This document shows, piece after piece, positions 1 through 64,000 of a DNA stretch of 64,000 nucleotides. This DNA is from Isoetes taiwanensis (Eukaryota > Streptophyta > Lycopodiopsida > Isoetales > Isoetaceae). A model generated the notes under the pieces. It worked only from the letters and a program-made list of their open reading frames with translations, had not been told where the DNA came from and made no database searches. The first letter of the stretch is position 1. Every line of letters begins with the position of its first letter. Where the stretch lies: positions 8,948,105 through 9,012,104 of the forward strand of contig JAJEKV010000051.1 of the NCBI GenBank assembly GCA_021234155.1, written 5' to 3'. Made by a program: the position numbers and the translations under genes.

Positions 1-218
1 TGGAGAGTGAAAAAAGTATTGCGCTTGACAAGAAGATAGAGGAGTTGGATTTTCGATTGCAAGAACACTAGAACCATTCATATTGCAAGTCTGCAAGATA
101 AAAGGAGGCCTTTATCCAACTGAAACATAAGTTTATTATTCTATTATCATTCTGTTGTTATTATTTTTAATTCATTCCTTTTTATTAATTTCTTTTATTT
201 ATTTATGATAGATTGCAG

Positions 219-794
219 GACATTTCTAGAAAATTTGGAGCTATAATAAGGAGGGCTCAAGAAGTGAGGGTTGGGATAACTGGAATTGAAGAAGTACCTT
301 TTGACATGAGACACAGTCCTATATTTTCTAATGCTAGAAATGCTTGTGTAGCTTCTATGAAAAGGTCTAGATTGACACCTGGTGTGTGCGAAAAGAGGAA
401 GAAAATAGATGAAGTGTGTTTCAGTAATGAGCTAGCTCTGCTATGTGATATTGAACATTCAATCTTTAGTAATAGAGGGCTGCAAAGGATATTCATCTAT
501 TATTGCGTGTCTTACTTTGTGATCAGAGGTAGAGATGAGCTATATAAACTTGTGGTGAGTGACTTTCAGGTCTTGGTTATTGAGGGCAAAGAGTGTCTTG
601 AATATGGTGAGCGTCTAAGTAAGAACTATGATGTTTCTACGAAGAAGTACCAGGAAGAATCTTTTAGATTATCTGTGCAATGCTTTGAAGATGACGTAGT
701 ATTGGTCTTGTGAGGCATCTTCCATTCTTATGGAGCAGATGGACAGGGATCTAATTTTGTCTTTATGCAGTGTATCAACTCTCCTAAAGGCCTT
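219..794 (+). other. Recombinase exon with box I arginine
   Basis: The exon starts after ttgcag (213-218) and ends at the donor gtaagt after position 794. It reads openly from 219 to about 713, then continues one frame over. The N-terminal part is a charged helical stretch (IFSNARNACVASMKRSR, then KRKKIDEV) as expected for the DNA-binding N-terminal half of a tyrosine recombinase. The catalytic half begins at GLQRIFIYYC, followed by the box I-like IRGRDEL. In copy 2 the acceptor reads ttgcgtgac instead of ttgcaggac, which would abolish splicing if real. Confidence 0.6.
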
Positions 795-866
795 GTAAGT
801 TTCTGATTCAGTTAAATATTAGTTTTAAATAATTTGGTTTTCTAATTTAGTGTGTTTGATTTGTAG

Positions 867-1067
867 GTGTGGTACAATAAGAAACACAGCGTTAGTGCTA
901 GGCTTTAGCTCTTGGATGAAATACATGTTGAGGACAATTGGTGTAGAAGGAAAATTCTCTGGTAAATCTGGCAGGACTTCAGTTGTTAGTCATCTTGCAC
1001 GTGCTAATGTTCCCATTGATGTTGGGATGAACATCACTGGTCATAGGGATCCTGGGTCGTATAAAAG
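867..1067 (+). other. Recombinase exon with box II arginine and GH motif
   Basis: The exon is bounded by ttgtag and the donor gtattt after AAAAG. It encodes SSWMKYMLRTIGVEGKF, then KSGRTSVVSHLARANVP and MNITGHRDPGSYK. In the family, box II is H-x-x-R and lies about 30 residues before G-H, with the nucleophilic tyrosine nine residues after the histidine. Here R, G-H and the tyrosine (first codon of the next exon) keep that spacing, while the box II histidine position is Lys. Copy 2 is scrambled at several CTG/CAG sites in this exon. Confidence 0.62.
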
Positions 1068-1778
1068 GTATTTTAGTGGTTTAATTTTTTTCTGTTAGTA
1101 GTTAGTAGTAGTTCTAATTGTTGTTTGTTGCTATTATTAATTGATTAGTTGTTTGCAGGTATGACAAAACATCTGATATTATGTCTAAAGCTGCAATGTC
1201 AATCATTGAACAGCCATTCAACGCAAACAGATCATGTAGAATGTTCAATGATGATTATAATGAAGAATTGGCTGCGTATGATGCGAGACAAAATGCTGGA
1301 AGTTTCAATGTGTTAGATTGTCATTCGGTTGTTTCTAATCATACCACAGGCAATTTTAATTTGTTAGTTTCTTTTCTAGTTTCTTTTTGTTTGTAGTTTA
1401 TCGTTGTAGAATGTTTCAGGTGATGGTGTTCAACAGGATGTTGTTTTGGATACAAATGTGAATGTGGGTAAAGATGCCGCTTTGAACTTGGCTCCAAAGA
1501 GTGTGGAGTTGGCAAGCAATAGATGTGCAAAAGAAAATCAGCATATTGTCACTGGACCTGTTGCAGAACTTGATGATCCATTTTAAGATACAGTATCTCT
1601 TGAAGAGATTGCTGGTGACAATCAACGCTTGAGGAAGGCTTTTAACTTGAGCCTTGATGTTGGCACCACTAACATTTCAGGTGGCATTTTCAACAGTTGT
1701 ATTATCCTTCCTGGTGATGGCAGGTTGAACATTGCAGAAATTGTGAAACAAATTAGTGGAAGTGGCAGTGGTACTTGA

Positions 1779-2576
1779 ACTGAAGTTTGAAAGAAGTTGA
1801 TTTTGTAAACTCTAGCTGAAACATATGGCTAGAAGTTCTAGTTTTTTGTCTGTAAACTGTGGCTAGAAGTATTAGTTTGGGTGTAAACCTTTTTTTGATT
1901 TGATTCAAAGCTGAATACAAAAGCTTTCACTGTAATGGTAATGTTCTTACCTTGGATTTTACTGTTTTTACTAATGTGTAATATTTTAACTGTGCAAATC
2001 TAACCTTTTTACCCTATATTCAGAGTTTGTTACTCTATATTCTACAATGATTTTTAGTGTGCATGGTTAAAAAAAATGTAGACTTCATAAATATTTGATG
2101 ACAATGACAACTTTAGGCAACTTTCAGGGAAAAGAAAAGTGTGCCACATGTAAACCCTATTCGATATAGGGGCAGAATTACACATAAGCAACATTCACAT
2201 CAAAATATATCATTCTGTCTCAATTTTAACGTCCCAAAGACCTAGAAATTCATATTGGTCATTGAAAGAGATTAAAAGAACCTTATTGGCCTCCATAATA
2301 CTTTTGCTAAAAATTATAGAATATTTACATACCTATAGATAATCTTCCTCCTATTTATTATTCATTGTTGGAACCTTTCAGCTTAATGAGTGGTCTCAAC
2401 AATCATACTTTTGCAATCAAATATACTTTTGGGGTACCCCTTATGGCCCTTGCCGTATACTTTTTCTCGAGGCATATGCGAACAAATAGGCCAAATCCAA
2501 CTCGCACTTGAATGAGGCAAAACCATGAGGCAAAACTTTTGCAGCAAGATAAACCCAATCTGCAGATCAGCAAGTG
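1779..2576. other. Intergenic gap between convergent genes, copy 1
   Basis: This AT-rich stretch lies between the 3' ends of the recombinase gene and the CTF4 homologue. It should hold both 3' untranslated regions. I see no open reading frame of note, no clear repeat and no structured RNA. Confidence 0.6.
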
Positions 2577-5500
2577 CTAATTGCTGCCCTTTTGAATCTT
2601 CTTCTTTGAAGAGCTTAATGTATTGTTGGTGGTGTCATTTTGCATTCTTTTAAGCGAATCTAGAAGGGGAACCTTTGAGGCGGTGCCATTACTCTGTGGC
2701 GCTGACTTGGCGAAAGGGTTGCTTGTTTTGGCAAATGGATTGCTTGCCTTTGTTATATTTGTTGCATTTGTCAACTTTTCTGATTTCTGGACGTCGCCAT
2801 CCACAGGTTGTAAACTATCATGTTCCTTTGTTGGGCGCAATGTGCATCTTGGAGCTTCCTTGTTATTGACTTGCATTGCTGCGGTAGATTCATGAGCAGC
2901 CCTTGTCTCTGCAGGCACTCTATGCATCTCTTCTGAGGTGCTTTGTGGTGATGGTTCTGTCAAAGGATTGGCCCTAAGTTCCTTATCCATGCCAGACCAT
3001 CTTGGTGCTGCATTTGCACTCTGTATACTGTTCAAGACAACTTCGGAATTTCTCTGCTGCATCCTTGCCTGAAAAGATTCACAAGCAGTTATAGACCAGG
3101 AATGGATACAGCTGAAAAATCAGATGAACTGTATCTGAAGTAATGTCTTCATGATTCACCTCAAGGACTCCGTTGAGACGTTCAGCCAACACTGGAAGAC
3201 GCATTGCATTGACAAGCCTAATAGCACCTTCTAATGATTTATGAAGTGATAGCGATGTCGCTAGCTCCATTGCTCTCATAAGTTTATCTCCTGCAAACAA
3301 AATTAAAGTTCGTAAAAAGGGCATGGATTCAAAGACATGTTAAAGCTAAACCTTTGCATGCTACTGCAATAAGGCGTAAAAGGTCACGGTCAAGCTCAGC
3401 CTTCACTTCCAAAACTCTATCATCTGCTTTATCAACTTCTTGCCCTTCAGCAGCAGCCTCATCGGCCTTAGCCTGCGCCTGAAAAGGGAAAAGCTAAGGA
3501 TGAGATACTGTTTCTGGGTAACATGTGCCAACTTAAACTCTAATTTTGAAACTTACTTGAGCTAGAACCATAGCATTGCGAAGTGAGCCACTCTCTAAGT
3601 CATCTGCTCCTAAGTCAGAATGTAGTGAAGGCAAAGCCATATTGATAATACTTAAGACAGGTCTTGGAAAAGCCTGATCAGTCCATATGAAAATTAAATA
3701 CTTATAGATGCAACTTAAATAAAAAACAGCTTCACTACCTGTGGTTCAACTTCTGGGTATTTGCATATCACACAGAATATCTGGTTGTCACTCAGTCCCA
3801 CCATCCAATAATTTTCGCTTGAATCTTTCTTCTCTTTCTCGGCACTGACAATGACATTATATCAAATTGCCAACCTCAAGCATGCCCAGAACATGATTAA
3901 TTAAGAATGTACCTGAAAACTGGTATCCAGCATCCATCAAAATCGGGACAGTACATCCGAAGCAATCCCTGGTAAGATTACAAGGTCATCGTACATGAAT
4001 CCAACAAATAGATAGTTTTTTTCCGTGAACATGAGATAACCACTTTATCCAACAAATGGTTAGTTTTTTGCCTTGACTCTTGAGCAAGGAGAAGCATAAT
4101 ACCTGGGAGTCATAAGCCGCTAAAAATCCAGATTCGCTGAAACCAACCCAAGAGAGCCTGGCACCAGGACTAAGAGGAAGGCGGCCTCTTAGCTGACATT
4201 TTTTTTCTGGGACATTTAGAATCATGAAATCTATGACCTGGATCAAATCTCTTAACAGATTAGAAACTCTCAAAAAATAAGCTTAATATTGTAGACAAGC
4301 ATAACCATGAAAAGTCTACCTGGCCCCATTTATAAATGGAATAGATGCATGGAAAACTAAGCGCAAGCGAATGTAAGTGTCAGTCATTGACCACGATAGG
4401 ACCAGGAAGTGACATTACAAACTTCTGCAAGAAAGATGCAAGATGAGCATCTTAAGATAATCCTCCCTGATATATATGTAATTGATGCATACTTTCATCT
4501 TATAACCAGTAAGATATTAACCTGCAATCCACCTTCGGAAAATAAGCGGAGCAGATTATGACTTGTAGACACGGCTGACCAACCAACACCAATCGCAACA
4601 GCTTGAGCCTCCTCACCAATAGGAAGGCGCATCGACCACTGCATAAAATCAAGTTACATATTCCAATATTATCAATTTAGATACTCCATGAAAAACTCAA
4701 AAACGTTACTCCGAACCTCGCTATTTGAGGCCCAAGCATTGAAAGGACGATACATCAGAGTACTGGGGTTCTTCTCCCCCTTCTGTGGACTTGCTAATAT
4801 GCATCCTTTCTCATTTAGAGCCCCCATTGTAAAACCAAAAAAATCTGTCATTGCTGGGACTCGCACACCTCTACCTATATCATGAAATTCGACCTGCCAA
4901 GTTAAATGTCTTTATAAGTTGACAATGGTTTCAATTTGTTCAAGCCATAATCAATGATGCTGAGCTTACTTCTACATGAAAATAGCCATCATTCTCAGTG
5001 CTGCTTATGCTACCGAGAAGATTATATGCAAGGAACCGACGCTTCCCACTAACTTGTGCTGTACAGCCAGCCTGGAAAGGTTTCTGCAACATTGGGAGCT
5101 TTTGCATAGATGATATCTGATTTGTATCATATGAATCAATGTCCTGTCTCAAATTCTTCTGGCTTCGCTCTAAATCTTTTGGCCGGGAAGGGTATTTATG
5201 TCTCCTCTTCAAAAGCTTCTTGCCCCTATTTGCAGCATCTATGTCTGCATCATTACTTTCAGACGCAGTGTCTTGACTTCCCAATGCAATTGAAACACCA
5301 ATTTCATCTGATGCCTCATCGTCGCTGAACTTCAAAAGTTCCTCCCTATCCACTATATTAACAGTAGCATTCAAAAGTGCAGATGGTGATGTCATATGTG
5401 ATGGGATGGCAGACTCCCACACAGAAAATCTTCCTTCAACATCAATTATTGCCACCGCATTTCCCTTTGGCTTCCAAGCTAAACTACAGATTGGAGAGTC

Positions 5501-6524
5501 AAATTTCAAACGATCCAGGTCTTGTTTCTTCTCTGTATCCCAGAGCAACACCTGCCGGTCCTCTGCTGAAGTTGCAATATACTTCCCATTGGGTGACCAT
5601 GCAAGAAAACTGACTGGGCTGGTGTGTCCTCCTTTTAAACTGTAAACCTTCTCCCCAGTATCTCTGTCGAGCATAACAACATCACTCTTAGACCCAGGTG
5701 CAGCAAGCATATTACCTTCCGGTTCCCATGCTATGTGATTCTTGCATGTAGACTTCACATCTATGCGTGGTGCACAATTCACAAGAGTGTGTAGCATTTT
5801 CCCTGATGCTATAAGCCAAAAGATAACAGTTCCATCTGTGTCAACTGATGCAAGATATTCATTTTTTGGGTCAAGGGCCATGCTCATTACAGGTGTTGCA
5901 TGGCCTTTTAAAACCTTCACAATTGAATTATCAATGGTGCTAACCAGTCTTATTCCAGCATCATCACCAGCAGCAGCGAGAATTCCACCAGTTACGCTAA
6001 AAGCAATTGATCTGATTGGTAAAGTAAACCTGGTAACAGTGCTTTGAAATTCCCCGCCTAGGAAATGGAACCTTTGTTAAATTCCAATACCCGAAAATTA
6101 TTAATCTACCCACATTGTAATTTTAGGTAATATGTACAAAGAGGCTTTAAAGCAAGCAATAGATGGACAGTAGAAGCAGCCAGGTGCTAAGCATCTAACA
6201 CTACGGGAATAAGATCTAAAAATGATTTCAAAACAGAGTAGGAAGAAGAGATGCAAGGAAACGTACCAGGGTAGTCATAAAATTTGACAGAATGATCGAT
6301 AGAACCGGTAGCAAGCAAAGTACCGAGAGGTGAGACTGCAAGGGTGGTTATAGGTCCGGTGTGAGAAGACGAAGATGCTACGACGGCAGAGGCAACAGAA
6401 GGGTCCCAAGTATGGATTAGCATGCGACAATCTGCACCCCGGTGATCAAATGGCGACCTACGGTGTCCCACGCTATACAGCACAGCCCTTCGCCATGTCC
6501 ATCCCGCAGCTGAAGCCGTCCCAT
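2577..6524 (-). CDS. EOL1-like: CTF4/AND-1/WDHD1 homologue (EOL1-like), copy 1
   Basis: This is the replisome adaptor that links the CMG helicase to DNA polymerase alpha; in Arabidopsis the homologue is EOL1. Twelve exons with GT-AG borders can be drawn: 6524-6267, about 6058-4970, 4893-4717, 4638-4522, about 4425-4322, 4237-4103, 3968-3913, 3844-3739, 3673-3557, 3478-3352, 3290-3160 and 3068-2577, giving about 970 residues. WD40 blades show as HTGPITTLAVSP, HATPVMSMALDP and HTSPVSFLAWSP. The middle SepB-type domain includes SLPGPIV, read in copy 2. The C-terminus has two NPFAK repeats and a basic tail. The start ATG at 6524 is the first after an in-frame TAG three codons upstream of the nearest TTG. 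Exon 1 has a C4 run at 6437-6440 where copy 2 has C5, which shifts the frame. Exon 5 is also garbled relative to copy 2. Both look like sequence errors. Confidence 0.92.
2700..2760 (-). other. Tandem NPFAK motif in CTF4 C-terminus
   Basis: The last exon encodes two back-to-back copies of a SNPFAK-type motif followed by a serine- and lysine-rich tail. Short NPF/A-type repeats near the C-terminus are a recognisable feature of plant and animal AND-1 proteins. The motif is identical in copy 2. No HMG box like that of the vertebrate protein is evident. Confidence 0.6.
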
Positions 6525-7089
6525 TTCTCCCAACTCTGTCTACCTTATGGCGGGAAAATGTAGCCTTAAGAATTACCTTTCATATACAGCATTTTCAAAT
6601 TTCATCACCTAAATGGATTTGTGTTTTGCACTGACTATTTCGCAATATGCCCTAGTTTTTGGCCATATTTTAACAATGCCACCTTCAACTTCAATTCTTT
6701 ATGAATGGGCGTAGTGTTGCATTCAAACAAGAACAGTAGAGTGATACTTCGCTATTGATTTTGATCTACTGAATTTCATTTTGCTCAAAAACTTATCGAC
6801 TATGGTGTGTTAGTAATCTCATGCCCTATTTTCTTTTCATTTTATTGGGTCCCATAGACCAATTGGCCTCTGTGGACGATAAAAGTCAAGTCTATTCTAT
6901 TCTATTCTATTCTATTCTATTCTTTGCATTGCTTCATCTTTGGTTTTGTTGTTGTTATGAGAGCCGAATATCTGCTCATGCTCACATTATTACTTATGTA
7001 TTTTGATACTATTTAAATATTGCGTGCTTCAAACCTCTAGAGAAATGCCTAAATGCCATAGTACTTTACTATTCATGAAAGTCTATGGA
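6525..7089. other. Upstream region of CTF4, copy 1
   Basis: This stretch lies upstream of the CTF4 start codon and should contain its promoter and 5' untranslated region. I see no unambiguous TATA box or operator. It contains a transposon 3' end at 6837-6923 and is otherwise AT-rich without coding potential. Confidence 0.5.
6837..6923 (+). mobile_element. 5'-truncated LINE 3' end with (TTCTA)n tail, copy 1
   Basis: The sequence TTGGGTCCCATAGACCAA, then GTGGACGATAAAAG, runs into about six TCTAT units at 6891-6920. The same 3' end occurs in reverse orientation at 36756-36840, next to a LINE reverse transcriptase. This is therefore a short 3' piece of that LINE family, or of a SINE sharing its end, inserted in the + orientation. 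The same insertion is present in copy 2 at 55166-55252. Confidence 0.7.
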
Positions 7090-8745
7090 TTATATAAAAT
7101 GCTCTCGTAGGCTTTTACGCTCTGTAAGGATGAGGTGCAGGGCAAGGTGCAAGGGGAGCTCCAAAGGCAGCGAGTCCACTGTCTCATGTAATGGCTCTAT
7201 GATCTGGAGGTAATTATTGAGGATAAGAATTTCCTTCGTCCAATTGAACCATAAAAGAATTACTAGAATTCTTTTGCCTTGATCTTTCAAAGCCGGGTCT
7301 TTGGGTTCAAAGGAGTTAGCTTTTGACAGTAATACTTTCATAGTTTGAAAGTTTTCTGCGATTATTTATGGTATGGCTCTCTGCTCCTAAAGCATATTCC
7401 CTTGCTTCAATCACCGGGCTATCAATGTCTAACTCTGGGAAATCTTCATTCAATCAGGTGTTCCTAATCACGTGCAATATTTCTTTTTCCATCCCAACCT
7501 CTATCTTGATTGCATCGGAGCTATAAAACGCATCAGGCAGCACTAACCGCCTCACCCTCGGAGTCCTAGATTCCTTCACAATGACAAGTGTTCCTGACTC
7601 TTTGCTGATGCTAAGCAATTTCTGATTGCTTAAGAATACCCATGGACGATCCCTGCACTAGAATCCTTGCAACAGAATATGGGGAGAGCTTCCCTGTGAA
7701 ATCATCCTTCACAATGGAAAGTACTCTTGGTTCTTTCAGAATGATTCTACTATGACTTGCCATCAAAGTTAGGTTCGTATATTACTAGGACAATACTTAC
7801 CATGCATAGTCATTGCCCCTTCATATATGAGCCTCCCTTATAGGGACCTTTATGGAAAACTATCCAACTACACATATAATGGGTCTTATCCATGAGCTAG
7901 TAAATGGCGTTTCTCATCAAACCCCTTATGCAACCATAATTCTTAAATGTTCTAGTATAAGGACCCTTGCCTTGTATCCAAAAACTCCATTGCTGTGTAA
8001 TAGAGCGAAAGATTGACATTGTTGTGAAGAGTTTGATACATGATGGATTTCATTAAGCCCAACTTATCAACATTTAAACTCTATACATTTTTTTAGCTTC
8101 CTAACAAGTTGATTTTATGCATTACCCGGTAGTTACATAAACTATAAAAATAGCCAACTTGGCAAACATACCTATACCCAAACACTTTATTAAATGTGGG
8201 ACAAAATACAACTAGTAGGAATCGGGTTTGTTCAACATCAAATCACTCTTTTTTTTCATCTTGGATGTGGACAGTCCCAAGCATAGTGTCCCTTGGCTTT
8301 GCAATTATAACAAGCTTCGGCCTCAATCAGTTTCACCTGCTTGCTCTCCTAGAGATCAGCATGACAAGTGTCGACATATCTTTTTAGCCTTTTAGAGGTG
8401 GTACTTACTTGAACATCTACATTTGGAGATCTCTTAGATCTGCAATCTCCAGAAAAGCTATATCCAAGGCTTTCTTTATAGGACCACCATGTGGTCCCAA
8501 TGTTTCACTTCCATTCAAGATGGATTGAATCACCTCTTGATTCATCCCAGGGGTGGTGGTCGAGCTACCCATTACTATCAAAATTTGAGCTAAAAGATCT
8601 ACCATGTAGATCTCGCATTGTGTAGCTGTTTTCAACACATGAGTTATGACATCATGCAACTCCTTCACCCTGGTTTTAGTGGATGCAACTTTTTCCTTCA
8701 GGTGTATGATGTTTCGAGCCAAGGGGAGTGGTGTTATGCCCAAAT
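7090..8745 (-). pseudogene. Unidentified coding remnant with CCHC zinc knuckle, copy 1
   Basis: Coding-like sequence runs leftwards from about 8745. First is a 108-residue open stretch (8743-8417) with helical, gag-like composition. After a short break comes CYNCKAKGHYAWDC, a perfect CX2CX4HX4C zinc knuckle at 8271-8312. Further left, 7790-7400 reads as protein with one frameshift (segments DDFTGKLSPYSVARILVQ and ESRTPRVRRLVLPDAFYSS), and 7341-7090 is open for 83 residues. The knuckle suggests a retroelement gag followed by unknown downstream sequence. I recognise no protease or polymerase. The remnant is nearly unchanged in copy 2. It may be an old LTR element or an unrelated polyprotein remnant. 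Confidence 0.5.
8271..8312 (-). other. CCHC zinc knuckle, copy 1
   Basis: Fourteen residues read C-x2-C-x4-H-x4-C on the minus strand with an aromatic residue and a glycine at the usual places. This pattern binds zinc and nucleic acid and is typical of retroelement Gag proteins. It is identical in copy 2 at about 56601-56642. Confidence 0.8.
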
Positions 8746-10506
8746 GGTTTCATAAACCATTGATGTGGATTTGCATGCATACCTATGTTTGGGGCATCAA
8801 TATGTTTCAATGGTTAGAAGTTGAAATACAAATTGGCCACAAAGTTTGGTTGTGTGTTTACCTAGGTGCGCAATCAATAGTAGCTGACGTGTTGCCTTAG
8901 GGATATTTGAAATAATGCTTGAATGGATGTAGGGATTAAAAATGTTCCTTAAAGGAATAAGTTTAACTTTTAATGGTTTAAACATCTTATGGTAAGAAGA
9001 TGAGCACCCAAAAGGCAGTGGCTACCTAAACAAGGAGCTAAGGATTAGAGTTTTAGGGTGGAGAGTCAATTAAAGGGAAAGAATGAAAATTAATTCTGGC
9101 CGGTGAAATTTGGGTGCCAAATTCTGGTGGAGGTTTGAGTTCCTCAATTCAAAGTGTAGGTTGAGTCCCAACTACAGTAAGCCTTATGTCCTATGTGGAC
9201 AAGAGGGTTTGTCTAAGTAAGAGTTATGTAAAGGACTCCTAAATATCTAGCATAATAATAGGGGATTTCCTTTGTATTTTGTACGCTTTTTTTTCAATGG
9301 TTTACATATGTTTAATGGCCATATTTCATGGGACATACTAATATATACAAGAAATTTATCGCAATGGCCAAGGCCGCTGTGAGCATTTCTCTTACCAATG
9401 AAACCTGTGGGGTTGAACCTATTATTAACATCTAACATTTGATAATTCAATGCTTAGGAAATTGGGTGCAACATTATACAATCTAAGTTCATGTTGTTAT
9501 ACCTTTTAAGTTCCAGCTAATCCATTGTTGTCAACTCAAATTATGCATTTGGAACAGTGCTAGCTATGGGATGGACCTATTGTTATCAACTCAAATTGTG
9601 GATTTGGAACAACGCTAGAGACTCTCAAAATGGAAGATATCTAGTGTGGAAGACATCTGAAGTGTGGACTTCCATTTCTTTTGAGATCCTTGAATATATG
9701 AAAATCTAGTTTGAAATACAAACCAAACAAAAACAAAACAAAAGGAAATATGACTTTAATACGAGACAACTGGATAATAAAATAACCTTTTCATTATTAA
9801 AATGCCTTTTGATGGCGTCCAGACTCTATTAGTAAACAAGATACTAACGCATCAGTGTGTTGCCCATTGGCAGACCCATTTATGTGTCCGTCGTCCATAC
9901 CATTATAATCACCTTGCAAGTGGCAATAATCAATCTTATACGTCATTTTTCATTCATTATGATCACCGTGTAGAGTAAACATCGATCTTATATATCATTT
10001 TTCACTTGTAAATGTAGTTCCGATTAAACACAACATATCATGCTATTTCTTTTATAATGATGGATGCATTAAGTGTAGATAATTGGATCTCCAGCTAATG
10101 AAAAGAAGTTCATTTAAAACCTCATATCTACATCAACTTCCCAAAGTCTACTGCAAGTTGATGCCTTCGGTTTATATATTGGTGCCTTTGTATCCTTGAC
10201 CTTAGCTCCCATATTGTATGTGTCGGACACCATTAAAAGTACATATTACTTTTATGTATGAATCTCCTTCAAATAGTGGAACTAGAAATCTTGTCATACC
10301 TGATCAATGGTTTTCACCTGTCAAATGGATATGCCTTGCAAATTTTGTTTCAAAATATTAGAATGGGAATAATCCTTGATAAATGTAGATCACATCAGTT
10401 CAGAAAAAAAAAAAAAAAAAAAAAAATTTGTTCATCTTTGTGCATCAAATTGTTCAATCCCTCTTCATGGTGATGTATCAAAGCAGGTTCAATTTCTCTT
10501 TCTATG
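8746..10506. other. Non-coding stretch, copy 1
   Basis: No gene is supported here. A degenerate direct repeat of about 70 bases is visible near 9525-9620, around the shared phrase tcaactcaaatt. An A-tract lies at 10404-10426, followed by the LINE 3' end. The stretch is conserved in copy 2. Confidence 0.5.
10404..10426 (+). repeat. Poly(A) tract, copy 1
   Basis: About 23 consecutive A residues. In copy 2 the tract is about 28 A with a G near its start (58744-58771). Length difference at such a tract is expected from sequencing or slippage. Confidence 0.9.
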
Positions 10507-10679
10507 TTTTTTTTTTGAGATAAAAATAGACTTTATTTACTTTAAGGAGCGATACCACGACCACATGGGGGTGCACCATCTGCAAATACGAGATGAGGAT
10601 AGCTACATGGCTCCTTCTTGCACTACTCTCTTGGGCGTCCTAGTGTAGACTTAGGTAGGTGCCCCATATTTGTTGCTCT

Positions 10680-13600
10680 CAAGCGCAAGCTTTGAATTTT
10701 TTAGCCTTTCAAATATCATTATGTAGAAGGCTGATTTGGTGATATGACCTCGTGATTCTCATTGAAGACTAAAGGCATTTCTCCTTTTCCATATTGACCC
10801 AGATTGTCGGGCTCTAGCTATATGGAAGGCCACCTTCTTCATGGTGCACCAATCTGGGGAAGGATACCCAACAATAGTTCCTTGGTACCTACTTGAATTA
10901 TTCAAAGTTGTCCAAGCTCCATGCCCATACTACTTGCAGCTTCTCACATTCCACCAGACAATGTTCAATGGATTCCTATTCAACCTCGCAAATGGGGCAT
11001 ACTGGGCTGACTTTATTGTCCCATTTGTAGACCAGTTGATTGACCCTTGGAACCCTGTGTATCACTTGCCAAAGGAAAGCGTTTATCCGTGGGGGCAGAC
11101 ATTTCTGCCATGTATCTCTTCAGATGTTTTTAAGGTTTTCCTCTGTGATCACTAGTTCCCATTTGGTAGATATTGGAAGTACACCCTTAGTCCTCAAGCT
11201 TCTGTAACTTGATTTCACAAACTTGTTATTGATCTCTTGTAGTTATAGTGTTTGGGAGTACTGTACCCACACTTTCCCATATTATTTTGTCTGCGTCCTT
11301 TAAGGCAACCACGAACTTGAAATTCGCCCAGCCCGACTAATTGCTCTCCCTTGTACCGGGCGCGGGGAATCAATTCCACAATTTTCCACCTCTTCACGAT
11401 CCTTGCATCGGCCACCATACCTAAGGGGCCTTGTTTGTTGTCGCGGTACCAGTACCCACCATGGAGGAGAAGTCTACGCCCGAACTTGTTGATGTCAAGT
11501 GTAAAAAGTTTTTTTATGACTTGCCAAGCCGAAATTAGACCCTTTAGGAATGGAGATGCTTCTATACATGGCTTAAGATAAAAAAAGAGTGACCATGGAA
11601 GTGAGACTTTAACGGAGGGCTTACTATGCTTATATGAAGCTATTAGGGCCTGGTTGATGAGGTGCATACCTGGAGACTTCACCCTTTTCTGTAGGAGCAT
11701 CCATATGAATTTGGCTATTAATACTTTGCTCTGTAATGATATGTCGACCATTCCAATTCCTCCTTCTGTCTTATCTCTCTTGCACTTCCACCAAGCGATT
11801 TTGACCACTGCCCCTTCTTCGTTCCCTCCCCAGACAAAGTTGCGGATTAACCCTTATAATTCTTGTGCCTTCTCCTTTGGGGCTAGTAGACTTGCTTAAC
11901 ACATATAGCTTTGCCACCTTCCACCAATTTAAGTGTTTCTGAAGGCCTAGTAGTATTTCGTCCCATATTTGTGCATTAGCGATATTAATGCCTTTGGAAT
12001 ACCTAACGAGGGTTGGAATGCTCACCCTCACGGGATTATTTTCCATGGTAGGATTGTCAAGCATACGGGATGCGGGTCTTCCAAAGGCCATTGTACTGCG
12101 CATTTTTTCCAATTTATGAGACAACCTGAGGCTATTGAGAAGGAGGCTAGTAATTTACTGCGGATGGCCGGGTTATCTTCCTCTGCCTCTATGAATAGAA
12201 ATGTGTCGTCAAATGCGTATTGGTTACATATTTGTTGAGAGCCATCCAACATTTGTGTCCCTAAATCATATGGTCTGCAGAGGCTTGCATGAATATTTGT
12301 GAAAGTGCTTCTGCTGCAATATTGAAGAGGAATGGGGCTAGGATGTACCCTTGCCTGATGCCCCTCTTTATGTCAAATATTGGAGAGGGTTCACCTTGGA
12401 ATAAGATTGAAGCTTCGGCGGTCCTTGAAGTTTCATGACCCCTTACGTGAAGATATTTCCATAACCCAACTTGAGCATCATTTTATGCGAGAAAACTCCA
12501 TCGATCTTGTCATAAGCTTTGGTAAAGTCTAGCTTTAGATAGACCACCTTTTTGTCTTGTTTTTCTAGCCGGTGTAAACCTAAATCTTTCTTTGCGACAT
12601 TGCTTTCGGGATACTCCTACTTGGTAGAAAGCAGATTGGGCTTGTGAGATGCCTTGACTAGAATTTGGCTTGATCTTCTCGCCATAGCCTTAGCTATGAT
12701 TTTATAAGCGGATAAAAGTGTGATGGGTCTCAATCGTTGATTGTGCTTGGCTCCTCTCTTGGGAACTAAGGAAATACATCTGTCTTCAATCTTGGGTTTA
12801 GATTTTCAGCTTGCATAAAAATGCGTATATGTAGAAGATATCATTCTTGACCCATTCCCAATTGCTTTGATAGAATTCTATGGGAATTCCATCCATACCC
12901 GGACATTTATTTTTAGCCAGTAGAAAGGTGGCCTTTTGAAGGTCCTCTATAGAGAGGGGAAGACTTAGTATGTCTTGCTGACTAGAGTTTATTATAGGTG
13001 AGACTTTTGAGACCACCAGCTCTTCAAAGGTCTCTTGAAATGGTAAATTGTGTTCTCCAAAGAAAGCTTTGAAATGGTTATATAAGTACCTTTTGAGATC
13101 TCCTGGAGAATTGAGAATTGAACCATCGTTATGAGTGATGGATGATAATGTGGAGGATCTTCTTTTCTTTAGTTGTCTCAAAGAAGAACTTTGTGCATTT
13201 ATCAGCTTCTTTTAGCCAGGTCAATCCTGCTTTACATCTATTTTCAGCTATCTTGACCTCTTCTATTGTCTTTATCTATTCTATTATCCTTTTCTCCTCC
13301 GTCCCATCATTGGGGCCCAATGCTATAAGAGAGAGGAGTTGGCCATAAAGGATATCCAATTCTTCCCTTTCTTTTTGCACCTTAGCTCTACCCCAGCTTT
13401 TGGCATAATTTTTTATATTTGAAAGAGCTGTTATCATGGTTTCCATACCAGAACCCGTTCTAAAAGCCGTTTGCCGCATGCTTTTGCAAGACTCCACAAA
13501 ATCTGGGTCTTTCAAATATCTGGTATTTAATTTGAATACTATTTTAGAAGTGCTAAACTGACATTTCTTAGTAGATATCACCTGTGGATTATGATCGGAG

Positions 13601-14299
13601 ATAGCATTCTTTAATTGATTGGACCTTTGAAGGTTTGGGGGGATGGAGAAAGCCATGTCATTCGTATAGCATCTATCGTGCCTTGCATACGTCCTCCCTG
13701 ATCCCAGCCATCCATTGCACCATGTAAATCCCTTATCTCCGTCCAGCTCCATGAAGCACATATCCTCTACCAATTTGCTCCACTGAACTTTCTCAAACCC
13801 GTGTACTATTTCTGACGGCACCCCTTGTCTATTCTCGACTGCCTCCACCATATTAAAATCCCCTGCCATAAGCCAAGCTACCTGATTTCCAAAGCTTTTC
13901 AATCTATGTCTGAGAGTGGCCCATAAATCATCTCTGCCCCTGGGGTTGTTATGGGCATAAATATTCACCAAACCCCATATTCTACCTTCATGATGCCATA
14001 GAATTATAGCCCACCTACCAAACCTGTCTACCTGTGAATCACATGCTTTTACGTCCTTCTTCCAGACGATCAGAGTGCCTGCACTAGAGATATCTTTTAC
14101 TGCAGCGATACCCACATATTCTTTACCTATTGTGTTGGACAATTCATGTATCTCCTCCTGTTTGCACTTATGCTCCTGTAGGCATATTATGTCTGGATTT
14201 ATCTCCTTGATTGCGTTTGATATTTTTTTTTTTTTTTTTTTTTTGTATTCCGTGGATTTTTACTCCCCTGATATTCCAGCTAAGGATCTTATGATTCAT
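10680..14299 (-). pseudogene. LINE ORF2: endonuclease and reverse transcriptase, copy 1
   Basis: The protein nicks target DNA and reverse transcribes the element RNA. From ATG 14299 it starts with SWNIRG, the usual start of the APE-type endonuclease. NPDIICLQEHK, MAGDFNMVE and AISDHNPQ follow at 14.2-13.5 kb. The reverse transcriptase follows, with PGMDGIPIEFY near 12.9 kb and the catalytic YADD region at about 12.2 kb, where copy 1 reads YAFDD and copy 2 reads YADD. The C-terminal part (11808-11215) has IAWWKCKRDKTEGGIG, typical of the plant LINE zf-RVT neighbourhood. The frame is interrupted by a poly(A) tract at 14223-14244 and by many small indels at 10.6-12.8 kb. Most indels are not shared with copy 2. 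Confidence 0.85.
14223..14244 (-). repeat. A-tract inside the LINE endonuclease, copy 1
   Basis: About 22 A (T on the + strand) lie between the codons for the first endonuclease motif and those for NPDIICLQ. In copy 2 the tract is about 24 bases long, with slightly different flanks (62603-62626). A lysine run at this point in the fold would be odd. Confidence 0.9.
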
Positions 14300-16901
14300 T
14301 GGGAGATGTTTGGAGACCCTTTCTTCCTTTTCGTGTTCCCCGTCCCATCTGTTTCTATTACGTTTTCCTTTTTATTTTTTTTCCCTGTTACATTGGGAGG
14401 ATCTTCGTCCACCCCATTCTCATCTTCCATTGGAAGGTCTGCCCACAGATTCTTGTGTGGTGGGAGGGCACTCTCTATAGCAGCCAACTCTCCACATACT
14501 ACAATATCTCCTCGATTTTCTTTCACCTTTTCTAGCAATGCCTCCTCTGAATTCATTACTTCTTTAATGTACTGAGAGAAAGGATTGTTTACCTCCTGAG
14601 ACAATTTGAGTCTTTGAGAGACATCGAGGGAGGGACTTTTGGTGAGAGCCCTCGCTTTTTGAGCAATATTTCGGTTCTCCCTTTTTGCTGGCCCCTCCAC
14701 TTCTCAAGTTTGACCTTACGTTTTTTGGCAGAGCCCTCTGATTGTAGAGATGATAGGATCCGATGTAGGTCTCTTGGTTGGAGATGCCGCGTTGCTGGTG
14801 TTAGGGGTTTCTACTCCCCGACTTGGAGCATATGGGGTAATTGTTATAGAAGCAGTGGGGTGGCTCGTTGGGACCCCAACACTTGTGGGGGGATATTGGG
14901 GATTCATTTCTTCTTTAGATCTTGCCTGTGGGTTCTCTTCCATCCCTTCAATTTTTAGATCTGGAAACATTCTGTATATTTCCCATTTGTTGGTCAATTT
15001 CAAAGGGAATTTGAAAGAGCAATTGCCACTCTTAACTATCACCCCTTTGGGTATGCTTGCCTTTGCTGGAATAGCTACACAGATCCTTGGCCCTCTGGCT
15101 ATGGAGTGTGAGATATAAGCGCCTATTGTGTTAGCGATGACCTTTAAAAACTATGGTATCTGCATGTCTGGAGGTAGGTGTTAAATCTCCAACCAGCACG
15201 GGGTTTTGACTGCTGACATTTGATGGGGGGAGAAGCCAGGAGAGTAGTATTGATATAAGATGTATTCCCCCATAAAAGTGTTCGCTGCACGAGCCACCAT
15301 CTTATCTACTGCGTCTTCACTTTGGAATAAAATGAGGAAGAAGTTGCCACCTAATGCCTTTAGAGATTCATGTTGAGGCAATCCTAACCTTTTCAAGTGG
15401 GTTGACAGCCACAATTCTAGTTTACGAAAGTCCAGGAATCCTCCTGTAAAGAATCCTATAACAGATCGTGATACCAAGTTCTCCACCACTTTTACATGCA
15501 TACCATGATCTATCTCTACTATTGGAAAGTTAGACTCCTCATCTACTTCCATATTTCCCTTTTCGGCTCCATATTTTTCAAGGTGGCCTTTATTTAATTT
15601 GCCGGATCTTGGGCAAAACACCTTCTCTTGTTTTAAGTGTTGCATCTACTCTCAAGCTCTGGCTCTTTTTCGTTGGCACATTGTTCTTTATCCACTCACG
15701 AGAATCTAGGCTTATTAACTCTTGCTATAGTGTTCGTCGTTTTCAAGCCTCTCTTCATTACTCCTTACTCCTCCACTACTTAAGTGCGGATTTGCATTGT
15801 TGTTATGCCCTTCTTGATTCTGAGTTTTTTGTGGCGTATGTAGTATGTGAGCAGGTTTATTAGCCCCTTTGCTTTGATGAAATATCCCCCTCTTATGATG
15901 CTCTACGCCCTCGATTCTCTTCCATTATAGCATCTACCATTCACGAGGCTTTGTGCCGCCTCTGCTAGTTTTTATTTGCTTCCATTTCTTTCTTGTTTAC
16001 CGGTTTCTACTTCTTCCATAGGTGAAGCTTCCATGGATGAATCGACACTGCTAGATTGTATGGGTTTTTACGTCACATGCACTATCTCATCCCTTGCCCC
16101 TAACATTGCGGCTTTCAATTTTGGGATAACTCAGATAAGCTAACACTTGCCTTGGCGGCGGATCTTCCCACCAATTGCTTTACCTACTCCATTGTCTTTT
16201 TGCTCCCTTTGGGAATGGTCTATACTATGTGAAGAAGAGCGGCTGACAAAGGGCCTAGATTTATATCAGACAATTTAGGGAGGTGATCTACCTTGTGCAG
16301 GGCAAAAGCCCCAATTACTGGATCAGGATTGATGGAAGCCCCATCTTCTAGGGGCGATTTACCGGCCCCTAAATCCGGCCATTTGGTTATTGTCCAGCCT
16401 GAACTGACGCTAGCAGGGCGAATCGGAGGCCATGGGCCCCGTTGTGCACACCTGGGTCGAACCAGGGTCGGTTCCCGACAACCGCCGCTTCTGCTGCGTC
16501 TTCAACCTGCACCATATTCTCTGCACTATATTCTTGGCAATCATATGTCTCCCAGCAACTATTGCATCAACTTGCGATGCAGATTTTCGCCTGAGCTCTG
16601 CCAGCTTATTGTGTAGGGCCCCATTCTTCCCTTTGCTTCCTCCACTATTATTCCTTTCTCTATCTCAGCATTTTTCCTTGTCTAGAGCTCATCACTAACA
16701 TCAATTCCGCTCAATCTCTCTCCGGAAGTTGGGGCTTTTGCCACATTTGCATTCATTACAGGTTGTAGCAGTGCTGGGCGATTTGTGGAGGTGATACCTG
16801 GGCCCCCCTCGATCAAGGTCTGCATCTGCAGCAGCTTGCCGAGCAGCAACAGCGGCCACCCATTCCTGCGCCTACGCCAAAATTGCCACGTCAGCGTCCA
16901 T
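14296..16901 (-). pseudogene. LINE ORF1, DUF4283-type, copy 1
   Basis: ORF1 of plant LINEs encodes an RNA-binding protein that packages the element RNA. The start ATG at 16901 opens MDADVAILAQAQEW and is followed by a proline- and serine-rich N-terminal region with breaks (16.9-15.7 kb). The clearest part, 15645-15181, encodes the DUF4283-like domain with FLDFRKLELWLSTHLKRLGL and GNFFLILFQSE. A low-complexity proline- and threonine-rich segment and a basic C-terminus follow. The last frame ends at TGA 14298-14296, which overlaps the ORF2 start as ATGA. The 15.7-16.9 kb part has no counterpart in the visible part of copy 2, because the window ends first. Confidence 0.75.
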
Positions 16902-16950
16902 CCTATGGATGATCCTTCAATTTCTCTTCCTATGTAGTGTTAGATAAAGA

Positions 16951-17179
16951 TAGAAGATGGAAAAAATGGCAACGTGGAAAAAGGTGGCTTCATGTACAAT
17001 ATACTATTCCTATAGATTACCAATATAGTAGAGAAGTCTAGAAGGTTTTTAAAACATTGGGATACAACTATTTGTAGCCAAAAGGCTGTTAAATTGAAAA
17101 ATTATGAAAAACTACTCGTAACATTGTCAACAATTCCATTGCTCTATTATTAACAAAACTCCATTAAGTATAGCGTCCC
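16951..17179. other. Spacer between LINE and LINE fragment
   Basis: A short AT-rich spacer. No gene, repeat or signal is evident. Confidence 0.4.
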
Positions 17180-17911
17180 GTGGAAGACTCCATTTTTTAT
17201 AGGTCAAAACCGTCCCATCTGCAGGAGAGTCCATTTTTGAAAGGACAAACCAAGCCTATGGGGTCCAAGAAAAAGTCGGAGCAGCCAATCGAAGCAGAGG
17301 TTGTCACCTTGACGAAAGCTACGTGGGAACTGTTGATGCAATCAATAATGGAAGTAGAATAAAAAATTACCGCAGGTAAAATATTTATTAGGTAAGGTTG
17401 CTCAATTGTAGAGCACTATGGATACACTCACTGCCAGAATAGAAAAGCCGGAGAAGGTTGAGAAAATAGTAGAGAAGTAGACAAACTTGAAAGAGGAAGT
17501 TCAAAAACAAGTCTCAAATTGTTAAAACATAATTTTTTTTTTTGGCAAAATATAACACGTTATCACCTCTGTTGATAACCCCTTTATATGTAATTTTTGC
17601 ATTAGCCATTAGCAAACTGCTAAAAGCTAACTATGGTTCTTTCCCTTGTAGAACCATGGGAGCATTGGACTCCTAGACTGTCAATATTAGGAGATTATAT
17701 TATGTATTCCATGTGGAATAGGAAACCCAATAGAGATCGACCTTATGGTGGTGTGGCATGCTTCGTACACAAGTATTTGACTAAATACATCAGGCTTGAG
17801 TTCAAAGACATAGAAGATCAAAGCTTTTTGGCAATTCGAAATAACTCATCTCTTCTTGCTACAAATAAGGACTTAATTGTCGTCGGTTGTTATATCTCAC
17901 CAGCAACATAA
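17180..17911 (+). mobile_element. LINE fragment: ORF1 end and endonuclease start
   Basis: A 5' piece of a second LINE type on the + strand. 17180-17520 encodes a lysine- and glutamate-rich coiled-coil stretch with stops (EKVEKIVEK, then LKEEVQKQVSN), fitting an ORF1 tail. 17633-17911 encodes an APE endonuclease part with RPYGGVACFVHKYLTKYIRL and VVGCYISPAT. It then stops, so the catalytic second half and the reverse transcriptase are missing. The reverse transcriptase fragments at 18.1-23.0 kb are on the opposite strand and must be a separate insertion. Confidence 0.75.
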
Positions 17912-18034
17912 CAACAAAATACAAAAATCCTAATTAAAATTGGTACTTTAGTGACTAGCTAGAAGAATATGGTAGAGTTAACAATATTGCAAACTAATAA
18001 TCACTCTCGCAGAAAACGTAATCATCTTGAAATT

Positions 18035-18052
18035 AATAATAATAATAATAAT
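18035..18052 (+). repeat. (AAT)n microsatellite
   Basis: About six AAT units in an AT-rich stretch just after the LINE endonuclease fragment. Confidence 0.9.
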
Positions 18053-18137
18053 ATATTTAAATCATGCCCCTTTTGGACCTTGAAGATCATGGAGCAAAAC
18101 ATTTTACAACATTTGTCTTGCTTTTAACAAAAAAAGT

Positions 18138-19240
18138 CTATGAGTTTCTATCTTTTTTCATGTATCGCCCTAAAATATTTGGTGGCATTTCTAGCAATGA
18201 ATGAAAGCTGGCTGAAACTAATGTTAAAACATCTCTTAAGTGCTGGTATGCTAAGCAATGAAGGAAGACATGTGGTTCGTCTTCCACTGCACCGGAGTCA
18301 TAGAACAAGCATTTTCGGTCCTCCCTTATTATCTTTGCCCAGCGCCCTGTTTCGACTCCCAAACAGTGAGAACTAGATCTATATCTAGCAATAATCTGTT
18401 TTATAGATCTTGGTACCTTCGATCCCAAATATGCTTGGGTTGTGTACACAACCATTGTATTGACATTTTCCTATAATACTCATGAGAGATCGATTTGGCC
18501 CATATTTTGTTTACTGCTAGCATCTACACTAAATCTCTCGTTCCCACATCCGTATCTGGCCAATTATTTGCCGTGACATTTCTCTGCTCATTTCATGACA
18601 TCATTATACCAGCCCAATTCAAATGATTGATTCATTGCCTTCTTGGATAGGCGACTATCAGCTTGTTTATACAGCCTATTCACAAAGTTTATTGTAAGAT
18701 TCAAAGCTTCAACTTCCAGTGGGATCAGCCCTGTCTTTGCCAGCATTATAGCATATGGAGTTTGCCGTTTGATGCCCAATTCCTCCATCAGAAAAGTCTT
18801 TAGAACCACTTCTATTTGGTCCCAATTTTCTCTTGAGATAGCTGGTCCCCAGATTGGTGCTCCATACAATATTACGGTCTGTACCAAAGTTTTAAATAAC
18901 ATTTTTTTCAAACCCCAATCCGTGAGGTATAATCTGTGGCATTTCCTCAGCATGCCATATAGAGCCACTTTTCCTCCGGCAACTCTTTTCTTTATGCACT
19001 CCTTCCATCTATAATTAGAGCATAACTCTAGACCCAAGTATTTGCAATAGTCTACTACTTCTAACTTTTTTCCATTGTAGAACAAATCGGGTCTACTTAC
19101 AGTCCCACATATCATTGCCTTGGATTTCCCCATATTGACCTGCATTTTCTTCTCCTTACAGAAATGTACCAGCACATCAAGATGGCGTTGTAATACTTTA
19201 GGTCTGTCCGCTAGAAGAACCACATTGCAGGATGCAGTAT
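18138..19240 (-). mobile_element. LINE reverse transcriptase, C-terminal half
   Basis: The minus strand reads from about 19240 with VVLLADRP immediately after where the catalytic YADD motif should be. It continues through VNMGKSKAMICG, YCKYLGLELCS, and LVQTVILYGAPIWGP, the thumb region of non-LTR reverse transcriptases. 18455-18138 encodes the C-terminal IARYRSSSHCL and a partial cysteine/histidine region with EDEPHVFLHC. The N-terminal half of the same type of enzyme lies at 22096-22990 on the same strand and ends at the ADD residues. Confidence 0.8.
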
Positions 19241-19755
19241 TATGAAAGAGGGCCATACTTAAGAGAAAATCCAGAGGCATTTGGATCGGGAGGACCAAAT
19301 GCATTCATTGCTGCTTATCAGTTCTGCTAGTTGGTTGAGTAAATGATGATGATGCCCAAGCGGGTGACTAAAAGTAGAGGTAGAAGTAGTAGACCACCCT
19401 TTGGGGAGGCCTCTAGAAGGCATTGGCATTTGGAGAAGATGGCGAGACAACATATCTCCTAATCTGGTGAGGGGAAAAAAGTAAAATTTGCCTCCTTCTA
19501 GTATCCTTATGCGGGGATGTGTAGATTGGGGCCAAGTTATTAGCAGCGGGGAAGACACCCCTTCATCTCTACTTTTGTCTACCAGTATCTTTGGGTGGTT
19601 TTTCAGGTGGCAGCATGCATCATGGGATATTTTCTTTTGATGAAAATCTGGAATGGTGTTGTTTTCTACCTCCACACTTGAGTTTTTTAAGCACCCGTGT
19701 TAACACGTTTAGGATATTTTGGAGCCTTAAATAAATGTATTTACTACATACTATT

Positions 19756-19805
19756 AAAAAAAAAAAAAATATATTACCTTAAAAAAAAAAAAAAAAAAAA
19801 AAAAA
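19756..19805 (+). repeat. Double poly(A) tract
   Basis: A14 and A25 are separated by eleven bases (tatattacctt). It may be the tail of a retroposed sequence lying to the left in + orientation. Confidence 0.85.
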
Positions 19806-22067
19806 CCCCTCAAATCTGTTTCCAGACTTCCATCCTTGATATTCCCGACTGGAAATACCAAGTCTGCCTTTGGCAGCCCTAGAAAATTGACAGGAACAAT
19901 TTTCTAGGCCAGGATAAGGACAAAATACTAGACAATTATAAATGTACCATATTTTTCCAATAGAAAATCCTATATTCCAAGTACAACATCAATACAATAG
20001 TTTCTTTGTGAATACTATAAGTATTTCCAAATTGTAAAAGAGTTACTCATCCCAATCAAGCTTACAATCTTAAAACAATAATTTTGAGTTCAAAATATGT
20101 CTCTTGATTTCCCAATGGAAATATCTTACTTGAAGTCTTGTTTTTGAACCATCGACTTAGAGCGATAGATACATCAAAGCATGGAGCAAGAAACACGGTT
20201 TACTATGATGGGAACCAAAGGGCGGTTAGCCTTAATCGGGGGTAGAGCCTAAGCTACTAGCAGTGGTGATAGGTTTCTTGGGTATTCCCCTTCACCATGA
20301 CTTTAATGGTACTAGTGTCGATATGTAAACATTGAGCAAAACTTCAGTTTTCGGGACTTATATGCGGACATAATAACATACGGTCATAATTACCCGGTGA
20401 TTACGCCTGGCATATAGTCATAACTATCACGCATATAGTCGAGGCCGGTACTCCCTTACCTTGGAGTCATATCTGAAGCCCAACTAATCATTAAAATTTA
20501 CTGTACACATACATCATTAGTGCAGCAAGTGAAGTGCAATTCGTAACTTCTTATGCAATTGTATCAGCATAAACAATCACAGACCTGTTATTTTAAATTT
20601 TCAACAGCAAATGCATTATCTATCCAACAATAGATTATATCCTGCCCATAGGATCGGCAAATTCAGTGATAGATCTATCCATAGATCGAGTACCCGACAC
20701 TAGACATAACATATTTAAAAGCGACAAAAGCGGCACCAAATGGTGTATTTTCCTAATCTACCATTTTCTTCTATCTAAAGCATCTTATATCATGTATATT
20801 GTAGTGGATTTACTCCATTACTGCCTTAATATTAGTTATGATGGTTCATTTTAGCACCATTATTTGTAGTCTCCATCCTCAAAGGCTCATGCCCCTTTCA
20901 TATTCATGTAAGCACCAAATCTAGCATTTTATCTATAATTTCTTCAAACATGAAACCATACAAGTCCCTTTATTCTATCTTTCCATCTATTGCATTTAAG
21001 CAATCTACATAATCTCTATGATTCTACTTAGCACACTGCTTGACAATATTTTTCATATCTTAGCATTCTCATTACAAAAGTGCATGAATGCAAATAGGTT
21101 AGCATTAACTTTGAATGATATTAAGCTCGGAGGGCAATCCCTTGAGTTGTTTTTCTTTGCTATATTTGTTGAGAATCGTCCTTTGTGTGACCACCATTGT
21201 CGCACAAGGATATCTTCATTTTCCTTGAACTTGGCTAGAAGCTCTTATTTCTCAGCTATAGCTATGCTACCTTCTACATTCTCATCATTCCCAATAGCTA
21301 CCTTTGAAATTTCTAGCTCTTCAAGCCCGTTTACTTGGTGTTTCATAGCCTTAGGAATGCCCAACTCTTAGCATCTATCTGTAGGGGCGGAATCGATTAT
21401 CAAGCGGATGCCCCATCGCCACATTTTATTACGCCTCCTGTCCTTAGCAAGGATTTACCACCAGTGGTGGGTGTACCTAGGTATCACGTAAATATTATCC
21501 AAAGTTTCAAATACCATTATCTTTTTTTTTTCGGCTACTTCTCTTGCGGGCGTGCTTCTCCATCTTCTACCTTTGTATGTCGGTAGGAACCCTAAGTTCT
21601 GAGGATATCGGAACCCTAAAAAGTGAAACAATCCGTAGCCACAAGTGTTTATTTTTTGTTTTCATGTGCCTTGGTTATTCAAGTTCATGCAAACGTGCAT
21701 ATAATAACCACATGCAAATAATAACCCCATGCAAAAACTTTTTTGTTCAAGCATGTGACAAAGTGCCTTACATGCACCCAAAGGTTGCATGCATTTGCAA
21801 TCTAATGTTTCAACGTAAAAATAAGGCTATGTTTTAAAAACTATTATTTGCACGACAAACTTTGTACTCATGCCCAAGCCCAAACCTTTGGGCAAAGGAG
21901 ACCTGTACATGCCAACATGCAATATTTGCCCTTACAATGTATACAAGTAAACACTAGGCATAAGATCTTGAATACCAGCAGGCCTTCCAAGTATTATCTA
22001 GGTTATCCATCCATGGTTCGTTTGAAACAATACTCCTCAAATGCGCATATATCAGTATATTTATAAT

Positions 22068-22095
<28 letters not shown>
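22068..22095 (+). repeat. Poly(A) tract abutting LINE reverse transcriptase
   Basis: A28 directly abuts the codons for the ADD residues of the reverse transcriptase half on the minus strand. It marks the right edge of the probable insertion. Confidence 0.85.
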
Positions 22096-22099
<4 letters not shown>

Positions 22100-22990
22100 C
22101 ATCTGCGTCCGGTAAAATTTGGACCCGGGGAATTCCCCTAATCGGGTGCCATCTCGCCTCTGCTATGAAGCCATTCTTGAGTTCATCAACATCTGAGACC
22201 AAATAGGGTAGGTGACAAAGGCGGCCAATGCGTACACCTATGGTGATAAATACCGGGCACTGATGCTCCGGTTCCCAACTTGATAATCACTTCCCCATAC
22301 AAGCAAGCCCTTTGGCTCCACAAAGTCAGATACACCTAGCCTTTCCATTCGATTATCGAGGCCATCCCTGGGCACAGTGTCGAAAGCTTTAGAGAAGTCA
22401 ATAAAAGCCATACATAAAGACTTCCTGGGTGCTTTAGCTTTCTCTTACAGAACTCGGAGAGTTAGTGCATGATCCAGAGTACTGTGATTCCTCCGGAAAC
22501 CTACTTGAGATAGAGTTCTTTTACTGTTTTCATCAGCCAATGAGTCAATTTGTATTCTAGCAAACTGCCTAACAATTTAGAAAACATGTTGCCCACCAAA
22601 ATTGTATGGTAATTCTTGGCTTCTAGCTTGCTGTCAGATTTGTGGATCGGAATGATCCTGTTCTCTCGCCAGGCTTGTGGCAGACCATTAATACTTGACT
22701 TCATTTAGTTGGTGCGTGATCCTTTGTGATCGGATCATCTCCTCCCCATTTGAGCAGTTCAATACACATACCTTGCGGATCAGGGCCTTGCCATTTTCAT
22801 GTCGCGAAAAGAGCTTCCTTAACATCAGCTTCATTGAACATGAGTTCATTAGTGCGGAGTTTCCTCATTGATCCTGCACCTTCTTGATGGTAGAGCGTTT
22901 GCACCATCTCCAACATGCCGCTGATTTTCACCATATCCTGCACGTTTATGGAGAGCAATTTGGACCAGAATGTTTTTGGATATTTAAGTA
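22096..22990 (-). mobile_element. LINE reverse transcriptase, N-terminal half
   Basis: The minus strand encodes WRENRIIPIHKSDSKLEAKNY and NMFSKLLGSLLEYKL (22704-22501), then after a stop FIDFSKAFDTVPR (about 22410), the first catalytic aspartate block of non-LTR reverse transcriptases. Towards 22100 a broken GVRQG-type block and an ADD at the left edge follow. Its missing second half matches 18138-19240. Several frame breaks are present. Confidence 0.8.
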
Positions 22991-25900
22991 AACCAATGCC
23001 CTAATGACTCACATGTCGTTTTGCTTAAAAAGGTCGCTTCTTACATTTGATCAAATCTTTTATACCACTTTGGTTTAATTCTGATATCTTTTTGCAGCGC
23101 TGCCCGGGCTCTACAACAATCATGATCCCACTAGCTATTGCAATGATGCCCTGGTTTTTCTCTGCTTTGTATATCCAAAAATTTTACCTGTAGCATGGAT
23201 CATAACTTCTGTTAACATGGCAGCATCCTTGCTTAGGAGCCCCGACCATTTGATCCAGGGTAAATTTTAAGGGTCCTAAATGTTTTTCTATTCAAATTAA
23301 AGTTGGCTAAACCTATTGAAAATAAAAGTTCATAGATTTTTATTAGGCAAAATTTGATAAAATAGAACCCTTTAGTTATCTTCCCACTTGGCTAAAATGT
23401 AAAATTTATATGATATGAAATTATTATATTGGCAAAATTTTCTTGGTTAGTGGCTAAAGTGCAACTATTTAACTTCAAATTTTGAGCACTCATTACCACA
23501 TGAATGACAAATGATTCAATATGCTTTCATTCCAGAACAATAACAAAGATTCAAAGTACAATTCATAAGGAGCAAACAATACCATTTGAGGGAACACACA
23601 TATTTTATGTCGGGGTCAAATGCATCCAAATGGTTAACTTGGTGCATATAGCCCTTTAAGATCAACAATTGCAAGAATAAACACTATTACTTGGAGCTTA
23701 AAATGCTCACTACATAACATTCTTCATAATCTTTAACCTAAACAACTTAAAGATTCATGTTCATTAGCCACCAAAGCATGATTGATATAGCTAATGGCGA
23801 TTCCTAAATTAAAGAGGTCCTTGAATAGATTCAACATGGCTATTTGAATTGATCAGGGTGCACCCAATCAGCTTCAAAGAAGGCGATTTAGCATGCCATG
23901 ATGCAGCCAATCTTGGCTAAACTCTAGGCGTCCAAAATTTTTTCCTTCTTGGAATGGCTAAATTATTTTTTTCCATAGAAAATGATCTTTGTTAACTTTA
24001 GCCACAAAATTTGATTAAAGGTCTAAAAAATAGCCATTTGGCGAATTTTAGCCACTCTTTAATACCCTGATTTGATCTGAGCGAGCCCATCTGACAATTA
24101 ATGGGCTCATATATTTCTATAAATCTTTGGATATGGTTGTATATAATGGAGTGCATCCTTGCGATATTGCTGGATTTACTTATTGGGGAGAAAGCAGAGA
24201 AGAAAGTATGTATTCCACCATTGATTAATTAATTGGCACACAAGAATCATTTGCACAGGTACATGGTTCCAAATAGATGAAATTAGACTAGAATCTGACC
24301 ATGCATGTCTCGGATTCCAATTTGAATTGCGACCAACCATTGCTACAGCAAAAATAGTATCACATTACGTCAGTGGCAACGATGAACTTTTGCAACATGA
24401 AATAGCCCTGGGCTGCGATCAATTTTGTCTTTTTACAATATTGAATGTAAGGCTGCTGCTCCCAACAAGCTGCTAGTAAGATGTGCGAAAAGTATATGGC
24501 AAAGCATCCAAGAAAAAGTTCAATCAAACCCGTAATTCATGAATCAGGAATGCATGCTAGTTAGCTACCACCCCAAAAGGACTGAGATATTATCAAAAGT
24601 TGGTTAAGCTGAAAAAGCAAAGATGGAAGCATCAACATTAAGATATGTGGCTTCTTGAGATGCAAAGCGGCATCGGGAAGTTACGGAAAAAGCCGACACC
24701 TACAAAAGGGAACTAATTGTGTGTCTGCAGGGAAGATGTCTGAGGAAGGTATTAGCTTCTTGGCTCGAGGTAAAGCAAGAGATATTGAAGGGCTAGTTGT
24801 AGAACACCTTAAAGCAGGAGGGCCTCTTTTGGCCGGACACTCGAAAACCCACTCTAGGGTGTAGAAATTTCAATTGTGCTTCATGGTTAGAGCCAAATGG
24901 GGGAGGGGGATCCATGTTGCTTGTAGGCCTAGTGAGTTTTCTTGCAAGTTAGATGAAGTTGCAAGTTGCATAGAAACCTCCAAAAACAAGAATAAGTATA
25001 ATAAATAATTAAAATAAGATACTAGATTTTGGAGGAAAAAACTTGGTAGTACGCACATCATCAAGCTGGCCTTAGTTCTCATATAGCATATTTTTTTTTC
25101 CATCCTATGTTATATGAAACTAACATCATCATTACCTCATGCTACATGGTCTACCAAATATGAATCTCAAATAAATCTGCAAAATTGTATTTTGTTATTC
25201 TCTTTCTTTAGTAAAGGCTTAAAGACCCAAAGATAACATTTTCAAAGTGTAATTTCTCTCCCTTTTTGCTATTGTTTTGGAATAGAGCTGACATTGGATA
25301 ATTTTATCGCCCAATGTGAAACGTAGAATGAGAGGGCAGATCTGGAATATATGGAAAGCATAAGTGCATAATGGTTTCATGACTTTAGATGCGAAACAAT
25401 GCAAGAAGCTGTGTCTACTTATGCAAAGCGTATTTGTACCTATTGTGTGTCTACTCATGCAAAAGTATAGGAAGTACTAAAACATGTCATATGGAAGCAA
25501 AAGGCGAAAGAGCAATTATCGATATCAGCGGCTTCTTAAATTTATGATGGTTACAAAGGATACAAACTAGAGAACAAAAATGTCGGAAGAATCATATTTA
25601 TCGTGCATGTACCAAAGTCCTTGATTTTCCTTCTGGATCAAAGTCGCTTAGCTCCAGATATTGAGTTAATGTTTGGGCTAACACTGCATGCCTTCTCGGT
25701 TGGCGTCTGTCATTATCATTCAAAGCATATGAAATGCACATTGCAATGCATCTAATCCCAAGGGCATATCAGATCTTTTAATTCTTGCCTGGAGCTCCAC
25801 AACCAGTGCTATTCTGAAGAAAGAGCCATACCTAGTGCCCAGATCTAACCCATCGCCTCTTAGGTCATGTGGTAGCTCTGCTCAAGAACAAAAGTTTAGA

Positions 25901-26221
25901 CTATAGTAACCATCGGATTGTGCAACATACCTAATACCGATAAGAAGAGACAAATTGTCTGAATCGGATGCCCAAAATCTCAGGCCCAAATCGCTGATGA
26001 TGCATGTCTTTGTCTGGAATCAAAACGTAGAGGGGCATGTGCCAAAGAGCTCTTGATGCAGAGCCAAAATTAGAGCTTGCTTGCAAAGCAGGCACCTGCG
26101 CATGATGCAGAAGCCTTTCAATTGCGGAAGATGCCAAGACATGAAAGATGTTGAAGCAGGAGGAAGATCTAAGAGATAAGCGCTATGTTATACCATCAAA
26201 CCTTCTTTGCCATTTGCCAGA
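22991..26221. other. Non-coding stretch
   Basis: No gene supported. The phrase ggctaaa and its complement recur between 23.28 and 24.06 kb, but I could not define termini. The open stretches at 24655-24864, 25219-25458 and 25931-26137 are short, lack a good start or family resemblance, and are probably chance. Confidence 0.4.
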
Positions 26222-26226
26222 TTTAG

Positions 26227-26443
26227 GTAGATAGATAGATAGATAGTATTTTAATGTCGCCACTAGGCGACATCAAGCGGACATGTGACCCACACCACAC
26301 CACATTGCTTGGTTGGGCCTGCCCCCAACCACTTTACATTGCATCGTGGGTTTTGACACTATGATTCGAGTGCGGTTAAAGGCGATCTCGAACTTCGAGA
26401 CCTATAGTTGCTAGATCTAGTGTGTTACCACTAGACTAAGCCA
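26227..26443 (-). mobile_element. tRNA-derived SINE
   Basis: On the minus strand the head reads TGGCTTAGTCTAGTGG (26443-26428), a good RNA polymerase III box A. AGTTCGAGATC (26394-26384) is a good box B, 33 bases further on. About 110 bases of body follow, then a small hairpin GTCGCCTAGTGGCGAC (26271-26256), an ATTAAAAT segment and a tail of about five CTAT units (26248-26227). Total length is about 217 bases, normal for plant SINEs. Only the internal promoter, not a foldable tRNA, is present. Target site duplications were not clear. Confidence 0.78.
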
Positions 26444-26445
26444 TG

Positions 26446-28679
26446 AATCGTGGTTGTGGCTATATCGGTGTTAAAATTTGAATGGTACAAAATTGTTTTT
26501 AACTCGGTGGTCGGACAAGATGAGTGCCTCGATGACAAAAAAAAGTGAACCTCTTTAAACAACCTATATACATTTGCCTAATCTGGTCATTCTTATGAGT
26601 GGAATTTGGTAATCCTTGGATCCATTATGATGTGTTCCAAGGTTTCTCATGAATCGGCAAAAAAGTTGAATTAATCCGAAAGACTTACTAATGGACACTT
26701 TCATTTATTGGCAGACAACACAAGTTCTACATAATTCTTCACATCCCTTTCAAGCTTAGGCCAATAAAAATGTCTCTTCATAATAGCCAGGGTAGCCTCA
26801 ATGCCCGAAATATGAGGGTTCATGACATTCCAATATCATTCTTGACCTATATGCTTGCGTGACAATGGCTTAGTATTAAAACTAAACTTTTATATATATT
26901 AGGGTCCTTCTATTCTATTCTATTCTATTCTATAGTGCCCTAAATTTTTTTTAGTACTTCCAGAAGTAAGAAATGTCCCTGAAGCATCAATCACTTATAG
27001 TGCCCTAATTTTTATGTGTACTTACATGATATACCTTGAATTGTCTTGCATTTGCAATGACAATATGCACTATTGTATATTTTTTCTATAATTAATGGGG
27101 AAAACCCATCATTTCTCAAGAAGAAAATAATAATAAATTCAATTTGCTTGGGCTAAGCCGGTTTGTACTAGAGATAAAAAAGCTGCATTGATACATTCTT
27201 GATAATCCATAATTGAGTGTAGACATTCCCTTTTCTTCTGATATTTGCATCGTAACCATCGAATAATAGATTTCTATGAACTATTGAATTTATAAATGTT
27301 CTTTGGTTTATTAAGACTAGTTTGGTACTTGAATTTCACACTATATATTGCTTTACTTTCTTAGATTAAGATGAATATAGTTCTTACTAGCCTTTAAAAA
27401 TGTCGAGTTGTCCACTGTGATAGAAATATGTACAATAGCGGAACAACAATTGATTCTTTTCTAGTTTATAATTTATGCAATTATGTAACTTCCCGGGGGA
27501 TTCACTTTTGATCAGCGTATAACCCATGAGAGTTCACGGAGGGGTGTTTTTTGGACCATTTGTATACGTATACTTAGGGGTTAGGGGTGTTTTTAGGCAC
27601 TGATTTGGAGCAATATCTATACCTGGAGGGTCAAATTGCCTTTTTAAAATTGCGTATACAAGGGGGGTTTTTTGCTACCCTCCGAACACAGATGCCATAC
27701 CCCCCTTATGTATAAGTGCATCCCCCGGATGTAACTTGCTCCGCAAAAAACTCAAATGTAATAAAGCAATCCATAATGCTTTTTCCCTTACAACTACACT
27801 TATCACTTCCTAAAAATCTTTTAATCTCATTGTAAATCAGAAGATTTAAGCCACTATATATTCTTAAAAGATGGTTGCTCATTGCAATATGCCACTTATC
27901 TTTATCGACTGAGATGCGGCTCTGTCCTACAAGTTTCAAGTCGTGGTCATCCATTTGCTCCACCTAAACGAGTCTTTAATGCTGCTTGCTAAGGATGCCT
28001 GGTTTCCTCCAATTCGGCCAGAGAGAGGGAGGTGTGCATGGTTTTAAATGAAAAACAATTATAGAGGCAAGCGCTTTGTCAAGTTTGCGTATCGTATTCT
28101 CTAAGCACAAAGTTCCCTGCTAATGTCAGTTAGATGGCAGTTGCCGATTCTACGTGAGCATTGTGTCTCTTACATGGCACGGGGTTTGGGATAAATTGCT
28201 CCATTGGTTGCAGATCATTCGCAGGTATTTGCGTATTAATGTCCATCATCAATGTCATCCTTAAGTCTCTGCATTGTGTCCAATCTTCCTACTTGGAGAT
28301 TGAATAAACTTGAATTTCTTTGCTTGTTTGCATGTTCTGAAGTCCAACTAGTCTGGACTTGTTGCATGATTTGTTTCGTAATGCTTTGGATGGCCAACAC
28401 ATTCTTCTCGCATCCTAACCTGATAAGTGGCCCTCGATTAAGAAGAAGACATTTTTGTTCTAGTTGTCACTTGTGGTCCATTTGGAAATGACGCAGACTT
28501 CACACTTTTCAAAGAATTTATTCTTCTTCTAGTGATCTTATGTCTCGTGCCCAAACCAACATACTAATGACTTATAAGTGGTCTCCCATTGAGGCAAAGG
28601 TCAGAAATCATATCTGGAGCCAATAAATCCAGATTAATTCATGTCCTTAGGCTTCTTTTTGTGGGGCAAGATAGAGGCT
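26446..28679. other. Non-coding stretch with one (TTCTA)n array
   Basis: No gene is supported. A (TTCTA)n array at 26906-26932 resembles the tails of the LINE family at 36.8 kb, but the flanking 3' consensus is not evident. Short open stretches at 27706-27963 (minus) and 28252-28491 (plus) have no recognisable features. Confidence 0.4.
26906..26932 (+). repeat. (TTCTA)n microsatellite
   Basis: About five TTCTA units, the same pentamer that tails the LINE family at 6.9, 36.8 and 55.2 kb. Confidence 0.8.
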
Positions 28680-29570
28680 CTATATGACATATTCAAGAAA
28701 ATTTGGACTTATTGATTTAATAGATAGCACTTCAAGGGCCATTATAAATGTATTTTTTATTCTTCTTTATTTTTATAATTTTTATAAGTTTTAATTATAT
28801 TTGGACTTATTCAAATTTAATATATAGCACTTCAAAGCGCCATTATAAATGTATTTTTTATTACGCTTTATTGTTATAATTTTTATAAGTTTTAATTATA
28901 TAAGTTTATCTTTCAATTAAAATTATAATGGTTATCAAAGAATAAATTGATTTTTTAAACTAATTTTTCATTTGAATCTATTTAGAATTGGACATTTCAA
29001 AAAATATAACAATTTCAATTTGTAGTGATTTAATGATTCAAATTTAATAATCATGATAATTAAATGAAATCGATGGTTTCATAAGTGATTGACTTAAAAC
29101 TATTATTAGATTTTAACAATTTACAAACTTTTACACTTTTAAAAACTTTAAGAAAAGCTTTAGGTTGAAATTAATTAAATGATATATATTTATTGTTTTA
29201 ATAATAACTATTGAATAATTTATTATTGATGAAATAAAATATATTGCATTTAATCAATAATAAACTATTCAATTTTTATTAAATATAAACATAATCATTT
29301 AATTAATTTCAATCTAAAATTTTCTTTAAATATTTTGAAAAGAATAGTATTTTAATTATACAATGTTATTTTAGATGAAAATTTAATTCTAAAATGAAGC
29401 AGGAATTAGTTTAGAAAGCAACTTTAAATTTTAGCAAGTATCATATTTTTTAAATTATTAAAATCAATAAGAGCTAAAATACATATAATATTATCATGGC
29501 ATCCTTGAAGTACATTTATTAGATTTGAATAAGTCAAATTTTATTAAATATGTCATATAGTCCATTGTAT
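28680..29570. mobile_element. AT-rich fold-back element with terminal inverted repeats
   Basis: The left end, CTATATGACATATTCAAGAA, and the right end, read in complement, CTATATGACATATTTAATAA, match for roughly 70 bases with few differences, including the internal GGACTTATT and ACTTCAAGG blocks. A second inverted pair lies in the core: about 29150-29232 against about 29252-29330. So much of the 891 bases can fold back. There is no coding capacity, which fits a MITE or fold-back element. No target site duplication was certain. The left arm holds a tandem duplication at 28702-28901. Confidence 0.7.
28702..28901 (+). repeat. Tandem duplication of about 100 bases
   Basis: Two consecutive units (28702-28800 and 28801-28901) begin TTGGACTTATT and share tagcacttcaa, cattataaatg and the AT-rich end tataagttttaattata. 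They lie inside the left arm of the fold-back element. Confidence 0.8.
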
Positions 29571-30444
29571 TATAAACAAAAAAAACAGACCATATCTTCT
29601 TTTTTAAAATGGTAAAGCTTTGGACTTTATTATGCGGAATCTTGCGGATCTGCGAGGCGCATGTGGCGTTCCCTTCCCCTTAGCGGGATGCTAATTTTAA
29701 ATTTTCATCAGCAGCTCAGTCGGCCTTTGCGGTACATTTTTCTTTTCTTTTTGAATCTGAGCTCAAATCTTAAATTTCCTCCGTGACTTTGAGGAAGTTT
29801 TAAAGGCGATGATGGATCACGCCTTTGTGAGTGTACCCTCACGAATTTTGCTTATTCATCTTGACCCGGGTTTGGTTCGCAAATCTTTAGCTCTTTCACT
29901 ACAAAAAGTTGGAGAATGATGCCAGAAATCGTGTTTGGTAAAACACACGTAGAACAAGCGGCTGATTAGCGAGCCAAAGTGCTTATGGCCAAATCGTTGG
30001 TCATCTTTGCGAGGAGGAGCTTCAACCTAAAAGCCTCCATTGTTTTTTTTTATTAGATTATTTGACCTTAGGATCTATTCGGGGCTCCTATGGTGTTCTC
30101 ATTGAGCTTTGTAAAACATTGAGTACAAATGGATCCCTCACTAGGGATAGATAAATTTGGAAATATGAACTTTAAATGCTACGAAACTAGACAATCATCG
30201 AGAGCATGATGGCGAAGAACATAAAAATGGTTTAATCGCCACTTGGTCGATGCAAAGGTGAGAAGACCGGTATTTGCTCCTCATTGGGAAGAAGAACTAT
30301 GCCTTCTTACGTTTTTGAAACCAAGCAAATAGTTGAAGCCACGACCCCACGCACTATGGCAACCACAAAGTCTTAAACAATCCTGCGAGAATCATAGCTG
30401 AAAAGAAAAATAATCCGTCAATGAGTTAGATGCCATAGGCAAAG
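29571..30444. other. Non-coding stretch
   Basis: No gene supported. It includes the phrase ttgaccttaggatctattc at about 30062-30080, which recurs at about 35088-35106. Confidence 0.4.
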
Positions 30445-30775
30445 ACTCGGAGGCTCAAGGCCCGCAGAGAAAAAGCGACAGCCGACCAATCGGGGGAACC
30501 GTCCGCGGAATGACCATCAGCGGGGAAAAACACAACGATTAGTCTTTGCCTCGGAGGCTACAGCGCCCGCCAGAAAAACAATAAATATGATCTTCGGGAG
30601 GCAGGCAGCGCCTTGTAGGAAAACATGAATAATAAATATTATTTCGGAGGCTACAAAGCCACGCAGGAAAACATGAATGAATAAATAAAATACTAGTGAC
30701 ATCTTGAGAAAGAGTAAACCAATAAGTATCGACCAATGGGGAACCATCCAGCGGAAAACACCATCGGCGGGATGG
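30445..30775 (+). repeat. Degenerate tandem repeat region
   Basis: Units of about 45-60 bases begin with a variant of cggaggctacaa and contain caggaaaacatgaat (about 30547, 30595 and 30643). They are flanked by two copies of a longer phrase, cgaccaat...ggggaacc...agcgg, at about 30484 and 30730. The units are diverged and the array is short. Confidence 0.6.
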
Positions 30776-33700
30776 GATAAGAAGGACTCGAATGGATGCA
30801 AAGACCAATCGAGGTCAAGGAAGAAACCCATGGAGCAGGAAGCAACACCAATAGCAGTAGAGTTGGTTTGATGAAAGCGATTCGCGACACATCAAGGACC
30901 AAAATCGGGGGAACATGAAAAGAGAATTAAGCGGAGCGAGAATAGACAAAGCGGCGAGAGTAAATAGAAACAAGAAAAACATGGCCAGACAAAAGGTGCA
31001 CTACTAGAAGACAAAGGGTAAAAAAGCGCTACAACCAAACTAAGACATAGAAAAAGATTATCAATGCAAGCTGAAATAAACCTATATCAAGGGAAAAAGT
31101 AAATGAGAACACTTAGGTAATGAGCGATTGGTAACTTGGTAAAAGAACAAAGCACACTATGTACCAAAATAATAAAAGCCGGAAGGAATTTGAGGCAAAC
31201 TAGAGGACGAGACAACCAAAGAGTGAGGCAAAATGGAAACAATGGGCGGATGGAAGAAAATATGAAAGTAAAAAGGATGGAGATACTTCTTCGAAGTCAG
31301 GACTAAAGCGAAGATGAAACCAAAAGCCAAAAGCAGGGCCAAAGGGAAAAGATGAAAACAAAGAAATCCAGCGGAAACACGGACAATGAGATAGCGGAGA
31401 AACAAGGGGATAATGAGAGCTGAACCACGAAATGAATAAAATGAAGGACATAATAGGATAAAGCGGTAAGAGATGGAAAAAGCAATACAAAATGAAGGAC
31501 ACAATAGAACAATGTTATGAGGAGATGGGGAAGAGCGGACATATCCATGAACATAATGACATCAACAAGTAAGGATCTTAAATGACTATTGCACAGTAAA
31601 ATTACATCAAATAAAAATACCAAAAATTCCAAGTAACCCAACTAAAAAAGGAGCAAGAAAAATAACCAAAGGAAAACACGATGAAACTAATGAAGGAATG
31701 ATATCAATAAACTCAAATAGAACAACAAGCCAAAAAGGAAGTTACTAAAAGAAACAATATCTGAATAAAGAAATGATATCATGATGGAGGATTAAAAACC
31801 AAAATATAGGGCGATCGAGAGAAGAACAAAGGATGGGACCAAATGGAATAATGGAGCAAGCTGGTAGAAATCTTTGGAGCAAATGGAAGGAGATACCTCT
31901 TCTATTCTATTCTTGAGGCTGTTGGCGACGAGATATACTGTTCGAGGCTGTTGGGAACACGATGAACTCAAGAAACCAATGAAGTAGAAGAAGAGAAGAT
32001 GATAATCCACAAAATCAAATGGAACAAAAAAGTAATGAGATAATATCGATAAAAATGAGACAAATGGATATCGACAATGGGCAAGCAGTAGAAGGGGCAA
32101 GTAAGGGGGTCTAGAGTGCGAAAGAGGTGGCTTATTGAGAGCAAAAACATGAGAGGCAATCGAGCAAAAAAAGGAAGATAAAGAGATGAAAAAAGGGGAT
32201 AAGAGACACAAAGACAACGGCAGCGAAGGGTAGAATGAGAACCACGGAAAACCAAAACTATGAGATGCATAAAAAGGACATAATGGAACCAAGAGCGGAA
32301 TGGAGGAAACTTGCAAACACAACAAAATCGAGAAGCGATATCAATGAGCTACTATGAATGTGAGCCTAAAGAGTCATAACATCGGCAATGTTAAGGGAAC
32401 AACAAGCCAAAGGCCCGAAAGCAAAGATAATCGGCATAGAGAAATGATATCCATGAGCTAATGTGAAAATGAGGAGGATATAGCGAATGGAGGCATAAAC
32501 AAAACCATAAACCGGGAAGTCGAGACCAGCGAATAGATAGAGTAGGAGCAAAAAATTGACACAATCGAATAGATGGACAATAAGAACAAAAAGAAACCAA
32601 AAAGCCGATGACCATACCAATGGAATCACGGAGATAATAGAACAACTGTGAAAAGACAATTGATATGGGCAACACATACAAGCGCACACCTTAACCAACT
32701 ATGAGGAAAAATCATGCGATTACCAAAAACACATGATGCATAAGATGCAAAAGCTCAAGAACTCAAAATGAAAAAGCGCCAATAATGCGATTTAGCGTCC
32801 AAAAATGAAAGCTAGGGAGATAATGAACTTTAAACAAAGTATTATTCCGCGCAAGCACGACTAGAAGCGACAAACCAAGATGGCAAGAAAATGCAAAAAT
32901 GATTAAAGTACAAGGGGACGAGCAAAATCTAGGACTAGTACAGCCAGACCAGACAAAAGGTTTTATGGGCCTAAGCGCAAAAACTGGAAAAAACCCTTAT
33001 TAACATAGTCTGCAAACCATGATAAAAATGTGAATAACTAGAGATCATGGCAACAAAATGAAATAACCTCAAAATAAGGAGTCCAATGCACCCACAAATG
33101 CACATGATAAAATGAGTACTATAGAACAAATTGGGATACAGTGCAAGACTCACTCCATTCAGAAATCCGCAAACCTTGAAAGATAGCACTAGGGACCAAT
33201 ATCAGATGTGACCAGACCTAGAAATGGTAGTAGCCTGAAAAGACTTGTAGGGGCACACTAGAACATGAAGTGCCAATAAACTTACGAACCCATGCTCAAC
33301 TATAAGATAGTATGCATGCAATCATGAAATGTAATTATCGTCACAATGTGTAAATCATTGCATATCATGCAATCAAACCTTGATCAAAACAAAAAAAGTT
33401 AGAATAATTTCAATAAATGAAGGTTCCTTCTTGGGCCATATTTATTATCCTTGTTCATGTATGAACACCAAATGTACAAAAGCGAATATTAATAAAGGAT
33501 TTCTAAAAAACAACAAGCGTATTAAAACAAACCAAATAGTAACAAACAAGGAAAAAATCAGTCAAAAAGCATCAAACCTCCAAAACCAACTAGAATCACG
33601 TACACATATCATCATCTGAAGGATAATGAGTGCAAGATACAAAATATACAACCATAGAATAGGTGTGACACAAATAACCCATGAATCTAAATGCACCATC

Positions 33701-36700
33701 CCACCTCGGGTATCTAGACAATTAGAACAAGTGCGCATAAAGATGCTTACTAGCATGGAAAGTGCATAGCCACAACCCGGGCTAGACCTAGTATTCTACC
33801 AAATGGCGATAAAATAAAGAGGGCAAAATGAAACCCATGAAAGCTTCAAGTTCAAGACACTTTAATAAAATAGCACGATGCAGCGACCACAAGTAATTCG
33901 AGCGACATATTAAACCATGGAAGAACCTAATCCAAGCGAGAAGCTTAAAGGAAGTGGTGGTACATTAATTCCTTTGGATGAATTGATTGAAAAGGTGAGC
34001 ACCGATAGCGGGTGGCTCACCCACTATAAAAAAGCCAAACCAAAGAATCCGCAGCCGAAGGCTGCCCGGCACGCCTACTAAGCGAGAGAAGCTGCCTTTG
34101 GAGGGTCGACCACGTGGCGGTCGAAAAATGCGAGGCGGCAAATTGATGAGAACGCGGTTCTGACGGGCTTGGTACATCTTTGGAAAGCATGAGATGGAAA
34201 AGGAGGTCGAACACGACCCCAAATCGAAGCATGGCGGTCGGAATTGCGGTGATAAATGGATTTTAAGAGCCAAGGAGAATCCTGGCGATTGATACTGCAC
34301 AAACCCGTGTTAGCGGTATCTATGTTTCGAACCCACGAAACAAAAATCCATTATAAGACGGATCAGCGATTGCCGCGAGAGATACTACGAGAGTCAAAAA
34401 GCAAACAAAGTCTTAATGTTGACCTTATTGGAGCGAAGCAAATCATTTTAAAGATAAAGGCGATGATCTACTTAGATAAAATCAAGGAAGAGAAGCGAGA
34501 AGAAAAAGGAACTTGATGCAAAGCGGAATCCACGGAATGGAAAAATCGAGCCCAAATACAAAAACAAATTTAACCAGCGAAGAATAGAAGATACTTAAGC
34601 CTCATCCTAAATAAAACTTATACGATTGGATTACAGCTGACTCAAAAAGCGTGTCTAGTGACCCGGCACCCCAAACAAGCTCCATGGAGATAAGAGGGTT
34701 GCGGCCCGATAATCGGCCAGTATAGGCACAAGGGCACAAGAATTCGAGGAGAATCAGCGGCATGAAGGCAAAAACTATGGGATGGATCCTCCCATGTCGT
34801 CAGTATACTAGATGCTCCAGGATATCGAGCCAGAAAGACAACACACACAAAAGAACTAGATAGAGTACCAAAGCATGGTGCAGGGAGTAAGGGAAACTAG
34901 TAGGCTAGAAGAGAAGGAGAAAACTAGCAGAAAACTAGCTCAAGAGAATGCCGATGAGGAAGAAGCAGAAGAAACACGTATATAAAGGAAAAAGGGGCTC
35001 AAAATAGCAGATGACGTCCCTTGCCAAAGAATAAGCGGTTCTATTGCCGCCAATAGAACCTTGACATTGTTTTTTATTAGATTCGCTTGACCTTAGGATC
35101 TATTCTTTAAGATTAAGTAGCTTCAAGAGGAGGAGCTCGATGTTATCAGCAGGACAACTCTCTTTCATTTCCCTTCTTTCATTTCCTTCTTTAATGATTT
35201 TTTATCTTCTTACTCGAGGCATTTGTGTTAGCGAGCTCTCATTAGCTTGAAACATCGGCATCATACTAGGTATGGCTTTAAAATGGTGGAGGCATGCGGT
35301 TTACTATTCTTTTTGCTCTTGATGCAAAATGGAATGCAGTTGTGGGCTTGGTAGCTCATTTTTGACAGGTATCCTCTATTCTTTCGGCTTTTTGTTTTTG
35401 AGGTCTTCGGCTTATTTCTGATACGTTTTATTCATATCCTTCTATTTTGCCACCGCAGGTTTGCCTTTTTTTTTTTTTTTTTTTTGCTTTCGGCAAAGGA
35501 GTATTACGCTCTTTGGAAAAATGTCTAGGTGAATCTGTTTGGATGCATCTTGTTTGTTTCTTCCGACATTTTTGTTTTGGACATTTTTTTTTTGAAATTT
35601 TTCACGCACGCAAAGTCGGGGTATAATCCAAGCGGAAAGTTTGTTGTTGTTTGTGAGATGAAGAGTTCACCATATACCTGACTCTAACATGTCATTTCCG
35701 CGAGTGCTAGGATTTGTATGGTTCAAAGCAGGGACTATATGTTGTACAAGAAAGAGCATAAAAATCAAGATTTCCAACAAATTATTTGGTGAAGAGATTA
35801 TTCCTTTAGTTTGTCCATCTTAAAACTTTAATACACATCAAGATCGTAGATTAATCTTGGCAAGGATGGCAAGCAATCTGCTGATTGTTTTGCCCGGCGT
35901 GTGGTATTTGTCTAGGATATAGATATGGACCAATTAAGCCTCTGCTATGGACAAAGGTTTCATATTTTTGTCAAAGGTTACGTAGTTTTGGCTCTATGCA
36001 TGTTAACATGCAGGTAAAAAATTTCTCCAGGCTTAAAGGTTTCTTGCACTCGTGATCACGGGTAATAATTTGTAAATTCAGGTTTTAAAGGTTTCTTGCA
36101 CTCGGTGATGGAGAATGTGGGGCTGAGGCGGATTACGCTCCACCACTTTACGATGCAAACAAAATGGTAGTCCATGAGGCTATCAAAGCAGCTATGGTGG
36201 CGGGGAAAATGGGGTTCTTGTGAGCCAAGGGGTTTTCCATGTCCGTTCACAAGCTTTAAAGGTTTGGACGTGAATCAAAATGCACATAAAAGAGAGCGGG
36301 CAGTGCCAAGACAAGCACGTAGAACTAACGGTTGATTCTTACATATCTCTAAATCCGGTACGTTTTCCTATCAACATGGTAAAAACACTATCTGTGCATT
36401 GCTTGATGCAGAACAACATTTTGACAGGTCTAAGCACATCCGGTTAAATAAAAAGCGGAAGAGGCCATTCAAATCCATATTCAAGGCTTCAATGTTTGTA
36501 GGTTTTCTTCTTCTCTGTCAGTTTATTGGTAGTGCCATCGGATGCCATCTTTAGAGTTCAGTTCTACATCTCTTGCTACACACAATCTCTATGGAAATAT
36601 CGATTCATTGCGGGTTCGTGCTCATCTACAACTTTCTTTCGACAGCTTTATTTGACATCAAATATACATGCATAAGTATTTTATTTATTTATTTTTTAGT

Positions 36701-36755
36701 ATACATCTTCATATAAATCTTAGTACATACAATGGAGCATAAAACCTGTCCTGCA
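30776..36755. other. Non-coding tract, purine-rich in its left half
   Basis: From about 30.85 to 33.4 kb the + strand is strongly enriched in A and G, with recurring phrases such as aatgaaggaca. This leaves long minus-strand open stretches rich in Phe, Leu and Ser, which I take as by-products of composition, not genes. A T20 tract lies at 35466-35485. 33.9-35.0 kb has a G/C-richer patch. I see no recognisable protein. Confidence 0.45.
35466..35485 (+). repeat. Poly(T) tract
   Basis: About 20 consecutive T residues. There is no LINE sequence beside it in the orientation that would make it a poly(A) tail. Confidence 0.85.
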
Positions 36756-36795
36756 GAATAGAATAGAATAGAATAGAATAGAATAGAATAGAATA
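36756..36795 (-). repeat. (TATTC)8 tail of the LINE
   Basis: Eight GAATA units on the + strand, placed exactly where the element's 3' tail should be. This indicates a LINE whose 3' end is a short tandem repeat and not poly(A). Confidence 0.85.
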
Positions 36796-38169
36796 TGATT
36801 TTATAGTCCACGGAGACCAAGCTGGCCTATGGGACCCAAGTACAAAAGAGAAGCGGCGAGTATTACTACCGGGATTAAAAACCCCGCCAGAAGAAGGTTA
36901 CCGGAGGAAAAACCTTAGTAGCAATAAGGATCTTGCGACATCTTTACCTGATTATATACATAATCACAAAATGCGGTGAGGTTAATGTCGGACGAGGGGC
37001 ATAAGCGAGTAAAGCGTATCCATTACCTCCAGGGTCTGATCCCAACAAACCCTCTGAGGAGGCCCGTGCTCGATTAGCTCATGCAAGGCGATGGGGCACA
37101 ACTTCTTAGAGCATCAGAGGGCGGATATGCTCGTCGCATGAACGGGCACGGAGGCGTGACTTTCATCCTCAATGGGCCACTGTTGGCGGCAGCGGGACTC
37201 TGTCCTCCGCGGCTCGAATCCATCTCCCTGTCTCAATCTTGGAGGTGGTGTGCACTGTCGCGAATGGAAAGCTTAATCACCCTGCGCTTTTCATGGGTAG
37301 ATGGGGTGCGAGGGTAGTGGTGTGGGCCCCTCGTGAGCATGGGATTAACTGCTTTGTCGATAATTAGCCACCTTGACGTAGCGGGGCCTCTGCATCCCAA
37401 AGCTTGGCCATGAAGCAAGCATCCAAATCTTGCTTCAAAGGCGGTAGCGTTCGCCGGTGTATGCCTTTGGTCCACATCGTATTGCACGCATTCCATAGCG
37501 AGAACCACTTGGGCTTGCTTGTCTTTCGGCCCGAGGCTTTTGAGTGTTGCCGGGCCCATCGCCATTGCCAAAAGCAAGGTTGGGCGCCGGGCTTCATCCA
37601 TAGCCACCACCTGCGGGAGTAAATAATGTGGCGTTCAGTAGCGGCCCCTCTGTAATGGAAGGCCCGGTCTCTTGGAGCAAGATCTGATATGGGACCGTGG
37701 ATTTCCTCCCGGTGCGGGGCCAAAAAGCCTTCTGTACCTGCTCTAGATCGTTCCAAGTGGTGAGGGATATCACTGGCCCCCACACTTCTGCCCCATAGAG
37801 GAGGACCGGTTCAACCAAGGCCCTGAACAAGTGTGCCTGGTGACCCCATGCATACAGCTCTGCCTTGTGACTGTTGTTTTGCATTGCATACAGGGCTTTC
37901 CAGCCTGCAGTGACCCGTAACCTGATGGATGCATCCCAGTGTGTGGTAGTAGAAAACTCAATGCCCAAATACTTATAAGACTGAGCCACCTCCACTACCT
38001 GCCCCTGGTAAGTGAATGAGGGAAGACGTGGGTGCCGGGATGATGGGACCAGCAGCACCCTTGTCTTGGCCAAGTTAACTCTCATGTCAGTGAATTGGCA
38101 GAAAGTGTCCAAAGCATCCAGGTGGCGTTGCATGTCCTCTGGGGTATATGCGAGCAGGTCAACATCATC
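36756..38169 (-). mobile_element. LINE 3' half with (TATTC)n tail, cut by assembly gap
   Basis: The minus strand begins at the N run with DDVDLLAYTPEDMQRHLD, the residues right after the catalytic YADD start. It continues with VNLAKTRVLLVPSS, YKYLGIEFSTTTHWDASIRL and LVEPVLLYGAEVWGP (to about 37.6 kb), the thumb region of a non-LTR reverse transcriptase. After a broken C-terminal part, the 3' end reads TTGGGTCCCATAGGCCAGC, then GTGGACTATAAAATC. It finishes in eight TATTC units (36795-36756). The first part of the enzyme is lost at the gap. It resembles the enzyme at 18.1-19.2 kb. Confidence 0.8.
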
Positions 38170-38182
38170 NNNNNNNNNNNNN
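38170..38182. other. Run of 13 unknown bases (assembly gap)
   Basis: Thirteen Ns interrupt a LINE reverse transcriptase on the left and begin a Ty3/gypsy gag on the right. Neither element continues across. The join is therefore a scaffold gap of unknown true size or a mistaken join. Confidence 0.97.
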
Positions 38183-39990
38183 CCCACGCTTTCCCACCGC
38201 CTTCCTCGCTACAACCTTACGCATCTCAAAACCAATGCTCCAAATTTACTTCGCCAACCAAGCAATACCCCTTCATCGGTCCGCCGTGCAATACCGCCAC
38301 ATCCACCCCCAACCCTCAAATATCCTCACTATACCGTTCTCGTCCGAAATTCCCAAAGACTTTCACATCTACCTTCGTGACTAAACTGACTTATCCCACC
38401 TTTGGCAACACCTAAAGGCAAACCGCTAGGACCAAAGTGCTCAGGCCCACATGGAAGAATTTGAGGCTCTAGTCTGTCCTAAATGGTCACGCCGCAACCT
38501 CAACCGAAATTCCACATCTTTTTTTTTCACCACACACCGCGGTTTTCCCTCATCAATGGCTCATGTCCAACAAAAGCTATTGGAAATAAGATCGGTCCTA
38601 AATGCGACCGCTCGTTCTCATTACGACTACCACGATGATGATCAACTTCATCTCAAGCAACTCAATGAACTTCAACAAGAGCCCACTGGAGTCCCGCCTG
38701 GATTTTGGCGGATCGACTTCACATTCTCGCTAAGTAAGCTCAAGGAGTACCCTACACGAGCCGCATTTTGGTCCGGTTTCTCCAAGGACTTCTCCCGCTT
38801 ATTCGACTTCCATGATCAATACCAAGGCCCAAAAACTTTGAGCAAAGCATCGACCTTTGTCAATCACTCACCAATGTTTCTCCCCGAGGCGGTTTCTTCA
38901 AGAGCTCCCGCTCATTCCACCCGCCATGGTTCCCACAAACGGCCGTTGTTCCCTCAACACGCTTAATCCACAAATAAGTAGCCAAATGGTGCCATATTTG
39001 CAAATACCAAGGCCATTTGGCCAATGAGTGCAACTCCACCAATGGCCCGCCATTGCAAGCGATGCAACATGTGCAATCATGCCACCTAAGAGTGCACTCA
39101 AGACTCATCCCACACCGCTCAAACAAAATGGTTTATCAAGTGCAAACCACACCTCAAGAATAATCGCACTATCGCCAGCCACCTCTTCGTGTGCAGCCCA
39201 CGCAACTCTATCGCAAAATGACCAACCACGGGATCCAACCAACGCCCTCCTTTTGATCCTTCTAAAGCTCAAGTGTTATCACCACCAAGAATGGGGTCAT
39301 ACCACCACTACAAGGTCCTCAACTTCCACAAGTTCGTACAGCTTTCGGCACAAATCGTAACCACATCGGTCCGCCACGCTTACCAACTCGCTCGCTAATG
39401 GCAAACAAGGCCCGCGACCAGTTCTTAAGAAGCCACCAAGAGCCAAAGAATCACGCTATCAACCAGCTCCAAAGAAATCAACCACTGGATCAACAAGCCC
39501 AAGAGGAAATTTTTCGTGCACTTAATCCTCCGCCCACCAAAATTGGGTTGGTTTAGTTTCACGCCGCACTCAAGGCATCACGCCCCTTGACTATTATTCG
39601 GGGAGGGCACGCAACCCCGCCTTTGCAGCTTGACACCATTCCTCATGAGGATGAAAAAAGGTTCACTTTGCACCCGACTTGAAAAAGCTCATGCCAAATG
39701 TCATGCCCAAAGTTCGCCAAAGCATTTTGAATCTCATGCAAGCCGCTGAAGGTCGCGACATTGGCAAATGTTCATGCCACCACTAGAGCTCAACAAAGAC
39801 AAGATACCCCTTCAACATCTCAACCTCCACGCCTCGCAGACATATCCCAATATTGCAGCCGAGGTTGACTTACTCAAAGAAGTTGCCGCTTCTCCCCGCC
39901 ACGCACTCCCCGCACTGGAACCAAAGCAGATCCTTTTTCTCATGTACCTCTTGAACTCCAAGAGGAGCTTGCCAAGATCAAAATTCCTTT
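38183..39990 (+). pseudogene. Ty3/gypsy gag, frame-broken
   Basis: Gag forms the particle and binds element RNA. Early coding includes IPFSSEIPKDFHIYLRD and, after a stop, AHMEEFEALVCPKW. 38451-38966 is open for 171 residues and has a glutamine- and leucine-rich coiled-coil stretch followed by FWRIDFTFSLSKLKEYP. A perfect zinc knuckle, CHICKYQGHLANEC, lies at 38990-39031 in another frame. The remaining 39.03-39.99 kb is charged and proline-rich. The basic composition and knuckle fix the identity as Gag, but the frame is interrupted several times. Confidence 0.7.
38990..39031 (+). other. CCHC zinc knuckle of the gypsy Gag
   Basis: Fourteen codons read C-x2-C-x4-H-x4-C, with the glycine before the histidine as usual for Gag nucleocapsid knuckles. 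The sequence differs from the knuckle at 8.3 kb, so the two come from different element families. Confidence 0.85.
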
Positions 39991-40095
39991 AAGCTTGGCA
40001 ACCATTTTAAAACTCGCCCCGCTCAAGGACCAGCTACCACTCCCAACCGCTTTAGTTGGGGCCGGGCTACCTCTACACCCACGGTCCATGCCACG

Positions 40096-43000
40096 GTGGG
40101 AAATCAGCAAGTCAACCATGTTCAAATCGATGGAGGTAGCGCAAATAATCTCATCACGGATAAACTCCGCAAAAAACAAATGGGCATCACACAACTCTTT
40201 CGTGCCCCATATGACATCAAATTGGCTAATGGCCATATCACACCTACCTCAAGGCGCCACACCTATTCTTCACATCAACATTGGTGATCTCCGCTTCCCA
40301 TGGAATTTGAGTTTGGAAAGTCGGGCGGCGATCCGTGTGACTATGAAATGCCGGTAGGCGCACTTTTCTCCGCCAGCAAAGAGTATCCATTATCGGGCCA
40401 CACGACCGCTTAGTCATCACCGATGGTCATCTCAATGCCACCATGGACTTGCAAACAAAGCAGATCATTTCGCTGACAATGCGGAACCCTCTCTCGCATT
40501 AATCGATTCTCAAGAAGCTCAATATTTATCAAGTTCAGCTCCACCCGCGAATATGCCTCTCGCCATCCCACCCCAATATGCTGATCCTGGGGGAGAAATG
40601 ACTTTGATCGTGACCGTGCCGTGGCTGCCTTTGCTTGACCCCTACCCGCTCCTTGCAATCGAATCCAACGCTGATCACTTTTCGTGATGCCGACACTCCC
40701 CGCAACTCCCCGCTGATGTACACGCCGCCATGAAGCAACCTCTCGCTAGATGAAACGAAGCAACCTCTTTTTTTTTTCACCACGCAGTGCCACGATCCGT
40801 TATGCTCCAACCTCCCCGCACACATTGTCCAGATACCGGTAATACCCCATATTCGTGACTCAAGTCGATTGTGGACGTTGGCAACAATCAACCCGTCTCG
40901 CGATTGCCGCAAATCTTCCCGCCCTTATCGTAATAGGGCCGCCAAGCCGCTCAAAAAATTCAAACACATTTTCGCCTCGAGTTACAAAGATCTTCGGGGA
41001 ATCAACAAAAGCTTGGGGAACTCACCATTCCTACCAAATCTGATGCACCCACCAGTAGCAACGACAAGATGTGCTCAACCCTACTACCGCGGATCGCCAA
41101 GGCGGAAATTGACAAACTCCTTGCCGCAGTTTGATCTATGAGGTCAAACATTCTCAATGGGTGAGCCCCATCGCCATTGCCCTTAAGCACAATGGTAAGA
41201 TCCGCCTCGGTGGACTATCTGAAACTCAATCAGCCACGGAAGCGGATCATTTTCCACTTCCCTTCACGCACTGTTCGAAGAAGTGGTCGGACATGAGATG
41301 TACCTTTATGGATGGTTTTTCCGCTACAATCAGATCTCCATCAAAGACTCGATCAACTCAAGACCACTTTCACCACCCCGCGGGGCACTTTTGCCTACAA
41401 GGTGGTTCCTTTTGGATTATCCAACTCTCCTTCAACGCTTCAACGATCATGCTCTCGCTTTTTCATGATTTCATGAAGGAAAATCCCTTCTGCAAATTTT
41501 TCAAGATGACTTCTCTCGCCTACAGCCTCCATGGCTGACCATTTGATAAATTGGAACTCGCCTTCCGTAAATGTGATGAGTCCGCATTAGTCTCAATCCC
41601 GAGAAATGCACCTTTAAGCGCCACTTCTGGTGTTCTCCCTGTTAGGGCCATGTTGTCGCAAAGCAGAATCACCACCCATCCCGCCAAAATCGGGCCAGTG
41701 TGCTCAAGGCTCAAGCACCAGCCAATATCAAAGAGACACGCCTTTCCCCGGAAAGGTCAATTATTACTCCACCTTCATACCGGACTGGCAGCCATTGCAG
41801 ATCCCATTCATAAACTCACGGGTGACTAATCCACCGGGCTTGAATTCCCAGCGGAAGTCGCTTCCAACAACCAAGCTTTTGCTTACTCGTGCACCGGGTT
41901 CTTGTTCCTCCTCAATGGGACAAGCCCTTTCACGCTCATGTCGATGTCTCTCGCTTGCTATTGAGCTGTTCTTTTCAAGAATATGATGCGACACCGACAA
42001 ACCAAATCGCTACGCCAAACTTAAAACTCACTTGAAGCTGAACTATTCTCGCCACCGAGCGCGAAGCTTTGGGTCTCATTTTCTCGGTCCAACGCTCATT
42101 ATTACCTTTTAAGGGCCAAATCAAGTTCTTTGTGGACCACCAAGCACTCCTCTATTTGATCAACAAGTCCACGCCACGGGCCGCATTGCTCGCTGGGTCC
42201 TTTCTTCCAAGAATTTGCTCCTTTTGAAATCGCTCATAAGGCCGGGTAAATCTCATGTTGTTCCCGATTATCTTTCACGCATCCACACGATGATCCCGCA
42301 ACCGGGGTCTCGACGCTTTCCTGATGCTCAACCTCTTTTAGTCACGCAACACCACATTGGTTCCATGATTTTCAGCAAGCATTCTCCTCACGTGTGCTCT
42401 TCCACCGTAAGATGAGACGCCTTCCCGCCAAGCGACAATCCTGCCGCTATCAATTTCTCCGAGAGGTCCGCGACTACACCATGGTTGCCGGACATCTCTA
42501 CAAAAGGGTAAGGACACCATCCTTCGACGCCAGGTTCTACCCTCATGAAGTTCCGCACATTGTTCGAGAAGCTCATCAAGGGCTCTGGTGGTCATTTTCA
42601 TGGTGACACCACGGCACGCAAAAATCCTTCTAGCCGGGTATTATTGGCCCACGCCAAAAGATGCTCACGCCACGCCAAGACGCAGACGACGCTTTGCCGG
42701 GCCGGGTGGACGCCCCACGCCCGCGGACGCTTCCTTGACGCCGGCCGCCACGCCACTTCCTTCAAAGAAATGGGGAATGGACTTTGTGGGACCTATAGAT
42801 CCTCCCCGCTGCACACACTCGCGTCTCGATACATTCTCGTTCTCACCGACCACGCCACCAAATGGGCGGAAGCTTGTGCACTTCCGCATAAACACCGCCG
42901 CAGCACAGCCTAGAGTCCTCTATCAACAAATTATCACGCTGATTCGGGCGCCTTCCCACCTGAGCTGGTCGGACCGTGGTGTTCATTTCATCAATCATAC

Positions 43001-43631
43001 TATCAAGGAGCCGACGGATTATCTCCTCGATACATCATCACAAGAGCACACCTTACTATCCTCAAGGCAATGGGTTGGCGTAAAGCACCAACAAAACTCG
43101 TCACCATTCTCAAGAAAATTTGTGACGCTTCCCGCATTGATTGGCGCACAAAACTTCCTATCGTTTTTTTGGGCCTACAATACTTGTTTCAAGATTGCTA
43201 CCGGTCACACTCCTTTTAAATTGGTTTATGGTCGAAGCTCTCATGCCGCTTGAATACATCCTTCCAACACTGCTTTCAACCGCTAATGCCATAATCCACC
43301 CGCCGCACTCAAAGAACGGGTCTATCAATTAGAACAGCTTGGATGAACTTCGGCGATGCTTATATTCGTGTTCTTCATGGACAACAAATTGCAAAAATCT
43401 TTACATGACAAACGCTTGAAGACAAAAACATTCAAAGAAGGAGATTTGGTTCTTCTTTATGATTCCGTGTACAAAAAATTTTCCCGTAAACTCAAGTTTC
43501 GCTTGGCTTTGGCCCTTATCAAATTGTTCAAGTGGTTAGACCAAGCCGCTTTTCAACTAGCTGAGTTAGATGGCACTCCATTACCTACATTGGTTAATGG
43601 TTTTCGCCTCAAAGCATTTCATCACACGTAG
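40096..43631 (+). pseudogene. Ty3/gypsy pol: protease, reverse transcriptase, RNase H, integrase
   Basis: The protease has IDGGSANNLI (aspartate codon near 40129). The reverse transcriptase starts near 40.97 kb with FASSYKDLRGI, followed by WVSPIAIALKHNGKIR (about 41.16 kb), ATEADHFPLPF and MDGFS. The catalytic block is degraded near 41.5 kb. RNase H-like sequence includes FFVDHQALLYLINKS (42.13 kb) and SHVVPDYLSRI. Integrase shows a zinc-binding region (42.5-42.7 kb), WGMDFVGPI (42.77 kb, first acidic residue), SDRGVHFINHTIKE (42.97 kb, second) and a C-terminal GPY/F-type module, KTFKEGDLVLLYDS to NGFRLKAF (43.43-43.62 kb). The frame changes many times, often where a conserved codon would contain CTG or CAG. 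Confidence 0.85.
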
Positions 43632-44285
43632 AGTGAACATCAACACACGTAGACAGTTCAAGAAGCAAACACCACGTAAAGTGACTAGAAAGGCGTGTAT
43701 ATTATATTATAGTGGAGATTTTTTTTAAAAAATGTGGGCGCAGCCCCAAATATTTCCGCTTATGGGCACCGCCCCTATATACAAAAAAACGGGCTCGAGC
43801 CCTATTTACTAAGTCCTAAGAGGAAAACCCTCTACCCCGGTCGAGCGAGGTGATGCGAGGGAGATGGTAGAGGTTCTCGCCCGATCCCAAAGGTGGTGCG
43901 TAACCACCTCCATCCCGCTGGTCTCGGCCGGGATGTTCAGCCATCCCGCACACCAGCCGCCCATTCAATGCCACGGCTGTGGCAGCGCCAGAGATCCGCA
44001 CAATTCATCTTTGCAAGTGATCCACTCCCGACGACAGCTAGTGGGCATTGTGCAATCTTCGCTCAAAACCAGCAGCAGCCATACCGAAGCCATCTGATGC
44101 CTTCGCTTCTCTCGTTCGCCTTATATAGCCAACTGAGGAACTCCTTGTCGACGCGGGACCAATCACACAAATCGCCAACGGTTTGCAATGCAAGGTCGCT
44201 TTCTAAAATGAGAATCTTTTCTCCCCCGCATATCTAGCCATGGTACCTTCCGACACATTCCTTTTAATGATATCCCACTTCGAAG
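43632..44285 (+). other. Spacer after integrase
   Basis: No gene. It contains a short T8A6 stretch followed by tgtgggcgcagcccc, then a similar gggcaccgcccc phrase. This could be the edge of an LTR, but no second copy is visible to prove it. Confidence 0.35.
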
Positions 44286-47200
44286 TTGCCAAAGATTGAA
44301 TGCCATTCCTTCTTTCCACGCCTGTCAACATTAATGGGTGTCCTTTTGCCATCCGTCCACATCCGATCCTTTCTTTCACGCCTCATCCTCACCGCTCATT
44401 GCTTCTCCCTTACGTTTTTGGGACTTAGCCAAATTTTTGCCTCTCAATACCCTTTCTTCGCATCTTTTGACACTGCACCATCAACGGTTCCAGCCGCGAC
44501 TCTTCATACCTCTTCGGCCTCCAGCTTAGCCTCTAAAACAAACCTTTTTCGCTTCCTTTTGCCCTTCCTCGTGGCTCGATTTTCGCCTTCCGCCTTTGCA
44601 TCCCTCTTCGCTCCGCACATCATTCCCATGGCTGCCCCAAGATTTTCTACACTTCGCCACCGCCCCCAAGGATCCGCCCTTTTTGCATCCAGATCCTTCT
44701 TGACTTCCACTTTCCGCGGAAGCCCTTTGTTGGCCCAAATAAAGAAGTCGCTGAACGACACCCAAATTTTACGTAATTCCCCTCAAATGGAACTTCCGCT
44801 CCAAATCCCACCGGGGCTTGAAGCAGCTCATCGCCAATATCGCTAACAGCCCAAGAAGGTTACACAAATCGCGGGTCGATGGCACCACTATTTCGCTGAC
44901 TCAACATTTGATTTCTGAGGTATTTCATATTCCCTTGCACACCCCTTTGTGTATCATGGTCTCGCTATACAGATATCGATGTCATAGAGTTTGGTGCACC
45001 TCGCTATCATGCCAATGTCCATCGCCCCACCAATATCGACAAGCCTCACGAAACCTTTTGTCAAATTTCTCGCGGGCGAAATTCTTGGGTATTCTATCAA
45101 GAACACCCATATCAATAAGCCTTTCTATAACCTGGTCCTCATCAAGCACACACTCCAAACACCACATAGATTGGCCCCAAATGATGTTCTATCGTTTTCT
45201 CCAAGAAATGGACCGCCTTCGGGTACCACTTCCATTTCTCAAGTTTCGTGGGAGGCCACTTTCAAGCCCTCATCCGCCACTACTTCCCTCCCACACCACC
45301 AAATTTCATAATTCCACCTCCAGCCCCCTTCCAATCACTCACCAAGTTGGCACTTCACGCCTGCCTTTCCACTGGGTCATGTCCACAAATACACCCATGT
45401 CACCGCCTCCTCCTCCGCTACACCATCCACTTCACACCATTTTTCCCAAACATCCCAAACCAGTGCAACAAAGAAGCTCCACCACCACAACACCCTCGCC
45501 GCTTGTTGTATCAAGACGCCAGGATGCTCAAGCCGCCGCTTCAAGTTACAAGAATCCCAAGAAGCTCTTATGAGCGGGTTCAACGGCACTAGAGGCCTCT
45601 CGATGCGTACACCAGACCTTCAAGCCGCAATCGCCTGTTGCAACTTTGAGGCCAAACTTCAAGACAAGCATGAAGCTCTCTTACGTGCTCATGCAGATCT
45701 CAAAAGTACACAAGCTCAAGTCAGCCAACTCGCAGATCAACAGTGCTCAGCTCCAAATAGAATTCAGACTTTATTGGAGCACAACAAGTCCAAAGCCGCC
45801 TCCCCGAAAGTACCAAGGACGCAGATATTGCTAAACTCAATGCCTTTGTACTCGAATCAGGTGAGAATTTCAGCACTCAAGTTCAAAATCTTTCAGCCCG
45901 ACGCCAAGTCAGCCTCCTTGACGGGCCAGCTTTCTACACGACCCGCCACCACCTCTTTCAAGATCAGCTTACGAGGTGCGTAAACGTAAGATACCGATGA
46001 CGCTGGAGATTGCCGTGTTGCCTCAATACACCGGGAAATCTTCCTCCCAACAATCCTTCTCGAAACGGGTCCGCGGACCAGTCACGCCGCCGAAAGGGAC
46101 AATCAGATCCGCGGATCTCAACAAACACCGCAGCAGCTATTCAGTCACTGATGAGGCTCAAGCAAAACTTGACGCCCCATACCGCCATTCTTCACACGCC
46201 CGTTGACTTCCCGCCTCCTCGCTATCATGATTATGTGGTTGCTCGACGCCACCTCTTCCTTTCGGCGGGTATGCGGCCATGGCCCCTGCGGATATCCCCC
46301 TCGAAAGCAAGGATTTTCTTCGATTTGGCCGTAACTTCCATTGAAGACAAAGGGTTGTGTTGTGCCCTTGTCGCCTTTGATCTCATACACCGCGGCCGAT
46401 CCGCACTTTATCACATTCGTGAGTGGTTCAGCCCATGGCTTACATATTTCATGATTTCTATCCGGGTGATACACAGAAAACTTTGAAATGGGCCACGCCA
46501 GCTTTTCCGTGGTGACCCCCATCGCGGCAATGGGTGCTTCAGATAACAATCCATATCTTGCGGATCCCGCCGTACCCAAACTCTTCATCGAGTATATGCC
46601 CGAAGCTTGCCAATCATTTATCTCTTCGCAAGCGAAGCGCCAGAACAAATCAAGAAGTATCTAGGACATCCCGAGGATCTTCCCTATGCACAAATCTATA
46701 TGCAAAGACTCGCCGGGTTACACCGCCATAAGCTCATGGATAGCAAGACGGTCCCCACGGGATGGGATAGCCCCCTCCCCGCCAACTCTCCTCAGCTTCT
46801 TTTGGGATCGCTGGTGTCGCACTTGATCCGCATCTTGTCGGGCCAATTCAGGAGACCGCCAAGAACCCACGCCCACGCATGGTTCTTCCCCTATGCTTCC
46901 TCAAGGCATTCTCCACGCCCCCGTGTTCCCCGACTTCGATTGGCCTTTCCTTTTTGACCAAGGTCATGGATGGTCAGTGCAGGCCGGACACCACCTCAGA
47001 TCTCGACGGATCTCCTGTGGGATCCACGCTTTGTTCGCCGCCACATTGGGAAGAAGGTGCCACTCGACAACACCACCAATTGATCTACATTGCTAATGAG
47101 CGGGTTGGCAAACAAATATGCATGGATGCGCTTTCATGGTCTCAACACCTTCTTGCAAATGCCTCCACCTCACCCGATCCTTCCTCCCCATCTTCAAGCA

Positions 47201-47878
47201 GGATTTTATACCGCCCTCAAATGCATTTTGCTAAGCCTCCTAAATCGGCAAATTACCCCATTTTTCACTGCAATCCAAATGCCGCCGCTGCCTTTGGCCT
47301 TCGTGACTGCCTCCTCATGGAATGTCAAGACATTTTTTTCAGACGCCCACGCCGCTTTGAAGACATGGTACGCCTCGCTTTTATTGATGCCGATCCCGCC
47401 TTGGCCAAAACACACCTCAAGCTTTCAATCACGCCAAGATCTCATCAGCCAAGACGATATGGTGTCCGGCCCCACCCCCGTGAGGATCACTTTCGCAGAT
47501 GGCTTCCCCGCCTCCGGAACGCTTTCCTCCTCCTTCACTGGTGCTTGGTGGAGGTTAGTCCCGCGGCCTCCGGCAATAGACTATTCATGCATACGCATGC
47601 ACTGTGTCAAGCCTCAAGGATCCTCACCAACCACGCCCACATCTGGGCTGGGCTCCACGTACACTGGCGCAGCAGCATTCACGCAAATAAAGCCTGGCCG
47701 TTGAACAAGAGGTGGCTTGGCTGCATAAAGCACGTCTGGGTCACCGCCTGGCCAGCGATTCCCTAGGCACTTCAAGAGGCACCGCCAACATTCCTCAGAA
47801 CGCCTCCTTCCGTGACGGCACCCCAGATCACCAGAGTGTCTATATCGGGCCCAAGGCCATTGTACTATATATATGAGT
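44286..47878 (+). pseudogene. Long unrecognised coding region downstream of gypsy pol
   Basis: A roughly 1,190-codon region reads as protein on the + strand but in changing frames. 44.29-44.85 kb encodes a hydrophobic and serine-rich start. 44.8-45.3 kb has RVDGTTISLTQHLISEVF and MMFYRFLQEMDRLRVPLP, which resembles the N-terminal domain often called plant transposon protein, though only loosely. 45.57-45.80 kb is a coiled coil (AHADLKSTQAQVSQLADQ). 46.48-46.66 kb reads SFSVVTPIAAMGASDNNPY and KLFIEYMPEACQSF. 47.09-47.70 kb reads RFHGLNTFLQMPP. The last frame ends at 47878 with VYIGPKAIVLYIYE then TGA. It has the same C-rich sense-strand composition as the pol region. It may be an extra ORF of the same element, or a second element. 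Confidence 0.45.
45570..45800 (+). other. Coiled-coil segment in the unrecognised protein
   Basis: A run rich in Ala, Gln, Leu and Lys with heptad-like spacing (EAKLQDKHEALLRAHADLKS and onwards). It would favour oligomerisation. It lies between the two globular-looking parts of the coding region. Confidence 0.5.
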
Positions 47879-48133
47879 AGAGTTAGCACATAAGTTTTAG
47901 ATGAGTTTTGAGTCTTGTCTCCTTCAGCTTTCTCTATTAAGAGCTCATGTATTTTCATCATTGATATCAAGGAAGCTTTTCATCTTTCTCTCATTTGTTC
48001 CCTGCTTTTTCTTTTTTTTCTCTTCTTGCAAATCCCAAGGACATAGTCCCCCCTGACTCCCCCGCTGCTAGATCCACGGGTCCTCACTGCAGGGTCAGTT
48101 TCCCAGAGTTCCCCCAACCCGCACCCCAAACAA
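47879..48133 (+). other. 3' flank, possible LTR or UTR
   Basis: Non-coding, with a T-rich stretch and the phrase ttgatatcaaggaagc. It could be the 3' untranslated region or LTR of the retroelement. No matching copy upstream is visible because of the gap. Confidence 0.35.
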
Positions 48134-50113
48134 AGACTATATCAAGGATATTGAGAATATGCCAGGAATTTTTTTACCTGATGATAGTAACAAAGAAAAT
48201 AATCCTGGAATCAGTAATAAAGCTCGAAAATCTGATAAGGAGGTAGCGGTTCTTGATTTAAATGAAGCATTAGTGAATGAAGTGAGGTCTCACCGAGGAA
48301 ATTTGATAAAATCGAAAGGGCCGTAATTAGATTTGATCTGGGAGAGTGAAAAGTATTGCGCTTTGACAAGAAGATAGAGGAGTTGGATTTTCGATTGCAA
48401 GAACACTAGAACCATTCATATTGCAAGTCTGCAAGATAAAAGGAGGCCTTTATCCAACTGAAACATAAGTTTATTATTCTATTATCATTCTGTTGTTATT
48501 ATTTTTAATTCATTCCTTTTTATTAATTTCTTTTATTTATTTATGATAGATTGCGTGACATTTCTAGAAAATTTGAGCTATAATAAGGAGGGCTCAAGAA
48601 GTGAGGGTTGGGATAACTGAATTGAAGAAGTACCTTTTGACATGAGACACAAATTCTATATTTTCTAATGCTAGAAATGCTTGTGTAGCTTCTATGAAAA
48701 GGTCTAGATTGACACCGTGTGTGCGAAAAAGAGGAAGAAAATAGATGAAGTGTGTTTCAGTAATGAGCTAGCTCTGCTATGTGATATTGAACATTCAATC
48801 TTTAGTAATAGAGGGCTGCAAAGGATATTCATCTATTATTGCGTCTTACTTTGTGATCGAGGTAGAGATGAGCTATATAAACTTGTGGTGAGTGACTTTC
48901 AGGTCTTGGTTATTGAGGGCAAAGAGTGTCTTGAATATGGTGAGCGTATAAGTAAGAACTATGATGTTTCTACTTAAGAAGTACCGTGAAGAATCTTTTA
49001 GATTATCTCAGGCAATGCTTTGAAGATGACGAGTATTGGTCTTGTGAGGCATCTTCCATTCTTATGGAGCAGATGGACAGGGATCTAATTTTGTCTTTAT
49101 GCAGTGTATCAACTCTCCTAAAGGCCTTGTAAGTTTCTGATTCAGTTAAATATTAGTTTTAAATAATTTGGTTTTCTAATTTAGTGTGTTTGATTTGTAG
49201 GTGGTGGTACAATAAGAAACACAAATAAGTAGTGCTAGGCTTTAGCTCTTGGATGAAATACATGTTGAGGACAATTGGTGTAGAAGGAAAATTCTCCGTA
49301 ACCGGGCAGACTTCAAAAAGTTAGTCATCTTGCATCGCAGCACGTTCCCATTGATGTTGGGATGAACATCACCGGGTCATAGGGATCCCGGTCGTATAAA
49401 AGGTATTTTAGTGGTTTAATTTTTTTCTGTTAGTAGTTAGTAGTAGTTCTAATTGTTGTTTGTTGCTATTATTAATTGATTAGTTGTTTGCAGGTATGAC
49501 AAAACATCTGATATTATGTCTAAAGCTGCAATGTCAATCATTGAACAGCCATTCAACGCAAACAGATCATGTAGAATGTTCAATGATGATTATAATGAAG
49601 AATTGGCTGCGTATGATGCGAGACAAAATGCTGGAAGTTTCAATGTGTTAGATTGTCATTCGGTTGTTTCTAATCATACCACGTGCAATTTTAATTTGTT
49701 AGTTTCTTTTCTAGTTTCTTTTTGTTTGTAGTTTATCGTTGTAGAATGTTTCAGGTGATGGTGTTCAACAGGATGTTGTTTTGGATACAAATGTGAATGT
49801 GGGTAAAGATGCCGCTTTGAACTTGGCTCCAAAGAGTGTGGAGTTGGCAAGCAATAGATGTGCAAAAGAAAATCAGCATATTGTCACTGGACCTGTTGCA
49901 GAACTTGATGATCCATTTTAAGATACAGTATCTCTTGAAGAGATTGCTGGTGACAATCAACGCTTGAGGAAGGCTTTTAACTTGAGCCTTGATGTTGGCA
50001 CCACTAACATTTCAGGTGGCATTTTCAACAGTTGTATTATCCTTCCTGGTGATGGCAGGTTGAACATTGCAGAAATTGTGAAACAAATTAGTGGAAGTGG
50101 CAGTGGTACTTGA
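48134..50113 (+). pseudogene. Crypton/DUF3504-like tyrosine recombinase, copy 2
   Basis: This is the same gene as at 1-1778 with about 200 more bases at the left. The added part encodes an acidic and basic stretch (DYIKDIENMPGIFLPDDSNK, then ARKSDKEVAVLDLNEALVN) up to a stop near 48324. The box I segment is intact in wording but loses one residue pair (YYCVLLCDRGRDELYKL). Box II and GH are scrambled at CTG/CAG sites (about 49296-49395). The TAA after DDPF is shared with copy 1. The splice acceptor before the box I exon reads ttgcgtgac. The last exon is identical to copy 1. Confidence 0.6.
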
Positions 50114-50911
50114 ACTGAAGTTTGAAAGAAGTTGATTTTGTAAACTCTAGCTGAAACATATGGCTAGAAGTTCTAGTTTTTTGTCTGTAAACTGTGGCTA
50201 GAAGTATTAGTTTGGGTGTAAACCTTTTTTTGATTTGATTCAAAGCTGAATACAAAAGCTTTCACTGTAATGGTAATGTTCTTACCTTGGATTTTACTGT
50301 TTTTACTAATGTGTAATATTTTAACTGTGCAAATCTAACCTTTTTACCCTATATTCCGAGTTTGTTACTCTATATTCTACAATGATTTTAGTGTGCATGG
50401 TTAAAAAAAAATGTAGACTTCATAAATATTTGATGACAATGACAACTTTAGGCAACTTTCAGGAAAAGAAAGTGTGCCACATGTAAGCCCCCTATTCGAT
50501 ATAGGAGCAGAATTACACATAAGCAACATTCACATCAAAATATATCATTCTGTCTCAATTTTAACGTCCCAAAGACCTAGAAATTCATATTGGTCATTGA
50601 AAGAGATTAAAAGAACCTTATTGGCCTCCATAATACTTTTGCTAAAAATTATAGAATATTTACATACCTATAGATAATCTTCCTCCTATTTATTATTCAT
50701 TGTTGGAACCTTTCAGCTTAATGAGTGGTCTCAACAATCATACTTTTGCAATCAAATATACTTTTGGGGTACCCCTTATGGCCCTTGCCGTATACTTTTT
50801 CTCGAGGCATATGCGAACAAATAGGCCAAATCCAACTCGCACTTGAATGAGGCAAAACCATGAGGCAAAACTTTTGCAGCAAGATAAACCCAATCTGCAG
50901 ATCAGCAAGTG
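50114..50911. other. Intergenic gap between convergent genes, copy 2
   Basis: Counterpart of 1779-2576 with only single-base and homopolymer differences. No gene. Confidence 0.55.
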
Positions 50912-53900
50912 CTAATTGCTGCCCTTTTGAATCTTCTTCTTTGAAGAGCTTAATGTATTGTTGGTGGTGTCATTTTGCATTCTTTTAAGCGAATCTAGAA
51001 GGGGAACCTTTGAGGCGGTGCCATTACTCTGTGGCGCTGACTTGGCGAAAGGGTTGCTTGTTTTGGCAAATGGATTGCTTGCCTTTGTTATATTTGTTGC
51101 ATTTGTCAACTTTTTCTGATTTCTGACGTCGCCATCCACAGGTTGTAAACTATCATGTTCCTTTGTTGGGCGCAATGTGCATCTTGGAGCTTCCTTGTTA
51201 TTGACTTGCATTGCTGCGGTAGATTCATGAGCAGCCCTTGTCTCTGCAGGCACTCTATGCATCTTTTCTGAGCTGCTTTGTGGTGATGGTTCTGTCAAAG
51301 GATTGGCCCTAAGTTCCTTATCTATGCCAGACCATCTTGGTGCTGCATTTGCACTCTGTACATTGTTCAAGACAACTTTGGAATTTCTCTGCTGCATCCT
51401 TGCCTGAAAAGATTCACAAGCAGTTATAGACCAGGAATGGATACAGCTGAAAAATCAGATGAACTCTATCTGAAGTAATGTCTTTATGATTCACCTCAAG
51501 GACTCCGTTGAGACGTTCAGCCAACACTGGAAGACGCATTGCATTGACAAGCCTAATAGCACCTTCTAATGATTTATGAAGTGATAGCGATCTCGCTAGC
51601 TCCATTGCTCTCATAAGTTTATCTCCTGCAAACAAAATTAAAGTTCGTAAAAAGGGCATGGATTCAAAGACATGTTAAAGTTAAACCTTTGCATGCTACT
51701 GCAATAAGGCGTAAAAGGTCACGGTCAAGCTCAGCCTTCACTTCCAAAACTCTATCATCTGCTTTATCAACTTCTTGCCCTTCAGTAGCAGCCTCCTTGG
51801 CCTTAGCCTGCGCCTGAAAAGGGAAAAGCTAAGGATGAGATACTGTTTCTGAGTAACATGTGCCAACTTAAACTCTAATTTTGAAACTTACTCGATCCAG
51901 AAGCATAGCATTGCGAAGTGAGCCACTTTCTAAGTCATCTGCTCCTAAGTCAGAATGTAGTGAAGGCAAAGCCATATTGATAATACTTAAGACAGGTCTT
52001 GGAAAAGCCTGATCAGTCCATATGAAAATTAAATACATATACATGCAACTTAAATAAAAAGCAGCTTCAGTACCTGTGGTTCAACTTCTGGATATTTGCA
52101 TATCACACAGAATATCTGGTTGTCACCAGTCCCACCATCCAATAATTTTCGAATCTTTCTTTCTTCTTTTCTCGCACTGACAATGACATTATATCAAATT
52201 GCCAACCTCAAGCATGCCCAGAACATGATTAATTAAGAATGTACCTGAAAACTGGTATCCAGCATCCATCAAAATCGGGACAGTACATCCGAAGCAATCC
52301 CTGGTAAGATTACAAGGTCATCGTACATGAATCCAACAAATAGATAGTTTTTTTCCGTGAACATGAGATAACCACTTTATCCAACAAATGGTTAGTTTTT
52401 TGCCTTGACTCTTGAGCAAGGAGAAGCATAATACCTGGGAGTCATAAGCCGCTAAAAATCCAGATTCGCTGAAACCAACCCAAGAGAGCCTGGCACCAGG
52501 ACTAAGAGGAAGGCGGCCTCTTAGCTGACATTTTTTTTCTGGGACATTTAGAATCATGAAATCTATGACCTGGATCAAATCTCTTAACAGATTAGAAACT
52601 CTCCAAAATATAGCGCTTAATATTGTAGACAAGCATAACCATGAAAAGTCTACCTGGCCCCCATTTATAAATGGAATAGATGCATGGAAAACTAGCGCAA
52701 GCAGATGTAAGTGTCCAGTCATTGACACGATAGGACCAGGAAGTGACATTACAAACTTCTGCAAGAAAGATGCAAGATGAGCATCTTAAGATAATCCTCC
52801 CTGATATATATGTAATTGATGCATACTTTCATCTTATAACCAGTAAGATATTAACCTGCAATCCACCTTCGGAAAATAAGCGGAGCAGATTATGACTTGT
52901 AGACACGGCTGACCAACCAACACCAATCGCAACAGCTTGAGCCTCCTCACCAATAGGAAGGCGCATCGACCACTGCATAAAATCAAGTTACATATTCCAA
53001 TATTATCAATTTAGATACTCCATGAAAAACTCAAAAACGTTACTCCGAACCTCGCTATTTGAGGCCCAAGCATTGAAAGGACGATACATCAGAGTACTGG
53101 GGTTCTTCTCCCCCTTCTGTGGACTTGCTAATATGCATCCTTTCTCATTTAGAGCCCCCATTGTAAAACCAAAAAAATCTGTCATTGCTGGGACTCATTA
53201 CACCTCTACCTATATCATGAAATTCGACCTGCCAAGTTAAATGTCTTTATAAGTTGACAATGGTTTCAATTTGTTCAAGCCATAATCAATGATGCTGAGC
53301 TTACTTACATGAAAATAGCCATCATTCTCAGTGCTGCTTATGCTACCGAAGATTATATGCAAGGAACCGACGCTTCCCACTAACTTGTGCTGTACAGCCA
53401 GCCTGGAAAGGTTTCTGCAACATTGGGAGCTTTTGCATAGATGATATCTGATTTGTATCATATGAATCAATGTCCTGTCTCAAATTCTTCTGGCTTCGCT
53501 CTAAATCTTTTGACGGGGAGGAGTATTTATGTCTCCTCTTCAAAAGCTTCTTGCCCCTATTTGCAGCATCTATGTCTGCATCATTACTTTCAGACGCAGT
53601 GTCTTGACTTCCCAATGCAATTGAAACACCAATTTCATCTGATGCCTCATCGTCGCTGAACTTCAAAAGTTCCTCCCTATCCACTATATTAACAGTAGCA
53701 TTCAAAAGTGCAGATGGTGATGTCATATGTGATGGGATGGCAGACTCCCACACAGAAAATCTTCCTTCAACATCAATTATTGCCACCGCATTTCCCTTTG
53801 GCTTCCAAGCTAAACTACAGATTGGAGAGTCAAATTTCAAACGATCCAGGTCTTGTTTCTTCTCTGTATCCCAGAGCAACACCTGCCGGTCCTCTGCTGA

Positions 53901-54853
53901 AGTTGCAATATACTTCCCATTGGGTGACCATGCAAGAAAACTGACTGGGCTGGTGTGTCCTCCTTTTAAACTGTAAACCTTCCCCAGTATCTCTGTCGAG
54001 CATAACAACATCACTCTTAGACCCAGGTGCAGCAAGCATATTACCTTCCGGTTCCCATGCTATGTGATTCTTGCATGTAGACTTCACATCTATGCGTGGT
54101 GCACAATTCACAAGAGTGTGTAGCATTTTCCCTGATGCTATAAGCCAAAAGATAACAGTTCCATCTGTGTCAACTGATGCAAGATATTCATTTTTTGGGT
54201 CAAGGGCCATGCTCATTACAGGTGTTGCATGGCCTTTTAAAACCTTCACAATTGAATTATCAATGGTGCTAACCAGTCTTATTCCAGCATCATCACCAGC
54301 AGCAGCGAGAATTCCACCAGTTACGCTAAAAGCAATTGATCTGATTGGTAAAGTAAACCTGGTAACAGTGCTTTGAAATTCCCGCCTAGGAAATGGAACC
54401 TTTGTTAAATTCCAATACCCGAAAATTATTAATCTACCCACATTGTAATTTTAGGTAATATGTACAAAGAGGCTTTAAAGCAAGCAATAGATGGACAGTA
54501 GAAGCAGCCAGGTGCTAAGCATCTAACACTACGGGAATAAGATCTAAAAATGATTTCAAAACAGAGTAGGAAGAAGAGATGCAAGGAAACGTACCAGGGT
54601 AGTCATAAAATTTGACAGAATGATCGATAGAACCGGTAGCAAGCAAAGTACCGAGAGGTGAGACTGCAAGGGTGGTTATAGGTCCGGTGTGAGAAGACGA
54701 AGATGCTACGACGGCAGAGGCAACAGAAGGGTCCCAAGTATGGATTAGCATGCGACAATCTGCACCCCCGGTGATCAAATGGCGACCTACGGTGTCCCAC
54801 GCTATACAGCACAGCCCTTCGCCATGTCCATCCCGCAGCTGAAGCCGTCCCAT
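50912..54853 (-). CDS. EOL1-like: CTF4/AND-1/WDHD1 homologue (EOL1-like), copy 2
   Basis: Same exon layout as copy 1. The start ATG is at 54853; a TTG three codons upstream should not be used, since an in-frame TAG lies just before it. Exon 1 (54853-54595) is intact here with the C5 run that copy 1 lacks and encodes MGRLQLRDGHGEGLCCIAWD. Exon 2 begins near 54385 with CCC where copy 1 has CCCC, which breaks the frame. It loses two bases near 53983 (cttccccag against cttctccccag) and more near 53306 and 53347. Exon 5 reads well (KFVMSLPGPIVSMTGHLHLL). In the block matching 2.93-3.79 kb this copy has about 20 substitutions, for example MLLDR for MVLAQ at the end of exon 9. Confidence 0.9.
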
Positions 54854-55425
54854 TTCTCCCAACTCTGTCTACCTTATGGCGGGAAAATGTAGCCTTAAGA
54901 ATTACCTTTCATATACAGCATTTTCAAATTTCATCACCTAAATGGATTTGTGTTTTGCACTGACTATTTCGCAATATGCCCTAGTTTTTGGCCATATTTT
55001 AACAATGCCACCTTCAACTTCAATTCTTTATGAATGGGCGTAGTGTTGCATTCAAACAAGAACAGTAGAGTGATACTTCGCTATTGATTTTGATCTACTG
55101 AATTTCATTTTGCTCAAAAACTTATCGACTATGGTGTGTTAGTAATCTCATGCCCTATTTTCTTTTCATTTTATTGGGTCCCATAGACCAATTGGCCTCT
55201 GTGGACGATAAAAGTCAAGTCTATTCTATTCTATTCTATTCTATTCTATTCTTTGCATTGCTTCATCTTTGGTTTTGTTGTTGTTATGAGAGCCGAATAT
55301 CCGCTCATGCTCACATTATTACTTATGTATTTTGATACTATTTAAATATTATGCGGCTTCAAACCTCTAGAGAAATGCCTAAAATGCCATAGTACTTTAC
55401 TATTCATGAAAGTCTATGGATTATA
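54854..55425. other. Upstream region of CTF4, copy 2
   Basis: Counterpart of the copy 1 upstream region. No promoter element was assigned. It contains the same LINE 3' end. Confidence 0.5.
55166..55252 (+). mobile_element. 5'-truncated LINE 3' end with (TTCTA)n tail, copy 2
   Basis: Same insertion as at 6837-6923, with about the same number of TCTAT units. It was therefore present before the locus was copied. Confidence 0.7.
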
Positions 55426-57075
55426 TAAAATGCCTCTCGTAGGGCTTTTACGCCTGTAAGGATGAGGTGCGTGGCAAGGTGCAAGGGGAGCTCCAAAGGC
55501 AAATGAGTCCACGCCTCATGTAATGGCTCTATGATCCGAGGTAATTATTGAGGATAAGAATTTCCTTCGTCCAATTGAACCATAAAAAGAATTACTAGAA
55601 TTTTTTTGCCTTGATCTTTCAAAGCCGGTCTTTGGGTTCAAAGGAGTTAGCTTTTGACAAGAATACTTTCATAGTTTGAAAGTTTTCTCATGATTATTTA
55701 TGGTATGGCTCTCTCTCCCCCTAAAGCATATTCCCTTGCTTCAATCAAACAACGGCTATCAATGTCTAACTCGAAATCTTCATTCAATCGTGTTCCTAAT
55801 CACGCAATATTTCTTTTTCCATCCCAACCTCTATCTTGATTGCATCGAGCTATAAAACGATCAAAAAGACTAACCGCCTCACCCTGAGTCCTAGATTCCT
55901 TCACAATGACAAGTGTTCCCCCGACTTTTTGTCGATGCTAAGCAATTTCCGATTGCTTAAGAATACCCATGGACGATCCCCGCACTAGAATCCTTGCAAT
56001 GTAATATGGGGAGAGCTTCCCCCAGGAAATCATCCTTCACAATGGAAAGTACTCTTGGTTCTTTTCAGAATGATTCTACTATGACTTGCCATCAAAGTTA
56101 GGTTCGTATATTACTAGGACAATACTTACCATGCATAGTCATTGCCCCTTCATATATGAGCCTCCCTTATAGGGACCTTTTATGGAAAACTATCCAACTA
56201 CACATATAATGGGTCTTATCCATGAGCTAGTAAATGGCGTTTCTCATCAAACCCCTTATGCAACCATAATTTTAAATGTTCTAGTATAAGGACCCTTTGC
56301 CTTGTATCCAAAAACTCCATTGCTGTGTAATAGAGCGAAAGATTGACATTGTTGTGAAGAGTTTGATACATGATGGATTTCATTAAGCCCAACTTATCAA
56401 CATTTAAACTCTATACATTTTTTTAGCTTCCTAACAAGTTGATTTTATGCATTACCCGGTAGTTACATAAACTATAAAAATAGCCAACTTGGCAAACATA
56501 CCTATACCCAAACACTTTATTAAATGTGGGACAAAATACAACTAGTAGGAATCGGGTTTGTTCAACATCAAATCACTCTTTTTTTTCATCTTGGATGTGG
56601 ACAGTCCCAAGCATAGTGTCCCTTGGCTTTGCAATTATAACAAGCTTCGGCCTCAATCAGTTTCACCTGCTTGCTCTCCTAGAGATCAGCATGACAAGTG
56701 TCGACATATCTTTTTAGCCTTTTAGAGGTGGTACTTACTTGAACATCTACATTTGGAGATCTCTTAGATCTGCAATCTCCAGAAAAGCTATATCCAAGGC
56801 TTTCTTTATAGGACCACCATGTGGTCCCAATGTTTCACTTCCATTCAAGATGGATTGAATCACCTCTTGATTCATCCCAGGGGTGGTGGTCGAGCTACCC
56901 ATTACTATCAAAATTTGAGCTAAAAGATCTACCATGTAGATCTCGCATTGTGTAGCTGTTTTCAACACATGAGTTATGACATCATGCAACTCCTTCACCC
57001 TGGTTTTAGTGGATGCAACTTTTTCCTTCAGGTGTATGATGTTTCGAGCCAAGGGGAGTGGTGTTATGCCCAAAT
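55426..57075 (-). pseudogene. Unidentified coding remnant with CCHC zinc knuckle, copy 2
   Basis: Counterpart of 7090-8745. The 108-residue open stretch (57073-56747) and the knuckle (about 56642-56601) are identical. The left part (55.43-56.06 kb) has many small changes centred on CTG and CAG, which destroy the reading frames that copy 1 keeps there. Confidence 0.48.
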
Positions 57076-58853
57076 GGTTTCATAAACCATTGATGTGGAT
57101 TTGCATGCATACCTATGTTTGGGGCATCAATATGTTTCAATGGTTAGAAGTTGAAATACAAATTGGCCACAAAGTTTGGTTGTGTGTTTACCTAGGTGCG
57201 CAATCAATAGTAGCTGACGTGTTGCCTTAGGGATATTTGAAATAATGCTTGAATGGATGTAGGGATTAAAAAATGTTCCTTAAAGGAATAAGTTTAACTT
57301 TTAATGGTTTAAACATCTTATGGTAAGAAGATGAGCACCCAAAAGGCAATGGCTACCTAAACAAGGAGCTAAGGATTAGAGTTTTAGGGTGGAGAGTCAA
57401 TTAAAGGGAAAGAATGAAAATTAATTCTGGCCGGTGAAATTTGGGTGCCAAATTCTGGTGGAGGTTTGAGTTCCTCAATTCAAAGTGTAGGTTGAGTCCC
57501 AACTACAGTAAGCCTTATGTCCTATGTGGACAAGAGGGTTTGTCTAAGTAAGAGTTATGTAAAGGACTCCTAAATATCTAGCATAATAATAGGGGATTTC
57601 CTTTGTATTTTGTACGCTTTTTTTTCAATGGTTTACATATGTTTAATGGCCATATTTCATGGGACATACTAATATATACAAGAAATTTATCGCAATGGCC
57701 AAGGCCGCTGTGAGCATTTCTCTTACCAATGAAACCTGTGGGGTTGAACCTATTATTAACATCTAACATTTGATAATTCAATGCTTAGGAAATTGGGTGC
57801 AACATTATACAATCTAAGTTCATGTTGTTATACCTTTTAAGTTCCAGCTAATCCATTGTTGTCAACTCAAATTATGCATTTGGAACAGTGCTAGCTATGG
57901 GATGGACCTATTGTTATCAACTCAAATTGTGGATTTGGAACAACGCTAGAGACTCTCAAAATGGAAGATATCTAGTGTGGAAGACATCTGAAGTGTGGAC
58001 TTCCATTTCTTTTGAGATCCTTGAATATATGAAAATCTAGTTTGAAATACAAACCAAACAAAAACAAAACAAAAGGAAATATGACTTTAATACGAGACAA
58101 CTGGATAATAAAATAACCTTTTCATTATTAAAATGCCTTTTGATGGCGTCCAGACTCTATTAGTAAACAAGATACTAACGCATCAGTGTGTTGCCCATTG
58201 GCAGACCCATTTATGTGTCCGTCGTCCATACCATTATAATCACCTTGCAAGTGGCAATAATCAATCTTATACGTCATTTTTCATTCATTATGATCACCGT
58301 GTAAGAGTAAACATCGATCTTATATATCATTTTTCACTTGTAAATGTAGTTCCGATTAAACACAACATATCATGCTATTTCTTTTATAATGATGGATGCA
58401 TTAAGTGTAGATAATTGGATCTCCAGCTAATGAAAAGAAGTTCATTTAAAACCTCATATCTACATCAACTTCCCAAAGTCTACTGCAAGTTGATGCCTTC
58501 GGAACATATATTGGTGCCTTTGTATCCTTGACCTTAGCTCCCATATTGTATGTGTCAGACACCATTAAAGTACATATTACTTTTATGTATGAATCTCCTT
58601 CAAATAGTGGAACTAGAAATCTTGTCATACCTGATCCAATGGTTTTTCACCTGTCAAATGGATATGCCTTGCAAATTTTGTTTCCAAAATATTAGAATCA
58701 GGAATAATCCTTGATAAATGTAGATCACATCAGTTCCAGAAAGAAAAAAAAAAAAAAAAAAAAAAAAAAAAGAATTTGTTCATGCTGTGCATCAAATTGT
58801 TCAATCCCTCTTCATGGTGATGTATCAAACAGTTCAATTTCTCTTTCTATGTA
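57076..58853. other. Non-coding stretch, copy 2
   Basis: Counterpart of 8746-10506, nearly identical to about 58.5 kb. Contains the A-tract 58744-58771. No gene. Confidence 0.5.
58744..58771 (+). repeat. Poly(A) tract, copy 2
   Basis: About 28 A residues, matching the shorter tract at 10404-10426. Confidence 0.9.
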
Positions 58854-59027
58854 TTTTTTTTTTTTTTGAGAGATAAAAAATAGACTTTATTTACTTTAAG
58901 GAACGATACACAGCCACATGGCAGGGGTGCACCCATCTGCAAATCTGAGATGAGGATAGCTACATGGCTCCTTCTTGCACTACTCTCTTGGACGTCCTAG
59001 TGTAGACTTAGGTAGGTGCCCCATATT

Positions 59028-62000
59028 TCAGCTGCTCTCAAACGCAAGCCTGAATTTTTTTAGCCTTTCAAATATCGTATGTAGAAGCTGATTTGGTGAT
59101 ATGACCTCGTGATTCTCATTGAAGACTAAGGCATTTCTCCTTTTCCATATTGACCAGATTGTCCAGGCTCTAGCTATATGGAAGGCCACCTTCTTCATGG
59201 TGCACCAATCTAGGGGAAGGATACCCAACAATAGTTCCTTGGTACCTAACGGGTATTCAAAGTTGTCCAAGCTCCATGCCCATACTACTTGCAGCTTCTC
59301 ACATTCCACCAGACAATGTTCAATGGATTCCTATTCAACCTCGCAAATGGGGCATACCAATGACTTTTATTGTCCCATTTGTAGACCAGCTTGATTGACC
59401 CTTGAAACCCTCGTGGTATCACTTGCCAAAGGAAAGCTGCGATCCGTAAAGGCATATTTCGCCATGTATCTCTTCGATGTTTTTAAGGTTTTCCTCTCAG
59501 GATCACTAGTTCCCATTTGGTAGATATTGGAAGTACACCCTTAGTCCTCAAGCTTCTGTAACTTGATTTCACAAACTTGTTATTGATCTCTTGTAGTTAT
59601 AGTGTTTGGGAGTACTGTACCCACACTTTCCCATATTATTTTGTCTGCGTCCTTTAAGGCAACACGAACTTGAAATTCTGCCCAACTGACTAATTGCTCT
59701 CCCTTGTACCACTGGGCACAGGAATCAATTCCACAATTTTTCCACCTCTTTACGATCCTTGCATCAGCCACCATACCTAAGGGGCCTTGTTTGTTGTGCA
59801 GTACCACTGGTACCCACCATGGAGGAGAAGTCTCTGCTTCGAACTTGTTGATGTCAAGTGTAAAAAGTTTTTTTATGACTTGCCAAGCCGAAATTAGACC
59901 CTTTAGGAATGGAGATGCTTCTATACATGGCTTAAGATAAAAAAAGAGTGACCATGGAAGTGAGACTTTAACGGAGGGCTTACTATGCTTATATGAAGCT
60001 AATAGGGCCTGGTTGATGAGGTGCATACCTGGAGACTTCACCCTTTTCTGTAGGATCATCCATATGAATTTGGCTATTAATACTTTGCTCTGTAATGATA
60101 TGTCGACCATTCCAATTCCTCCTTCTGTCTTATCTCTCTTGCACTTCCACCAAGCGATTTTGACCACTGCCCCTTCTTCGTTCCCTCCCCAGACAAAGTT
60201 GCGGATTAACCCTTATAATTCTTGTGCCTTCTCCTTTGGGGCTAGTAGACTTGCTTAACACATATAGCTTTGCCACCTTCCACCAATTTAAGTGTTTCTG
60301 AAGGCCTAGTAGTATTTCGTCCCATATTTGTGCATTAGCGATATTAATGCCCACTGGAATACCTAACAGGTTGGAATGCTCACCCTCTGGGATTATTTTC
60401 CATGGTAGGATTGTCAAGCATACGGGATGCGGGTCTTCCAAAGGCCATTGTACTGCGCATTTTTTCCAATTTATGAGACAACCTGAGGCTATTGAGAAGG
60501 AGGCTAGTAATTTACCTGCAGATGACAGGTTATCTTCCTCTGCCTCTATGAATAGAAATGTGTCGTCTGCGTATTGGTTACATATTTGTTGAGAGCCATC
60601 CAACATTTGTGTCCCTAAATCATATGGTCTGCAGAGGCTTGCATGAATATTTGTGAAAGTGCTTCTGCTGCAATATTGAAGAGGAATGGGGCTAGGATGT
60701 ACCCTTGCCTGATGCCCCTCTTTATGTCAAATATTGGAGAGGGTTCACCTTGGAATAAGATTGAAGCTCGAGCAGATCGCAGAAGTTTCATGACCCCTTC
60801 TGTGAAGATATTTCCATAACCCAACTTGAGCATCATTTTATGCAGAAAACTCCATCTGATACTGTCATAAGCTTTGGTAAAGTCTAGCTTTAGATAGACC
60901 ACCTTTTGTCTTGTTTTTCTAGCCCAGTGTAAACCTAAATGCTGCTGCGACATTGCTCAGGATACTCCTACTTGGTAGAAAGCCAGATTGGGCTTGTGAG
61001 ATGCCTTCAGCTAGAATTTGGCTTGATCTTCTCTGCCATAGCCTTAGCTATGATTTTATAGAAAGCAGATAAAAGTGTGATGGGTCTCCAATCGTTGATT
61101 GTGCTTGGCTCCTCTCTCTTGGGAACTAAGGAAATACATCCTGTCTTCAATCTTGGGTTTAGATTTTCAGCTTGCATAAAGTCTGTATATGTAGAGAAGA
61201 TATCATTCTTGACCCATTCCCAATTGCTTTGATAGAATTCTATGGGAATTCCATCCATACCCGGACATTTATTTTTAGCCAGTAGAAAGGTGGCCTTTTG
61301 AAGGTCCTCTATAGAGAGGGGAAGACTTAGTATGTCTTGCTGACTAGAGTTTATTATAGGTGAGACTTTTGAGACCACCAGCTCTTCAAAGGTCTCTTGA
61401 AATGGTAAATTGTGTTCTCCAAAGAAAGCTTTGAAATGGTTATATAAGTACCTTTTGAGATCTCCTGGAGAATTGAGAATTGAACCATCGTTATGAGTGA
61501 TGGATGATAATGTGGAGGATCTTCTTTTCTTTAGTTGTCTCAAAGAAGAACTTTGTGCATTTATCGCTTTTAGCCAAAATCAATCCCGCTTTACATCTAT
61601 TTTCAGCTATCTTGACCTCTTCTATTGTCTTTATCTATTCTATTATCCTTTTCTCCTCCGTCCCATCATTGGGGCCCAATGCTATAAGAGAGAGGAGTTG
61701 GCCATAAAGGATATCCAATTCTTCCCTTTCTTTTTGCACCTTAGCTCTACCCCCGCCTTTTGGCATAATTTTTTTATATTTGAAAGAGTCATATCATGGT
61801 TTCCATACCGTAACCCGCTCTAAAAGCCGCTTGTCGATGCTTTTGCAAGACTCCACAAAACTGGTCTTTCAAATATCCGTATTTAATTTGAATACTATTT
61901 TAGAAGTGCTAAACCGACATTTCTTAGTAGATATCACCTCGTGGATTATGATCGGAGATAGCATTCTTTAATTGATTGGACCTTTGAAGGTTTGGGGATG

Positions 62001-62678
62001 GAGAAAGCCATGTCATTCAGATAGCATCTATCGTGGCCTTGCATACGCCCTCCCCGATCCCAAATGCATCCATTGCACCATGTAAATCCCTTTATCTCCG
62101 GCCCAAATTCCATGAAGCACATATCCTCTACCAATTTGCTCCAATCGAACTTTCAAACCCGTACTATTTCTCTCGACGGGCACCCCTTTGTCTATTCTCG
62201 ACGCTTCCACCATATTAAAATCCCCGCCATAAGCCAAGCTACCCGATTTCCAAAGCTTTTCAATCTATGTCCGAGAGTGGCCCATAAATCATCTCTCTCG
62301 CCCCTTAGTTGTTATGGGCATAAATATTCACCAAACCCCATATTCTACCTTCATGATGCCATAGAATTATAGCCCACCTACCAAACCCGCTTCACCGCGG
62401 AATCACATGCTTTTACGCCCTTCTTCCGTGACGATCGTAGTGCCTCGCAGACTAGAGATATCTTTTTACCGCAATGATACCCACATATTCTTTTTACCTA
62501 TTGTGTTGGACAATTCATGTATCTCCTCCCCGCTTGCACTTATGCCCCTCAGAGGCATATTATGTCCGGATTTATCTCCTTGATTGGCGCTTTGATAACT
62601 GCTTTTTTTTTTTTTTTTTTTTTTTTATTTTTTGGATTTTACTCCCCGATATTCCAGCCTAAGGATCTTATGATTCAT
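59028..62678 (-). pseudogene. LINE ORF2: endonuclease and reverse transcriptase, copy 2
   Basis: From ATG 62678 the endonuclease start is disturbed by an extra C next to CAG and by the A-tract at 62603-62626. MAGDFNMVE reads as YGGDFNMVE near 62.23 kb. The reverse transcriptase is clear: PGMDGIPIEFYQSNWEWV and CISLVPKREE (61.3-61.1 kb), LDFTKAYDSIRWSFLHKMM and GIRQGYILAPFLFNI (60.9-60.68 kb), then NQYADDTFLFIEAEEDN (about 60.56 kb), the catalytic motif. C-terminal sequence includes AWWKCKRDKTEGGIG (60.15 kb) and the last open part 59309-59028, RAWTIWSIWKRRNALVFNEN, ending in TGA. Most breaks are single indels that copy 1 does not share. Confidence 0.86.
62603..62626 (-). repeat. A-tract inside the LINE endonuclease, copy 2
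   Basis: About 24 A in element sense at the same site as in copy 1 (14223-14244). Confidence 0.9.
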
Positions 62679-64000
62679 TGGGAGATGTTTGGAGACCCTT
62701 TCTTCCTTTTCGTGTTCCCCCATCCCATCTGCTTCTATTACGCTTTCCTTTTTATTTTTTTTTTTTTTCCTCGTTACATTGGGAGGATCTTCGCCCACCC
62801 CATTCTCATCTTCCATTGGAAGGTCTCCCCACAGATTCTTGTGTGGTGGGAGGGCACTCTATATAGCAGCCAACTCTCCACATACTACAATATCTCCTCG
62901 ATTTTCTTTTCACCTTTTCTAGCAATGCCTCCTCCTCTCATTCATTACTTTTTAATGTAATCGAGAGAAAGGATTGTTTACCCTCACGCATAAATTTGAG
63001 TGTGAGAGACATCTCGAGGAGGGGACTTTGGGCAGGCCCTCCGCTTTTTGAGCAATATTTCTGCTCTCCCTTTTTGCCCGCCCCTCCCACTTCTCAAGTT
63101 TGACCTTCTGCTTTTGACGAGCCCCTCAGCAGCTTGTAGAGATGATAGGATCCGGATGTAGGTCTCTTTGTTGAGATGCCGCTGTCGGGTGTTAGGGGTT
63201 TCTACTCCCACTTGGAGCATATGGGGTAATTGTTATAGAAGCAAAGGGGTGGTTTCGCTGGGACCCCAACACTTGTGGGGGGATATTGGGGATTCATTTC
63301 TTCTTTAGATCTTGCGTTGGGGGTTCTCTTCCATCCCTTCAATTTTTAGATCCGAAACATTCTCAGATATTTCCCATTTGTTGGTCAATTTCAAAGGAAA
63401 TTTGAAAGAACAATTGCCACACTGAACTATCACCCCTTTAGGTTATGATTGCCTTTGCTAAAATGGCCACACAGATCTTTGGCGCTCGGGCTATGGAGTG
63501 TGAGATATATGCACCTATTGTGTTAGCTTAGCTATGACTTTTGAAAATTTAGGTATCCGCATGTCTGGAGGTAGGTGTTAAATCTCCAACCAGCACGGGG
63601 TTTTGACTGCTGACATTTGATGGGGGGAGAAGCCAGGAGAGTAGTATTGATATAAGATGTATTCCCCATAAAGTGTTTCACGACGAGCCACCATCTTATC
63701 TATCATCGCTGCCTTCACTTTGGAATAAAATGAGGAAGAAGTTGCCACCTAATGCCTTTAGAGATTCATGTTGAGGCAATCCTAACCTTTTCAAGTGGGT
63801 TGACAGCCACAATTCTAGTTTACGAAAGTCCAGGAATCCTCCTGTAAAGAATCCTATAACAGATCGTGATACCAAGTTCTCCACCACTTTTACATGCATA
63901 CCATGATCTATCTCTACTATTGGAAAGTTAGACTCCTCATCTACTTCCATATTTCCCGCACTTTCAGCTCCATATTTTTCAAGGTGGCCTTTATTTAATT
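62675..64000 (-). pseudogene. LINE ORF1, DUF4283-type, copy 2, partial
   Basis: The DUF4283-like domain is clear at 63950-63696 (FLDFRKLELWLSTHLKRLGL, GNFFLILFQSE). The downstream proline-rich part is broken by changes at CTG and CAG sites between 62.9 and 63.55 kb. The stop TGA overlaps the ORF2 start as ATGA, as in copy 1. The N-terminal part lies outside the window. Confidence 0.72.

Follow-up and report, generated by a model that had tools for sequence, protein, structure and literature searches.

A dead copy of a probable Crypton-like tyrosine recombinase transposon, with a hairpin at its left end, in the quillwort Isoetes taiwanensis

The window analysed here (64,000 nucleotides of Isoetes taiwanensis; contig JAJEKV010000051.1, positions 8,948,105 to 9,012,104) opens inside a degraded copy of a tyrosine recombinase (YR) element, hereafter copy B, the parts of which are collected in Table 1 together with its surroundings. 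The peptide motifs quoted for this stretch in the preliminary description were all recovered on the + strand of window 1-1778 and in the order given there, and the plant-like genome that it envisaged agrees with the host (a quillwort). The element itself extends beyond the coordinates first assigned to it, as its 5' end lies ~1.7 kb upstream of the window. That the motifs belong to a working gene was not borne out: exon 2 carries an in-frame TGA (window 711-713), exon 3 a frameshift close to its start and exon 5 an in-frame TAA (window 1584-1586), and upstream of the window exon 1 is interrupted by an insertion of 584 bp (TG...CA, L003 7207-7790) that has AAGAC at either side and looks like a solo LTR; copy B is thus a dead copy. 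The proposed GT-AG introns stand in part, since the exon boundaries of the relatives agree with them (one falling directly before the catalytic Tyr codon), whereas the donor of intron 1 in copy B is AT and not GT (our own reading against the relatives). Exon 2 is 77% identical to exon 2 of the relative L029 over window 213-791 (tblastn) and was also matched at window 435-788 in the genome search with an exon-sized protein query from copy A; exon 4 is 71% identical to L029 (match at window 1157-1360), and window 829-1095 on its own matches Phage_integrase (PF00589) at an E-value of 0.0023, below the curated cut-off.

Directly upstream of copy B, and head to tail with it, lies a degraded copy of the same superfamily (copy A), the two meeting at the junction of CCTTTACG and TATAAGGGAAA (L003 ~6270-6290); a GATA tetranucleotide array of ~190 bases (L003 ~1490-1684) is found upstream of copy A. 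On the other side, the adjoining gene encodes a homologue of Ctf4/Mcl1, by which the locus looks like nuclear chromosomal DNA.

Table 1. Features of copy B and its surroundings (window positions unless a C1058 coordinate is given)
Feature	Position	Strand	Remarks
Copy B, upstream part	C1058:8946381 to 8948104		5' hairpin, 5' inverted repeat and most of split exon 1
Copy B, part in window	1..2199	+	3' end ~2199 by eye, from similarity to L029
Exon 1, last part	1..126	+	Frame broken; open frame ends at L003 8039 = window 39
Exon 2, YR pseudogene	212..794	+	Arg box IRGRDEL, Lys box LEYGERLSKN; ends by eye, splice signals
Exon 3	867..1067	+	WYNKKH; KSGRTSVVSHLA; TGHRDPGSYKR; ends by eye, splice signals
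Exon 4	1159..1350	+	Starts with last base of Arg codon and catalytic Tyr codon (RYDK); 3' end uncertain
Exon 5	1420..1778	+	C-terminal FNSCIILPG segment; 5' end by eye; match 1518-1748
Copy B, 3' inverted repeat	2171-2184		14-bp match
Ctf4/Mcl1 homologue (DNA polymerase alpha-binding), next gene	2580-4282	-	Mcl1_mid E 4.5e-9, Ctf4_C E 2.9e-6
Second YR exon-2 fragment, same superfamily	48771..49058 (C1058:8996875-8997162)	+	More degraded: one TGA, one TAG, one TAA

A search of the genome (1,658,258,908 bases, i.e. 1.66 Gb, in 1110 sequences) placed copy B within a repeated family: each of two exon-sized protein queries from copy A gave at least 150 YR exon matches (152 and 150), counts that are lower bounds, with 150 candidates scored of 1078 and of 900, respectively. 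Twenty copies were examined with 5-kb context, and the length of the element was found to be 3.0-3.4 kb. Three pairs of copies (L022/L023, L028/L029 and L034/L038) match at 98%, 94% and 92%, respectively, along 3.0-3.4 kb, beyond which the similarity ends abruptly, and thus behave as independent insertions; the 98% identity of L022 and L023 over 3.4 kb, between different flanks, indicates that the movement was recent. L022 possesses a complete five-exon frame (621 residues as joined, start codon uncertain), in L023 exon 1 is broken and exon 5 contains a stop, and the exon pieces matched in L030, L033, L034, L035, L037 and L039 (pieces only) contain no stop. No relatives were recovered from the viral contigs and the bacterial and archaeal genome contigs searched.

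Eight spliced family members were aligned, two further peptides (L027, with one stop, and L039) being left out. The Arg of IRG, the Lys of SKN, the K-x-x-R of KSGR and the Tyr of RYDK are invariant (8/8); in the G-H-R motif five members have His before the Arg and three have Gln. We take these alignment positions to be the YR catalytic ones, the His of the G-H-R motif presumably being the usual YR His/Trp. In the subfamily of L034, L035 and L037, Gln replaces His/Trp and exons 2 and 3 are not separated by an intron. In the Pfam search (E up to 0.1) Phage_integrase matched four of the eight members (best E 3.1e-5) and DUF3504 three (best E 7.4e-4, below the curated cut-off), while two unrelated families matched one member each (E 0.046 and 0.097); among the PHROG families, integrase 1 matched 5/8 (best 4.3e-6), integrase 216 2/8 and an unnamed family 1/8. 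NCBIfam gave no match for the eight members at E 0.1, and hence none to an IntI-type integrase, the PDB sequences gave no YR match with one spliced protein or with the eight-row alignment, and L035 alone matched no YR family in the profile search of spliced proteins (scores weak overall). By hhalign, Cre aligned weakly over the region from box II (K/H-x-x-R) to the Tyr (P 0.0044), and XerD and lambda Int yielded nothing useful. Taken together, the integrase matches and the mostly invariant catalytic positions uphold, at weak profile scores, the tyrosine recombinase identity proposed earlier. Its further assignment to the DUF3504/Crypton type is supported for the enzyme, which is probably of this type on the strength of weak DUF3504 matches in 3/8 members, whereas two terminus features described for Cryptons (see below) are absent from the element.

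Six between-subfamily comparisons gave dN values of 0.15-0.25, with NG86 dS values of 1.9, 2.0 and 4.8 in three of them and no estimate in the other three; within subfamilies, dN was lower than dS in 11/11 comparisons by NG86 and in 10/11 by YN00 (the L028/L029 pair lying near 1). At the level of codon comparison, these values show the YR gene to be under purifying selection across subfamilies. RT, DDE and Rep domains were sought in 10 of the 26 listed frames of the complete element L022 and none was found; likewise, the scanned L022 frames, YR exons included, contained neither RT nor RNase H.

In gene orientation the element starts with TATAAGGG or GATAAGGG (with variants such as TATACAGG) and ends in CTTTACG (CTTTCCG in L033, ATTTACG in L035). 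An inverted repeat of the right end is present in 12/15 elements (unmatched in L024, L026 and L027), its left partner lying inside a hairpin and being therefore subterminal on the left side. For ten elements, flanks of 100 + 100 bases were joined and searched against the whole genome, and junction-spanning sequences were found for eight of them (L022, L023, L025, L028, L029, L033, L035 and L038), L034 and L037 having no empty site among the matches listed (40 of 3128 candidates scored). These empty sites are not alleles but related repeats at other genomic positions (84-100% identical). The left and right flanks meet at a G in 16/16 empty stretches (two Gs in L047), and the switch between target and element falls at the same G on both sides in all eight elements, with 0-3 further bases common by chance. 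Insertion thus adds the element, with one G held in common, without visible deletion or longer duplication. The target reads TTnYG over 54 left ends (T 45/54 at -4, T 47/54 at -3, pyrimidine 54/54 at -1), all of which were selected for the G and the following ATA, so that the sequence was free to vary at the two T positions and the pyrimidine position only; this target resembles the right end of the element (TTTACG). The exact joined-end pattern occurs seven times genome-wide versus five in the reversed control (no clear enrichment), and a preference for tandem insertion is therefore not claimed here.

The hairpin (~105 nt, stem ~29 bp) adjoins the left crossover on its inner side. As single-stranded DNA, that of L022 folds at -54.7 kcal/mol (z -17.4; opposite strand -52.2, z -15.1), and the hairpins of copy A and of copy B (the latter decayed) reach z-scores of -13.5 and -5.1, respectively. 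Across seven sequences 93.6% of the cells pair and 29/47 pairs are changed on both sides, a level of pairing that was reached by 0/500 shuffles (slid versions 33-51% paired). A covariance model built from seven of these hairpins found the hairpin on the gene strand in 15/21 loci, and it matches both strands; among the 6/21 loci with no hairpin match, L020 and L030 look 5'-truncated (our own reading). The decayed hairpin of copy B was matched at L003 6277-6370 with 33.7 bits, and an unrelated palindrome in L022 scores above it (40.9 bits), so that low covariance-model scores alone prove little. The left base reads G[TG]ATA in 15/16 covariance-model hairpins (exception L036; our own reading). 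A search of L022, L028, L034, L036 and L003 against Rfam at gathering thresholds gave no match, and the hairpin therefore belongs to no catalogued RNA family. Other very long GC-rich palindromes, of unrelated sequence, lie outside the element at L022 364-509 and 4790-4939.

The apex motif of the hairpin, GCCGACGCN(6-11)GCGGAGGC, occurs 373 times genome-wide (184 + 189) and not once in the reversed control; of these matches 100 were listed, with 60 taken as short stretches and six as long. Of the 60 hairpins, 41 have GA/GA as their outer 2x2 internal loop, and the outer arms of the 60 pair at 1209/1252 positions, under an arm-length rule that stops at two mismatches and favours pairing. In the 29 of these 60 that have a GA/GA loop and a stem of at least 29 bp, a hairpin's own arms are 98.1% paired (the stopping rule favouring pairing here too) versus 61.4% for arms swapped between the same 29 hairpins, and the mean identity of their 5' arms is only 51%. 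The shape, loops and base of the hairpin are kept while the sequence of the stem is largely free and differs between subfamilies, which points to recognition of the folded form. Arm-to-arm copying also contributes to the conserved palindromy, as judged from L027, in which the hairpin arms are exact copies of each other. Between L022 and L023 a local scramble is seen within the hairpin despite 98% identity over 3.4 kb, and the hairpin hence seems to change faster than the rest of the element. Partial direct copies of hairpin-arm sequence are present in the 3' untranslated region of L022 (original coordinates ~1170-1237) and may possibly serve as donors for new arms.

Six hairpin loci were picked for having no listed YR match nearby, and none of them encodes a YR (tblastn, E 1e-3, 4.5 kb each). 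Four of these (L056, L057, L058 and L060) are elements of ~345-390 bp in which the hairpin and an inverted repeat are accompanied by a TTTACG end; L059 has a right end ~1.4 kb from the hairpin, its left end not being defined, and L061 has no right end. An inverted-repeat match near the right end is found in 5/6 loci (weak in L059 and L060, E 0.016). The short elements keep the hairpin, the right end and little else, as would be expected if the enzyme needs these sites. A hairpin serving only the transcript was rejected as a candidate, given that the short gene-less elements retain it.

We consider it probable that the window holds a dead copy from a family of YR-only, Crypton-like DNA transposons, in which the YR would join the element ends and insert the element after TTnYG, with the hairpin as a required cis site. 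Under the mechanism that we propose, the YR from autonomous copies would recognise both element ends (the join would read CCTTTACG^TATAAGGG) and would recombine the joined ends with target sites like its own right end (TTnYG^), by which the element would be inserted precisely, with one G common to element and target. The ~105-nt hairpin, the base of which adjoins the left crossover, would be the required cis-acting site, and the YR would recombine the DNA at this base, perhaps in a folded, single-stranded state like that of integron attC sites. We infer that the YR is the mover, that a circle is the intermediate and that the hairpin is read in its folded state (extruded or single-stranded) rather than as duplex.

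Integron attC sites carry a GTTRRRY core and are free in the sequence of their stem. In integrons the site forms a hairpin with variable parts and some unpaired bases, the crossover being located at a basal G; a single strand in this folded state takes part in the exchange, and the junction is resolved by replication (PMC8946536). The quillwort element resembles the attC/IntI system in its YR, and its predicted hairpin, with unpaired bases and the crossover at the base, would agree with that system if folded in the cell; it is unlike it in being a eukaryotic autonomous transposon with the hairpin at one element end and no cassette array; furthermore, attC recombines from the bottom strand, whereas the quillwort hairpin model matches both strands. 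We tentatively put forward, as a possible if somewhat doubtful course of events, an integration resembling that of integron cassettes, in which the YR would act on a folded single strand and cut at the hairpin base beside a G, one strand would be exchanged, and the shape of the hairpin rather than its sequence would constitute the site. One-strand exchange of a folded hairpin would explain the presence of the hairpin at the crossover.

Ordinary duplex YR transposition with a 6-8 bp overlap, in which the hairpin would be accessory (replication, transcription, silencing) or an arm-copied palindrome, is possible and somewhat doubtful. By our own reading, the joined ends form an inverted-arm core (CCCTTT-ACGTAT-AAGGG) such as duplex YRs need, and the exact-copy arms of L027 show that arm copying happens. 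However, some mixed junctions would then be expected from a YR that acts on mismatched duplex partners across an overlap of 6-8 bp, and the eight elements with empty sites all switch at the same G on both sides, but for the 0-3 chance bases. Moreover, arm copying would erase the GA/GA loops, which persist in 41/60 hairpins, and the hairpin of the short elements without a gene makes a role confined to the transcript unlikely.

The remaining explanations bring in another kind of element or a host function. A second type of Helitron has been described that inserts upstream of a T and carries hairpins together with short asymmetric inverted repeats at its termini (PMC8969392), and the quillwort element has in common with it the hairpin, the asymmetric inverted repeats and the absence of target duplication; that a rolling-circle element of this type acquired a YR gene is nevertheless improbable, since Helitrons move by a rolling-circle Rep and no Rep/helicase domain was found in 10 of the 26 listed L022 frames, the YR is under purifying selection across subfamilies and insertion follows TTnYG. 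Eukaryotic YRs occur also in DIRS, Ngaro and VIPER elements (PMC3212892), but the sharp ends of the complete 3.4-kb L022, the lack of RT/RNase H in its scanned frames and the introns retained by the genes render a YR retrotransposon (DIRS/Ngaro type) reduced to its YR parts highly improbable. The introns and the long-term purifying selection would suit a domesticated, Crypton-derived host gene, as the preliminary description had also envisaged; this too we regard as very hard to sustain against at least 150 repeats with transposon ends and empty sites and a disrupted window copy, which speak instead for a repeated transposon.

The Crypton-like YR transposon that we favour shares with Cryptons (CryptonF/S/A/I) the character of a YR-only DNA element of a few kb with a DUF3504-related YR, non-autonomous derivatives and many degraded copies; it encodes a YR with the catalytic residues (the His/Trp position being Gln in 3/8) and, in the 10 scanned frames and the YR exons of the one complete element, no reverse transcriptase or DDE transposase. 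Cryptons are described as having no terminal inverted repeats, and the fungal ones as having 4- or 6-bp direct repeats (PMC3212892), whereas the quillwort element has inverted repeats near both ends and a long folded left end, and shares one G at integration as against the 4-6 bp direct repeats of the fungal groups. In function the element works in the manner of a Crypton, but its termini differ from the Crypton description, and we therefore file it as Crypton-like and not in a named Crypton group. The host table of the Crypton survey (Kojima and Jurka 2011) comprises fungi, animals, oomycetes and a diatom and no land plant, a high copy number is already known from medaka (>2,700 copies), and the integration mechanism of Cryptons is there based on analogy with prokaryotic YR elements (PMC3212892). 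Literature searches for Crypton in Isoetes, land plants and Selaginella returned no description of such an element, and catalogued families may exist. The family would represent an abundant YR DNA transposon in the genome of a land plant, and its hairpin predicts structure-specific recombination, as in integrons. As one genome offers a complete copy and short non-autonomous derivatives as well as recent insertions, pre-insertion sites and hundreds of hairpins, the ends, the target rule and the cis-requirements can be read directly.

Besides this family, a six-frame search revealed a second, DUF3504-positive YR family above the Pfam cut-off (L001, C31:90502; L002, C606:42685), with no hairpin match in its 3.5-kb loci. 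Both families have YR/DUF3504-type recombinase genes, and L001 and L002 differ from the window's family in their N-terminus.
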